36,094 nt of DNA. Origin: Bacillota bacterium (GTDB lineage Bacteria > Bacillota > Halanaerobiia > B1SED10-174). This document shows positions 1 to 36,094 of this stretch, one piece after another. Below the pieces are notes generated by a model. That model did no database searches and was not told the DNA's origin. It saw only the letters and a program-made list of their open reading frames with translations. The stretch is from NCBI GenBank assembly GCA_007122335.1, contig SKTZ01000155.1, forward strand, positions 1 through 36,094, written 5' to 3'. Both the position numbers and the translations under genes were made by a program. Every line of letters starts with the position of its first letter. Within the stretch, counting starts at the first letter, position 1.

Positions 1-565
1 AAAGGACTCCCGTTCTTTTCGGAATACGTCGGCTTAAATAAAGGTGGGTTAAAAGACAGCCCAGGCCTATCAAAATCCCATATACCTGTGCCGGGTGCCT
101 GGAGAAAGGAAACAAATCAGCGGGCCGGCCCAGAATTTCCTGGTTAAAGATATTGGCAAACCGAACCAGCATGTAACCAATGGAAAGACCTGGAACACCG
201 AGATCCAAAAAATCGTGGAGTCTCAATTTGTTTGCCCGGGCAATGGCCCAACCTCCAAATACCCCACCCAAGATAGCCCCGTAAAAGGCCAGGCCTCCCT
301 GGTCAATGCGGATTATTAAAAGCGGGTTTTGCAGGTAAAAATCCAGGTTGGTTACAACAAAGAGCAACCTGGCCCCAACAATTCCAGCAATAATTACCGC
401 AAATATTGTGTTGAAAAGGAGGTTTTCGGAAAGCCTTTTTTCCTTCCCGTTTCTTACAAAGAAATAGCTTCCTATTAAAAAGGAAAGGGCCATCATCAAG
501 CCATACCAGCGGACTTCCAAAGGGCCCAGAGAAAAAAGAACCGGGTCAATTCCTTCTATATACAT
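1..565 (-). CDS. lgt: Prolipoprotein diacylglyceryl transferase, C-terminus cut by window edge
   Basis: This inner-membrane enzyme moves diacylglyceryl from phosphatidylglycerol to the lipobox cysteine of prolipoproteins. The reverse strand reads open from an ATG at 565, behind an AGGAGGG ribosome site, to the window edge: about 188 residues of a family usually 250-290 long. Visible landmarks are several hydrophobic segments, the GGLAFYG stretch (residues 90-96), the region corresponding to the Lgt signature with its Arg (135) and Glu (143) eight residues apart, and RHPAQVY near 160. The signature is divergent (VRFANIFNQE where GRxGNFxNxE is usual), but the key Arg, Asn and Glu remain. It lies 42 bp downstream of a DUF3795 gene and may share its transcript. 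The lipoprotein at 10182-11114 is a probable substrate. Confidence 0.9.
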   Translation of the reverse strand, partial: MYIEGIDPVLFSLGPLEVRWYGLMMALSFLIGSYFFVRNGKEKRLSENLLFNTIFAVIIAGIVGARLLFVVTNLDFYLQNPLLIIRIDQGGLAFYGAILGGVFGGWAIARANKLRLHDFLDLGVPGLSIGYMLVRFANIFNQEILGRPADLFPFSRHPAQVYGILIGLGCLLTHLYLSRRIPKRTGVL

Positions 566-607
566 TGTTTCCCTCCTGGCTTTTTGCTTAACATTTTAAC
601 ACAACCA

Positions 608-946
608 CTACTCCAGATCTCCATAATTGTTTTTCCACTTATCAGCAATCCTGATGAAACAATCATAACCATTTTTTTTAATAAACTCAATAGCTTCCCG
701 GTATTTATTTTTTTTCCCTTTTTTGCTGTAGGAATTTTTGATTTTAGGGCAGGAAATAAATATTCCACAATCAGCACAGGTTTCCCACCCCTTTTTTATA
801 CAGCAAACCTTAACCCGGCATTTTGCCCTACTTAAATTCCTCTTACCGCTAGCATATCCGGCTTTACAGCCCGGGCAAATTCCTTTCAGGAAAGACCTGC
901 AGGTTTTACAATAAGCACCGCAGCAGCCAATTTCTTTTATGCCCAC
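608..946 (-). CDS. DUF3795 family cysteine-rich protein
   Basis: This is a small cysteine-rich protein of the DUF3795 type, function unknown. The pattern CCGAYCKTC, then CPGC, then CRVKVCC, then CADC matches the zinc- or metal-binding cysteine layout of that family. No signal peptide or membrane segment is visible, so it is probably cytosolic. I chose the GTG at 946 because a GGGGGA ribosome site lies just upstream and because family members normally start a few residues before the first CG(L/A)xC motif. The frame stays open to a TTG at 1006, which would add 20 residues without a clear ribosome site. The protein is about 112 residues. It lies directly upstream of lgt on the same strand. Two other members of the family are in this window (14711-15277 and 35238-35702). 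Confidence 0.75.
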   Translation of the reverse strand: MGIKEIGCCGAYCKTCRSFLKGICPGCKAGYASGKRNLSRAKCRVKVCCIKKGWETCADCGIFISCPKIKNSYSKKGKKNKYREAIEFIKKNGYDCFIRIADKWKNNYGDLE

Positions 947-1147
947 AAAAACAGTCCCCCAGCATAAAACACCTTTTTTGATTTCAAAACCTGCTTTTCC
1001 TACCAAAACAAATAATTAACTGGAAAAAGGGACCTTGGAAAAAAAATGATTTCTGCAGGAGGGTGAGGTTAATTAATTCACTTCAACCATTGGATTACTT
1101 TCGTTTCCTTTTTTCTTGTTTTTAACCTCAATATTAAATTCCAGCTC

Positions 1148-1831
1148 CTATGGTTTCTGATGCTTCTCTCCAAAAAAAATTTCCAGTTTTTTCTTACACG
1201 TTAGCTGGCACACTATGCACTCTCTGTACATTTTTAAGCGGTGTCTCAAACCCGGTCCCCAACCATCTTTTTTTTCTTTGATCCAGTGGGATATATTTTT
1301 TAAAGGCACCCATTCGATATTTTCATCCATCGCCTCGCAACACCTGTTGAGGAGAATTTCCACCCCGAATCGCGACCAGGAAAGGTCGGGAAGTCTTTTT
1401 ACAAGGCTTTCTTTGAGGGCCCGCTGTCCATTGAGTACTGGAAACATGTTTTGGGCGAAGCGAACCAGGGGAGGTCCTTCCTGGAAAACCCCAATGGACA
1501 TAGAAATTCCGCCCCTTCCCAAAAGGGGTTCTAAAAGCTGGTCGAGATGATCCCTGGAAAGACCAATTAAGTCGGCATCAAGAAACAGAAAATAATCTGC
1601 CCCGGAAGAATGGTCAATACCTGTCTGGAGAGCAGCTCCCTTCCCCAGATTTTCTTCGTGTTCCAACAAACGCACATCGTACTCACCAGCAACAATCCCG
1701 GTCCCGTCCTTTGAACCATCATTAACAACAATTATTTCTGATAGGTAATCAACTGTAGTTAAAACATCAAGCACCGCTGCTATTCTGGGCTCTTCGTTAT
1801 AAGCGGGAACAATAGTAACAATTTTTCCCAT
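1148..1831 (-). CDS. Family 2 glycosyltransferase
   Basis: A GT-A fold, family 2 glycosyltransferase of about 227 residues that would use a nucleotide-sugar donor; the acceptor is unknown. The N-terminus has the classic IVPAYNEE motif (residues 7-14) and VVNDGSKDGT (35-44), followed by GKGAALQTG and the metal-binding FLDAD (DxD-type, residues 85-87). There is no transmembrane anchor, so it probably acts at the cytosolic face of the membrane. The ATG at 1831 is preferred over the GTG three codons upstream because AGGGA sits 10 bases before it and would overlap the GTG. It stands alone between a DUF3795 gene and a GNAT gene, so context does not identify the product. Similar stand-alone enzymes make cell-wall or exopolysaccharide sugars or glucosyl-glycerate-type compounds; I cannot choose between these. 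Confidence 0.85.
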   Translation of the reverse strand: MGKIVTIVPAYNEEPRIAAVLDVLTTVDYLSEIIVVNDGSKDGTGIVAGEYDVRLLEHEENLGKGAALQTGIDHSSGADYFLFLDADLIGLSRDHLDQLLEPLLGRGGISMSIGVFQEGPPLVRFAQNMFPVLNGQRALKESLVKRLPDLSWSRFGVEILLNRCCEAMDENIEWVPLKNISHWIKEKKDGWGPGLRHRLKMYRECIVCQLTCKKKLEIFFGEKHQKP

Positions 1832-1968
1832 TAAAATCACGTCCCTGTTTAAATTAAAGCATAAGGTAAGCTAGCAAGCCACAAAAGAGAAATCCAAGAA
1901 ATATTCACAGGAAAAACACCTGAACCTTTATTAAACATTACTATTTTCTATTGACAACAACTTTATTT

Positions 1969-2544
1969 TTATCCCTGTTTTTCTCTCTCCCCGAACTCCT
2001 CGCTGGTCAGTCCAAATAAAATCTCGTCCATAAATTTTCCCCGGGTATAGACCATCTGCCTTCGAATTCCTTCCTGAGTACAACCCAGCTTTTTCAACAT
2101 TTTTTCCGAAGCAGTATTATTTTCGAGGACGGAACCACAATACTTATTTAACCTTCGCTCGTTGAAGGCATAACGAAGCACAATTTTCATTGCATCCGTC
2201 CCATATCCCTTCCCCCTGTGATCCCGGTCTATTTGCATCCCAATACTGAAGGTTCCATTTCTTTCATCAATGCTATTTAAGTTGATGCCCCCAACTATTT
2301 CACCTTCAAGGTTTTCAATGGTAAACATAATCCGACCGGAATCGTAATTAAAATCTTTAAAATTTTCAACCATGTCTTTTGCTTCTTTCTCGGTAGGAGG
2401 TAATTCCACCTTGTAATTCAATAATCTTCGGCCTTCGCTGTCAAAACGGTTATAATAGTGAACTTCCCAATCTTTTTCCTCGATTCCCCGCAGACGAACA
2501 AGCCCGTCCTGCCAGAAATAACTATCATAATTTATTTTCTTCAA
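1969..2544 (-). CDS. GNAT acetyltransferase, RimJ/RimL-like
   Basis: A 191-residue acetyl-CoA-dependent N-acetyltransferase. The acetyl-CoA binding motif reads RDHRGKGYGTDAM (about residues 107-119), and the C-terminal part carries N-x-AS-x-KML-x-KLGC, the usual RimJ/RimL-like motif B. The acceptor, an amino group on a protein or small molecule, cannot be told from sequence. The start is a TTG at 2544 with a strong GGAGGGGGAG ribosome site about 8 bases away. This TTG overlaps the TGA stop of the upstream SH3 gene, giving a TTGA junction that suggests translational coupling. Homologues are often annotated as ribosomal-protein or aminoglycoside-type acetyltransferases; I would not go beyond GNAT. 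Confidence 0.85.
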   Translation of the reverse strand: MKKINYDSYFWQDGLVRLRGIEEKDWEVHYYNRFDSEGRRLLNYKVELPPTEKEAKDMVENFKDFNYDSGRIMFTIENLEGEIVGGINLNSIDERNGTFSIGMQIDRDHRGKGYGTDAMKIVLRYAFNERRLNKYCGSVLENNTASEKMLKKLGCTQEGIRRQMVYTRGKFMDEILFGLTSEEFGEREKQG

Positions 2545-2927
2545 AATTTTTTCTCCCCCTCCAAACTTCTATCAGGCTTTTGCTCCAGGCAGGATAAAGG
2601 AACCCAACCTTCTAACCCTTTTTTATTGCAACACCAACCCCATCCATTTAATTCCCTCAATAAATAGACCATTTCCCCAATTTCTACATCTAATTCCCGG
2701 GCGTTGTAGCTTTCTTTAACCTCTCCCAGATTACCCTGAATTAAGAGGACCTGTTCTGGAACCCAACCCGCCTTTTTGGTCTTCTGGCTTTCGCAGAATA
2801 CCCAGTTTGGCCACTCCCAATAATTTGATTTCTTCCTAAGTATTACTGTTTCTCCCTTTTTTATAACAATGGGATCAGGATAATTGCCTTTATGTTGTTT
2901 AATAACTTTGTATTCCAATATTCTCAC
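2541..2927 (-). CDS. Tandem SH3-domain protein
   Basis: A 128-residue protein with two variant SH3 (SH3_2-like) repeats. The first covers about residues 1-65 (YPDPIVIKKGETV, then WPNWVFC and GWVPEQVL). The second covers about 68-115 (YNARELDVEIGEMVYLL, then GWGWC and GWVPLSCL). The ALYDY-like start, the acidic gap and the GWVP ending recur in both halves, indicating internal duplication. There is no signal peptide, so it is a cytosolic adaptor-like protein, unlike most bacterial SH3b proteins, which are exported. Its stop codon overlaps the TTG start of the GNAT acetyltransferase, so the two are likely made together. A ligand cannot be predicted. Confidence 0.8.
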   Translation of the reverse strand: MRILEYKVIKQHKGNYPDPIVIKKGETVILRKKSNYWEWPNWVFCESQKTKKAGWVPEQVLLIQGNLGEVKESYNARELDVEIGEMVYLLRELNGWGWCCNKKGLEGWVPLSCLEQKPDRSLEGEKKF

Positions 2928-3090
2928 CTCATATAAAACCCGAAAATATTTAACAACTTAAGTCATACCCCTTCAAAACCGGGGAGAGGATAATTTTCTT
3001 AACTCCTTTTTTCCCAATCTAATTACCATTATACCTGTAAAAGGGAAAACCTTTTTTTGAATATTCTGTCTGTTTAGAAAAAACCTTCTT

Positions 3091-3429
3091 TCAACTTTCT
3101 TTTCCCAAAAAACCAAGCCGAAAACCATCGGGATCCTTAATTATAAATTTATAAGAACCCCAGGGCGTTCTACCGGGTGCACTTTCCACTTCCACCTTGC
3201 CCTTAATTGCCTGCCAGTATTCTTCTATTTTTTCCATCCTGAAGTTAATAATATCTCCGGTATTTTCCCGTTTGAGATCCTTTTTTTCTATAATACCAAA
3301 ACCCGAATTTCCTTCAAAAGCATAGGACTGCCATCGGGTTGGCTCATAGAAAACACCCGGAGTAAAGCCCAAAGTTTTTTCGTAAAACTCTCTCGCCCTA
3401 TCCAGAGACTTAACAGCAATAGTCACCAC
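3091..3429 (-). CDS. VOC (glyoxalase-like) family protein
   Basis: A vicinal-oxygen-chelate fold protein of about 112 residues. It shows the typical N-terminal VKSLDRAREFYEKTLGF helix-strand and the C-terminal TPWGSYKFIIKDPDGFRLGF strand, which resembles glyoxalase and bleomycin-resistance proteins. The expected metal-ligand histidine near the N-terminus and the C-terminal Glu are not obvious, so it may be a non-enzymatic or substrate-binding member. The start is uncertain: two GTG codons at 3432 and 3429 lack a close ribosome site, whereas GGGGGA lies 6-9 bases before a non-canonical CTG near 3447. An N-terminal extension of a few residues is therefore possible. The gene follows 3478-4401 by about 50 bp on the same strand. 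Confidence 0.75.
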   Translation of the reverse strand: MVTIAVKSLDRAREFYEKTLGFTPGVFYEPTRWQSYAFEGNSGFGIIEKKDLKRENTGDIINFRMEKIEEYWQAIKGKVEVESAPGRTPWGSYKFIIKDPDGFRLGFLGKES

Positions 3430-3477
3430 CAGAATTTCCAGAGTTATTCCCCCTTCCCAAAATTTCTTGAGGAAAAA

Positions 3478-4401
3478 TTACTGGTTCAAACAGTTATAGC
3501 TTGCCAGTAACTTTAAAGCCTCCAGGGTTAAAATTCCTTCCCACTCAGGAACCGCTTCTCTGAATTTGCCCTGATAAAAATCATCTCCCCAGGGAGGGAA
3601 AACATACCCCTCTTTTTCCAGGATTTCGATCAAAAAATCCAGGTTTTCCTCTATTTTGTCCTTTGTTATCCCAAAGCTGTTATCATTGGGTGAAGGAACA
3701 AAATTTAAGGGCGTGGGAACATAATCAATCCATTTTTCCCGATCATATTCAACAAGTCCTGCAATCCCGCCAGTTAAAGTATCTTCAATTCTCGATTTGC
3801 TTTTGGGCGTAATCTCTCTATATAGACGCAGAAAGCAATATAGCTCATGCTCGGATTCAAATGCTTTTCTCTTTTCAATTTTTTGCAGCGCAGTTTCCAG
3901 TAATTCCTCTACATCCATTTCCTTAACCAGATCCTGGTACTTGTAAAGGTAAGCGATAAGTTCAGCCGAAGGATTTCCCCAGAAATAATCTATTACTGTC
4001 ATTCCTTTTTCTTCATCCCAGTACCACCAGGGGGTGTGATCAAAATCATTTACCCTGGAGCAAACTGCAAACCAGCCTTTTCTTTCAGCAACAAAGGAAT
4101 TTTCCAGGTAATTGATTGCCTTTTTTACCATCTCTCTTCCCCCGGCAAAAGCATCAATTTCTGCGATTATCCTGAGCCCTATTGAGGTGGCAAGGGGAGA
4201 GGAAAAAGGCATCCGGAAATCGGGTTCCAGGGCCCGCCCAAAACCTCCGTCTTCATTTTGGTATTTTTTTAATTCGTTTATAACTCCTTTTTTTTCACCT
4301 CCGGAAAAGTAGAGAGCAAATAAACTATTTTCAAGGCCCCGACCCTTTTCTTTAATCCAGTCTTCAGCAGCCTTAAAAGCCTCCTGCGAGAGTTTTTTCA
4401 T
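3478..4401 (-). CDS. Prenyltransferase/squalene-cyclase-like alpha-alpha toroid protein
   Basis: A 307-residue protein with the YQNEDGGFG motif (about residues 47-55), a QW-type repeat typical of the alpha-alpha barrel fold of squalene/oxidosqualene cyclases and protein prenyltransferases. A weaker second copy lies near the C-terminus (EGYVFPPWGDDF). The acidic DxDD motif of class II terpene cyclases is not present, and the protein is half the length of a true cyclase, so catalysis of terpene cyclisation is unlikely. It has no signal peptide. The ATG at 4401 follows a clear GGGGGTG ribosome site. Proteins of this kind occur in Firmicutes as stand-alone hypotheticals. The fold assignment is moderately secure; the function is unknown. 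Confidence 0.7.
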   Translation of the reverse strand: MKKLSQEAFKAAEDWIKEKGRGLENSLFALYFSGGEKKGVINELKKYQNEDGGFGRALEPDFRMPFSSPLATSIGLRIIAEIDAFAGGREMVKKAINYLENSFVAERKGWFAVCSRVNDFDHTPWWYWDEEKGMTVIDYFWGNPSAELIAYLYKYQDLVKEMDVEELLETALQKIEKRKAFESEHELYCFLRLYREITPKSKSRIEDTLTGGIAGLVEYDREKWIDYVPTPLNFVPSPNDNSFGITKDKIEENLDFLIEILEKEGYVFPPWGDDFYQGKFREAVPEWEGILTLEALKLLASYNCLNQ

Positions 4402-4471
4402 TTTACACCCCCAACAATCTTTTTCGTATTGTTTCTCATAAAGCCAGGCAGAATCCTTTTCCAGCTTAAAA

Positions 4472-4503
4472 GAAAAAAAGGCCTGAAAAAGGCCCTTTTA
4501 GAA
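4472..4503 (-). terminator. Intrinsic terminator of the MATE gene
   Basis: Read on the minus strand, AAAAGGGCC, a seven-base loop and GGCC are followed by a run of seven T and further T-rich sequence. The stem has one bulged or wobble G. It begins a few bases past the stop codon of the MATE gene and lies before the next minus-strand gene, so it should end the MATE transcript. Confidence 0.65.
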
Positions 4504-4506
4504 TTT

Positions 4507-5880
4507 CTAAACTTTTTCTTCAACAAGTCGCTGTTTCCAGGTTCCCCGCGTAAACCAGATTAATATTGCACTCACCCCACCAATCTTGGCCAGGAGGATC
4601 CCCAGCCAGATTCCGCTGACCCCCATTTCCAGGATATAGGAAAGAAAGTAAGCCAGGGGAACCTGCAGTATCCAGAGATTTAAGATCAGGAAAAAAGATT
4701 TTTCGACAGTCCTCCCTGCCCCTTCCAGGGCGCCTCCAAGGACCTGCTGAACCGATAAGAACATGTAGGCAAAACCACCGATCCGTAGGTAATTGGTCCC
4801 CATCTTAATCACTTCTTGCTCATCAGAGAAAATCCTTATCAGGTAAGGTGCCGCAAAAAGGAAAATTAGAGCCAGGACAAACATAAAGGAAAGAATTACT
4901 CCCGCCCCGGTCCAGGCAGTCTTCTCTGCATTTTTCTCCTGTTTGGCCCCCAGGTGCTGTCCGACAAGGATCCCGGTTGCCCGCCCCATGCCCATCGAAG
5001 GCATCCGGATAAAAGCCAGAATCCGGTTACCCACACCAAATGCAGCCAGGGGAAAGGTTCCAAAACCTGCGACAATTGAAGTCATAAAGGTCATGGCAAT
5101 GGCCAGCGAAGACTGGCCAACTGCGGCGGGAATACCTATTCGGACAATCCTTGGTATAAATTGAAAGTTGGGCAGAAAATGAGAAAACCCAAGTTTAATT
5201 CCCTTCCAGCCTTTGAACATCAAATAAACTCCTATTACTGTAGCTCCGAACCTGGAAATTACAGTGGCATAAGCGGCTCCAGCAATTCCGAGTTCGGGGA
5301 AAATCCACCAGCCGAAGATTAAAAATGGATCCAGAACGATATTAACCAGGATGCTGCCCACCTTAAGCTTCATTGGGGTTATTGTATCCCCGGTCCCCTC
5401 CAGGATAGCTGCAAAAACAAAAAAAACAAAGATCAGTGGTATCCCTGCAGTTATTACCCGGAAAAAAGCCCAGGCATCTTCCATTATATCCGGGCCTGCT
5501 CCAATCAGGCCCAAAAGCTGCTTTCCAAAAATAAGCCCCAGTATTGAAAATACCAGGGAAATCCCAACTGAAAAACTTATAACCTGGCCTGCCGCCAGAT
5601 TAGCATCTTTCGCTTCTTCGGCACCGGTATATTGCGATACAAGGGCTACACCGGAAATAGCAAAACCCCCGGCCAGGGATATTACAATAAAAATCAGGGG
5701 AAAGGAAACGGAAATGGCAGCAAGGGGACCGGGACCAAGCCTTGATACCCAGAAAGTATCCACGATATTGTAAAACAGGTGTAAAAACTGGGCGGTCATA
5801 ATCGGCCAGGCCAGGCGGAGTAGGGTCGGCAGTATTGGTTTATCAATTAACCTTTCTTTCTTAACCGCTGCATTGGCCAT
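4507..5880 (-). CDS. MATE family multidrug efflux transporter
   Basis: A 457-residue polytopic membrane protein with about 12 hydrophobic segments arranged as two halves, the normal size for MATE exporters. The N-terminal sequence LRLAWPIMTAQFLHLFYNIV followed by DTFWVSRLGPGPLAAI is the typical MATE first helix and loop. The second half begins with a similar GIPAAVGQSSLAIAM segment. MATE proteins use a sodium or proton gradient to export cationic drugs and toxic metabolites; substrate and coupling ion cannot be read here. ATG 5880 is chosen because GGGGAG lies 11 bases upstream; a GTG four codons earlier would overlap that ribosome site. A terminator follows the stop. The neighbouring genes suggest a detoxification role but do not form a clear operon with it. 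Confidence 0.92.
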   Translation of the reverse strand: MANAAVKKERLIDKPILPTLLRLAWPIMTAQFLHLFYNIVDTFWVSRLGPGPLAAISVSFPLIFIVISLAGGFAISGVALVSQYTGAEEAKDANLAAGQVISFSVGISLVFSILGLIFGKQLLGLIGAGPDIMEDAWAFFRVITAGIPLIFVFFVFAAILEGTGDTITPMKLKVGSILVNIVLDPFLIFGWWIFPELGIAGAAYATVISRFGATVIGVYLMFKGWKGIKLGFSHFLPNFQFIPRIVRIGIPAAVGQSSLAIAMTFMTSIVAGFGTFPLAAFGVGNRILAFIRMPSMGMGRATGILVGQHLGAKQEKNAEKTAWTGAGVILSFMFVLALIFLFAAPYLIRIFSDEQEVIKMGTNYLRIGGFAYMFLSVQQVLGGALEGAGRTVEKSFFLILNLWILQVPLAYFLSYILEMGVSGIWLGILLAKIGGVSAILIWFTRGTWKQRLVEEKV

Positions 5881-5941
5881 TGCAAAAAACACTCCCCATA
5901 ACTAAAGCTATCTGGGAAAAAAATTTCTTAAAAGCATAAAG

Positions 5942-5980
5942 ATGGCCTCCCCGAAAGTCAGGGAGGTCTTTTCTTTTTTT
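5942..5980 (+). terminator. Hairpin with plus-strand T-tract upstream of the MATE gene
   Basis: GGCCTCCC pairs with GGGAGGTC (one G-T pair) around a nine-base loop and is followed on the plus strand by TTTTCTTTTTTT. The element sits between the small membrane gene at 6043 and the MATE start at 5880. On the minus strand the flanking bases are poor in T, so it looks like a plus-strand terminator even though no plus-strand gene precedes it. It may instead block antisense transcription or act as a leader hairpin of the MATE mRNA. Confidence 0.5.
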
Positions 5981-6042
5981 CCATTATTACTTTTTTGCTC
6001 TTTCCTTAAAGAACTCCTGAAATGATCTGTAAAATTCTTTTC

Positions 6043-6216
6043 CTAACTCGGGAAAATCCTTTCTCCGATCTTGATCCCGACCAGAGTTGTAACAAAAGCA
6101 AAAAGGGTTGCAAAAAAGGCCTGAAGACCTGTTTCAGGGATTACATTCCAGGTAATAAAAACCACCACTGCTACCAGGACACCAGTAAAAACCCATTTTT
6201 TTTCAATTGAGAACAT
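6043..6216 (-). CDS. Small two-helix membrane protein (57 aa)
   Basis: A short gene with an ATG at 6216, preceded by an AAAGGAGAG ribosome site 6-7 bases away. The 57-residue product has two hydrophobic stretches (about residues 9-24, VFTGVLVAVVVFIT, and 33-48, AFFATLFAFVTTLVG), separated by a short WNVIPETG turn, and a charged C-terminus (KIGERIFPS). It is therefore probably a small integral membrane protein. I do not recognise a family. The good ribosome site, sensible composition and minus-strand position among other minus-strand genes argue that it is real. It ends about 160 bp upstream of the MATE start, with a hairpin between them. Confidence 0.65.
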   Translation of the reverse strand: MFSIEKKWVFTGVLVAVVVFITWNVIPETGLQAFFATLFAFVTTLVGIKIGERIFPS

Positions 6217-6416
6217 AACTTTCTCTCCTTTAACGGTAATTAATTTGGATACCCGGACTTATTATGCTTAGCTAGTTCAGGGAATTTGTTGGGAAATTAA
6301 GCACCACTGTTTATATTAGCCTTTTTTGCTTACTTTCCTGCGTATATTTTTCTTTTCCAGGGTTTTTAATCCTTTGTTGGTCACAAAACTTTCCTTTATT
6401 TTGGGGTTACTTCAAT

Positions 6417-6599
6417 TTATTTAAATAACTTGGACTTTTGGAAAATAAAAATCCCGGCAAGGGCAATTATTACAATTATTATGATCGGAAGAAGACCTTC
6501 CAGGGTATGCAGCCCAAAATAAAGTATTACCAAGGCCAGGATTAGAAAAACAAGACTTTGAACTACAGAAACCCAAATTCTCGTCCTCTTCCTACTCAT
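6417..6599 (-). CDS. Small two-helix membrane protein (60 aa)
   Basis: A 60-residue protein that starts MSRKRTRIW with an excellent AAGGAGGAG ribosome site. The frame stays open further upstream, to 6677, but the internal ATG at 6599 is clearly the start. Two hydrophobic helices (about residues 9-28 and 34-52) flank a short GLHTLEGLLP loop, and basic residues at both ends (SRKRTR, QKSKLFK) suggest both termini face the cytosol. No family is recognised. It resembles many small phage-holin-like or stress-induced membrane proteins in size only. It stands alone, with about 200 bp of unassigned sequence on either side. Confidence 0.7.
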   Translation of the reverse strand: MSRKRTRIWVSVVQSLVFLILALVILYFGLHTLEGLLPIIIIVIIALAGIFIFQKSKLFK

Positions 6600-6793
6600 T
6601 AAAGCTCCTCCTTGCATTAAAATAAAAATCAATAAAATGCCTTTGTTTAAAACTATCCTCAAGTCTATTTTTAACATAGTATTTTAAATTTTGCAAAGTC
6701 CGCAGGCGTCTATGATTGGGGAAGTTGGACAGTTTTCAAACCTTCTTCCAGAGGTGAAAAATGGATAAGATAAATGAAGAAATTTTTGGGGTT

Positions 6794-7660
6794 TTAAGCC
6801 TTTTCTTTCTCTTTCCAGGTAGAAATGTATTCCAGGTCGCCCAGGGGAGGTTCACTGTCTTTTAGTGCTTCAATCCGGGCCCACCCTCCCTTTAATTCCC
6901 TCTCTTCGGCAACCAGATCAAAATGACACATAGCAATCCCCATATCAATTTTCTGGCTGTCTATTCTGCCTTCGGGCCTTTTTCCTTCTCTCTTTCCCTT
7001 CAGATAAAGGTGAAAATCACCATCCTCATCCCTGATAATCCTCCAGGGTTGAAGGTTCCCCGACGAAGGCGCCAGGCGAACTGCTTCCAGTACTTCTTTG
7101 AACTTTCCAGCTTCTTCTGGAGGAAGAGGCAACAACCCGTCGGAACCGATAAACAATTTCTCCCAGGGTTTCCTTTTATCAGATCGAGTTCCCGCCTTAA
7201 ACAACTTTTCCACAAACCTTTTTCTGCCAGCCGGATAACCTACTGGTGAAATAGCGGGGAGGAGTTCTTCTGGTGTTATTTCAATCTGCCTTGCAAAAGA
7301 ACTCCGGCGGAAAGTCCCTGAAAGCCAGCAGGTTCCCAGACCCAGGGCAGTTGCCTGCAAAACAAGTTTTTCCAGGCAGTAGCCATAATCCTCTAAAGAA
7401 CCTTCCTTATCTTCTACAGCACCAAGGAGAAAAAAACGAGCCCCTTTAATTATTCCATAGGTCCCGAGTTTTCTCAATTCTTGCCCGCTTACCTTCCCCA
7501 TATCAAGCAGACGAAACCTTATCTTATTGTTCATAGGGCCAACCTGTTTCCCCTGAATTATTTCCTTCAGTTGAGCAAGAATTTCTCCTTCAATCGGCCT
7601 GTTTTCATCATAGGTCCTGACTGATTCTCTTTTTTTGATAATTTCCATAATATTTCGCAT
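6794..7660 (-). CDS. Nitroreductase-family protein (two half-domains)
   Basis: A 288-residue protein of the putative TM nitroreductase type. The N-terminal half starts with the typical MEIIKKRESVRTYD (FMN-phosphate binding R-x-S-x-R) and includes LVLQATALGLGTCWLSGTF. The C-terminal half repeats the theme with EVLEAVRLAPSSGNLQPWR and ends in GIAMCHFDLVAEE. One chain therefore contributes both halves of a nitroreductase-like site that is normally formed by a homodimer. The likely cofactor is FMN; the substrate is unknown and the role could be redox sensing or detoxification. The ATG at 7660 has an AAAGGA ribosome site nine bases away. Residue patterns support the family strongly, catalysis less so. 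Confidence 0.85.
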   Translation of the reverse strand: MRNIMEIIKKRESVRTYDENRPIEGEILAQLKEIIQGKQVGPMNNKIRFRLLDMGKVSGQELRKLGTYGIIKGARFFLLGAVEDKEGSLEDYGYCLEKLVLQATALGLGTCWLSGTFRRSSFARQIEITPEELLPAISPVGYPAGRKRFVEKLFKAGTRSDKRKPWEKLFIGSDGLLPLPPEEAGKFKEVLEAVRLAPSSGNLQPWRIIRDEDGDFHLYLKGKREGKRPEGRIDSQKIDMGIAMCHFDLVAEERELKGGWARIEALKDSEPPLGDLEYISTWKEKEKA

Positions 7661-7837
7661 GCTATTCTGTCCTTTCCCCTCCCAATGGTTTTCCTTTAAA
7701 GTCGGAAACCGATTTTATAATAAACTCGCTTCGGAAAACTGTAGGGTGATTCAAAAACTAGAGCCCAGAAAAATCCCGGAACCGGAAATTTCACTGGGGG
7801 TAAACTGACCTTACAAGCGGACTTCTTTGTAAAAAAA

Positions 7838-8902
7838 TTATAACCACCGTTTCCGGCGGAAATAAAAGACCATTCCCAGGGCAACTATTCCCATAATCAT
7901 AAGGACAATGGGATAACCCCAGGGCCACTCCAGCTCGGGCATAAATACAAAATTCATCCCATAAACCCCAGCAACAAAAGTAAGGGGGATAAAAATAGTG
8001 GCAATAATGGTCAGCACTTTCATTACTTCGTTCATCCGATTGCTTACAGTAGAAAGGTAAATATCCATAATACCAGAGATTAAATCCCTCGAAGTTTCAA
8101 CTGTTTCAATAATCTGGATAACATGATCATAAACATCCCGAAGATAAATCAGAGTAGATTCAGAAATCAGGGCAGTTTCTCTGCGCTCCAGTTTGGCAAT
8201 TACTTCCCTCAGGGGCCAAACAGAACGACGCAGGAAAACCATTTCCCTTTTTACCCTGTGTATTTGCTGGAGAAGTTCACTGTCGGCTTTTTCCAGTAAC
8301 AGATCATCAATTTCTTCGATATCCTCGCCCACTTTTTCCAGGATTAAAAAATAAGCATCTACAATAGAATCGAGGAGCCCGTAAAATAAATAATCTGCTC
8401 CTCTGCGGCGAAGCAGTCCTTTCTTTGTCCGCAGCCGCCTTCTTAATTCAGAAAAAACATCACCCTGCTGTTCCTGAAATGAAATAATGAAGTTATTACC
8501 CAGAACCAGGCTTACCTGTTCAGCGATTATGGTATCTTCTTCAGTAGAATAATAGAACATGGGAAGGACCAAAAACAGAAACTCCCCGTAATCCTCAATC
8601 TTGGGTCTCTGATCGGTGCTAAGAATATCTTCTAAAACCAAAGGATGAAGGGAAAAATCTTGTCCGATTTTCTCAATTATTTCTACATCGTGCAATCCAT
8701 CAACATTAACCCAAAGCACTTCTCCTTCACCGGGAAAATTCCTGGAGATGTCTTCGACTTTAATTTCTTTTTCCTCCAGGTTTTCTTCGGAATATTTAAA
8801 AATATTAATCCTGGAGTTTTCTTCTTTTCTCTCTCCAAGATGAACAAGGATCCCCGGAGGATGACCTGCTTTTTGAGACCTTGATTTAATTATCTTTTTC
8901 AT
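7838..8902 (-). CDS. corA: CorA-type magnesium/cobalt channel
   Basis: A 354-residue CorA-family divalent-cation channel. The long soluble N-terminal domain (beta-rich, then long helices around QIHRVKREMVFLRRSVWPLREV) precedes two C-terminal transmembrane helices. The signature YGMNF (about 35 residues from the C-terminus) forms the pore entrance selectivity filter in this family. The C-terminus is short and basic (FYFRRKRWL), as in Thermotoga CorA. Magnesium is the usual ion, with cobalt and nickel also carried by some members. The ATG at 8902 has an AAAGGATG ribosome site; a TTG nine codons earlier is less likely. It is monocistronic as far as can be seen. Confidence 0.93.
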   Translation of the reverse strand: MKKIIKSRSQKAGHPPGILVHLGERKEENSRINIFKYSEENLEEKEIKVEDISRNFPGEGEVLWVNVDGLHDVEIIEKIGQDFSLHPLVLEDILSTDQRPKIEDYGEFLFLVLPMFYYSTEEDTIIAEQVSLVLGNNFIISFQEQQGDVFSELRRRLRTKKGLLRRRGADYLFYGLLDSIVDAYFLILEKVGEDIEEIDDLLLEKADSELLQQIHRVKREMVFLRRSVWPLREVIAKLERRETALISESTLIYLRDVYDHVIQIIETVETSRDLISGIMDIYLSTVSNRMNEVMKVLTIIATIFIPLTFVAGVYGMNFVFMPELEWPWGYPIVLMIMGIVALGMVFYFRRKRWL

Positions 8903-9079
8903 TTTTTCACATCCTTTAAATAAACCCAAAATCTTAATCCATTTAAAGCAAAACCTTTAAAATTTATTTAAATCCCTCTGGTTTTCTTAACCATGGTTTG
9001 CTTATTCCCTCTCGAACCAGATTTTTCAATTATTCCCTTTGGGAAAATCAAGGATTATTGTTGAGTGATCAAAACGTGA

Positions 9080-9718
9080 TTACCATTCCCGAGGAAGATC
9101 CCAATCTTCTTCGGAAAAATCCTCAAGGTATAATCTAACTTCTGTTATACCTATTACTCCCGGGTTATTAACCCAAGGGCTTTTGTATTCACCAAAATAT
9201 TCCTGGTAAACCGGATCATCAGTTCGGAGCAGATGGTTAATCTGGCCATTGAGTTCAACAAATTTTTCCTTAGAAATATCCCAGATTCGCAGATCAAAAA
9301 CGACCGTATTATCTTCTCCGAATTTTGCTCTATGAGCAATTACAAGTCCTTCGTCGGTTTTTTTGAACTGGGTATACTGGATATTAAAACCCGCAGGGAA
9401 AGGGAACTCCTCCCGTAATGTGCCCAGCTGAACCAGCTGGTTATCCTCGGGCCGCAAGCGATATAGAAATAATTTCTGGTAATGAACCCGGGGGGGTCTT
9501 TCAATGGGGAGAATGAACCAAAAAGGTTTCCTTTTCTCCATTACTTTATATTCAAGGAGGAAATAGATATCCCCTTCTTCCACAAAACCATATGAGTTCT
9601 GCCTGGAGTAACTGATTGAATTATTTGCAGATGAAAAACCAGAAAAAGACCCAAGGATAATAAGCACAAGGAAAATAGCTATAAACTTTTCGCTGTGGTT
9701 CATAACTTTAACCTTCAA
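9080..9718 (-). CDS. Secreted protein of unknown function
   Basis: A 212-residue protein that I do not recognise. The best start is a TTG at 9718, placed a few bases after a perfect AAGGAGGTGACC ribosome site; a downstream ATG (at 9703) and an upstream open frame lack such support. The N-terminus is a signal peptide: basic start, hydrophobic FIAIFLVLIILGSFSGF, then SSA before NNS as a likely signal peptidase I site. There is no lipobox. The mature part is beta-rich and aromatic, with no cysteines to speak of and no repeat. It is probably exported to the periplasm or cell wall. The 206 bp on its upstream side before the CRP-like palindrome hold no recognisable gene. Confidence 0.7.
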   Translation of the reverse strand: MKVKVMNHSEKFIAIFLVLIILGSFSGFSSANNSISYSRQNSYGFVEEGDIYFLLEYKVMEKRKPFWFILPIERPPRVHYQKLFLYRLRPEDNQLVQLGTLREEFPFPAGFNIQYTQFKKTDEGLVIAHRAKFGEDNTVVFDLRIWDISKEKFVELNGQINHLLRTDDPVYQEYFGEYKSPWVNNPGVIGITEVRLYLEDFSEEDWDLPREW

Positions 9719-9923
9719 AAAGGTCACCTCCTTGCTTTTGAAGTATTCCCTGGAGTCAATGAAAAATAGCATCCATGCAAAATTGATCTTTATTCATTAT
9801 TTCCCTCCGTTTTCCCTAAGACCTTCAACACTTTAAATCCCTGCTTAATTTTTCCTGAATCAGTTTTGCTTCTTCTGTCAATTTACCCTAAAGGCCTGCT
9901 GAATTATTGATTTTTTTTAAAAG

Positions 9924-9939
9924 TGTGAGCGAGCTCACA
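9924..9939. promoter_or_regulatory. CRP/FNR-type operator
   Basis: The perfect 16-bp palindrome TGTGAGCGAGCTCACA fits the CRP consensus TGTGA-N6-TCACA exactly. Its centre lies about 41.5 bases before the start site predicted from the -10 box at 9961-9966, which is the canonical class II activator position. No good -35 box is present, as expected for an activator-dependent promoter. The protein that binds it is not in this window. Confidence 0.7.
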
Positions 9940-9960
9940 AAATTTGCAAAGACCCGGATA

Positions 9961-9966
9961 TATAAT
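9961..9966 (+). promoter_or_regulatory. -10 box of the lipoprotein promoter
   Basis: A perfect TATAAT with no recognisable -35 hexamer at 16-18 bp spacing. The CRP-like palindrome occupies the -35 region instead. Transcription is predicted to start near 9973, giving a leader of roughly 210 bases before the lipoprotein ATG. Confidence 0.6.
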
Positions 9967-10031
9967 ACTATCAAAGAAGTAGATAATAATAGCATCTTCA
10001 ATTATTTAAGAACATTCAGAACTAAATTAAA

Positions 10032-10120
10032 CGGATGCAATGACCCCCATGCTTAATCTGGACGCCTATTGCCTGGGGAGAGCAAGTAGCGTAACCGGCC
10101 AAAATCCTGGCCGGTTTTTT
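10032..10120 (+). promoter_or_regulatory. Cyclic-di-GMP-II riboswitch with overlapping terminator
   Basis: The leader aligns, from memory, with the crystallised c-di-GMP-II aptamer of Clostridium acetobutylicum. It has CAATGA, then TTAATCTGG (reference UUAAAUUGG), a hairpin, and GTAGCGTAACCGGCC (reference GUAGUGCAACCGACC). The spacing between the 5' CGG and the TGG is the same 27 bases. The basal stem covaries (ACGC/GCGT here, GCAC/GUGC in the reference), and so does the pseudoknot (CCCCCA with loop TGGGG here, AAUGGG with CUCAUU there). The aptamer ends at about 10100 and its last eight bases are the 5' arm of the terminator at 10093-10120. Ligand binding should therefore prevent termination, making an ON switch for the lipoprotein. 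The P1 stem is weak, which is the main reservation. Confidence 0.85.
10093..10120 (+). terminator. Riboswitch expression-platform terminator
   Basis: AACCGGCC pairs perfectly with GGCCGGTT around an eight-base loop and is followed by TTTT. It ends about 60 bases before the lipoprotein ATG, and its 5' arm is shared with the c-di-GMP-II aptamer, so the two structures exclude each other. Confidence 0.9.
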
Positions 10121-10181
10121 GCTTTTAAATTAATTAAACTGCTTTTTGAAACAGAAAAATTACAGCACTGGAGGTAATATT

Positions 10182-11114
10182 ATGAAAAACAAAAAGAGCT
10201 TGCTTTGGTTTTTGGGAGTTTTAGTCCTTCTTCTGGGCTTAACCGGCTGTGATACTCTAATTCAGGGACCTCACGGAACGGTCAATTATCCATTATCTTT
10301 TCAGGGAAGCCCGGGTGACGAGGTTTATCTTGGGGATCCCCAGGTTTTTATCCTCTGGGGAGGACAGCACATTGAAGTGGGAACTGTAACGGTGGGTAAC
10401 AATGCAGATTTTCTTTTTATCACCTACAAAACCATAGAGGGATGGTATTTAACTGACCTTCACCTTTATGTACTCGAAGAAGAACCAACAAACCGCTTAA
10501 ATCCCGGTCACGCCCCTTACAAAGAGGAAAACCTTCCTGAAGGAACCCAGGATTATACCCTGGTTGTTCCCTTTGAAGACCTGGGTAATTTAGAAGCACT
10601 CTGCGGGCTTTCCCTGTGGCTGCAGGCCAAAGCAAATGTTGAAAATATAGTCGATGGTAATTTGTTAGGTGGGGAAACTGCCTATGGCGGGGATATCAAG
10701 GGTTCGCCCTGGTATGGCAATATAGAATATATAGTGCAATGTGATAATGGGGAAAATGGTGATAATGGGGATTGGCAAACGGAAACTGCCTGGGGCGGAA
10801 ACACCTCAGGAAGCGGCGCGGCCTGGTGGTATTATTATGATGCAAGTACTGAAGGAGAACAAACCATTTGGGCTGGGCAGGATCTTAATGCAGGAACGGT
10901 GGAATTGAATGGTGGCACTATCGAAATTAACCTTCTAAATGGCTGGGAACTGCAGGATGTTGTTGAACCCGTTAAAATCCAGGGTTATGAAGATATCCCG
11001 AACTCCCGTCCTGCTGCAGGATTATTTACAACCTACAAAGGTTCAGAGCTGTCAGTGAGTGTGAAAGAATTCCCCTTCTATGCCATCCATCTTGATGTTC
11101 AAAAGCAAAAATAG
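10182..11114 (+). CDS. Riboswitch-controlled surface lipoprotein
   Basis: A 310-residue lipoprotein. The N-terminus is basic (MKNKKS) with a hydrophobic core and a lipobox LTGC, so Cys23 would be lipidated by Lgt. The ATG at 10182 has a GGAGG ribosome site; an in-frame codon at 10146 does not. The mature part has two regions. Residues about 60-165 include DFLFITYKTIEGWYLTDLHLYV and PGHAPYK. Residues about 195-300 include TETAWGG, AWWYYYD and QTIWAGQ, separated by a GENGDNGD linker. These aromatic beta-strand motifs resemble domains I associate with secreted and S-layer-associated proteins, but I cannot name a family. Control by a CRP-like site and a c-di-GMP-II switch suggests a role in attachment or surface behaviour. 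A terminator follows, so it is monocistronic. Confidence 0.85.
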   Translation: MKNKKSLLWFLGVLVLLLGLTGCDTLIQGPHGTVNYPLSFQGSPGDEVYLGDPQVFILWGGQHIEVGTVTVGNNADFLFITYKTIEGWYLTDLHLYVLEEEPTNRLNPGHAPYKEENLPEGTQDYTLVVPFEDLGNLEALCGLSLWLQAKANVENIVDGNLLGGETAYGGDIKGSPWYGNIEYIVQCDNGENGDNGDWQTETAWGGNTSGSGAAWWYYYDASTEGEQTIWAGQDLNAGTVELNGGTIEINLLNGWELQDVVEPVKIQGYEDIPNSRPAAGLFTTYKGSELSVSVKEFPFYAIHLDVQKQK

Positions 11115-11151
11115 GTTGGGGAAAATATTTCCTTAAAACAAAATATTTAAT

Positions 11152-11190
11152 AACTCCCTGGGAAAATTTCTCCCAGGGAGTTTTCTTTTT
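11152..11190 (+). terminator. Terminator of the lipoprotein gene
   Basis: AACTCCCTGGGA pairs perfectly with TCCCAGGGAGTT and is followed by TTCTTTTTC. It lies 37 bases past the lipoprotein stop, between two convergent genes. Its minus-strand flank is also A/T-rich, so it may serve the metallo-hydrolase transcript too. Confidence 0.9.
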
Positions 11191-11310
11191 CCCCAGCCTT
11201 TTCAGTTAGCTTCCCGGCAAGCATTGGGGGGTGTAACTGGTTTATTCTTTTTAGATAAATTAATATTTTTTTATTGAAAAAAACCTTTTGAATTTTTGTG
11301 ATGAAACCTC

Positions 11311-12183
11311 TTATTTCGCTTGGGGTTCCCATTTCCATTTCCCCTCTTCTTTTTTAACTCTACCCAGGCCGGGGAAGGGAAAATGAAAACCTATTAAAAG
11401 AGCGTTTTCTTTTTCCGCTTTTTCCAGGATCCGGATTCGGGAGGTAATATTTTTTTCAGGATTATAATCAACGGCAGTATACCATTGGGGTTTTTCTACA
11501 TGAATGGGGTGGATCAAAAGGTCAGAAACCGCGATTAGTTCTTCTCCTTTTGAACAAAAGGAAACTACCAGGTGCCCGGGAGTATGTCCAGGAGTTAAAA
11601 TTGTTCTGATCCCCTCAACTATTTCTTCCTCCCCTTCAACCAGGTTAAGCTGATTTTCTATAGGTGGGAGTTTCTGACGGGCACACCTGATGAGGCCCTC
11701 CTTAAAAGTTTCGGGGAGTTCCTTTCCCGCCCTGAAAGAATTCCAGAATTCCCATTCCTCTTTAGAGATAACATACCGGGCCCTGGGGAAAGCTATTTCT
11801 CCTTTTTCATCCGTATTACCGCAGATATGGTCGGGATGGGCATGGGTTAAAATAACGAAATCAATGTCTCCCGGGGAAATACCGTCAGCTCGGAGATTAT
11901 CCAATAACTGGCCTGTTTCCCTGCTGGATTGATCCTCCTTTCCTCCCCCTGTATCAACAAGAATTTTATACTTACCCGTATCAACAAAAAGACAAGTGTA
12001 GGGGCTCTTCCACTCCAGCCACCGGTCAGAGTCTATCCCAAATTCACGAAGTTTTTGGTCCAATTCCTCTCCTGGTGCAGTGGGAAAAAGAAGAGGGGCA
12101 GGTTTGGTATAGGTGTAGATCCCATCACAGACAGCCATACACTTAAAATCGCCAATCTTAAAAGAAAAATTCTTTTCTCCCAT
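11311..12183 (-). CDS. Metallo-beta-lactamase-fold hydrolase
   Basis: A 290-residue MBL-fold protein. The metal-binding motif H-x-H-x-D-H is at residues 114-119 (THAHPDH), followed by the third-histidine region LTPGHTPGHLV (about 195-205) and the bridging Asp in AVSDLLIH. The length and the early IGDFKCMAVCDG strand fit the lactonase-like (AiiA/quorum-quenching) and general MBL hydrolase group rather than true beta-lactamases. It is cytosolic with no signal peptide. A GGGGGGAT ribosome site precedes the ATG at 12183. It is the last gene of a minus-strand run after the Fos-like gene (about 60 bp away). The substrate is unknown: lactone, thioester and phosphoester are all possible. Confidence 0.88.
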   Translation of the reverse strand: MGEKNFSFKIGDFKCMAVCDGIYTYTKPAPLLFPTAPGEELDQKLREFGIDSDRWLEWKSPYTCLFVDTGKYKILVDTGGGKEDQSSRETGQLLDNLRADGISPGDIDFVILTHAHPDHICGNTDEKGEIAFPRARYVISKEEWEFWNSFRAGKELPETFKEGLIRCARQKLPPIENQLNLVEGEEEIVEGIRTILTPGHTPGHLVVSFCSKGEELIAVSDLLIHPIHVEKPQWYTAVDYNPEKNITSRIRILEKAEKENALLIGFHFPFPGLGRVKKEEGKWKWEPQAK

Positions 12184-12244
12184 CTTAAAATATCCCCCCT
12201 TAGTGGGTTCTAGGAAAAACGTCTAAAACAGTGCTCCATTTATC

Positions 12245-12652
12245 TTAATCAACTCTGTAACCGGGAACCTTTTTTTCCCGGAACCAGTTCAGTCGCTGAT
12301 CAAGACTATTGTAATGCAGTTCCAGTTTATGCCCATCGGGATCAAGAAAATAAAAAGATTCACCCTCAGACTTGTTTTCCTGGAAAACCTGGACATTTGC
12401 GTTTTCAAGCCTTTCTTTAATGCGGGGGAAATTTTCGGGACTCACATTAAAAGCAATATGAGTATAGTCCGGGGAGGGTTCACTGCGGCATTCGGGGTCT
12501 AAGTTAAGGGCAATCCATGTTTCTCCTGCTTTTAGATAAGCCCCTTCAGGCCATCGCGCTACCAGTTTTAGTCCCAGCAGCTCTTTATAGAATTCCAGAG
12601 ATTTTTCCAAATTACTTACAGCAAAGGTAATATGATTGATCCCGTTGATCAC
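12245..12652 (-). CDS. Fosfomycin thiol transferase-like VOC protein (FosA/FosB type)
   Basis: A 135-residue VOC-fold protein that follows the FosA/FosB pattern along its whole length. It starts INGINHITFAVSNLEKSLEFY, has DYTHIAF in the middle and SEGESFYFLDPDGHKLELH near the end, and finishes LDQRLNWFRE. The three metal ligands align as His7, His65 and Glu111 (FosA has His7, His64 and Glu110), and Arg120 matches the phosphonate-binding Arg119. Family members open the epoxide of fosfomycin with glutathione (FosA) or bacillithiol (FosB); a low-GC Gram-positive would be expected to use bacillithiol or another thiol. The GTG start at 12652 has a GGAGG site. Real resistance is not shown by sequence alone; other VOC dioxygenases are related. 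Confidence 0.78.
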   Translation of the reverse strand: MINGINHITFAVSNLEKSLEFYKELLGLKLVARWPEGAYLKAGETWIALNLDPECRSEPSPDYTHIAFNVSPENFPRIKERLENANVQVFQENKSEGESFYFLDPDGHKLELHYNSLDQRLNWFREKKVPGYRVD

Positions 12653-12711
12653 CCTATCGCCTCCTTTTTTCTTATAATTTTATTGGTATTCCAAAGCCGA
12701 GAAATGAATTG

Positions 12712-13896
12712 TTAATCCTGGTACAATTCCAGTATTTCATCCAATTCCCGCAGAAATGAATCCAGGTGTTTTACTTCAATATTTAAAGGAGGATCAATAC
12801 GAAGGGCGTTATGACCAGGCCGCAGGGAAACAATAAACCCTTTGTTAAAAAGTTCCCGGTGTAAATATGCGGCTTCTCTGTTTCCCGGACCATCAAATTC
12901 CAGGGCGATCATTAAGCCGCGGCCGCGTATTTCTTTAACAAAATCAACCCGGGAAAAAATGTCTTTTAACCTTTCCCGGAGGTATTCACCCTTTTCCCAG
13001 GACCTGTTTACCAGGTTTTCTTCATTTATTATATCGATGACCTCTAACACAACCCTGCAGCCGAGGGGATCATTCTGATGAGATTGCTGGTAATAAAAAC
13101 TTTTTTCCTCAAGCTTTTTTGCAACTTCCCCGGTCATGACTGTAGCGCTCACCGGGTACCCATTGCCAAGACCTTTCCCCATGGCAACAAGATCCGGCTG
13201 AAAATCATAGTATTGGAAGCCAAACCAGTTTCCAGATCTCCCTATTCCCGTGGTAACTTCATTTACCAGAATAAGCCCACCGTTTTTCCGGAAAAAACTG
13301 ACCAGGTTGTCAATGAAAGGGTGGGGAGGAAATTTTACCAATCCACCGGCACTACCCGGTTCAAAGACAAAACCCCCCAGTTCTGAGTACGGGATATCTT
13401 CCAAAACCGGGCAATCCAGGGCGCACATTTCTTTCTCTAGACAAACCTGGCAATCTGTCCAGTCCAAAAGGTGCCAGGCTTCCTTTTCCCTCTCGCCTGC
13501 AGCACCATAAGAACCTAAAAATGAATCATGCAAACGCAAAAGTTTATTCTTCCCCGTTGCTTTATGTATAGCTTTAATCCCGAATTCAACGGCTTCGCTC
13601 CCAGAAGAAAGAAATACACCCTTTCCATTTTTGATCCCCGTTAATTTCAGTAATTCCCTGGCTGCATCATCAACAATTTTACTGCCATTGTAATAACCAC
13701 AGTGAATGATTTTATCCACCTGATCGGAAATTGCCTGATTTACCCGGGGGTTACTGTGGCCAAGGGGTGTCACCCAGACCCCGGATTCCAGGTCAAGGTA
13801 ACAATTTCCATCCTGATCATAAACAAAACACCCCTGGGCTTTATTGGCACTCTTTATTTTCAGGTCATGGCCCGTGCACCACAGAATATGTTCCAT
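12712..13896 (-). CDS. Class III PLP-dependent aminotransferase with Cys-rich insertion
   Basis: A 394-residue fold-type I aminotransferase in the acetylornithine/4-aminobutyrate/glutamate-semialdehyde group. The phosphate-binding SSGSEAVE is at 97-104 and the Schiff-base lysine is Lys241 in AMGKGLGNGYP. The segment that normally reads DEVQTGxGRTG is VNEVTTGIGRSG here, so the Asp that usually contacts the PLP ring nitrogen is Asn212. Residues 149-162 contain four cysteines in a C-x2-C-x5-C-x3-C arrangement, absent from standard members and suggestive of a bound metal. The amino donor is unknown. ATG 13896 has a GGGGAGGGGTG ribosome site. It follows the membrane methyltransferase-like gene by 21 bp, so they are probably co-transcribed. 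Confidence 0.87.
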   Translation of the reverse strand: MEHILWCTGHDLKIKSANKAQGCFVYDQDGNCYLDLESGVWVTPLGHSNPRVNQAISDQVDKIIHCGYYNGSKIVDDAARELLKLTGIKNGKGVFLSSGSEAVEFGIKAIHKATGKNKLLRLHDSFLGSYGAAGEREKEAWHLLDWTDCQVCLEKEMCALDCPVLEDIPYSELGGFVFEPGSAGGLVKFPPHPFIDNLVSFFRKNGGLILVNEVTTGIGRSGNWFGFQYYDFQPDLVAMGKGLGNGYPVSATVMTGEVAKKLEEKSFYYQQSHQNDPLGCRVVLEVIDIINEENLVNRSWEKGEYLRERLKDIFSRVDFVKEIRGRGLMIALEFDGPGNREAAYLHRELFNKGFIVSLRPGHNALRIDPPLNIEVKHLDSFLRELDEILELYQD

Positions 13897-13917
13897 TACA
13901 CCCCTCCCCTTTGCCTT

Positions 13918-14640
13918 TCAGCTTAAGTTTTTATTTCCATAAATTAATTCCATATCGGGTTTTTCAGTGCAGAAATGATGAACCCAGACATAGGCATGCT
14001 GAAATATAGCCAGGATCAGGGCCGCCTGGGAAGCGTGGAATAAGGCGATTGACCAGAGCAGGAAAAACCCAAAACTATACATCCCGTTACTGGAGAACTT
14101 AAAAATACCTTTTTTAACCAGCCCCTGTTTTCTATATTCAATCCGGAAGTGATCCCCTCCCAGGGCCCTGGTTATTCCAAAATATTTGACAACCGACCAG
14201 AAGGTATAAACTGCAGGGATTAAAAAAATTAGGCCCCCGATCATACCGGTCTGCCGAGAAAAAAACAGGGTCCCTTCTGTTGCCCTGGCCAGCCCAAAGA
14301 CCAAAATCGGGCGGACCGCAAGAAGAGGAAGAAAAATAAGTCCCCAAACCATTAAATCCCAGGGCCCCAAAACTCTGGAAAAAAAAGCCCAGCCCAGTTG
14401 TAATCGAAAAACCAGCCATACCAGAACCTGATGAATTATGCCCAGGCTTACCCCAATCCAAAACCAGGTCGAATCTTCCCAACCCAGCCAAACCCCCTCT
14501 CTTATGCCTGGAGAAGAAAAATACCAGGCCAGGGGAACAAGGATTAATAAAGATAAGAAGTGCCAGCCCTGGCGATAAAAGAAATAACCTAAAGATCTGG
14601 CTTCAGATAACCATACCTGCTCTTCATTATAAGACACCAA
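13918..14640 (-). CDS. Integral membrane methyltransferase-like protein
   Basis: A 240-residue polytopic membrane protein with about five to six hydrophobic segments. The C-terminal third has ALGGDHFRIEYRKQGLVKKGIF, then FSSNGMYSFGF, then YVWVHHFCTEKPDMELIYG. That layout resembles phospholipid N-methyltransferases and isoprenylcysteine carboxyl methyltransferases, where a conserved Arg/Asn-x-x-Y and a final Glu-Pro bind S-adenosylmethionine and substrate. The substrate is unknown; a membrane lipid is the natural guess. The start is uncertain: TTG 14640 and GTG 14637 are adjacent, with only a GGGGTAGG ribosome site nearby. The aminotransferase gene follows after 21 bp. The family call is moderately confident. 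Confidence 0.72.
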   Translation of the reverse strand: MVSYNEEQVWLSEARSLGYFFYRQGWHFLSLLILVPLAWYFSSPGIREGVWLGWEDSTWFWIGVSLGIIHQVLVWLVFRLQLGWAFFSRVLGPWDLMVWGLIFLPLLAVRPILVFGLARATEGTLFFSRQTGMIGGLIFLIPAVYTFWSVVKYFGITRALGGDHFRIEYRKQGLVKKGIFKFSSNGMYSFGFFLLWSIALFHASQAALILAIFQHAYVWVHHFCTEKPDMELIYGNKNLS

Positions 14641-14710
14641 AACCTACCCCTTGCTTGAAAAAAATTTTCCCGGTTGAACCTGTTCACTTTCTTTTTTAAG
14701 GTTTTTGGCC

Positions 14711-15277
14711 TTACGGTGATTTCCTCAATTTCAATTCTTCTTTTTCCTCCCGGGCATAGTTATTCAAAAGATTTTTCAATATTTTCCCCCCGGCCCTGGA
14801 ATCGTCAACCCCAATACTGCCCTTTTCAATTTCTTTTTCAATCTTTTCCAGGGCTTTTTCCAGGCTTTCTAAGGAAAGAAGAGCTGCTGCCAGACAGAAA
14901 AAACTCTTACTCCTTCCTTCATCAAACCTTTCCAGGAATTCTTCCAGGAGTTCAATTCTCTTTTTTTGTTGCTTTAAAAATAAATCCAGCCCATATTCCC
15001 TGATAAAGTTATGATTATAACCAATCCTTTGGTGGGAAATGAACGAATCTTTTTCAAAAGTTTCCTCACCATATTTTTCACAGGGATATTCTGGGCACTC
15101 TCCGCATACCTCCAGATCTTTATCCTTTAAACAACAGGTAATAATAGAACAGGAAGGGTGTTTTTTTGCAAAGTCCTTGCCAAAGCATCCCGGGCATCTG
15201 GATTCACCCTTTGTGTAGTAGCGGGGACACAACCCGCAATCGAGTCCACAGAAACCCAAAGTGGGGAATTTTTTCAT
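14711..15277 (-). CDS. DUF3795 family protein with coiled C-terminus
   Basis: A 188-residue protein. The first 75 residues form a DUF3795 domain: CGLDCGLCPRY, CPGCFG, CSIITCCL, CGECPEYPCEKY. The cysteine pairs probably bind metal. The remaining residues are helix-rich, with many Glu, Lys and Leu (KKRIELLEEFLERFDEG, LESLEKALEKIEKEIEKG), and look like a helical or coiled-coil tail. It is cytosolic. The ATG at 15277 has an AAGGAG ribosome site. It lies about 36 bp downstream of the FMN-binding gene and may be part of a flavodoxin / FMN-binding / DUF3795 group. The function is unknown. Confidence 0.82.
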   Translation of the reverse strand: MKKFPTLGFCGLDCGLCPRYYTKGESRCPGCFGKDFAKKHPSCSIITCCLKDKDLEVCGECPEYPCEKYGEETFEKDSFISHQRIGYNHNFIREYGLDLFLKQQKKRIELLEEFLERFDEGRSKSFFCLAAALLSLESLEKALEKIEKEIEKGSIGVDDSRAGGKILKNLLNNYAREEKEELKLRKSP

Positions 15278-15313
15278 TGGCTCCTTAACACTCCTCCCCG
15301 AAAAAGGTTCCCT

Positions 15314-15724
15314 TTACTGGCGAGCTTCCATTAAAGCGTCCTCAATTGCCTTCAGGATAACAATACTGCTGTAGGTAGCACCGGAGATCACATCAACATT
15401 TAAAGATTGATGCTCAATTACCCTATCCAGAATTTCCCCGGCACTGTAACCGGGACCATGGCGGTGGCTTAAAAGTTCGATCCCTGTTACCCTTTCCCCC
15501 TGGACAGTCACTTCTACTTCGGCGGAAACCGGGAACCTGTTGAATTCCCCGGGATAAGATCCGTCCCAAACCGAGGAAAAGTCTATATCCATTATAGGCA
15601 TCTCCAGCAAATCGGACATTCCTTTTTCAATCTGTCTGAAACCCACTACTCCAATAAGGCCTATTGCTACAATAACAATAGCGATAATTACCACCGTATT
15701 AATTAAGCCTTTTTTCTTCGCCAC
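15314..15724 (-). CDS. Membrane-anchored FMN-binding domain protein
   Basis: A 136-residue protein with one N-terminal transmembrane helix (about residues 9-28) after a short basic tail, followed by an FMN-binding domain. The domain ends VDVISGATYSSIVILKAIEDAL, which matches the S/D-G-A-T-x-S/T motif in which a threonine carries covalently bound FMN in NqrC/RnfG-type proteins. It is far shorter than RnfG and resembles stand-alone FMN_bind proteins at the outer face of the membrane. The GTG start at 15724 has a GAGGAG ribosome site. It sits between a flavodoxin and a DUF3795 gene, so a role in extracytoplasmic electron transfer is plausible. No flavin transferase (ApbE) is visible nearby. Confidence 0.85.
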   Translation of the reverse strand: MAKKKGLINTVVIIAIVIVAIGLIGVVGFRQIEKGMSDLLEMPIMDIDFSSVWDGSYPGEFNRFPVSAEVEVTVQGERVTGIELLSHRHGPGYSAGEILDRVIEHQSLNVDVISGATYSSIVILKAIEDALMEARQ

Positions 15725-15774
15725 AATTTTTCTCCTCTCAATTAAATATCAAATAGAAACAACCCAAGGTAAAA

Positions 15775-16242
15775 TTAAAAATGGCTGCTCAGGTTTGCAA
15801 TACATTTTTTGATTGTTTCTTCACGGCTTTTCTCGTTCCAAAAAATAATTTCTTTCTCCCTAACACCGGCTCCCTTATCCTTACAGATTTTTTCCATCTG
15901 GCCTAGGGTTCTGTTACCTCCGGTCCAGGCAAAAGGTAAATGCTTTGTCACAAAAAGGGAAACTTCTTTTCCCTCCAGGGTGGGGATCTGTTTTAGGTAG
16001 GTTTCCATAGCCACCGCAAGGGAAAATGCCTGCACGGGAGATCCAAAAATCACTTCTTCATAACTTTCTACAGCGGGAATATTGATTAACCTGACCTCTT
16101 TGTCTCCCGGTTTTGCTTTCCCCTCTATGGTTACCCTCTCCAGGTTTATTGAATGACCTTTCTGCTCAAGAACTCCCTTTAACCGCGAAGCAACCTCAAA
16201 AGTATTCCCCGTTTTGGAGTAAACAATGATTCCAATATTCAC
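15775..16242 (-). CDS. Flavodoxin-family protein
   Basis: A 155-residue flavodoxin-like protein. The N-terminus IGIIVYSKTGNTFEVASRL is the FMN-phosphate binding loop (S-x-T-G-N-T), and FGSPVQAFSLA and WTGGNRT correspond to the other FMN-binding loops. It is cytosolic and probably transfers electrons or reduces small molecules with FMN. The GTG start at 16242 has a GGAGGAC site. It precedes the FMN-binding membrane protein by about 50 bp, so the two flavoproteins probably share a transcript. It could also be an NADPH-dependent FMN reductase-like protein; the loop pattern favours flavodoxin. Confidence 0.85.
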   Translation of the reverse strand: MNIGIIVYSKTGNTFEVASRLKGVLEQKGHSINLERVTIEGKAKPGDKEVRLINIPAVESYEEVIFGSPVQAFSLAVAMETYLKQIPTLEGKEVSLFVTKHLPFAWTGGNRTLGQMEKICKDKGAGVREKEIIFWNEKSREETIKKCIANLSSHF

Positions 16243-16364
16243 AATTTGTCCTCCTTCAAATCAATTTTGTATTGTCAAAAATTTTGCCTTAAAATATCTT
16301 TAAACTTATATTACCCCGGGTTTTCTAATTAAGATTTGCCACCTCCCCCGAATTCAAAATTTAT

Positions 16365-16468
16365 TTAGCCGGCCCCATTTTCTCCGGTAAGGGGATTAAC
16401 AACCTCACAGGTCACCTTACTTTCAGTCCTGCAATCAGGGGTTTGAGATCTTCAAGGTCGAAATCCAT
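16365..16468 (-). pseudogene. Apparent frameshifted small ORF
   Basis: An ATG at 16468 begins MDFDLEDLKPLIAGLK and stops after 18 codons. The neighbouring frame then continues as RTESKVTCEVVNPLTGENG to a TAA at 16365. Joined by a one-base shift near 16430, the two make a plausible 34-residue peptide that reads better than either frame alone. This may be a decayed gene or a base-calling error. The family is not identified, and the surrounding 100-250 bp contain nothing else I can name. Confidence 0.3.
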
Positions 16469-16503
16469 AAATTAATTCAATTCTCCGCCTTCCCACTCCA
16501 GCT

Positions 16504-16653
16504 CTAATCACTCCGAAACAATAAATCTGCCTCCAGGGTTCTTGGGCCTCCCGATTCATCAATCGTTAGTAGCACTTCCCCCAATGCCACCAATAATTTT
16601 TCTCCATCCTTCTTCCAGGAGAACTTATTACCTATTAGCTCATATGACCCCAA
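16504..16653 (-). CDS. Possible 49-residue protein
   Basis: An open frame from a TTG at 16653 to a TAG at 16504. The translation contains SYELIGNKFSWKKDGEKLLV and then LGEVLLTIDESGGPRT, which has the alternating strand-like composition of a real small beta-protein rather than noise. An AAGGG lies about 13 bases before the TTG, which is weak support. No family is recognised. It may be one of a series of small genes, or the tail of a broken gene, in the 16365-16970 stretch. Confidence 0.35.
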   Translation of the reverse strand: MGSYELIGNKFSWKKDGEKLLVALGEVLLTIDESGGPRTLEADLLFRSD

Positions 16654-16717
16654 CCCGGAATTTCTGCCCTTAGGGGATTAAATTTTCCCGGGCTCAGTTA
16701 AGGTAAACTGAAAGCAG

Positions 16718-16867
16718 CTAAATTTCCCTTACTTCCTCCTCATCTCCGGGAGTTCCATAACCTGCCTCAACCTTCCTCCCGAGGGAGTGGGTTGCAATGG
16801 CCTCCGCCCCTTTGTTGCAGTGACCATTGCATCCACAAGCCTTTTCCACCAGCAGATAACCACACAT
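16718..16867 (-). CDS. Small Cys-rich protein or frameshifted tail of the preceding gene
   Basis: A 49-residue frame from an ATG at 16867 to a TAG at 16718. It begins MCGYLLVEKACGCNGHCNKG and ends with a strongly acidic DEEEVREI. The cysteines at 2, 11, 13 and 17 could bind a metal. The ribosome site is poor. The frame overlaps the distal part of the gene that starts at 16970, whose own C-terminal third (WLSAGGKGLWMQWSLQQRGG) looks unlike a real protein. The simplest reading is that a one-base shift near 16870 split a single gene of about 83 residues. Confidence 0.4.
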   Translation of the reverse strand: MCGYLLVEKACGCNGHCNKGAEAIATHSLGRKVEAGYGTPGDEEEVREI

Positions 16868-16970
16868 GCTTCAGGAAAAACTTCTTTGTTCCCCTTCCCA
16901 TCACTAAAGCAACCTCAAGAAAAGTGGGGCTTTCTTTAAAGTAATCCGGGACACTCTCTATCTTAACCAT
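16767..16970 (-). CDS. Small hypothetical protein, probably frameshifted near its middle
   Basis: The ATG at 16970 overlaps the TAA stop of the upstream membrane gene by one base (TAATG), which points to translational coupling and a genuine start. The first 33 residues (KIESVPDYFKESPTFLEVAL and following) look like protein. After about residue 33 the composition turns unnatural in this frame, while the frame that starts at 16867 carries a sensible Cys-rich continuation. The intact ancestor would have run from 16970 to 16718. No family is recognised. Confidence 0.45.
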   Translation of the reverse strand: MVKIESVPDYFKESPTFLEVALVMGRGTKKFFLKHVWLSAGGKGLWMQWSLQQRGGGHCNPLPREEG

Positions 16971-17218
16971 TATCTATTCTTTGTAACCGCACCGAGAATA
17001 ATCCCGAAACCCGCCCCAACTGCTCCGCTAACCAGAATTCTCTGTCTGATCTGTCCAATCCCCGTTACATATTCTCTTATTTCATCAAGAAAATCCTGAG
17101 GCGGATTGATTAAATTACCCAGGGGTACAAACTCTCCGCCAACACGCCCAAAGATGATATAGCCCACGACTAATCCTATAAATCCCAAAACAATACCATA
17201 AATAACTAATTTAGACAT
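16970..17218 (-). CDS. Small membrane protein with two hydrophobic ends
   Basis: An 82-residue protein. The ATG at 17218 has an AGAGGTGAT ribosome site. A hydrophobic helix covers residues about 4-24 (LVIYGIVLGFIGLVVGYIIF). A polar central section (about 30-58) follows, then a glycine-rich C-terminal hydrophobic segment (LVSGAVGAGFGIILGAV). This arrangement would place the centre outside the cytosol and both ends inside. No known family is recognised. The stop codon overlaps the start of the next small gene, so they form a two-gene unit. Confidence 0.7.
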   Translation of the reverse strand: MSKLVIYGIVLGFIGLVVGYIIFGRVGGEFVPLGNLINPPQDFLDEIREYVTGIGQIRQRILVSGAVGAGFGIILGAVTKNR

Positions 17219-17361
17219 ATTTATCACCTCTATTCTTTTTCCTATTTTCAAAAATTTTAGCCTTAATCATTTGCTTCTTTTTCATCACCTTTTTTGTCAC
17301 CCCTTCTCATTGTCAACAGCAGTCCCAAAATTCTCTTCATTGATTTTACTTCTATCTAAGT

Positions 17362-17505
17362 TTATAATCTTCTACCTTGAAGCAATTGCACTACAATCAC
17401 AACCAGCGCAACTACCAATAGAATGTGTACCAATCCCCCACCGGTAGTTGTTAAAAAACCCAGCAACCATAAGATCACAAGAACAACAGCAATTGTCCAT
17501 AACAT
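17362..17505 (-). CDS. lmo0937 family mini membrane protein
   Basis: A 47-residue protein starting MLWTIAVVLVILWLLGFLTT, then GGGLVHILLVVALVVIVVQLL, and ending with a basic GRRL. The MLWTIA start, the central G-x-x-x-H-I-L-L segment and the two hydrophobic helices are diagnostic of the lmo0937 family of tiny membrane proteins that are widespread in Bacillota and Proteobacteria and often linked to stress. The ribosome site GGAGGTG is strong. The function is unknown. Confidence 0.88.
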   Translation of the reverse strand: MLWTIAVVLVILWLLGFLTTTGGGLVHILLVVALVVIVVQLLQGRRL

Positions 17506-17529
17506 TTATTTTCACCTCCTCCGTTTGTG

Positions 17530-17693
17530 TGATTGCAAAGGGGTTCACAGAAAGCCCAATTGTTCACATTAATTTTCAACCACATTTCAAATACATAGAA
17601 CTCATCAGGTTCATTTTGGTCTCTAACAACACACGACCAGCTACAGGAAACAAAATATTCCTCTAAAAAACCCGGAGTAAAAACTCCTCGCAT
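17530..17693 (-). pseudogene. Remnant of an antibiotic-biosynthesis-monooxygenase (ABM) domain
   Basis: The minus-strand frame contains VVRDQNEPDEFYVFEMW, close to the central strand of ABM-type mini proteins (dimeric alpha-beta barrel, e.g. YgiN-like quinol monooxygenases), which commonly reads RDQ-x-x-P-x-x-F-V-x-x-E-x-W. Both sides lose the pattern: the upstream residues do not form the expected N-terminal strand, and downstream the frame runs into the start of the lmo0937 gene. I read it as a decayed fragment rather than a gene. It has no ribosome site. Confidence 0.4.
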
Positions 17694-17754
17694 AATTTTT
17701 ACGCTTCGTTTTTGGGTTTATTCCCCTGAAAAATTTTTCTTAATTTTCTCCTCC

Positions 17755-18411
17755 CTAAAGTTTCATTAATTCCTCTCTTACCTCCCGGGGAGTTTTTTCC
17801 AGGGCATAGCGAAACAAGACCCGGGGTAAATCGTTTACATTGTTTTTTAAGTATAAATATATCTCCTCAGGATAGCTTAAATAGGCGTATTTCAAAAGCC
17901 AGCCAACCCCTTTTTGGACATGATATTCGGGGTCATTTTTCAGGCTTTCAACTACCAGCATTACCTTTTCCAGGGGATAGTTGACTCGAAAACTTCTCCC
18001 TGATTCCAGTAGGGAAACTGGAGCAGCCCTTCTTACGTAGGTCCCGCTTGATTCTGTCCATTCAAGAACTTTGGAAAACAACCGGGGGTGTTTTTCTACC
18101 ATCGGATTTAAAACCCGGTAGCAAAAAACATCGCACTGTCCCCAGCTTTTTATGTAATTATGTAACCATTTTTCATAATAGGGAATGTATTCAAGTTGAA
18201 AAACCTTTTTCTTTTTTATCCAGGTGGTTACCAGCCAGAAAAGACTCCAATCTCCCCGGGAAACTAGATAATCGAATGTTTCGATTAATTGATCATTTTC
18301 CCCAGGAAGAATTGGGTAAATCCTCCGAGAAATCTTATCCATTGCCTGGGAATTTTCAGGATCGAGTTTTTCCAATTCCTCCCTGATTAACTTCAGGATC
18401 TTTTGTTCCAA
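17755..18411 (-). CDS. AlkD-like DNA alkylation repair protein
   Basis: A 218-residue all-helical HEAT-like protein of the DNA alkylation repair family. AlkD-type glycosylases remove positively charged alkylated bases such as 3- and 7-methylpurines without flipping the base. The C-terminal half has YVRRAAPVSLLESGR, then VQKGVGWLLKYAYLSYPEEI and PRVLFRYALEKTP, the family's most conserved stretches. The TTG at 18411 has GGGAGG eight bases upstream. It is the first minus-strand gene at the divergence point with purC. It is about 20 residues shorter than Bacillus AlkD but not obviously truncated. It may act together with the Fpg-like protein encoded at 28140-28970. Confidence 0.82.
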   Translation of the reverse strand: MEQKILKLIREELEKLDPENSQAMDKISRRIYPILPGENDQLIETFDYLVSRGDWSLFWLVTTWIKKKKVFQLEYIPYYEKWLHNYIKSWGQCDVFCYRVLNPMVEKHPRLFSKVLEWTESSGTYVRRAAPVSLLESGRSFRVNYPLEKVMLVVESLKNDPEYHVQKGVGWLLKYAYLSYPEEIYLYLKNNVNDLPRVLFRYALEKTPREVREELMKL

Positions 18412-18788
18412 GTGATAGTACCTCCCTTAAAATTTGAGGCTACAGGGTTAAAATCAATTTTTGTGTTGACATTTGAAAGTTTAGTTTTCCCATTTAATTC
18501 AATTTTGTGGGTTTCTTTGCTTAATTATATCCCTTTTTCAATCTTAATTCAATGAAATGATGAAGGGTAATCTCCCTAAAAAAAATTTCCTTCTTTTATT
18601 AGAAGGATCCAGCTTTTATTCCCGTTGATATAATAAGTTTTTAGGAAAAAATTATAATATTTCAAGGGAAAACCCCCTGCCTGGCGAATAAAAAATTGTA
18701 CCCCGTAATATAAGTTTTAATCCCAGGGTAGAACTATTCGAAGAAATTTTTATCTTGTTTTAATCAAAACCTTAAAAGGAGTGGGAAG
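18412..18788. other. Divergent intergenic region between alkD-like gene and purC
   Basis: An A/T-rich gap of 377 bp with no convincing ORF. Two TATAAT hexamers on the plus strand (18629-18634 and 18653-18658) could be -10 boxes for purC, but neither has a good -35 at standard spacing. I see no purine or PRPP riboswitch pattern. The purC ribosome site (AAAAGGAG) lies at its right end. Confidence 0.4.
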
Positions 18789-19478
18789 ATGGAAGTGATT
18801 TACAGGGGAAAAACCAAGGACGTTTACGAAAAGGGAGATGGAAATTATCTTTTAAAATTTAAAGATGATGTAACGGGAACCGATGGGGTTTTTGATCCGG
18901 GAGCCAATACCGTTGGTTTATCAATCGAAGGCGCCGGAAAAGCTGGTTTAAGGCTCACCAAGTTTTTCTTTGAAAAAATCAATTCTGCGGGAATTCCCAC
19001 CCACTTTGTTGATGCGGATATTAAAAATTCCACCATGACGGTAAAACCTGCCCGGGTTTTCGGTGAAGGAGTAGAGGTAATAATCCGGTATAGGGCGGTA
19101 GGGAGTTTCTATAGAAGGTACGGCAGGTACTGCACTGAAGGCCAGAAGCTCGATTCTTACGTGGAAGTTACCTTAAAAGATGATGACCGGAATGATCCTT
19201 TAATCACTGACGACGCCCTGGAAATGCTGGATATAATGGACAAGGAAGAATACCAGGTTTTAAAGGAACTCACCCAAAAAATTGGAGCAATTGTCAAGGA
19301 AGAACTGGCCAAAAAAGACCTGGAACTATACGACATTAAGTTTGAATTTGGCAGGATTGGTCCAGAAGGTACGATTGCCTTGATCGACGAAATTTCGGGA
19401 GGAAACATGCGGGCTTTTAAAGGGGAACGTCAGGTAGAACCCCTGGAGCTAGAGGAAATAATGCTGAGTGACGCTTAA
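18789..19478 (+). CDS. purC: Phosphoribosylaminoimidazole-succinocarboxamide synthase
   Basis: SAICAR synthetase catalyses the ATP-dependent joining of aspartate to carboxyaminoimidazole ribotide, the eighth step of purine synthesis in bacteria. The 229-residue chain has the expected start YRGKTKDVYEKGDG (ATP-binding loop), VIIRYRAVGSFYRRYG, SYVEVTLKDDDRNDPLI (K-D-D-x-x-x-D-P substrate site), YDIKFEFG and IDEISGGNMR (D-E-I metal/ATP site). The length is normal for the short bacterial form. The ATG has an AAAAGGAG site. The gene is isolated from other pur genes here, with 280 bp before the transporter operon. A nearby glyA homologue supplies one-carbon units in principle. Confidence 0.95.
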   Translation: MEVIYRGKTKDVYEKGDGNYLLKFKDDVTGTDGVFDPGANTVGLSIEGAGKAGLRLTKFFFEKINSAGIPTHFVDADIKNSTMTVKPARVFGEGVEVIIRYRAVGSFYRRYGRYCTEGQKLDSYVEVTLKDDDRNDPLITDDALEMLDIMDKEEYQVLKELTQKIGAIVKEELAKKDLELYDIKFEFGRIGPEGTIALIDEISGGNMRAFKGERQVEPLELEEIMLSDA

Positions 19479-19759
19479 GAACAATCCCAACTAAAAAACT
19501 CCAACTTATTCAATTGGGCTTCCTTATTTTTCGAGACTTTTCTCAGTCCCAAAAAAAAGGAGCCCATCTTTATTTTCTTCCTTTTCAAAATCTTCGCTTT
19601 ATTAACAATATTCTGATTTTTTGGCAGGATTTTACCAAACCCTGTCGAAATATTCATTTACCGCTAGACTGGCAGAAAATTAATTCTCTAAACTAACAAG
19701 CTGGTTCCTCAGGAAAACATATGTCCGTCTGCGGCAATAAATAAAAGGAGGAGATTTTG

Positions 19760-20893
19760 TTGGCCAAGAAAATGCGTCTTGTTTTGATCCTGCTAGCCTT
19801 CCTTTTGGTTTTCTCGGGGACCAGTTTTGCTGATGAAGTACCCATTGGGGTTTATGAGCCCCTAACCGGTCCCATGGCAGCAGGAGGGCAGATGACACTG
19901 GAGGGAATCAGGCTTGCCCATGAATTGTATCCTACTGTCCTTGGAAAAGAGGTCCGCCTTTTTGTCGAAGATAACAAAACCGACAAGGCAGAAGCAGCGT
20001 TAACAGTAAGTCGTTTGATTGAGCTGCGTAATGTTGTGGCCATTGTAGGAACCTACGGGAGTTCACTCGCCATGTCCGGAGGTCCTGTTGCTGAAACTGC
20101 CGGCATTCCTGTAATGGGATGCTCTCCCACCCACCCCCTGGTTACCCAGGGCAATGACTACTATTTCCGGGCCTGCTTTATTGACCCCTTCCAGGGTTAT
20201 ATCATGGCAACCTATGCGTACGAAACACTCGGTGCTCGCAAAGTTGCTATTCTCCAGGATATTGCCCAGGATTACAGTGTAGGTCTGGCCCACTTCTTCC
20301 GGCAGGCTTTTGTTGAACTAACCGGGGATCCGACCTCCGTCGTGGGCATGTCTTCCTACCAGACTCTTGATACTGACTTTACCGCTCAGCTGACCTACCT
20401 GCGGGGCCTAGATCCTGATGCCATTTTTGCTCCCGGGTACTATGGAGACGTGGCACTTCTGGTTACTCAAGCCAGGGAACTGGGTATTGGTGTTCCCTTC
20501 CTCGGTGGGGATGCCTGTGAAGCTCCCGAATTTATTGAAATCGGGGGAGCCTACGTGGAAGGCGTAGCCATCAGCACCCACTACAGCGCGGATGCTCCCG
20601 TAACAGATGAGTCTTCCAAGTTCGTAGCCGCCTTTATCGAAAAATATGGCCATAGCCCCAGCGCCTTCGCAGCCCTGGGCTACGATGCTTATCGCTTGAT
20701 CCTGGATGCCATTGAAAGAGCGGGATCTACCGATCCCGGGGCAATTAGGGATGCGCTCGCTGAAACCTACCGGTTTGAAGGTGCAACCGGTTATATCACC
20801 ATGGATGAAGACGGAAACGCCGTTAAGACCGGAGTAATTCTGGAAGTAAAAGATGGCGAATTCGTATATGGCGGCTCAGTAGAACCCAGGTAA
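19760..20893 (+). CDS. livK: Branched-chain amino-acid-type ABC transporter substrate-binding protein
   Basis: A 377-residue extracytoplasmic binding protein of the Leu/Ile/Val-binding (type I periplasmic) family. A signal peptide (residues 1-22, ending SGTSFA before DEV) is followed by PIGVYEPLTGPMAAGGQMTLEGIRLA and the ADNKTD-like EDNKTD region. The ALTVSRLIE and VVAIVGTYGSS segments match the ligand-binding fold. There is no lipobox cysteine, unusual for a monoderm. Two TTG codons (19757, 19760) follow an AGGAGGAG site; 19760 has the better spacing, and an ATG at 19772 is too far. The ligand cannot be read; family members bind branched-chain amino acids, urea, amides and other small polar molecules. 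It starts the livKHMGF operon. Confidence 0.92.
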   Translation: MAKKMRLVLILLAFLLVFSGTSFADEVPIGVYEPLTGPMAAGGQMTLEGIRLAHELYPTVLGKEVRLFVEDNKTDKAEAALTVSRLIELRNVVAIVGTYGSSLAMSGGPVAETAGIPVMGCSPTHPLVTQGNDYYFRACFIDPFQGYIMATYAYETLGARKVAILQDIAQDYSVGLAHFFRQAFVELTGDPTSVVGMSSYQTLDTDFTAQLTYLRGLDPDAIFAPGYYGDVALLVTQARELGIGVPFLGGDACEAPEFIEIGGAYVEGVAISTHYSADAPVTDESSKFVAAFIEKYGHSPSAFAALGYDAYRLILDAIERAGSTDPGAIRDALAETYRFEGATGYITMDEDGNAVKTGVILEVKDGEFVYGGSVEPR

Positions 20894-20920
20894 AACCCAC
20901 ATCAGAAGGGAGTTGTTGGT

Positions 20921-21820
20921 ATGACTCTTACCCATTTCTTTCAACATCTCGCCAATGCGGTTTACCTGGGGTCACTTTACGCACTGATTGCAATAGGCTA
21001 TACAATGGTCTACGGTATTCTGCGGTTAATCAATTTCGCCCACGGCGAGTTGTTGATTGTTGGTGCATTCATCGCTTATTACGGAATCCTTATTTTTCAC
21101 TTACCCTGGTGGCTTTCCTTCATTATCGCGATCGCACTAGGAGCTCTAGTAGGGATGAGTCTGGAAAGAGTGGCTTACCGACCTCTCCGAGAGCGTGGGG
21201 CTCCAAGAATTTCTCTTCTCGTATCGGCAATTGGGGCCTCCTTTTTTCTGCAGAATCTGGGTCTAGTAATAATTGGGGGGCGGCACAAATCATTTTACCG
21301 CCCTCCTTTCTTTGCTCAGACCCTGCAGTTAGGTGATGTCACTGTAATGAATTTCCTTTTCATTCTCCCCATAATTACTATTATCATTCTGGGAATTGTT
21401 TTTCTCCTGGTATATCGTTCAAAAACGGGGATGGCCATGCGGGCTCTTGCCAAAGATTATCCTACAGCGCGCCTGATGGGAATTAACATTAACCGGATCA
21501 TTGCCTATACTTTTGCTCTCGGATCAGCCCTCGCAGCAATCGGGGGGATTATGTATGCCCTCCGTTATCCAGCCATTCACCCTTTGGCGGGAGTTCTCCC
21601 CGGACTGAAATGTTTTATTGCAGCAGTTGTCGGGGGGATTGGTAATGTGCCCGGGGCGGTTCTCGGGGGTTTCATCCTGGGGATGCTGGAAATAATGGGG
21701 ATTGCCTTTTTCCCACACCTTGCTGGTTATCGGGATGCTATAGCCTTCATTGTCCTGATTATTATTCTTTCCTTCAAGCCAACAGGGTTGCTGGGAGAAC
21801 AAGTTGTGGAGAAGGTGTAG
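20921..21820 (+). CDS. livH: Branched-chain amino-acid-type ABC permease LivH
   Basis: A 299-residue inner-membrane permease with about eight hydrophobic segments. It starts with the typical LANAVYLGSLYALIAIGYTM and VYGILRLINFAHGEL, and contains MRALAKDYPTARLMGININ (the coupling helix that contacts the ATPases), then GLKCFIAAVVGGIGNVPGAV, a hallmark of LivH. It pairs with LivM to form the transmembrane channel. The ATG has an AAGGGAG-type site, 27 bp after livK. It is three bases from livM, so co-translation is likely. Confidence 0.93.
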   Translation: MTLTHFFQHLANAVYLGSLYALIAIGYTMVYGILRLINFAHGELLIVGAFIAYYGILIFHLPWWLSFIIAIALGALVGMSLERVAYRPLRERGAPRISLLVSAIGASFFLQNLGLVIIGGRHKSFYRPPFFAQTLQLGDVTVMNFLFILPIITIIILGIVFLLVYRSKTGMAMRALAKDYPTARLMGININRIIAYTFALGSALAAIGGIMYALRYPAIHPLAGVLPGLKCFIAAVVGGIGNVPGAVLGGFILGMLEIMGIAFFPHLAGYRDAIAFIVLIIILSFKPTGLLGEQVVEKV

Positions 21821-21823
21821 CCT

Positions 21824-22885
21824 ATGACCAAACAGCGAAAACTAATTCTTCTTGTTGGAGCATTGATTGTCAGCAGTTTTTTGATTTATGCTAATTTTTT
21901 CTTTGATCCCTACGTACTCAGGATTCTAAACCTGATAGCGATTTACATGAGTGCTGCTCTTGGGTTAAGCCTGATCAACGGCTTTACAGGCCAGTTTTCC
22001 CTCGGAATAGCCGGGTTCATGGCTGTGGGTGGTTATGCAGCCTCTCTTTTAACTCTACCCATTTCTGTAAAAGAGTCAATATTTTTTATCAGGCCCCTGA
22101 TCTGGCCCTTTAACAGTCTCGAGCTTCCCTTCATCGTTGGGATCCTGTTTGCTGCTGTCATGACGGCCATATTTAGCTTCCTTATCGGCTTTCCCGTTCT
22201 TCGCCTGCGGGGTGATTACCTGGCCATAGCCACCCTGGGCTTTTCAGAGGTTATTCGGGTGGTTTCAACCAATACGATTACCATCACCAACGGAGCCCTG
22301 GGCTTGAAGGGGATTCCAGCCTTCACCAATATCTGGTGGTCCTTCGGTTTTGCCGGCTTCTCCCTTTTTGTCATCTGGCGGCTGATAAACAGCAGTTATG
22401 GGCGGGCTTTCAAAGCAATTCGGGATAATGAAATGGCTGCAGAAGCCATGGGAATTGCCCTATTCAAAAACAAACTGCTCGCTTTTGTTATCGGTTCGAC
22501 GCTTGCAGGTATAGCCGGCGCATTGCTGGCTCACCTCCTGACCGCAATCGACCCCGCTATGTTCAGGTTCTTCCTCACATTCAATGTTCTGTTGATGATT
22601 GTCCTCGGGGGTATGGGCAGCATTACTGGAGCAGTCCTCGGCGCGACTATAGTAACCTTTTTATTTGAATTTCTGAGGTACCTGGATTCCCCTATGGAAT
22701 GGGGTTTCATTACAATTCCTGGAGCTCCCGGGTTGCGTATGGTAATTTTCTCCACCCTTCTAATTATCATGATCCTTTTCCGAAGGCAGGGGTTAATGGG
22801 CGACCGGGAACTGAGTTTGGCCTGGATTGAAAAAAGTTTCTCCAGGATCTTCCACAGAAGGGGTGGTGGAAATGGCAATTCTTAA
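21824..22885 (+). CDS. livM: Branched-chain amino-acid-type ABC permease LivM
   Basis: A 353-residue permease, the LivH partner. Landmarks are ALGLSLINGFTGQFSLG, then RLRGDYLAIATLGFSEVIRV (conserved LivM segment), FKAIRDNEMAAEAMGI (ATPase-coupling helix) and LLMIVLGGMGSITGAVLGA. About ten hydrophobic segments are present. It begins three bases after livH, and its last 14 bases overlap the livG start, a compact operon layout. The C-terminus is basic (KSFSRIFHRRGGG). Substrate choice lies mostly with the binding protein. Confidence 0.93.
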   Translation: MTKQRKLILLVGALIVSSFLIYANFFFDPYVLRILNLIAIYMSAALGLSLINGFTGQFSLGIAGFMAVGGYAASLLTLPISVKESIFFIRPLIWPFNSLELPFIVGILFAAVMTAIFSFLIGFPVLRLRGDYLAIATLGFSEVIRVVSTNTITITNGALGLKGIPAFTNIWWSFGFAGFSLFVIWRLINSSYGRAFKAIRDNEMAAEAMGIALFKNKLLAFVIGSTLAGIAGALLAHLLTAIDPAMFRFFLTFNVLLMIVLGGMGSITGAVLGATIVTFLFEFLRYLDSPMEWGFITIPGAPGLRMVIFSTLLIIMILFRRQGLMGDRELSLAWIEKSFSRIFHRRGGGNGNS

Positions 22886-23642
22886 GCTCGACCAGGTAAC
22901 GAAAAGGTTTGGAGGTCTCGTTGCCCTAAAAGATTTCAACGCAAACCTGGAAGAAGGTGAAATTGTTGGCCTGATCGGTCCTAACGGGGCCGGAAAAACC
23001 ACCGCCTTTAATGTAATAACCGGGGTTTATAAACCGGAGCAGGGGCGGGTAACCTTTAACAGCAGGGATATTACAATGCTGAAAGCCCATCCCCGCACAG
23101 CAATGGGAATCTGCAGAACTTTCCAGAACATTAGACTATTCGACCAGATGACCGTGCTGGAAAATATCCTGGTGGCAATGCACATCCGGTTGAAAAAATC
23201 AATATTTTCCGTTGTCGCTGGCTCTCCGGGTTACCAGAAAAGGGAAAAGGAAATGAAAGAAGAAGCCTTTGAACTGTTAAGGTACGTCAACCTTGACCAC
23301 CTGGCGGATGAAAGGGCACCCAATCTCCCTTACGGCCAACAGCGGCGCCTGGAGATTGGCCGAGCCCTGGCAACCAACCCCAAACTCCTGTTACTAGATG
23401 AGCCGGCAGCGGGAATGAACCCTCAGGAAACTGCTGAACTCATGGAGTTCATTAACAAAATTCAGGGTGAGTTCAAGCTAACAATCTTTATTATCGAACA
23501 TCAGATGATGGTAGTAATGGGAATCTGCAAGCGGATCCTGGTCCTGGATTACGGTTTAACCATTGCCCAGGGAACACCTAAGGAAATCCAAAATAATCCC
23601 AAGGTAATAGAAGCCTACCTGGGGGTGAAAGACAGTGCTTGA
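22872..23642 (+). CDS. livG: Branched-chain amino-acid-type ABC ATPase LivG
   Basis: A 256-residue ATP-binding subunit. It has the Walker A motif GPNGAGKTT, the signature LPYGQQRRLEIGRAL and the Walker B LLLLDEPAAGMN, with the H-loop in IIEHQMMVVMG. The NIRLFDQMTVLENILVAMH segment is characteristic of LivG. The ATG at 22872 has a GGGGTGGTGG site; the frame stays open 45 bases earlier, inside livM, but family alignments start at MAILKLDQVTKRFGG. It forms a heterodimer with LivF and powers the transporter. It overlaps livF by eight bases. Confidence 0.94.
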   Translation: MAILKLDQVTKRFGGLVALKDFNANLEEGEIVGLIGPNGAGKTTAFNVITGVYKPEQGRVTFNSRDITMLKAHPRTAMGICRTFQNIRLFDQMTVLENILVAMHIRLKKSIFSVVAGSPGYQKREKEMKEEAFELLRYVNLDHLADERAPNLPYGQQRRLEIGRALATNPKLLLLDEPAAGMNPQETAELMEFINKIQGEFKLTIFIIEHQMMVVMGICKRILVLDYGLTIAQGTPKEIQNNPKVIEAYLGVKDSA

Positions 23643-24348
23643 GCTAAAGGATGTTCATGTATATTACGAAGGTATCCATGCTTTAAAGGGGATATCTTTA
23701 AAAGTTGAAGAAGCCAGCATTGTCACCCTGATTGGAGCAAACGGAGCGGGAAAAAGTACCACTCTTAAAGCAATCTGCAATATGGTTCCCTATGAAGGCA
23801 CAATTAGTTTAAGGGGACAAGATTTACGAAAAATTAAAACCCACGAAATTGTGCGCCTGGGTATGACCATGGTTCCCGAGGGGAGAAGGATTTTCACCAA
23901 TCTAAACGTCATGGAAAATCTCCTTTTGGGGGCTTATGCCCGAAGGGAATCTAAAAAAGTCGAGGAGGACCTGGAATGGGTTTTTTCCCTATTCCCCCGG
24001 TTAAAAGAACGCCATAAACAGCAGGGGGGAACTCTTTCCGGCGGAGAACAGCAGATGCTGGCTCTGGGGCGGGCTTTAATGTCCAAACCAAAACTTCTTC
24101 TTATGGATGAACCTTCCCTGGGCCTTGCCCCACTATTGGTCCAGGAAATTTTTAAAATGATTGAGACCATCCACAAAGAAAAGGTAACTATTCTCCTGAT
24201 TGAACAAAACGCTCACATGGCTTTAAAGGTTGCGGATTACGGTTACGTCCTGGAAACAGGGACTGTTGCCATTGAAGGGCCCGGGAAAGAGCTTGTTGAT
24301 AGTCCCAAGGTCAAAGAAGCCTACCTGGGCCGGGAAGTAGAAGTTTAA
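23635..24348 (+). CDS. livF: Branched-chain amino-acid-type ABC ATPase LivF
   Basis: A 237-residue ATP-binding subunit. It has the Walker A motif GANGAGKST, the signature LSGGEQQMLALGRAL and the Walker B LLLMDEPSLGLAP. The phrase MVPEGRRIFTNLNVMENLLLGAY is diagnostic of LivF. The GTG start at 23635 lies inside the end of livG and is preceded by GGGGGTG. It is the last gene of the transporter operon; two hairpins follow before the glyA homologue. Confidence 0.94.
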   Translation: MLELKDVHVYYEGIHALKGISLKVEEASIVTLIGANGAGKSTTLKAICNMVPYEGTISLRGQDLRKIKTHEIVRLGMTMVPEGRRIFTNLNVMENLLLGAYARRESKKVEEDLEWVFSLFPRLKERHKQQGGTLSGGEQQMLALGRALMSKPKLLLMDEPSLGLAPLLVQEIFKMIETIHKEKVTILLIEQNAHMALKVADYGYVLETGTVAIEGPGKELVDSPKVKEAYLGREVEV

Positions 24349-24386
24349 TTCAGGGGGTTAAATTAGAAAACCCCCAGTCCTGAATC
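24346..24386 (+). repeat. First of two tandem hairpins after livF
   Basis: ATTCAGG and CCTGAAT form the outer stem, with GGGTT and AACCC inside around an A-rich loop. It begins at the livF stop and directly abuts the terminator hairpin. It could be an alternative structure that alters termination, or just a mRNA 3' end stabiliser. Confidence 0.5.
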
Positions 24387-24387
24387 A

Positions 24388-24425
24388 ATAAGAGGAGGGG
24401 GCTATAGCCCCTCCTCTTATTTTTC
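24388..24425 (+). terminator. Terminator between livF and the glyA homologue
   Basis: ATAAGAGGAGGGG pairs perfectly over 13 bp with CCCCTCCTCTTAT around a seven-base loop, and TTTT follows. This should end the liv transcript or attenuate read-through into the glyA homologue, which starts 40 bases later with its own ribosome site. Confidence 0.9.
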
Positions 24426-24464
24426 CACTGCGGGGGTAACCCTGTTTTATGGGAGGAATGAAGG

Positions 24465-25727
24465 ATGAAAAAATTAGCTTCAGTTGACCCTGAAGCAGCT
24501 CGCCTTGTTGAAGCCGAGCTGTACAGGCAGAATACCAACCTGGAATTAATAGCCTCGGAAAATTTCGTCTGTGAAGCTATCCTGGAAGCCCAGGGTTCTA
24601 TTCTTACCAATAAGTATGCTGAAGGATATCCGGGCAAACGTTATCATGGTGGCTGTGAACACATTGATAAAATTGAAGAGCTGGCAATTAAAAGAGCCTG
24701 TGACCTTTTTGGGGCTGAACACGCAAACGTTCAACCTCATTCTGGAGTAAATGCCAATCTGGCTGCCTACATGGCACTTATCAACCCCGGAGATACTATC
24801 CTGGGAATGCTCTTACAACACGGGGGGCACCTCTCCCATGGAAGTAAGGCGAGCATCACGGGTAATTTTTACAGGGGAGTTTTTTATGGTGTCAGCCCCG
24901 ACACGGAAATAATTGATTATGATGGAGTTGAAGAAATAGCAAAAAAACACCGACCCCGGCTTATTGTTGCAGGAGGCAGTGCATATCCCAGGCAAATTGA
25001 TTTTGCCAGGTTTAGAGAAATTGCCGATCAGGTTGGAGCTTTCTTTCTGGTGGACATGGCCCATATCGCGGGATTAATTGCTGCAGGACTTCACCCCAGT
25101 CCGGTGCCCCACGCCGATGTTGTTACAAGTACGACCACCAAGACAATGCGGGGAGCCCGGGGAGGTTTCATCCTTGCTGGAAAGAAATGGGCCAGTGCTA
25201 TTGACAGGGCTATTTTCCCCGGAACTCAGGGAGGGCCTATCCTGCAGAACGTTCTGGCCAAGGCCGTTACCTTCCGCATGGCCATGACCCAGGCATTTAG
25301 ACAGTACCAGGGCCAGGTGAAGAGTAACGCAGCTTTTTTAGCAGATCGCTTACAGGAAAAGGGCCTGCGGATTGTTTCGGGGGGAACTGATAACCACCTG
25401 ATGCTGGTTGATCTCCAGACTGCAGATTTAACCGGTCAAAAAGCAGAGGAAATCCTGGGGAGCATCGGTATTACCGTAAATAAAAACCTGATACCTTTTG
25501 ATTCAAGGCCTCCCACAGTAACGAGCGGAATCAGGATCGGGACGGCAGCCATAACCTCCCGGGGAATGAAAGAAAGGGAAATCGAGGAAATTGCCACAAT
25601 TATTTTTTCTGCCCTCCAGGAAGGAACCTCCCTAGATCCTGCTCCTTACCGCAGAAAGGTCCATGATTTGTGCCAGCGGTTTCCCCTGTACCTTGACCCC
25701 CTGGAATTTGCTTGCCTCCAGCCCTGA
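24465..25727 (+). CDS. glyA: Serine hydroxymethyltransferase homologue with altered active site
   Basis: A 420-residue PLP enzyme of the SHMT family, which normally interconverts serine plus tetrahydrofolate with glycine plus methylene-THF. The family signature is present ([40 protein letters not shown]), and the Schiff-base lysine is Lys226. Several residues that are nearly constant in SHMT differ. The TTHK motif is TTTK (Thr225 for the His equal to E. coli His228). KRYYGG is KRYHGG (His61 for Tyr65). SGSQAN is SGVNAN (Val95 for Ser99). GMNLAHGGH is GMLLQHGGH. It might therefore be a paralogue with another substrate, such as an alpha-methyl amino acid, or an aldolase. It follows the liv operon and its terminator. 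Start ATG 24465 has an AGGAATGAAGG site. Confidence 0.85.
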
Positions 25728-25779
25728 CTTAGCTTTCACCCAAGAATGGACCCGGGTAATATAAATGAGTAAAAGCCAC

Positions 25780-26520
25780 CTAATCACGTTCAGGGATTAA
25801 TCGCAGGCTTTTATCCAGGTACCTGTAATGTTCCCAGAGGTGTTCAACCTGCCTGCGCAATACTTTTCTGGCCGTCCATTTTTCTCCTGGGTCAAGTGTA
25901 GGATAAAGAGTCGGGATGTATACCTTGTTGCTTTCTCCCTCTTTTATCTTTTCCAGTAGGAAGATCCGGGCTTTTTCATGGAAAAACTCTATCCGGTTTA
26001 ACTCATTAAGGTTATTATCAGCCCACTGGTCAACCTTCTGATCAATTCTGCTGCAATACCACCAGACTGTATTTCCAATATGTTGGAGGGTTTCCTGCAA
26101 ACTCCTTCGATTAGAATTGGGTTGAAACTCAAACTCCTCTTTACTTAAACCCTCCACCCTGTTCTCTATTTCCTGGCGGATATAGCCGGCAACTGTAAAA
26201 GCTTCTTCAACATTCCGTTTCGAGAGTTCGTTTTTATCGGAAGAAAAAAGGGCCATTGGAGCCCCTGATGCGCCCACTTCACCGGCACTATTTCTTACAA
26301 ATTCTGCCACTTTTATTTCCCCCGGCTCCGGGATTTCAATTCCTGGATCCCATTTTTTCCGAAACCTGATAAATTTTTCTACCTCTTTTTTCGAATTATT
26401 TACAACTTCCCGGGAAGTATTTCCCAACCAGCAACATCCCCAACTTCCTGCCCAGTGACCCATGCACATCCCCCTGGGGCCCTGTTCAAGTTGAATTTCT
26501 ATTACATTTATCGAAGACAA
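25780..26520 (-). CDS. DinB-family protein with an N-terminal HicB-like segment
   Basis: A 246-residue protein. The C-terminal part (about residues 110-240) is a DinB/YfiT-like four-helix bundle with the candidate metal ligands His142 in LQHIGNTVWWY and the His pair in VEHLWEHYRYL. Such proteins are often thiol-dependent transferases. The N-terminal 60 residues, with GSWGCCWLGNTSREVVNNSKK, resemble a HicB-type fold (the G-x-x-G-x-T-x-x-E-x-x-x-N pattern), so this may be a fusion. The TTG start at 26520 has GGGGAGG seven bases upstream. A linker (about 60-90) joins the two parts. Substrate and biological role are unknown. Confidence 0.75.
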   Translation of the reverse strand: MSSINVIEIQLEQGPRGMCMGHWAGSWGCCWLGNTSREVVNNSKKEVEKFIRFRKKWDPGIEIPEPGEIKVAEFVRNSAGEVGASGAPMALFSSDKNELSKRNVEEAFTVAGYIRQEIENRVEGLSKEEFEFQPNSNRRSLQETLQHIGNTVWWYCSRIDQKVDQWADNNLNELNRIEFFHEKARIFLLEKIKEGESNKVYIPTLYPTLDPGEKWTARKVLRRQVEHLWEHYRYLDKSLRLIPERD

Positions 26521-26565
26521 TTAACCAGCCTCCCCTGAATTGCAATGGTATTATCTAAAAAAAGA

Positions 26566-26596
26566 ACGACCATTAAAATGGCCGGTTTTCCTTTTT
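26566..26596 (+). terminator. Weak hairpin with T-tract in the leader of the next gene
   Basis: CCATT pairs with AATGG, with CG/CG beyond one mismatch, and is followed by TTTTCCTTTTTT. It lies 45 bases before the CDP-alcohol phosphatidyltransferase ATG. It may be an attenuator or chance; the stem is short. Confidence 0.3.
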
Positions 26597-26641
26597 TCCC
26601 CTTTTCCAGAGAATTGGTTTCCTGAAAAAAGGAGGGTTAAT

Positions 26642-27265
26642 ATGGCCCGTTTCAATAACTTAACCCGGAAAGAAGAAGAAATCAGGGATGCACTACTGGG
26701 AAGGTTTTTGGACCATATTCTTCCCTCATGGGTTCACCCCATCCATATTTCCCTAACCCGCCAGGTCATTTTTTTTTCAGCCCTCTTTTACTACATAAAC
26801 CAAGCCTGGCTCGAAGTTACAGTTATTTTGCTGGCCATTGTGGGGGGGCTTGATGCCCTGGACGGTTCTCTGGCCAGGGTCCGGAAGCAAAAAACCTGGA
26901 CAGGTTCATTTCTTGATCACCTCGGGGACTGGGCCCTGGGAATTTTTCTCGGAATTTTAGTTTTGTTGCATGATTTATTATCTCCGGTTTTAGTCCTTTT
27001 AATTATTCTTCCCCAGCTTGTTATTGCAATTACTGGGTTCCCCCGGAGGAAAAAGCTACTTCTGGAATTTAACCCCTCTTTTTTCTCCCGGCTCCAGTTT
27101 GCCCTGGTAATTTTTTCCTTTTGTTTTCTCCTCGCTTCAGTTGCCTGGGACAAAAGTTCATTCGCTCTTGTGGGCTATATTTTCTTATATGGTGAAATTT
27201 TTACCGCCTGGTTTTTAGCACTGACCCAGGTCAAATTGCTCAAAACCAGAAATAGAATTTTATAG
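26642..27265 (+). CDS. CDP-alcohol phosphatidyltransferase family protein
   Basis: A 207-residue integral membrane enzyme. It has the full catalytic motif D-x2-D-G-x2-A-R-x8-G-x3-D-x3-D: Asp71, Asp74, Gly75, Ala78-Arg79, Gly88, Asp92 and Asp96. These aspartates bind Mg2+ and activate the attacking alcohol. Family members swap CMP for an alcohol such as glycerol-3-phosphate, serine or inositol phosphate to make phospholipid head groups. The specific product cannot be read. About six hydrophobic segments are present. The ATG at 26642 has an AAAAGGAGGG site and is preferred over upstream in-frame codons. It stands alone between the DinB gene and a GNAT gene on the other strand. Confidence 0.9.
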   Translation: MARFNNLTRKEEEIRDALLGRFLDHILPSWVHPIHISLTRQVIFFSALFYYINQAWLEVTVILLAIVGGLDALDGSLARVRKQKTWTGSFLDHLGDWALGIFLGILVLLHDLLSPVLVLLIILPQLVIAITGFPRRKKLLLEFNPSFFSRLQFALVIFSFCFLLASVAWDKSSFALVGYIFLYGEIFTAWFLALTQVKLLKTRNRIL

Positions 27266-27302
27266 CTACAGGGGCAATAAGTTTTTTCCCAGGACTTTAA
27301 AC

Positions 27303-28094
27303 CTACATCTCTTCAGCCCAGAAAAAAGCCGGAATATCTTCTCTTTCCTCGAAACCAAGCTTTTTTGCAAGGGCAATCGATCCTTCTCTATAAGGCCAGG
27401 TTGCCCAGTTGGGAGCTAGTTCTTTTTTTATGCACTTCAGGATAAAGGCTGCAGCTACTATTTTGGCAAAACCTCTGCCCTGGTATTTTTCATTGGTCCT
27501 TATATCAATTTCCGCTTCCCCGCCCCCGGTAAAAATTGAATAACAGAAGCTAATAATTTCTTTTTCTTTTCGGATACAGTACCCGAAAGAACTTTTTGAA
27601 AAATCCGCAATTTCTCTTTCAATTTTTGCATCTGCAGCAAGGTCATTGTCCAGTTTTTCCATTTTATATCCCGGGGTAATACTCTCTATCCACTTATAAT
27701 AATCCTCCAGAATTCCGGGTTTAAGAACAAGTTTAAACTGCTTTCTGTGAATCCGGACCCCCCTTTTTTTCTGAAATAATTCTTCCAGATTTTTCAGGGT
27801 AGGTTCGGAATAAGAAAAGATAATCATGGATTTTTCCTGCATCCGGGGTAATATCTTTTGGAATAGGGTTCTGGCCAGGAGACGCTTATCTTCTTCAAAC
27901 ACCACATTGCCCAGTACAAACAGAAAGTTGACCCTGGTTACAACCAGGGCGAAATCGGGGTTTTCCGTTTTGTTTACAAATACCATTCCTGGGTGTTTGT
28001 TTTCGATTACCGCAAAAACCAGGGCTCGATTGTGGTCGATTTTGGCAGTGAGAGGTAAGATTTTCTCAAATTCATTTTTGGACAGCTCTAACAT
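27303..28094 (-). CDS. GNAT acetyltransferase, ZmaR-like (GNAT_acetyltran type)
   Basis: A 263-residue protein. The N-terminal half (about 1-110) is a non-GNAT lead domain and the C-terminal half is a GNAT domain. The acetyl-CoA motif is NEKYQGRGFAKIVAAAFILKC, followed by PNWATWPYREGSIALAKKLGF, typical of the group that includes zwittermicin A resistance protein. This family acetylates small molecules, sometimes antibiotics. The ATG at 28094 has a GGAG site eight bases away. It is probably in one transcript with the Fpg-like gene upstream (45 bp). The substrate is unknown. Confidence 0.83.
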   Translation of the reverse strand: MLELSKNEFEKILPLTAKIDHNRALVFAVIENKHPGMVFVNKTENPDFALVVTRVNFLFVLGNVVFEEDKRLLARTLFQKILPRMQEKSMIIFSYSEPTLKNLEELFQKKRGVRIHRKQFKLVLKPGILEDYYKWIESITPGYKMEKLDNDLAADAKIEREIADFSKSSFGYCIRKEKEIISFCYSIFTGGGEAEIDIRTNEKYQGRGFAKIVAAAFILKCIKKELAPNWATWPYREGSIALAKKLGFEEREDIPAFFWAEEM

Positions 28095-28139
28095 ATTAAT
28101 CACTCCATAGCTTTAAATAAACTTACATACCAATAGATT

Positions 28140-28970
28140 CTATGCTTTCTCGGGCTGGCAGCCAGGACAAAAATAAATACTGCCTCCCATGTAGGATTTT
28201 TTCTCAATAATTTTGCCGCACTTTGAACAGGAAGAACCAACGGTATTTTTACTCAGCAGGGTTCTATATCCACCCTTTTTACCAAAAAGATCTTTTTCTG
28301 TATCCCTGCCCCCCTGCTCTGTCATTTCCCCGAGGGTTTCTTTTATTTCCCTGAAAAGGTTTTCCTTATCCCTTTCAGAAAGAGATTTTATTTTTGTTTT
28401 CGGGTTAACACCTGCCCGGTAAAGGATATCCTGTAAAACCCCGTTGCCCAGACCAGGTATTCTTTGTTCGGTTGCCAAAAAAGCTTTAGCACTTAAGGTT
28501 TGCCTGCTTTCTTTGAGCAATTTTTCCCAGTATCGGTGATGGAATTCATCGGAAAGTGGGGAAGGTTTTTCTCTGCTCATCAAAAAATATTTGTTGTCAA
28601 TATCAGTATTCTTCTGGCAGAAGATCATTCCGTACATCTGAACGGAAACAGTTAGGGCATAGCCATCTGTAAATTCCAGAAGAAGCTGGTGTTTTTCCGG
28701 TATTTTTCCCCCGGGTTTATGCAAGAGAAACCGGCAGCCATCGCTGAGAAAAATCGAAACATCTTCTCCAACAATGATCTGAACCCAACTACCGCTTGCT
28801 TGTGCTGTTTTAATTTTCTTTCCTTCCAGTAAAGCAGGATAATTTTCAGATTCTGAAAAGAAAGCAAATTTATGCGGGGAATGCCCTACTATCACTTTTT
28901 TTATTTCCTTGCGGGAAATGTTTTCTCTGAGCTGCCGAGCCAGAACCTGAGCTTCAGGAAATTCTATCAC
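28140..28970 (-). CDS. Fpg/Nei family DNA-glycosylase homologue lacking catalytic Pro2
   Basis: A 276-residue protein of the formamidopyrimidine-DNA glycosylase / endonuclease VIII family. It has a beta-sandwich N-terminal domain, a helix-two-turn-helix (about residues 150-190, with QRIPGLGNGVLQDILYRAG) and a C-terminal zinc finger with C-x2-C at 248/251 and C-x2-C at 268/271. Active Fpg proteins begin M-P-E-L-P-E, using the Pro2 amine as nucleophile; here the start reads MIEFPEA, so Glu3, Pro5 and Glu6 are kept but Pro2 is Ile. The GTG at 28970 is chosen because GGAG lies nine bases before it, while the ATG at 28979 touches that ribosome site. It may bind lesions without lyase activity, or use another nucleophile. 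Confidence 0.85.
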   Translation of the reverse strand: MIEFPEAQVLARQLRENISRKEIKKVIVGHSPHKFAFFSESENYPALLEGKKIKTAQASGSWVQIIVGEDVSIFLSDGCRFLLHKPGGKIPEKHQLLLEFTDGYALTVSVQMYGMIFCQKNTDIDNKYFLMSREKPSPLSDEFHHRYWEKLLKESRQTLSAKAFLATEQRIPGLGNGVLQDILYRAGVNPKTKIKSLSERDKENLFREIKETLGEMTEQGGRDTEKDLFGKKGGYRTLLSKNTVGSSCSKCGKIIEKKSYMGGSIYFCPGCQPEKA

Positions 28971-28997
28971 TTTCTTCATCTCCTTTTTTGGACAGGG

Positions 28998-29474
28998 CTA
29001 TAATTCCTTTTCCAGTTCAATTTCGTGCAGAATAGGAATTCCGCCAAAACCCCGCTCTGGAATCTGAGGTTTTAACTTCCTCGACTCTTTGATTGCATTT
29101 AAATGAATATTTTCGATAACAAAACCCCGCTTCTGGTAAAAACGCAGGGCACGGGTATTATCATTTGTAGTAATTAACCATATTCTTTTACAACCGGCCT
29201 TACCCGCCTCAGTCTCAACCAGTTTTATCAATTCCTCTCCAATTCCCAAATTTTCTTTAAAGCTGTCCAGGGAAACTATTTCGCATTCAGTTCCCTCAAT
29301 ACTGTAAGTAATAAGGCCTTTTATTTCTTCATTTTCCAGAACTATAAATCCATCCAAATCTGAAATGAAATGTTTTTTGCCCTTGGAAACTATAAAATCC
29401 GAACCCCATCTATTTTGGACAAGTTCCAGTACCTTTTTTGTATTCTTTTTATCGATCTCCTGGAAATTAAACAA
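28998..29474 (-). CDS. GNAT acetyltransferase
   Basis: A 158-residue stand-alone GNAT protein. The acetyl-CoA binding motif is EENLGIGEEL-like (ENLGIGEELIKLVETEAGKA, about residues 87-106), followed by CKRIWLITTNDNTRALRFYQ, which is motif B with the usual N-T-x-A-x-x-F-Y. The start is a TTG at 29474 close behind GGAGGGG; the frame reads open to 29513, but no ribosome site supports a longer start. The substrate is unknown. It lies about 27 bp upstream of the Fpg-like gene on the same strand, so the minus-strand group GNAT, Fpg-like, ZmaR-like GNAT probably forms one transcript. Confidence 0.85.
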   Translation of the reverse strand: MFNFQEIDKKNTKKVLELVQNRWGSDFIVSKGKKHFISDLDGFIVLENEEIKGLITYSIEGTECEIVSLDSFKENLGIGEELIKLVETEAGKAGCKRIWLITTNDNTRALRFYQKRGFVIENIHLNAIKESRKLKPQIPERGFGGIPILHEIELEKEL

Positions 29475-29663
29475 GAAACCCCTCCTTTTTCCCAACCTTT
29501 TGGCCCGGAACACTTAAATTATAAAGTCACTTATACTTTACCATATTAACCTACCTATTCCAAACTAATTATTTCCAATTATTTTTTCATTTTTGAACAA
29601 ATACTAGCAGGAAAACCCAAAACCCAATAGAATTTAACTTAGAGATTATTTTCACTTATTAAA

Positions 29664-29686
29664 AAGGAGGTGTGTTATTGTTTTAA
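29664..29686 (+). other. Strong ribosome site followed by a two-codon ORF in the oppA leader
   Basis: AAGGAGGTG is followed seven bases later by TTG TTT TAA, a start codon, one sense codon and a stop. It lies 40 bases before the ATG of the SLH-binding protein, which has its own GAAGGAGG site. It could be a leader minigene or a decayed start; I see no larger frame. Confidence 0.3.
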
Positions 29687-29725
29687 GTATTTAAACAACT
29701 TTCACCATTTTAGAAGGAGGTTAAA

Positions 29726-31816
29726 ATGAAAAAAATTACTGTTATTTCTCTTGTCTTCCTTGCAATGGTCCTACTTAGTTCTTCAATTAGCGCCGCCCTT
29801 CTCTCTGAAGAAGCAATTGATGCTATCAAAAGCGAGGGGTTTTTGGCAAATGTTGACGACGGTTATTTAACTTATGCAGAATTCAAAGAACTGGTTGCTG
29901 CGGCTTTCCCCGGAAAAGAAAATCTTATTTCTGGAGATGGCTTTGTAACAAGATCTGATTTTATCGTTTCCCTGGTTGAAGTTTTGGGTCTTCAGGGAGA
30001 GGCTGCAAAATTCGATGAAGTGCGGACCATGGCCTTTGATGAAGATCAGGTTCCTGAACCTGCCATTGGGGCTTTTTCCCTAGCCTTTCAGAGCAACCGC
30101 CAGTTAATGACCTACCGCTACGGGCATATCCTTCAACCTGAAGAGCCAATAACAAGGGAGGAAGCTGCTCACGCCGTATACATGGCTTTGAACCCTCCTC
30201 AGCAAGGTGGGCGAGCTGTTACTGCCGTTACTGCTGACGCCCCGGGTTTTAATACTCTTTTCACTTCTGCCGGGCTGGTCTGGACTCTTAACAATATTAT
30301 TGGCGATGGGTATATTGGAACGAACCAGGACGGTTATTACCATCCCCGGATGATCCGCAGAATGCCCACTCTGGAAAATGGATTGATGCAAATCAATTCG
30401 GATGGCACAATGTCAATTACCTACGAACTGCGCTCGGGGATGAAATGGCATGATGGTGAACCCGTAACCGCAAACGATGCTAAATTCCAGTGGGAAGTTA
30501 TGACTTCCGGAGCCCCTGTTACATCTTCTTACTATGAACACAATGTTAATGAAGTTGAAATCCATGATGATCTAACCTTTACAATCCACCTGGATGATGT
30601 CGTTGGGAACGCCGAATTTGGTTCCTCGGGCTATGCTTATTACTTCGGGTGGTTTCAGCTTCCCGAACATAAATTTAAGGATGCCTTTGAAGAAGCCAAA
30701 AATTCAGGGAATTGGGATTCATTTGTCGATTTTGTAAATCAAAATCCCATCATGACCGGTCCTTACAAGTTCAAGGAATATCGTGAAGGTGAAAGAATTG
30801 TCATTGAAGCTTTTGAAGATTATTTTATGGGCAGACCAAATATCGATGAAATCGTCATCCGAATTGTTCCGGATAGTGATGTAGTCTTTGCTTCTACTCT
30901 TGCAGGTGAAATCGACTTTGGCAGGTACACCCTTACCCTGCAGCAGAGCCTGCAGCTGGAAAGAGAACGTCCAGAACTATTCGAAACCTACTACACTCCT
31001 AACGTTGCAGTAGACATGGTTTTCCTTAATTTCAACGATCCCGACAATCTAGCTGAACCCCATCCCATATTTGGTGATCCCCGGGTTCGGCAGGCCATCC
31101 TCATGGCCCTTGATCGAGATCGCTTGAACCAGATCGTTTATTTTGAACTGGCAGATCCCGCTCATACCTGGATCACCCCCCTTCATTCCATGCGGGAAGC
31201 CCTGGACGGAGCAACTGAGTACTCCTATGATCCCAACGGGGCTCAAGAACTATTAGCAGAAGCCGGCTGGGAAATGAACCCCCAGGGCTTTTTAGAAAAA
31301 GATGGTCGGGTTTTCGAATTCACCCTGGCTGGTATGGCCGGAAGTCGGGAACAGGAAATTGCTTCCCAGCTTATCCAGGCAATGCTGCGGCAGGTCGGAA
31401 TCTCGGTAAAGGTTGACCTTAAACCCGCCCAGGTTGTCTGGGCCAATGTTATGCCCTACCGGGAATTCGATGCCCTACTCAGCGGATGGGGTTACGGGAT
31501 TTCCTGTGAAGCCCTGAATTACTGGCACACCAGCAGCATTCCTTCCGAGGCTAATTCCTGGGGAGGGACAAATTATGCCGGCTGGGCCAATCAGGAAAAC
31601 GACGAAATTATTGAAAAAGCAGCAAGAGAACTGGACCCGGAGAAAAAGGCGGAACTCTACAGGGAACACTTTGCTCTCTGGACCCACTATCTGCCCGTCC
31701 TTCCACTTTATTCAGCTCCAACCCCTCACTTCGCTAAAGCCGACATCAAAAGTTTCAATTCAGGTTATGATAATGGCCTGGGCTGGATAATCTACAACTG
31801 GTATTTTCAACAGTAA
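29726..31816 (+). CDS. SLH-domain-fused peptide/nickel-type ABC substrate-binding protein
   Basis: A 696-residue exported binding protein. A signal peptide (residues 1-23, ending ISA before ALL) is followed by an SLH region (about 25-155). Its best repeat ends YGHILQPEEPITREEAAHAV, with the canonical F-x-P-x-x-x-I-T-R-x-E pattern. From about 170 to the end the protein is an SBP_bac_5 (OppA/DppA) domain, starting FNTLFTSAGLVWTLNNI and containing LRSGMKWHDGEPVTANDAKF. There is no lipobox, so anchoring to the cell wall through the SLH domain replaces lipidation. The ATG at 29726 has a GAAGGAGG site. It heads an operon with a peptidase and OppBC. The peptide ligand is inferred from neighbours. 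Confidence 0.88.
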   Translation: MKKITVISLVFLAMVLLSSSISAALLSEEAIDAIKSEGFLANVDDGYLTYAEFKELVAAAFPGKENLISGDGFVTRSDFIVSLVEVLGLQGEAAKFDEVRTMAFDEDQVPEPAIGAFSLAFQSNRQLMTYRYGHILQPEEPITREEAAHAVYMALNPPQQGGRAVTAVTADAPGFNTLFTSAGLVWTLNNIIGDGYIGTNQDGYYHPRMIRRMPTLENGLMQINSDGTMSITYELRSGMKWHDGEPVTANDAKFQWEVMTSGAPVTSSYYEHNVNEVEIHDDLTFTIHLDDVVGNAEFGSSGYAYYFGWFQLPEHKFKDAFEEAKNSGNWDSFVDFVNQNPIMTGPYKFKEYREGERIVIEAFEDYFMGRPNIDEIVIRIVPDSDVVFASTLAGEIDFGRYTLTLQQSLQLERERPELFETYYTPNVAVDMVFLNFNDPDNLAEPHPIFGDPRVRQAILMALDRDRLNQIVYFELADPAHTWITPLHSMREALDGATEYSYDPNGAQELLAEAGWEMNPQGFLEKDGRVFEFTLAGMAGSREQEIASQLIQAMLRQVGISVKVDLKPAQVVWANVMPYREFDALLSGWGYGISCEALNYWHTSSIPSEANSWGGTNYAGWANQENDEIIEKAARELDPEKKAELYREHFALWTHYLPVLPLYSAPTPHFAKADIKSFNSGYDNGLGWIIYNWYFQQ

Positions 31817-31850
31817 ATAAAGGGGGGAGCTTCCTCCCCCCTTTATTCAA
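31816..31850 (+). terminator. Attenuator-like hairpin after the SLH-binding protein gene
   Basis: AATAAAGGGGGGAG pairs perfectly over 14 bp with CTCCCCCCTTTATT around CTTC. The following T-tract is interrupted (CAATATTTT), so partial read-through is expected. This fits high production of the binding protein relative to downstream genes. Confidence 0.8.
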
Positions 31851-31886
31851 TATTTTCCTAACAATCCATTTAAAAGGAGCATTAAA

Positions 31887-33251
31887 ATGAAATTTGAACC
31901 CCTGGGAAAACTTATCCCGGACTATTCCCGTTTTTTTACAGTTGACGAACACAATGAAAGGTCTTTTGAGCTGGTCAAGAAATATCCCAAAACAGTTCGA
32001 ATTAGCCATGAAGGAACATCAAGGGCAGGAGATAAAATTCCAGTTCTGGAAATCGGAAACGGGTCCCGACATGCCCTCCTTTTTGGCTGTCCCCACCCTA
32101 ACGAACCTATTGGAGCCATGATGCTTGATACCCTCTGTAATTTACTTGCGGGAGAAGAAGACCTGTTAAAAGAACTCGACTACACCTGGCATATTGTTAA
32201 AGTAATAGATGTAGACGGAACAAGGTTGAATGAGGGCTGGTTTGATAAAAAGGATTCTATTGAAAGTTACGCAGAAAATTTTTACCGGCCCCCGGGTTAC
32301 AAGCAGGTAGAGTGGACCTTTCCCGTCCAGTATAAAACATTGAATTTCCAGTCTCCTCTTCCGGAAACCAAACTTCTCATGGAGTTAATCGAAACCTACA
32401 AACCTGATTTTATGTACTCCCTGCACAACTCAGGATTCGGAGGCGCCTACTACTATATTTCCGGAGACAGTCCCGAGCTTTACCCCCACCTGCACAGTAT
32501 CCCGAAGAAATTTGGGGTTCCCCTTTCCCTTGGAGAACCTGAGGTACCTTTCTTTGAGCACCTGGCTCCTGCAATTTTCAAGTTATTCTCCTCTAAAGAA
32601 CTTTATGATCACCTGGCCAAACATACTGACAAAGACCCGGCCCAAATCCTGCGGATGGGAGCGGGTTCAGATGAGTACGCAGAAAGGATCTGTAAGACCT
32701 ACTCCCTCGTTACTGAAGTCCCCTATTTTTATGATAGCAGGGTGGAAGACCAAACCGAGCTTGAAATCACCCGCAGGGAATCCCTATTGGCTAACTTAAA
32801 AAGACAGAAGGATTACCTTTCTCTCTTGGAGTCAATAATGGTTAAGGCAGGAGATTTTCTTGATAAAGATTCCCCATTTTTTTTCCCAATAAACGAGGTT
32901 TTGGAAACCGGAGCTGAGAGCCTGAAAGCTGATGAAAACTGGATCCAGTCCGATGAAAAACTAAATCGCCCAGCCACCGCTGCTGAAAATTTTGACAACC
33001 AAAATGTGAGCGAATTTTACCGTTCCCTTTCCCTGGGAATGTTAAGGAGACTGATGCAAGCAAGCAGGGAAAAATTCGGTTCGGAGGACAAAATCCTCCA
33101 GGCCTCTAAAGAGGCTGACCTGGCCTTCTCCAACCAAATTAAACTCCTGAACAACAATTTGAATTATAAGGCAATTCCAATAAAAAATCTGGTAGGAATT
33201 CAACTTTTAACCGGCCTTTATACTGCCAAATACGTCCAGGAGAACAGGTGA
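31887..33251 (+). CDS. M14-family zinc carboxypeptidase-like protein
   Basis: A 454-residue predicted zinc metallopeptidase of the carboxypeptidase A (M14) clan. The first zinc-binding pair is H-x-x-E at His70/Glu73 (CPHPNEPIG), the third ligand is His180 (YSLHNSGFGG), and the general-base Glu is probably Glu277 (VTEVPYF). There is no signal peptide, so it acts in the cytosol, unlike digestive M14 enzymes. The C-terminal 170 residues are helical and of unknown role. It lies between the peptide-binding protein and the oppB gene, with four bases to oppB, suggesting that it trims imported peptides. ATG 31887 has an AAAGGAG site. Confidence 0.85.
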   Translation: MKFEPLGKLIPDYSRFFTVDEHNERSFELVKKYPKTVRISHEGTSRAGDKIPVLEIGNGSRHALLFGCPHPNEPIGAMMLDTLCNLLAGEEDLLKELDYTWHIVKVIDVDGTRLNEGWFDKKDSIESYAENFYRPPGYKQVEWTFPVQYKTLNFQSPLPETKLLMELIETYKPDFMYSLHNSGFGGAYYYISGDSPELYPHLHSIPKKFGVPLSLGEPEVPFFEHLAPAIFKLFSSKELYDHLAKHTDKDPAQILRMGAGSDEYAERICKTYSLVTEVPYFYDSRVEDQTELEITRRESLLANLKRQKDYLSLLESIMVKAGDFLDKDSPFFFPINEVLETGAESLKADENWIQSDEKLNRPATAAENFDNQNVSEFYRSLSLGMLRRLMQASREKFGSEDKILQASKEADLAFSNQIKLLNNNLNYKAIPIKNLVGIQLLTGLYTAKYVQENR

Positions 33252-33255
33252 TTTC

Positions 33256-34230
33256 ATGAAAAAATATTTAATCCGCCGGCTTCTTGAAGTAATCCCCATC
33301 CTGCTTTTTATTTCTATATTAATATTCGTGATTTTAAACGCCATGCCCGGCGATGCGCTGCTGCAAATGCGGATGGAAAACCCCCGGGCCTTTGCCAATG
33401 ACCCTGCAGCCCTGGAAAAACTCCGAGCCCATTATGGGTTAGATCAGCCAGTTTACGTCAGGTACGGGGTCTGGCTTGGAAAAATGCTGCAGGGTGATCT
33501 GGGTTATTCAAGCACCTACCGGGTCCCGGTATTAAATCTTCTGAAATCCCGGATTCCCAATACCCTTTTTCTCACAATTACAGCCTGGTTAATTGGCCTG
33601 GTGGTTGCCCTTCCTATCGGGATATATTCGGCAATAAAGAAATATTCAGCTTTCGACTTTCTGGCAACGGGCTTTGCCTTTGTGGGGATATCCCTCCCCC
33701 ACTTCTGGTTTGCTCTGATGGCAATTATAGTTTTTTCGGTTCACCTGGGCTGGTTACCCATTTCCGGAATGTCTTCCTACGGGCTTACCGGAACCTGGGA
33801 GATTTTCCTTGACCGTTTCCGACATCTTATTTTACCCGCCTGTATATTGGGTTTTGTCCAGGTAGCCTACTGGGTCCGGTATATTCGGACTGCCTTAATT
33901 GAAGTAATGAATATGGATTACATCCGAACTGCTTATTCCAAGGGTATCACCCGGAAAAAAGTAATTTTCAAACACGCTTTAAAGAATGCTTTAATCCCTA
34001 TTATTACCATCCTGGCCCTTGATATCCCCTATTTTTTCGGGGGGGCAGTTATTGTGGAAACAGTTTTTTCCTGGCCGGGGATGGGGCGATTAATGTACCA
34101 GGCCGTTTTGGGTAGTGATCATAACCTCGCGATCAACTGCCTGATATTCCTGGCCCTGATAACACTTCTTTCCAACCTGATGGCAGACTTTTTATACGCA
34201 TTCGTTGATCCCAGGATCCGCTACAACTAA
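33256..34230 (+). CDS. oppB: Peptide ABC transporter permease OppB/DppB
   Basis: A 324-residue inner-membrane permease of the OppB/DppB type with six hydrophobic segments. The N-terminus LIRRLLEVIPILLFISILIF is typical, and the EAA-like coupling segment is YIRTAYSKGITRKKVIFKHA. The C-terminus ends DFLYAFVDPRIRYN, as in family members. It partners the next gene. The ATG has an AGGAGAACAGGTG site, and the stop overlaps the next open frame. Confidence 0.93.
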   Translation: MKKYLIRRLLEVIPILLFISILIFVILNAMPGDALLQMRMENPRAFANDPAALEKLRAHYGLDQPVYVRYGVWLGKMLQGDLGYSSTYRVPVLNLLKSRIPNTLFLTITAWLIGLVVALPIGIYSAIKKYSAFDFLATGFAFVGISLPHFWFALMAIIVFSVHLGWLPISGMSSYGLTGTWEIFLDRFRHLILPACILGFVQVAYWVRYIRTALIEVMNMDYIRTAYSKGITRKKVIFKHALKNALIPIITILALDIPYFFGGAVIVETVFSWPGMGRLMYQAVLGSDHNLAINCLIFLALITLLSNLMADFLYAFVDPRIRYN

Positions 34231-34244
34231 TGGGGGTGTTCACA

Positions 34245-35153
34245 ATGCCTGGAAAAAAACAAATTAAAACTGATGATCCTGTTCACATAGCAGGTTACTG
34301 GCAGCTGGTCTGGAAACAATTTCGCCAGCATAAATTGGCCTTAATTGGGGGAGTGATTTTTCTTTTCCTTATCCTCTTTACTGTTGCCGGACCATTTTTT
34401 GTTCCCCATAAATATGGGGATATGAATTTTATGGCCATATTTGCTCCTCCTCTAACCGAAGAGCATCTCATGGGAACCAACGAACTGGGTCAGGATGTCC
34501 TGGTCCGGGTTATGTACGGAGGCCGAATCTCCCTGATGGTTGGTTTCATTGCAGCTAGCCTGAGTGTTAGTATTGGGACCACAATTGGCCTGCTTTCAGG
34601 GTTTTTTGGGGGAAATGTTGACCGGATCCTGATGCGACTTGTGGACGTTATGCTTTCTATCCCCATGTTCCCCGTACTTTTAACCCTGACCCTGGTTTTT
34701 GGATCAGGACTGAGGAATGTAATACTGGTTCTGACCCTGTTTGGCTGGATGGGAGTAGCAAGGCTTGTCAGGGGGACGGTTCTTTCTCTACGGGAAACAG
34801 AATATGTCATGGCTGCGCGAGCTCTTGGGGCAAGGAATTCCGGAATTATCCTCCGCCATATCTTCCCCAATGTCCTCCCAATTATTATCGTTTCCGCAAC
34901 TTTGAACATTTCATTTGCAATTCTAGCAGAATCCTCCTTAAGTTACCTGGGCCTGGGAATTCAACCTCCTACCCCCTCCTGGGGAAATATGCTGCAAAAT
35001 TCCCTGAATTATATGCTGGGGACAGCTCATGGAGTATCGCCCTGGTGGCTTACCTTTTTCCCGGGATTTTTAATTTTCTTAACCGTCTTAAACATAAATT
35101 TTTTAGGAGACGGACTGCGGGATGCTCTGGACCCAAAAGTAATGAAGAAATAA
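34245..35153 (+). CDS. oppC: Peptide ABC transporter permease OppC/DppC
   Basis: A 302-residue permease of the OppC/DppC type. It has the N-terminal soluble section, then LALIGGVIFLFLILFTVAG. LMGTNELGQDVLVRVMYGGRI is a conserved OppC segment, and the EAA motif VMAARALGARNSGIILRHIF follows. I choose the ATG at 34245 because GGGGGTG lies six bases before it; an ATG at 34230 overlaps the oppB stop and would add five residues. A terminator follows directly, and no OppD/OppF ATPase genes are present. Confidence 0.93.
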   Translation: MPGKKQIKTDDPVHIAGYWQLVWKQFRQHKLALIGGVIFLFLILFTVAGPFFVPHKYGDMNFMAIFAPPLTEEHLMGTNELGQDVLVRVMYGGRISLMVGFIAASLSVSIGTTIGLLSGFFGGNVDRILMRLVDVMLSIPMFPVLLTLTLVFGSGLRNVILVLTLFGWMGVARLVRGTVLSLRETEYVMAARALGARNSGIILRHIFPNVLPIIIVSATLNISFAILAESSLSYLGLGIQPPTPSWGNMLQNSLNYMLGTAHGVSPWWLTFFPGFLIFLTVLNINFLGDGLRDALDPKVMKK

Positions 35154-35159
35154 TTAATA

Positions 35160-35190
35160 AAAAGAACCCCGGTTTCAAGGGGTTCTTTCC
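35160..35190 (+). terminator. Terminator after oppC
   Basis: AAAGAACCCC pairs with GGGGTTCTTT around an eight-base loop, with a short T-rich tail. It begins six bases after the oppC stop and ends the operon without ATPase genes. Confidence 0.85.
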
Positions 35191-35237
35191 TATTTAAACA
35201 TTTATGAGGAACATTATTAAAGTGAAAGGGGATCCTG

Positions 35238-35702
35238 ATGGAAAGAATGGATTCTTTTTGCGGATTGTACTGTGGGGCCTGTGATATTTTCCTGGCCCGC
35301 AGGAAGGGTACGCTCGCTGAACTCGCCAGAAAGTGGGGTAGAACAGAAAAAGATTTAACCTGCAACGGTTGTAAAACTGAAATTGTTTCCCTTTACTGCC
35401 AGAAATGTCCCATAAAGGTTTGTGCTCTAGCAAAAAAGCTTGATTATTGTTTCCAATGCTCACTTTTCCCCTGCAAGGAAGTGGTGGAATTTAATAATGA
35501 TCAGCACCCTCATCATTCCATCGTCCTGTTTAATCTTGCTTTGCTAAGAGAAAAAGGAACAGAGGAATGGCTTTGTGAGCAGGAAAAAAGGTGGAAATGC
35601 CCGAACTGTGCTTCCCCTTTTTCCTGGTACGATGAAATATGCCCTGCCTGCAGTACTCGGGTAAAAAGCTGCAGGGCCGAGGAAAAAGAAATGGGAACTT
35701 AA
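35238..35702 (+). CDS. DUF3795 family protein with C-terminal zinc ribbon
   Basis: A 154-residue cysteine-rich protein. The N-terminal DUF3795 domain begins CGLYCGACDIFLARRKG and continues CNGCKTE, CQKCPIKVC and CFQCSLFPC. A separate C-terminal zinc ribbon reads WKCPNCASPFSWYDEICPAC (about residues 123-142). Both parts probably bind zinc. It is cytosolic. The ATG has a GGGGATCC-type weak site with AAAGG just upstream. This is the third DUF3795 gene of the window. It stands alone after the opp terminator. Confidence 0.83.
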   Translation: MERMDSFCGLYCGACDIFLARRKGTLAELARKWGRTEKDLTCNGCKTEIVSLYCQKCPIKVCALAKKLDYCFQCSLFPCKEVVEFNNDQHPHHSIVLFNLALLREKGTEEWLCEQEKRWKCPNCASPFSWYDEICPACSTRVKSCRAEEKEMGT

Positions 35703-35726
35703 TCTATATTCCAGGGTACTCTTTAC

Positions 35727-36094
35727 TTACTTATTCTCGTCAAAAAGGCTCGGAGCTTCCTGTTTTTTCCTTTCCTGTTCTAACCTCGCTTTCCCTTTCT
35801 CGGTTAGAACCCACAAACCCCTTTTTGCCTCAGGGGAAAGGAAACCATCATCAACCAGGCTTTGTCGACACCACATCGCCGTATTTTCCCAGCGAAAACG
35901 GTCAGGATGGGAAGGAATTGACTTGAAATCATAATCATTTAACCTCTTCTCCATTTTCTGAAAAACCTTTTTCAAGACCTCTTTTACCGAACCCGCCCCA
36001 CCAAGTTCCTCAATTGCCTCCAGGATGGGAATTACAAAATCTTTTTCCGGGGTTTTTATGCCCCGGGGATAAGATTTTCTTTTTTTATCCCTCT
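35727..36094 (-). CDS. Winged-helix (Mrr N-terminal-like) protein, 5' end cut by window edge
   Basis: The minus-strand frame is open to the right edge, giving at least 122 residues. It reads KTPEKDFVIPILEAIEELGG near the N-terminal side, WENTAMWCRQSLVDDGFLSP in the middle and RGLWVLTEKGKARLEQE near the end. That matches the winged-helix domain found at the N-terminus of Mrr-type restriction endonucleases and in many stand-alone proteins (PF14338-like). The chain stops 15 residues after this domain, so there is no C-terminal nuclease domain. The start and anything before it lie outside the window. Confidence 0.75.
   Translation of the reverse strand, partial: RDKKRKSYPRGIKTPEKDFVIPILEAIEELGGAGSVKEVLKKVFQKMEKRLNDYDFKSIPSHPDRFRWENTAMWCRQSLVDDGFLSPEAKRGLWVLTEKGKARLEQERKKQEAPSLFDENK

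Follow-up and report, generated by a model that had tools for sequence, protein, structure and literature searches.

Predicted class II CRP-type operator in series with a c-di-GMP-II riboswitch upstream of a lipoprotein gene in an uncultured salt-lake bacterium

Class II CRP-dependent promoters of E. coli carry an operator centred at -41.5 as their standard arrangement (PMC5957442). In V. cholerae, the promoter of gbpA is activated by cAMP-CRP and followed by the c-di-GMP riboswitch Vc1; the inhibition of gbpA transcription by c-di-GMP was found to be independent of Vc1 (PMC4545359). For HcpR2 of the CRP/FNR family, the published motif is GTAACnnnnGTTAC (GTAACn4GTTAC), which was attributed to the exchange of Glu181 for Pro (PMC1274295). 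Genes under joint control of a cyclic-nucleotide activator and a c-di-GMP riboswitch have rarely been described, gbpA being the clear precedent that was found, and the open-access literature yielded no paper on a CRP/c-di-GMP riboswitch system in the bacterial class studied here.

The DNA analysed (the window, 36,094 nucleotides) is contig C22 of a metagenome-derived assembly (G000, 2.41 Mb, 98% complete) of an uncultured salt-lake bacterium from a halophilic lineage. A predicted CRP-type operator, TGTGAGCGAGCTCACA, is located at 9924-9939 on the forward strand. It consists of TGTGA and TCACA flanking GCGAGC and matches TGTGAN6TCACA at 10 of 10 positions. It is followed by a 21-bp spacer without a -35 hexamer (9940-9960, +) and the -10 element TATAAT (9961-9966, +). 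The first-pass annotation had described this operator and its spacing relative to TATAAT, and sequence, coordinates and spacing were borne out by re-reading of the window. Its description as a perfect dyad had to be corrected: the two 7-bp arms (TGTGAGC and GCTCACA) enclose a 2-bp centre, GA, and the dyad is not perfect because GA is not self-complementary. With the transcription start predicted 7 bp after the -10 element at 9973 (+), the operator centre (9931.5) falls at -41.5 as had been proposed. The absence of a -35 box was likewise found again, as scanning of both strands from 9700 to 10200 gave no sigma-70 promoter in which a -35 element could be recognised. A protein without Pfam match is encoded divergently upstream (9080-9772, -). 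This gene was rejected as a target of the operator. A shared promoter was dismissed as the reverse strand has no -10 element 21 bp from the operator, and as conservation of the region (82%) extends up to 9918 in the related genome G004, which lacks the operator.

Downstream of the predicted start, a c-di-GMP-II riboswitch aptamer (RF01786) was detected with the covariance model at 10024-10106 (+); its score of 53.7 bits is only marginally above the Rfam gathering cut-off of 53.5. An intrinsic terminator with a 9-bp stem, AACCGGCC-loop-GGCCGGTT, and a T tract is located at 10093-10120 (+), where its 5' arm and the aptamer's 3' end overlap. Because terminator and aptamer share this stretch, the riboswitch is predicted to be of the ON type, with termination suppressed upon ligand binding. 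The gene behind the leader (10182-11114, +) encodes a secreted lipoprotein of 310 aa with the lipobox LTGC and no Pfam family. The outer P1 stem of the aptamer is poorly paired. The occupation of the conserved 3' strand of the aptamer by the terminator arm AACCGGCC is a design common to several riboswitches of the same genus.

We consider it probable that TGTGAGCGAGCTCACA serves as the operator for an activator-dependent promoter of class II, read most likely by a CRP that is encoded together with a cyclase, and that this promoter and the c-di-GMP-II riboswitch form a serial AND gate. A CRP-type dimer carrying a cyclic nucleotide would bind at -41.5, occupy the place of the -35 contacts and recruit RNA polymerase to TATAAT, thus replacing the missing -35 function. 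The transcript would then contain the aptamer with its overlapping terminator, bound c-di-GMP would prevent termination, and the lipoprotein would be made only when both signals are present. There is strong support for the earlier proposal of a CRP/FNR-family activator that uses a class II site ahead of the riboswitch leader, as half-sites, spacing and -10 element are kept in an orthologue and other sites are predicted in the genus.

Proteins of the CRP/FNR family are indeed encoded in G000, in which three of them are visible (L016, L017 and L018). L017 is of the HcpR type, adjoins frdX-hcp and has the helix PRPSLSR. The helices of L016 (RVTVTR, NtcA-like) and L018 (CRVTVSK) are both devoid of the Glu that reads TGTGA, and a crp gene for a TGTGA-reading protein was not seen in the G000 assembly. 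A fourth CRP is present in related genomes, with the helix SRETVSR in G003 and G004 and SRETISR in G002, while G005 has a truncated relative. This helix belongs to the R180-E181-R185 type that reads TGTGA. The sister CRPs also contain the pocket motif GEL...GRS, and their nearest solved relative is the CRP of M. tuberculosis (E=7e-33).

In G002, G003, G004 and G005, crp closes an operon that also contains the genes for a CHASE2-class III cyclase and a FecR protein. The operon is conserved in the family (L194, L195, L196 and L197); in G004 (L197), cyclase, fecR and crp are found at 9100-10860, 8412-9113 and 7678-8370, respectively. The cyclase gene of G000 is intact (C118:22-1689) and 90% identical to that of G004. 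It encodes a CHASE2 and a class III catalytic domain, and its nearest solved structures are the adenylate cyclases 6fht and 2w01. On C118, the outermost 21 bases code for the start of FecR (MKKKV), and the contig end cuts fecR. At the other flank, contig C127 breaks off within a BTAD gene; both flanks were located with one concatenated query of five neighbouring G004 proteins. Between the same flanks, G004 has nothing but crp and the remainder of fecR. Because C118 ends inside fecR and the BTAD gene runs off C127, fecR and crp were placed in the C127-C118 assembly gap, in which crp is expected from synteny. A loss of the CRP from G000 was considered and dropped, since the operon is cut by the contig end. 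The CRP with the helix SRETVSR from this operon is the likely reader of the operator, and the activating cyclic nucleotide would be made by the CHASE2-class III cyclase.

The first signal would accordingly be a cyclic nucleotide, probably cAMP. However, the cyclase motif NTASHLE has His at the position of the transition-state Arg that is usual in class III cyclases, an exchange that might inactivate the enzyme or change what it makes, and in our alignment the sister CRP has Ala-Asn in the place of Thr127-Ser128 of E. coli CRP. Owing to these two exchanges, the ligand may not be cAMP, and it is the least certain part of the mechanism. The convergence of two nucleotide signals on one gene, as suggested in the first-pass annotation, is still what we infer, now with a candidate CHASE2-class III cyclase linked to a CRP with the pocket motif.

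Additional class II sites were predicted in the genus and family. The gene for the BTAD regulator next to the operon is preceded by TGTGAGCCTAATCACG-TAAAAT in G000, TGTGAGCGGGGTCACT-TATTAT in G003 and TGTGAGCCAAATTACA-TATTAT in G004, in each case with one mismatch and a distance of 21 bp. The same distance separates the predicted site, again with one mismatch, and the -10-like hexamer of a DUF4382 lipoprotein gene in G000 (TGTGTTCTACATCACA-GATAAT). In G005, one perfect site serves both the cyclase-fecR-crp operon (TATAAT) and a divergent DUF4382 lipoprotein gene (GATAAT), with the -10 elements exactly 21 bp away on each side. A spacing-aware scan gave no TGTGA site upstream of the cyclase operon in G000, G002 and G004. 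In G000, TGTGAGCCCAATCATA is located in the intergenic region upstream of a DUF4097 lipoprotein gene (L011 1501-1516; G000:C101:8343-8358) and has no clear -10 element at 21 bp.

Throughout the class, TGTGAN6TCACA-N20-22-TATAAT occurred 21 times in 59 genomes compared to 0 times for the reversed motif. The spacing was exactly 21 bp in 19 of these cases and 22 bp in the other two, and we judge the combination of motif and TATAAT at 20-22 bp to be far beyond chance. In other families, the genes that follow such sites were mostly hcp, frdX-like ferredoxins, TetR-cupin pairs, FprA-like and NapDA, as judged by eye from the translated sequences rather than by family search. As hcp, ferredoxin and other genes follow these sites, we take the layout to be an established class II arrangement through which CRP/FNR activators work in the class, with a signal that differs by lineage. 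Two further sets of sites were noted. In G022 (L120, C1:2421054), TGTGAN6TCACA-22-TATAAT immediately adjoins the beginning of an operon for polysaccharide export, judged by eye to be Wza/Wzz-like, but the start codon overlaps the -10 element, so that class II activation is probably not involved. In three genomes of one genus (G023, G033 and G031; L131, L127 and L133), TTGTGAGATAT(C/A)TCACA-21-TATAAT is conserved ahead of an FTR1-like gene and a small gene judged by eye to be DUF2325-like.

Given these class-wide targets, another CRP/FNR protein of G000 could read the site in the window, for instance HcpR next to frdX-hcp, and nitric oxide or redox would then take the place of a nucleotide as the first signal. 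In other families, the position of this layout before hcp, frdX-like ferredoxin, FprA-like and NapDA genes points to a redox/NO regulator, an HcpR-type gene (L017) is present in G000, and G021 and G025 each have a single CRP/FNR protein, whose helix is SRETVSR/SRETISR and which lacks the cAMP-pocket Arg. However, the HcpR of this genus has its own site, CGTAACATTTGTTACC-21-TATACT, in the hcpR/frdX-hcp intergenic region of the L017 operon, which is kept in G004 with a related site in G001 and fits the published HcpR2 motif (PMC1274295). The window site, being TGTGAN6TCACA, does not match this motif. HcpR was ruled out as an unlikely reader by its helix PRPSLSR together with its own GTAACn4GTTAC operator, L016 and L018 lack the required Glu, and a reader among these three proteins is thus considered unlikely.

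The class II promoter with the cyclase-linked CRP as its likely reader was compared to the orthologous promoter of one genome of the same genus, G003, which reads TGTGATTCAAATCACA, 21 bp and TATAAT. In register, half-sites and -10 element are identical at 16 of 16 bases, whereas N6 and spacer share only 8 of 27 bases (p=2.8e-6 for the contrast); the 21-bp spacer alone has 7 of 21 bases in common, at the same length. The inner operator bases GC/GC of G000 are replaced by TT/AA. Downstream, the G003 aptamer is 87.5% identical over 10033-10104, and promoter and riboswitch are again followed by a lipoprotein orthologue (54% identical). In the G003 assembly, the unit is divided between contigs C105 and C30, both of which end in the same leader sequence. 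G004 is not informative because operator, promoter, riboswitch and the 5' half of the lipoprotein gene are deleted there. The L029/L041 junction (G004:C109) corresponds to 9919-10618 of the window, i.e. a deletion of ~700 bp that leaves a pseudogene remnant and may be either genuine or an artefact of assembly.

The arms TGTGAGC/GCTCACA resemble those of the (symmetric) lac operator, and the dyad could fold. It might thus be a repressor operator, e.g. of the LacI type, or a transcribed hairpin or terminator, yet the change of the inner GC/GC to TT/AA in G003 would break a lac-type core, at the other sites predicted for the genus nothing but TGTGA/TCACA is kept, and no transcript is expected to carry the hairpin, given its position ahead of +1 and the divergent orientation of the gene upstream. 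These possibilities are regarded as very improbable.

The motif by itself is not rare. TGTGAN6TCACA is present as a single perfect copy in the 2.41-Mb G000 assembly, with ~2-3 copies expected from its base composition (43% G+C) by our own estimate, and 22 copies with one mismatch were counted compared to 22 for the reversed motif. Motif frequency was consequently discarded as evidence, since neither number exceeds its expectation or control, and the case is built on position and conservation. Among the 22 near-matches, the commonest distance to a -10-like hexamer was 21 bp (3 cases), while other distances occurred in at most 2 cases each (mean 0.4). The first-pass annotation had raised the concern of many random copies, and copies positioned at promoters turned out not to be scattered through G000. 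Least probable of all is a chance palindrome near an ordinary promoter: such palindromes are expected in a genome of this size and show no one-mismatch excess, but conservation in the sister species, where half-sites and exact spacing are kept, argues against it, as do the 21 versus 0 class-wide occurrences and the missing -35 box.

The activator-dependent promoter with its predicted CRP is thus left as the preferred reading, and its combination with a riboswitch was surveyed elsewhere. No CRP site was found in front of 17 other riboswitches from the genus and family, plus G047. At 29 riboswitch loci of the wider class, the only perfect copies precede ferredoxin genes that follow the riboswitch, at a distance of 0.6-1.1 kb downstream from it. 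With none at the 17 riboswitches and only distant copies at the 29 loci, the combination of CRP site and c-di-GMP riboswitch seems confined to the lipoprotein gene in this genus. We give an even chance to the broader proposal that a cyclic-nucleotide module of CHASE2 cyclase, FecR and CRP governs a small regulon of surface lipoproteins and the BTAD regulator, in which one lipoprotein gene would be a serial two-messenger AND gate that evolved independently of Vibrio gbpA. A second, unrelated case with a transcription-terminating class II riboswitch and a candidate cyclase/receptor operon would offer a compact test system for two-messenger logic gates. It also points to a CRP regulon in a class for which no paper on it was found.

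Compared to known systems, the promoter resembles class II CRP-dependent promoters of E. coli in its TGTGAN6TCACA operator, the centre at -41.5 from the predicted start, the presence of a -10 element and the absence of a -35 element. It differs in belonging to a Firmicute-side lineage and in its predicted activator, which is not E. coli CRP. With the HcpR2 regulon, it shares the CRP/FNR family and the 21-bp class II spacing found in this genus; the HcpR2 motif GTAACnnnnGTTAC and a helix with Pro at position 181 set that regulon apart, and the window site does not match it (PMC1274295). The riboswitch is like others of RF01786 in having an aptamer above the gathering score upstream of a gene for a secreted protein, but here the outer P1 stem is poorly paired, the terminator overlaps the 3' end, and the promoter has an activator site that is absent at the other riboswitches examined. 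Like gbpA, the locus combines a CRP site, a promoter, a c-di-GMP riboswitch leader and one gene for a secreted protein. It is distinguished by a c-di-GMP-II aptamer with overlapping terminator, another phylum and another gene, and also in mechanism, the inhibition of gbpA by c-di-GMP having been independent of its riboswitch. CRP and a c-di-GMP riboswitch acting on one gene are already known from gbpA, and the present case is an independent variant.

Follow-up and report, generated by a model that had tools for sequence, protein, structure and literature searches.

How can a solute-binding protein (SBP) be kept in place if it has no lipid anchor, and can an SLH domain serve as its tether? In diderm cells, the SBPs of ABC importers are usually pictured as free in the periplasm. 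The window, that is, the whole stretch of 36,094 nucleotides analysed here, is the whole of contig C22 of a genome of 2.41 Mb in 157 contigs (97.84% complete), and one of its genes raises this question. The sequence-only reading of the gene had claimed a signal peptide without a lipobox, an SLH region with an I-T-R-x-E motif and a full SBP_bac_5 domain, and had proposed that the protein is held on peptidoglycan or its secondary polymer instead of by a lipid anchor, possibly in the periplasm of a diderm Firmicute.

Several parts of this description were borne out. By eye, the N-terminus reads as a signal peptide (MKK, a hydrophobic core, then ISA before the next A), its residues 1-23 are cysteine-free, and no lipobox is seen in any of 21 aligned orthologues. 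A few of their signal peptides do have a cysteine, and the nearest lipobox-like stretch among them is F-V-A-C at residue 10 of the L123 sequence. The motif is present as I-T-R-E-E. The SBP_bac_5 domain is full (residues 225-591; E 1.5e-72, 245 bits against a Pfam cut-off of 32.4, and 246.7 bits in a search of the own genome), and the closest solved relatives of this part, 2d5w and AppA 1xoc, are both named peptide binders. NCBIfam places Opp4A, Opp4B and Opp4C nearest to the proteins of the operon, none of them over its own cut-off. The SLH and SBP parts are connected via a short linker, so that access to the permease from the wall becomes a steric question. The features of the locus are collected in Table 1.

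Table 1. Features read at the SLH-SBP locus, in positions of the window
Feature	Position	Strand	Basis and remarks
Ribosome-binding site AAGGAGG	29714..29720	+	Read from sequence
SLH-SBP gene, 696 aa, ATG start	29726..31816	+	Open reading frame and translation
Signal peptide, residues 1-23, without cysteine or lipobox	29726..29794	+	By eye
Reduced SLH trimer (N-domain, 135 residues), residues 24-158	29795..30199	+	Fold match of the model, long-form orthologues, profile comparison
Repeat 1 core-helix start LTYAEF, residues 48-53	29867..29884	+	Alignment; Y, F, W or A replaces the TRAE arginine
Repeat 2 core-helix start VTRSDF, residues 74-79	29945..29962	+	Alignment; Arg76 in 21/21
Repeat 3, sole full-length repeat, residues 103-156, I-T-R-E-E at 142-146	30032..30193	+	Pfam, alignment
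Short-form signature Q-L-[LM]-x-[YF]-R-Y-G-[HQ], residues 126-134, repeat 3 loop	30101..30127	+	Alignment
SBP_bac_5 domain	30398..31498	+	Pfam
14-pair stem-loop, possible attenuator	31816..31847	+	Pattern match; directly after the SBP stop
M14-family zinc peptidase, 454 aa, no signal peptide seen	31887..33251	+	Pfam Peptidase_M14, 28 bits, cut-off 21.6
OppB-type permease	33256..34230	+	Pfam/NCBIfam
OppC-type permease	34230..35153	+	Pfam/NCBIfam
DUF3795 protein, directly after oppC	35238-35702	+	Pfam

Is the N-domain really derived from SLH? On the window protein alone, the Pfam SLH model (PF00395) reaches 12.4 bits (E 0.16), under its cut-off of 20.8, and residues 25-155 thus give no significant SLH match; to this extent the SLH claim of the sequence-only reading fails, while it stands by fold match, by orthologues and by profile. 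The orthologues come in two forms. Of the short form, to which the window protein belongs, none of 21 sequences reaches the cut-off and three give any SLH match, whereas all five long-form orthologues pass it with 51-71 bits, with the SLH match ahead of SBP_bac_5. A profile of the N-domain, searched against 398 genomes from the phylum to which G162 belongs, matched 25 genomes at E <=0.001: five with the long-form orthologues (E 1.1e-25 to 4.7e-32) and 20 more weakly, and the best five of these 20 are all SLH proteins with SLH scores of 60-111 bits, matched inside their SLH regions. A weak match to this profile was also seen at L185 (positions 178-2007, + strand), where Pfam finds a Shr-like haemoglobin-interacting domain together with three SLH stretches.

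The predicted fold points in the same direction. An AlphaFold model of the N-domain from five sequences had a pLDDT of 64.7 and a pTM of 0.66 in the best of five models, two of the five being near 40 and pLDDT falling below 50 over domain residues 68-111; a full-length model from six sequences was unusable (pLDDT 35.2). When the N-domain model was compared with solved structures by Foldseek, ranks 1-9 were all SLH domains at probability 0.99-1.00, with a best E of 7e-3 and no match below E 0.001. By VIA-align, ranks 1-13 were the SLH domains of Sap and SpaA, with Z 10.2-11.1 over 103-127 aligned residues, and the top value of 11.1, over 127 of 138 residues, was obtained with 3pyw and 6bt4, to be read with the moderate quality of the predicted model. 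Rank 14 was an S-layer cytochrome (Z 8.0), and the first unrelated chain followed at Z 4.6. As predicted, the N-domain would be a pseudo-threefold trimer of helix pairs.

The N-domain profile found nothing significant among PDB sequences (VirB8 E 0.34, Sap E 0.59 and 0.68). A profile of proteins with three SLH repeats was then made from nine Halanaerobiia proteins, chosen from 17 SLH proteins that themselves came from 30 loci, with L144 and L151 excluded for a cut N-terminus. Aligned to it by hhalign, the 21-row N-domain covered 117 columns (score 32.7, probability 50, P 1.6e-4), with the three TRxE-type helix starts all in register. The score was reached by none of 200 column shuffles (maximum 21.7), by one of 200 block shuffles (39.6), and not by the reversed query (11.0). 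A single-SLH profile of the OmpM type, made from six sequences, did not match the N-domain in hhalign (E 0.075, probability 0.7).

It is to be noted that a weak EF-hand match outscores SLH both on the whole protein (E 0.028 vs 0.16) and on the N-domain alone (E 0.0014 vs 0.0063). Could the N-domain then be another helical module, of an EF-hand-like kind, that just resembles SLH? The EF-hand_1 match lies at residues 45-58, and EF-hand folds do occur in the list of VIA-align matches; their Z is about 3, however, while SLH folds reach 10-11 over most of the domain, the EF-hand match is confined to one of the 21 members, and the long-form orthologues have clear SLH repeats. This reading is largely refuted, and it was rejected on the fold scores; we regard it as scarcely credible. 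A Glycos_trans_3N match (E 0.0017) in a single member was taken as chance. Because of the fold match, the SLH repeats in the long form and a profile that finds real SLH proteins, the N-domain is SLH-derived: an SLH trimer that in the short form has drifted beneath the standard model. Because the PF00395 cut-off fails, we do not call the domain of the window protein a member of Pfam SLH.

How far has the trimer departed from a canonical one? Residues were counted in the 21 short-form orthologues, and the assignment of repeats is our own, made from hhalign and the model. The short form is about 50 residues shorter ahead of the second core helix, and the first helix of repeat 2 appears largely absent, although MAFFT and hhalign differ in where they put the gap near repeat 1 and the beginning of repeat 2. 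The TRAE-type arginine is found in 0/21 sequences in repeat 1, in 21/21 in repeat 2, where Gly70 ahead of it is equally invariant, and in 10/21 in repeat 3; there the other 11 have lysine at position 144, and T143 and E146 are kept in all 21. The loop of repeat 3 has the short-form signature in place of the canonical SLH GIIxG; its Q126, R131, Y132 and G133 are invariant in the 21 short forms, and the five long forms keep Q, R and G, with Y in three of them. Low ratios of dN/dS in the N-domain of five close pairs (0.133, 0.046, 0.124, 0.113 and 0.059, vs 0.016-0.041 in the SBP part) show that the domain evolves under purifying selection.

As described in the accessible part of PMC6081394, a functional SLH groove requires Gly29 of one repeat, Trp13 of the next and Arg43 of the third, and this set predicts an SCWP site. 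By our assignment of repeats, it is complete in none of the three grooves (in repeat 3, 5/21 sequences have W at the Trp13 position). Since the predictive residues are incomplete in every groove, we infer binding to the wall or its polymer and do not read it from the residues. Has the trimer, then, left wall binding behind to become a docking module or spacer, for instance for the SLH of an OmpM-like porin, for the permease or for some partner? The incomplete grooves, the shortening before the second core helix and the replacement of the repeat 3 loop motif all fit such a change. On the other hand, in the long forms each of the three repeats has a TRxE-type arginine and Gly29 is missing as well (by eye), so that the odd site is common to the whole family and looks like a family trait, not like decay in the line of the window. 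In addition, the accessible text of PMC10628300 reports wall binding by Negativicutes OmpM with deviating residues, and deviation therefore need not mean loss. We judge the docking reading unlikely, though of some weight, and prefer to see a wall tether in the N-domain.

In what kind of envelope would such a tether work? The nearest loci, L001-L005, are in MAGs of Halobacteroidaceae (order Halanaerobiales) at 79-97% identity, and the Halanaerobiales lineage is described as diderm in the part of PMC5007114 available to us. Two partial Omp85 matches on two contigs of the genome agree with this, and the diderm host suspected at the outset is thus supported. Omp85 was also found in all five carriers of the other Bacillota group and in the single Thermotogota-group carrier examined (G084, at a modest 31 bits), making 7/7 carriers examined with the window genome included. 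It was not found in G162, the only non-carrier examined (6/7 genomes in that test were positive), and one non-carrier is too few for a rule. For a possible polymer ligand, the genome has one pyruvyl transferase that matches the CsaB equivalog TIGR03609 (251 bits, cut-off 213.1), encoded beside a TagA/WecG-family gene. Two clear SLH loci are present in it. One is a frame truncated at the contig end, at least 526 aa long (SLH 32.5 bits), which we read as OmpM-like. The other (L160, G000:C66:2214-2336) encodes 268 aa and combines a single SLH repeat with a long coil and, by eye, a C-terminal hydrophobic stretch; it resembles the Thermotoga OmpA1 spacer in plan.

The claim that SLH stands here instead of a lipid anchor had been made by contrast with the lipoproteins of Gram-positive bacteria, and this contrast does not hold. 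Of 20 other SBP_5 frames read in the window genome, 19 have a readable N-terminus and the remaining one is truncated by a contig edge; a 144-aa fragment on contig C89 was left out of the lipobox reading. No lipobox was seen by eye in any of the 19, which is what a diderm would be expected to show, and the SLH part therefore adds a tether and replaces no lipid anchor. Judged from their N-termini, the other SBP_5 proteins are probably free in the periplasm, and SLH-SBP, also the longest SBP_5 frame of the genome (700 aa vs 506-584 for the 19), would be the exception. The proper contrast is therefore between a tethered SBP and SBPs free in the periplasm.

With a diderm host, an SLH-derived domain and an SBP without lipobox, a periplasmic wall tether becomes the leading idea. 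SLH is reported to anchor OmpM and OmpA1 in the diderm periplasm, as far as the accessible parts of PMC10628300 and PMC3387000 go. Export to the cell surface, with the SBP acting outside within the S-layer, would suit the proteins from which SLH is best known (PMC6081394, accessible part). The signal peptide is the only export feature seen, however, the gene is encoded together with inner-membrane permeases, and the SLH of OmpM in diderm Firmicutes is described as facing the periplasm in the available text of PMC5007114, all of which makes the surface reading very improbable.

What does the operon tell about the cargo? Two cognate permeases adjoin the SBP, with Pfam matches to BPD_transp_1 and OppC_N, and the full order is SBP, cytoplasmic M14 peptidase, OppB, OppC and often OppD/OppF. 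In the M14 protein H70, E73, H180 and E277 are invariant in 12/12 aligned sequences, and we take them to be the zinc and catalytic residues of M14. A stem-loop between an abundant SBP and its permeases is a common arrangement, and the one found here, read from the sequence by pattern, may be an attenuator. OppD/OppF ATPases were found 3' of OppC neither in the window, up to the contig end at 36094, nor at the related locus L003. Therefore, the genus either relies on ATPases encoded elsewhere or has an impaired importer; an importer in use is favoured by the low dN/dS and by reading frames that are open. The DUF3795 gene sits where relatives in the Thermotogota group have two Opp-type ATPases, and L003 too has a gene of similar size after oppC.

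Our preferred reading, which we hold to be fairly probable, is that SLH-SBP is the periplasmic peptide-binding protein of an Opp/Dpp-type importer, and that a reduced SLH trimer fastens it to peptidoglycan or its polymer. Once the protein is exported, its SLH part would bind peptidoglycan or a glycopolymer linked to peptidoglycan, and would thereby keep the SBP at the wall near the inner membrane, where a free protein would diffuse through the periplasm. The SBP part would capture a peptide and pass it to OppB/OppC at the inner membrane, with ATPases presumably encoded, in the genus of the window, at another place in the genome; the imported cargo would then be trimmed in the cytoplasm by the M14 peptidase.

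A survey of the architecture across genomes, which the sequence-only reading had called for, recovered the operon in three groups: a genus of Halanaerobiales, a phylum of Thermotogota type and five other Bacillota. In the class of the window, a strong N-domain match was found in 3/59 genomes, all of them in the genus of the window. G018 and G028 also gave partial matches over the first 55-65 residues (E 0.006 and 0.001, respectively), which would bring the tally to 5/59 and which we put down to chance. In a fourth genome of this genus the C-terminal part of the gene lies at a contig edge, and the fifth has no close copy. In the MAG T1Sed10_148, three versions of the SLH-SBP gene are seen (L002, L003 and L004). 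The frame at L003 starts MEILDLQEEAAHAV near a contig edge, and reads as though repeat 3 had been attached to the tail of repeat 2, by an internal deletion or an assembly join.

The second group belongs to the phylum of the L006 genome, which was taken as Thermotogota by its Kosmotogaceae label. There 22/103 genomes match, with one match each, G083 matching through just 22 residues at the edge of a contig. In the 19 of these 22 genomes whose neighbourhoods were read (L106-L124), the M14 gene directly follows the SBP in all 19, OppB and OppC come next in 18 (L120 ends earlier), and two ABC ATPase genes come next in 16, the remaining three hitting the contig edge; by Pfam, the pair is ABC_tran with oligo_HPY in one locus (L106). 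In the five loci of the Bacillota group, M14, again directly after the SBP, and OppB are present in all, OppC in four (in the fifth locus the contig stops short of it), and two of the five loci have OppD/OppF upstream. Identity to the window in the Thermotogota group is 54-62% for the SBP, 52-56% for M14 (11 aligned) and 66-72% for OppB, and in the Bacillota group 54-55%, 47-49% and 57-60%, respectively. The N-domain gave no match in five genomes of other groups (L007, L008, L013, L019 and L033), an empty result that shows little.

How did one operon come to be shared by such distant hosts? Transfer between phyla is the simplest account, and the uneven spread, the only ground for a direction, suggests Thermotogota as the source. 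In a tree of 25 SBP domains the four rows of Halobacteroidaceae form one clade (98/98); the outgroup branches are 5.7 and 6.25 long and the root is unplaced. In a plasmid collection, 3172 records match SLH-SBP, all below 60% identity, and the best ten of them cover residues 152 or later only, which is the SBP part. G+C over the operon (window 30001-35000) is 0.45-0.47 vs about 0.41 just upstream, but it is equally high at 19500-26000, and the rise alone is thus no proof of transfer. Elsewhere in the window, positions 19757-24348 (+ strand) probably encode a branched-chain amino-acid importer, with a Peripla_BP_6 SBP by Pfam at 19757-20893 followed by genes whose size and order alone suggest permeases and ATPases, and a serine hydroxymethyltransferase comes after this cluster (24465-25727).

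Compared with the family 5 SBPs of Opp, Dpp and App systems, SLH-SBP has the same SBP_bac_5 family and permeases alongside, while it differs in the N-terminal SLH trimer, the longer frame and the M14 peptidase gene between the SBP and the permeases. With OmpM and OmpA1 (Omp-alpha) it would share an SLH module that works as a tether inside the periplasm; its C-terminal part, however, is SBP_bac_5 where theirs is a barrel or a coiled coil, and its chain has three repeats, as in S-layer proteins, where theirs has one. Sap and SpaA, SLH-anchored surface proteins of Bacillota, have the same three-repeat fold and are the closest solved structures, whereas the trimer of SLH-SBP is shorter, at 135 residues (146-178 for the SLH chains listed), its residues for pyruvyl-ManNAc are incomplete, and its cargo is a transport receptor. 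In E. coli, murein tripeptide is taken up by MppA with Opp, and MpaA is a cytoplasmic peptidase of M14 type; MppA is not known to have an SLH part. The operon resembles this system in joining a peptide SBP, Opp permeases and a cytoplasmic M14 peptidase, with general M14 similarity only, and by this analogy an uptake of murein peptides is possible.

A bolder version, which we think quite doubtful, is that the family is a distinct SLH class in which R76 and Q-L-L-x-Y-R-Y-G-H bind peptidoglycan itself and no pyruvylated polymer, as part of a wall-docked importer for recycling murein peptides that three diderm lineages share by transfer. If so, the receptor would sit where the wall turns over and gather the freed wall peptides, and the cytoplasmic M14 peptidase would recycle them.

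None of the titles and abstract openings listed from the open-licence literature describes an SLH-SBP fusion; this literature, searched without an architecture database, gives weak evidence of absence. In the accessible parts of four papers, SLH and SBPs are on separate proteins (PMC4867992, PMC3039559, PMC5382914 and PMC5256962). Thus, known parts, namely SLH, SBP_5, Opp permeases and M14, are found here in a conserved combination for which the same literature yielded no description. What can this family teach us? Found in separate diderm lineages together with permeases and a peptidase of its own, this conserved SLH-SBP family makes a case for testing wall-parked receptors, and it bears on the ligand of a non-canonical SLH trimer and on the benefit of tethering in a wide periplasm like that of Thermotogales. 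The OmpA1 spacer holds the sheath of T. maritima about 50 nm off the cell, according to the accessible part of PMC3387000, and in so wide a periplasm a tether would, by analogy, keep the receptor near its permease.
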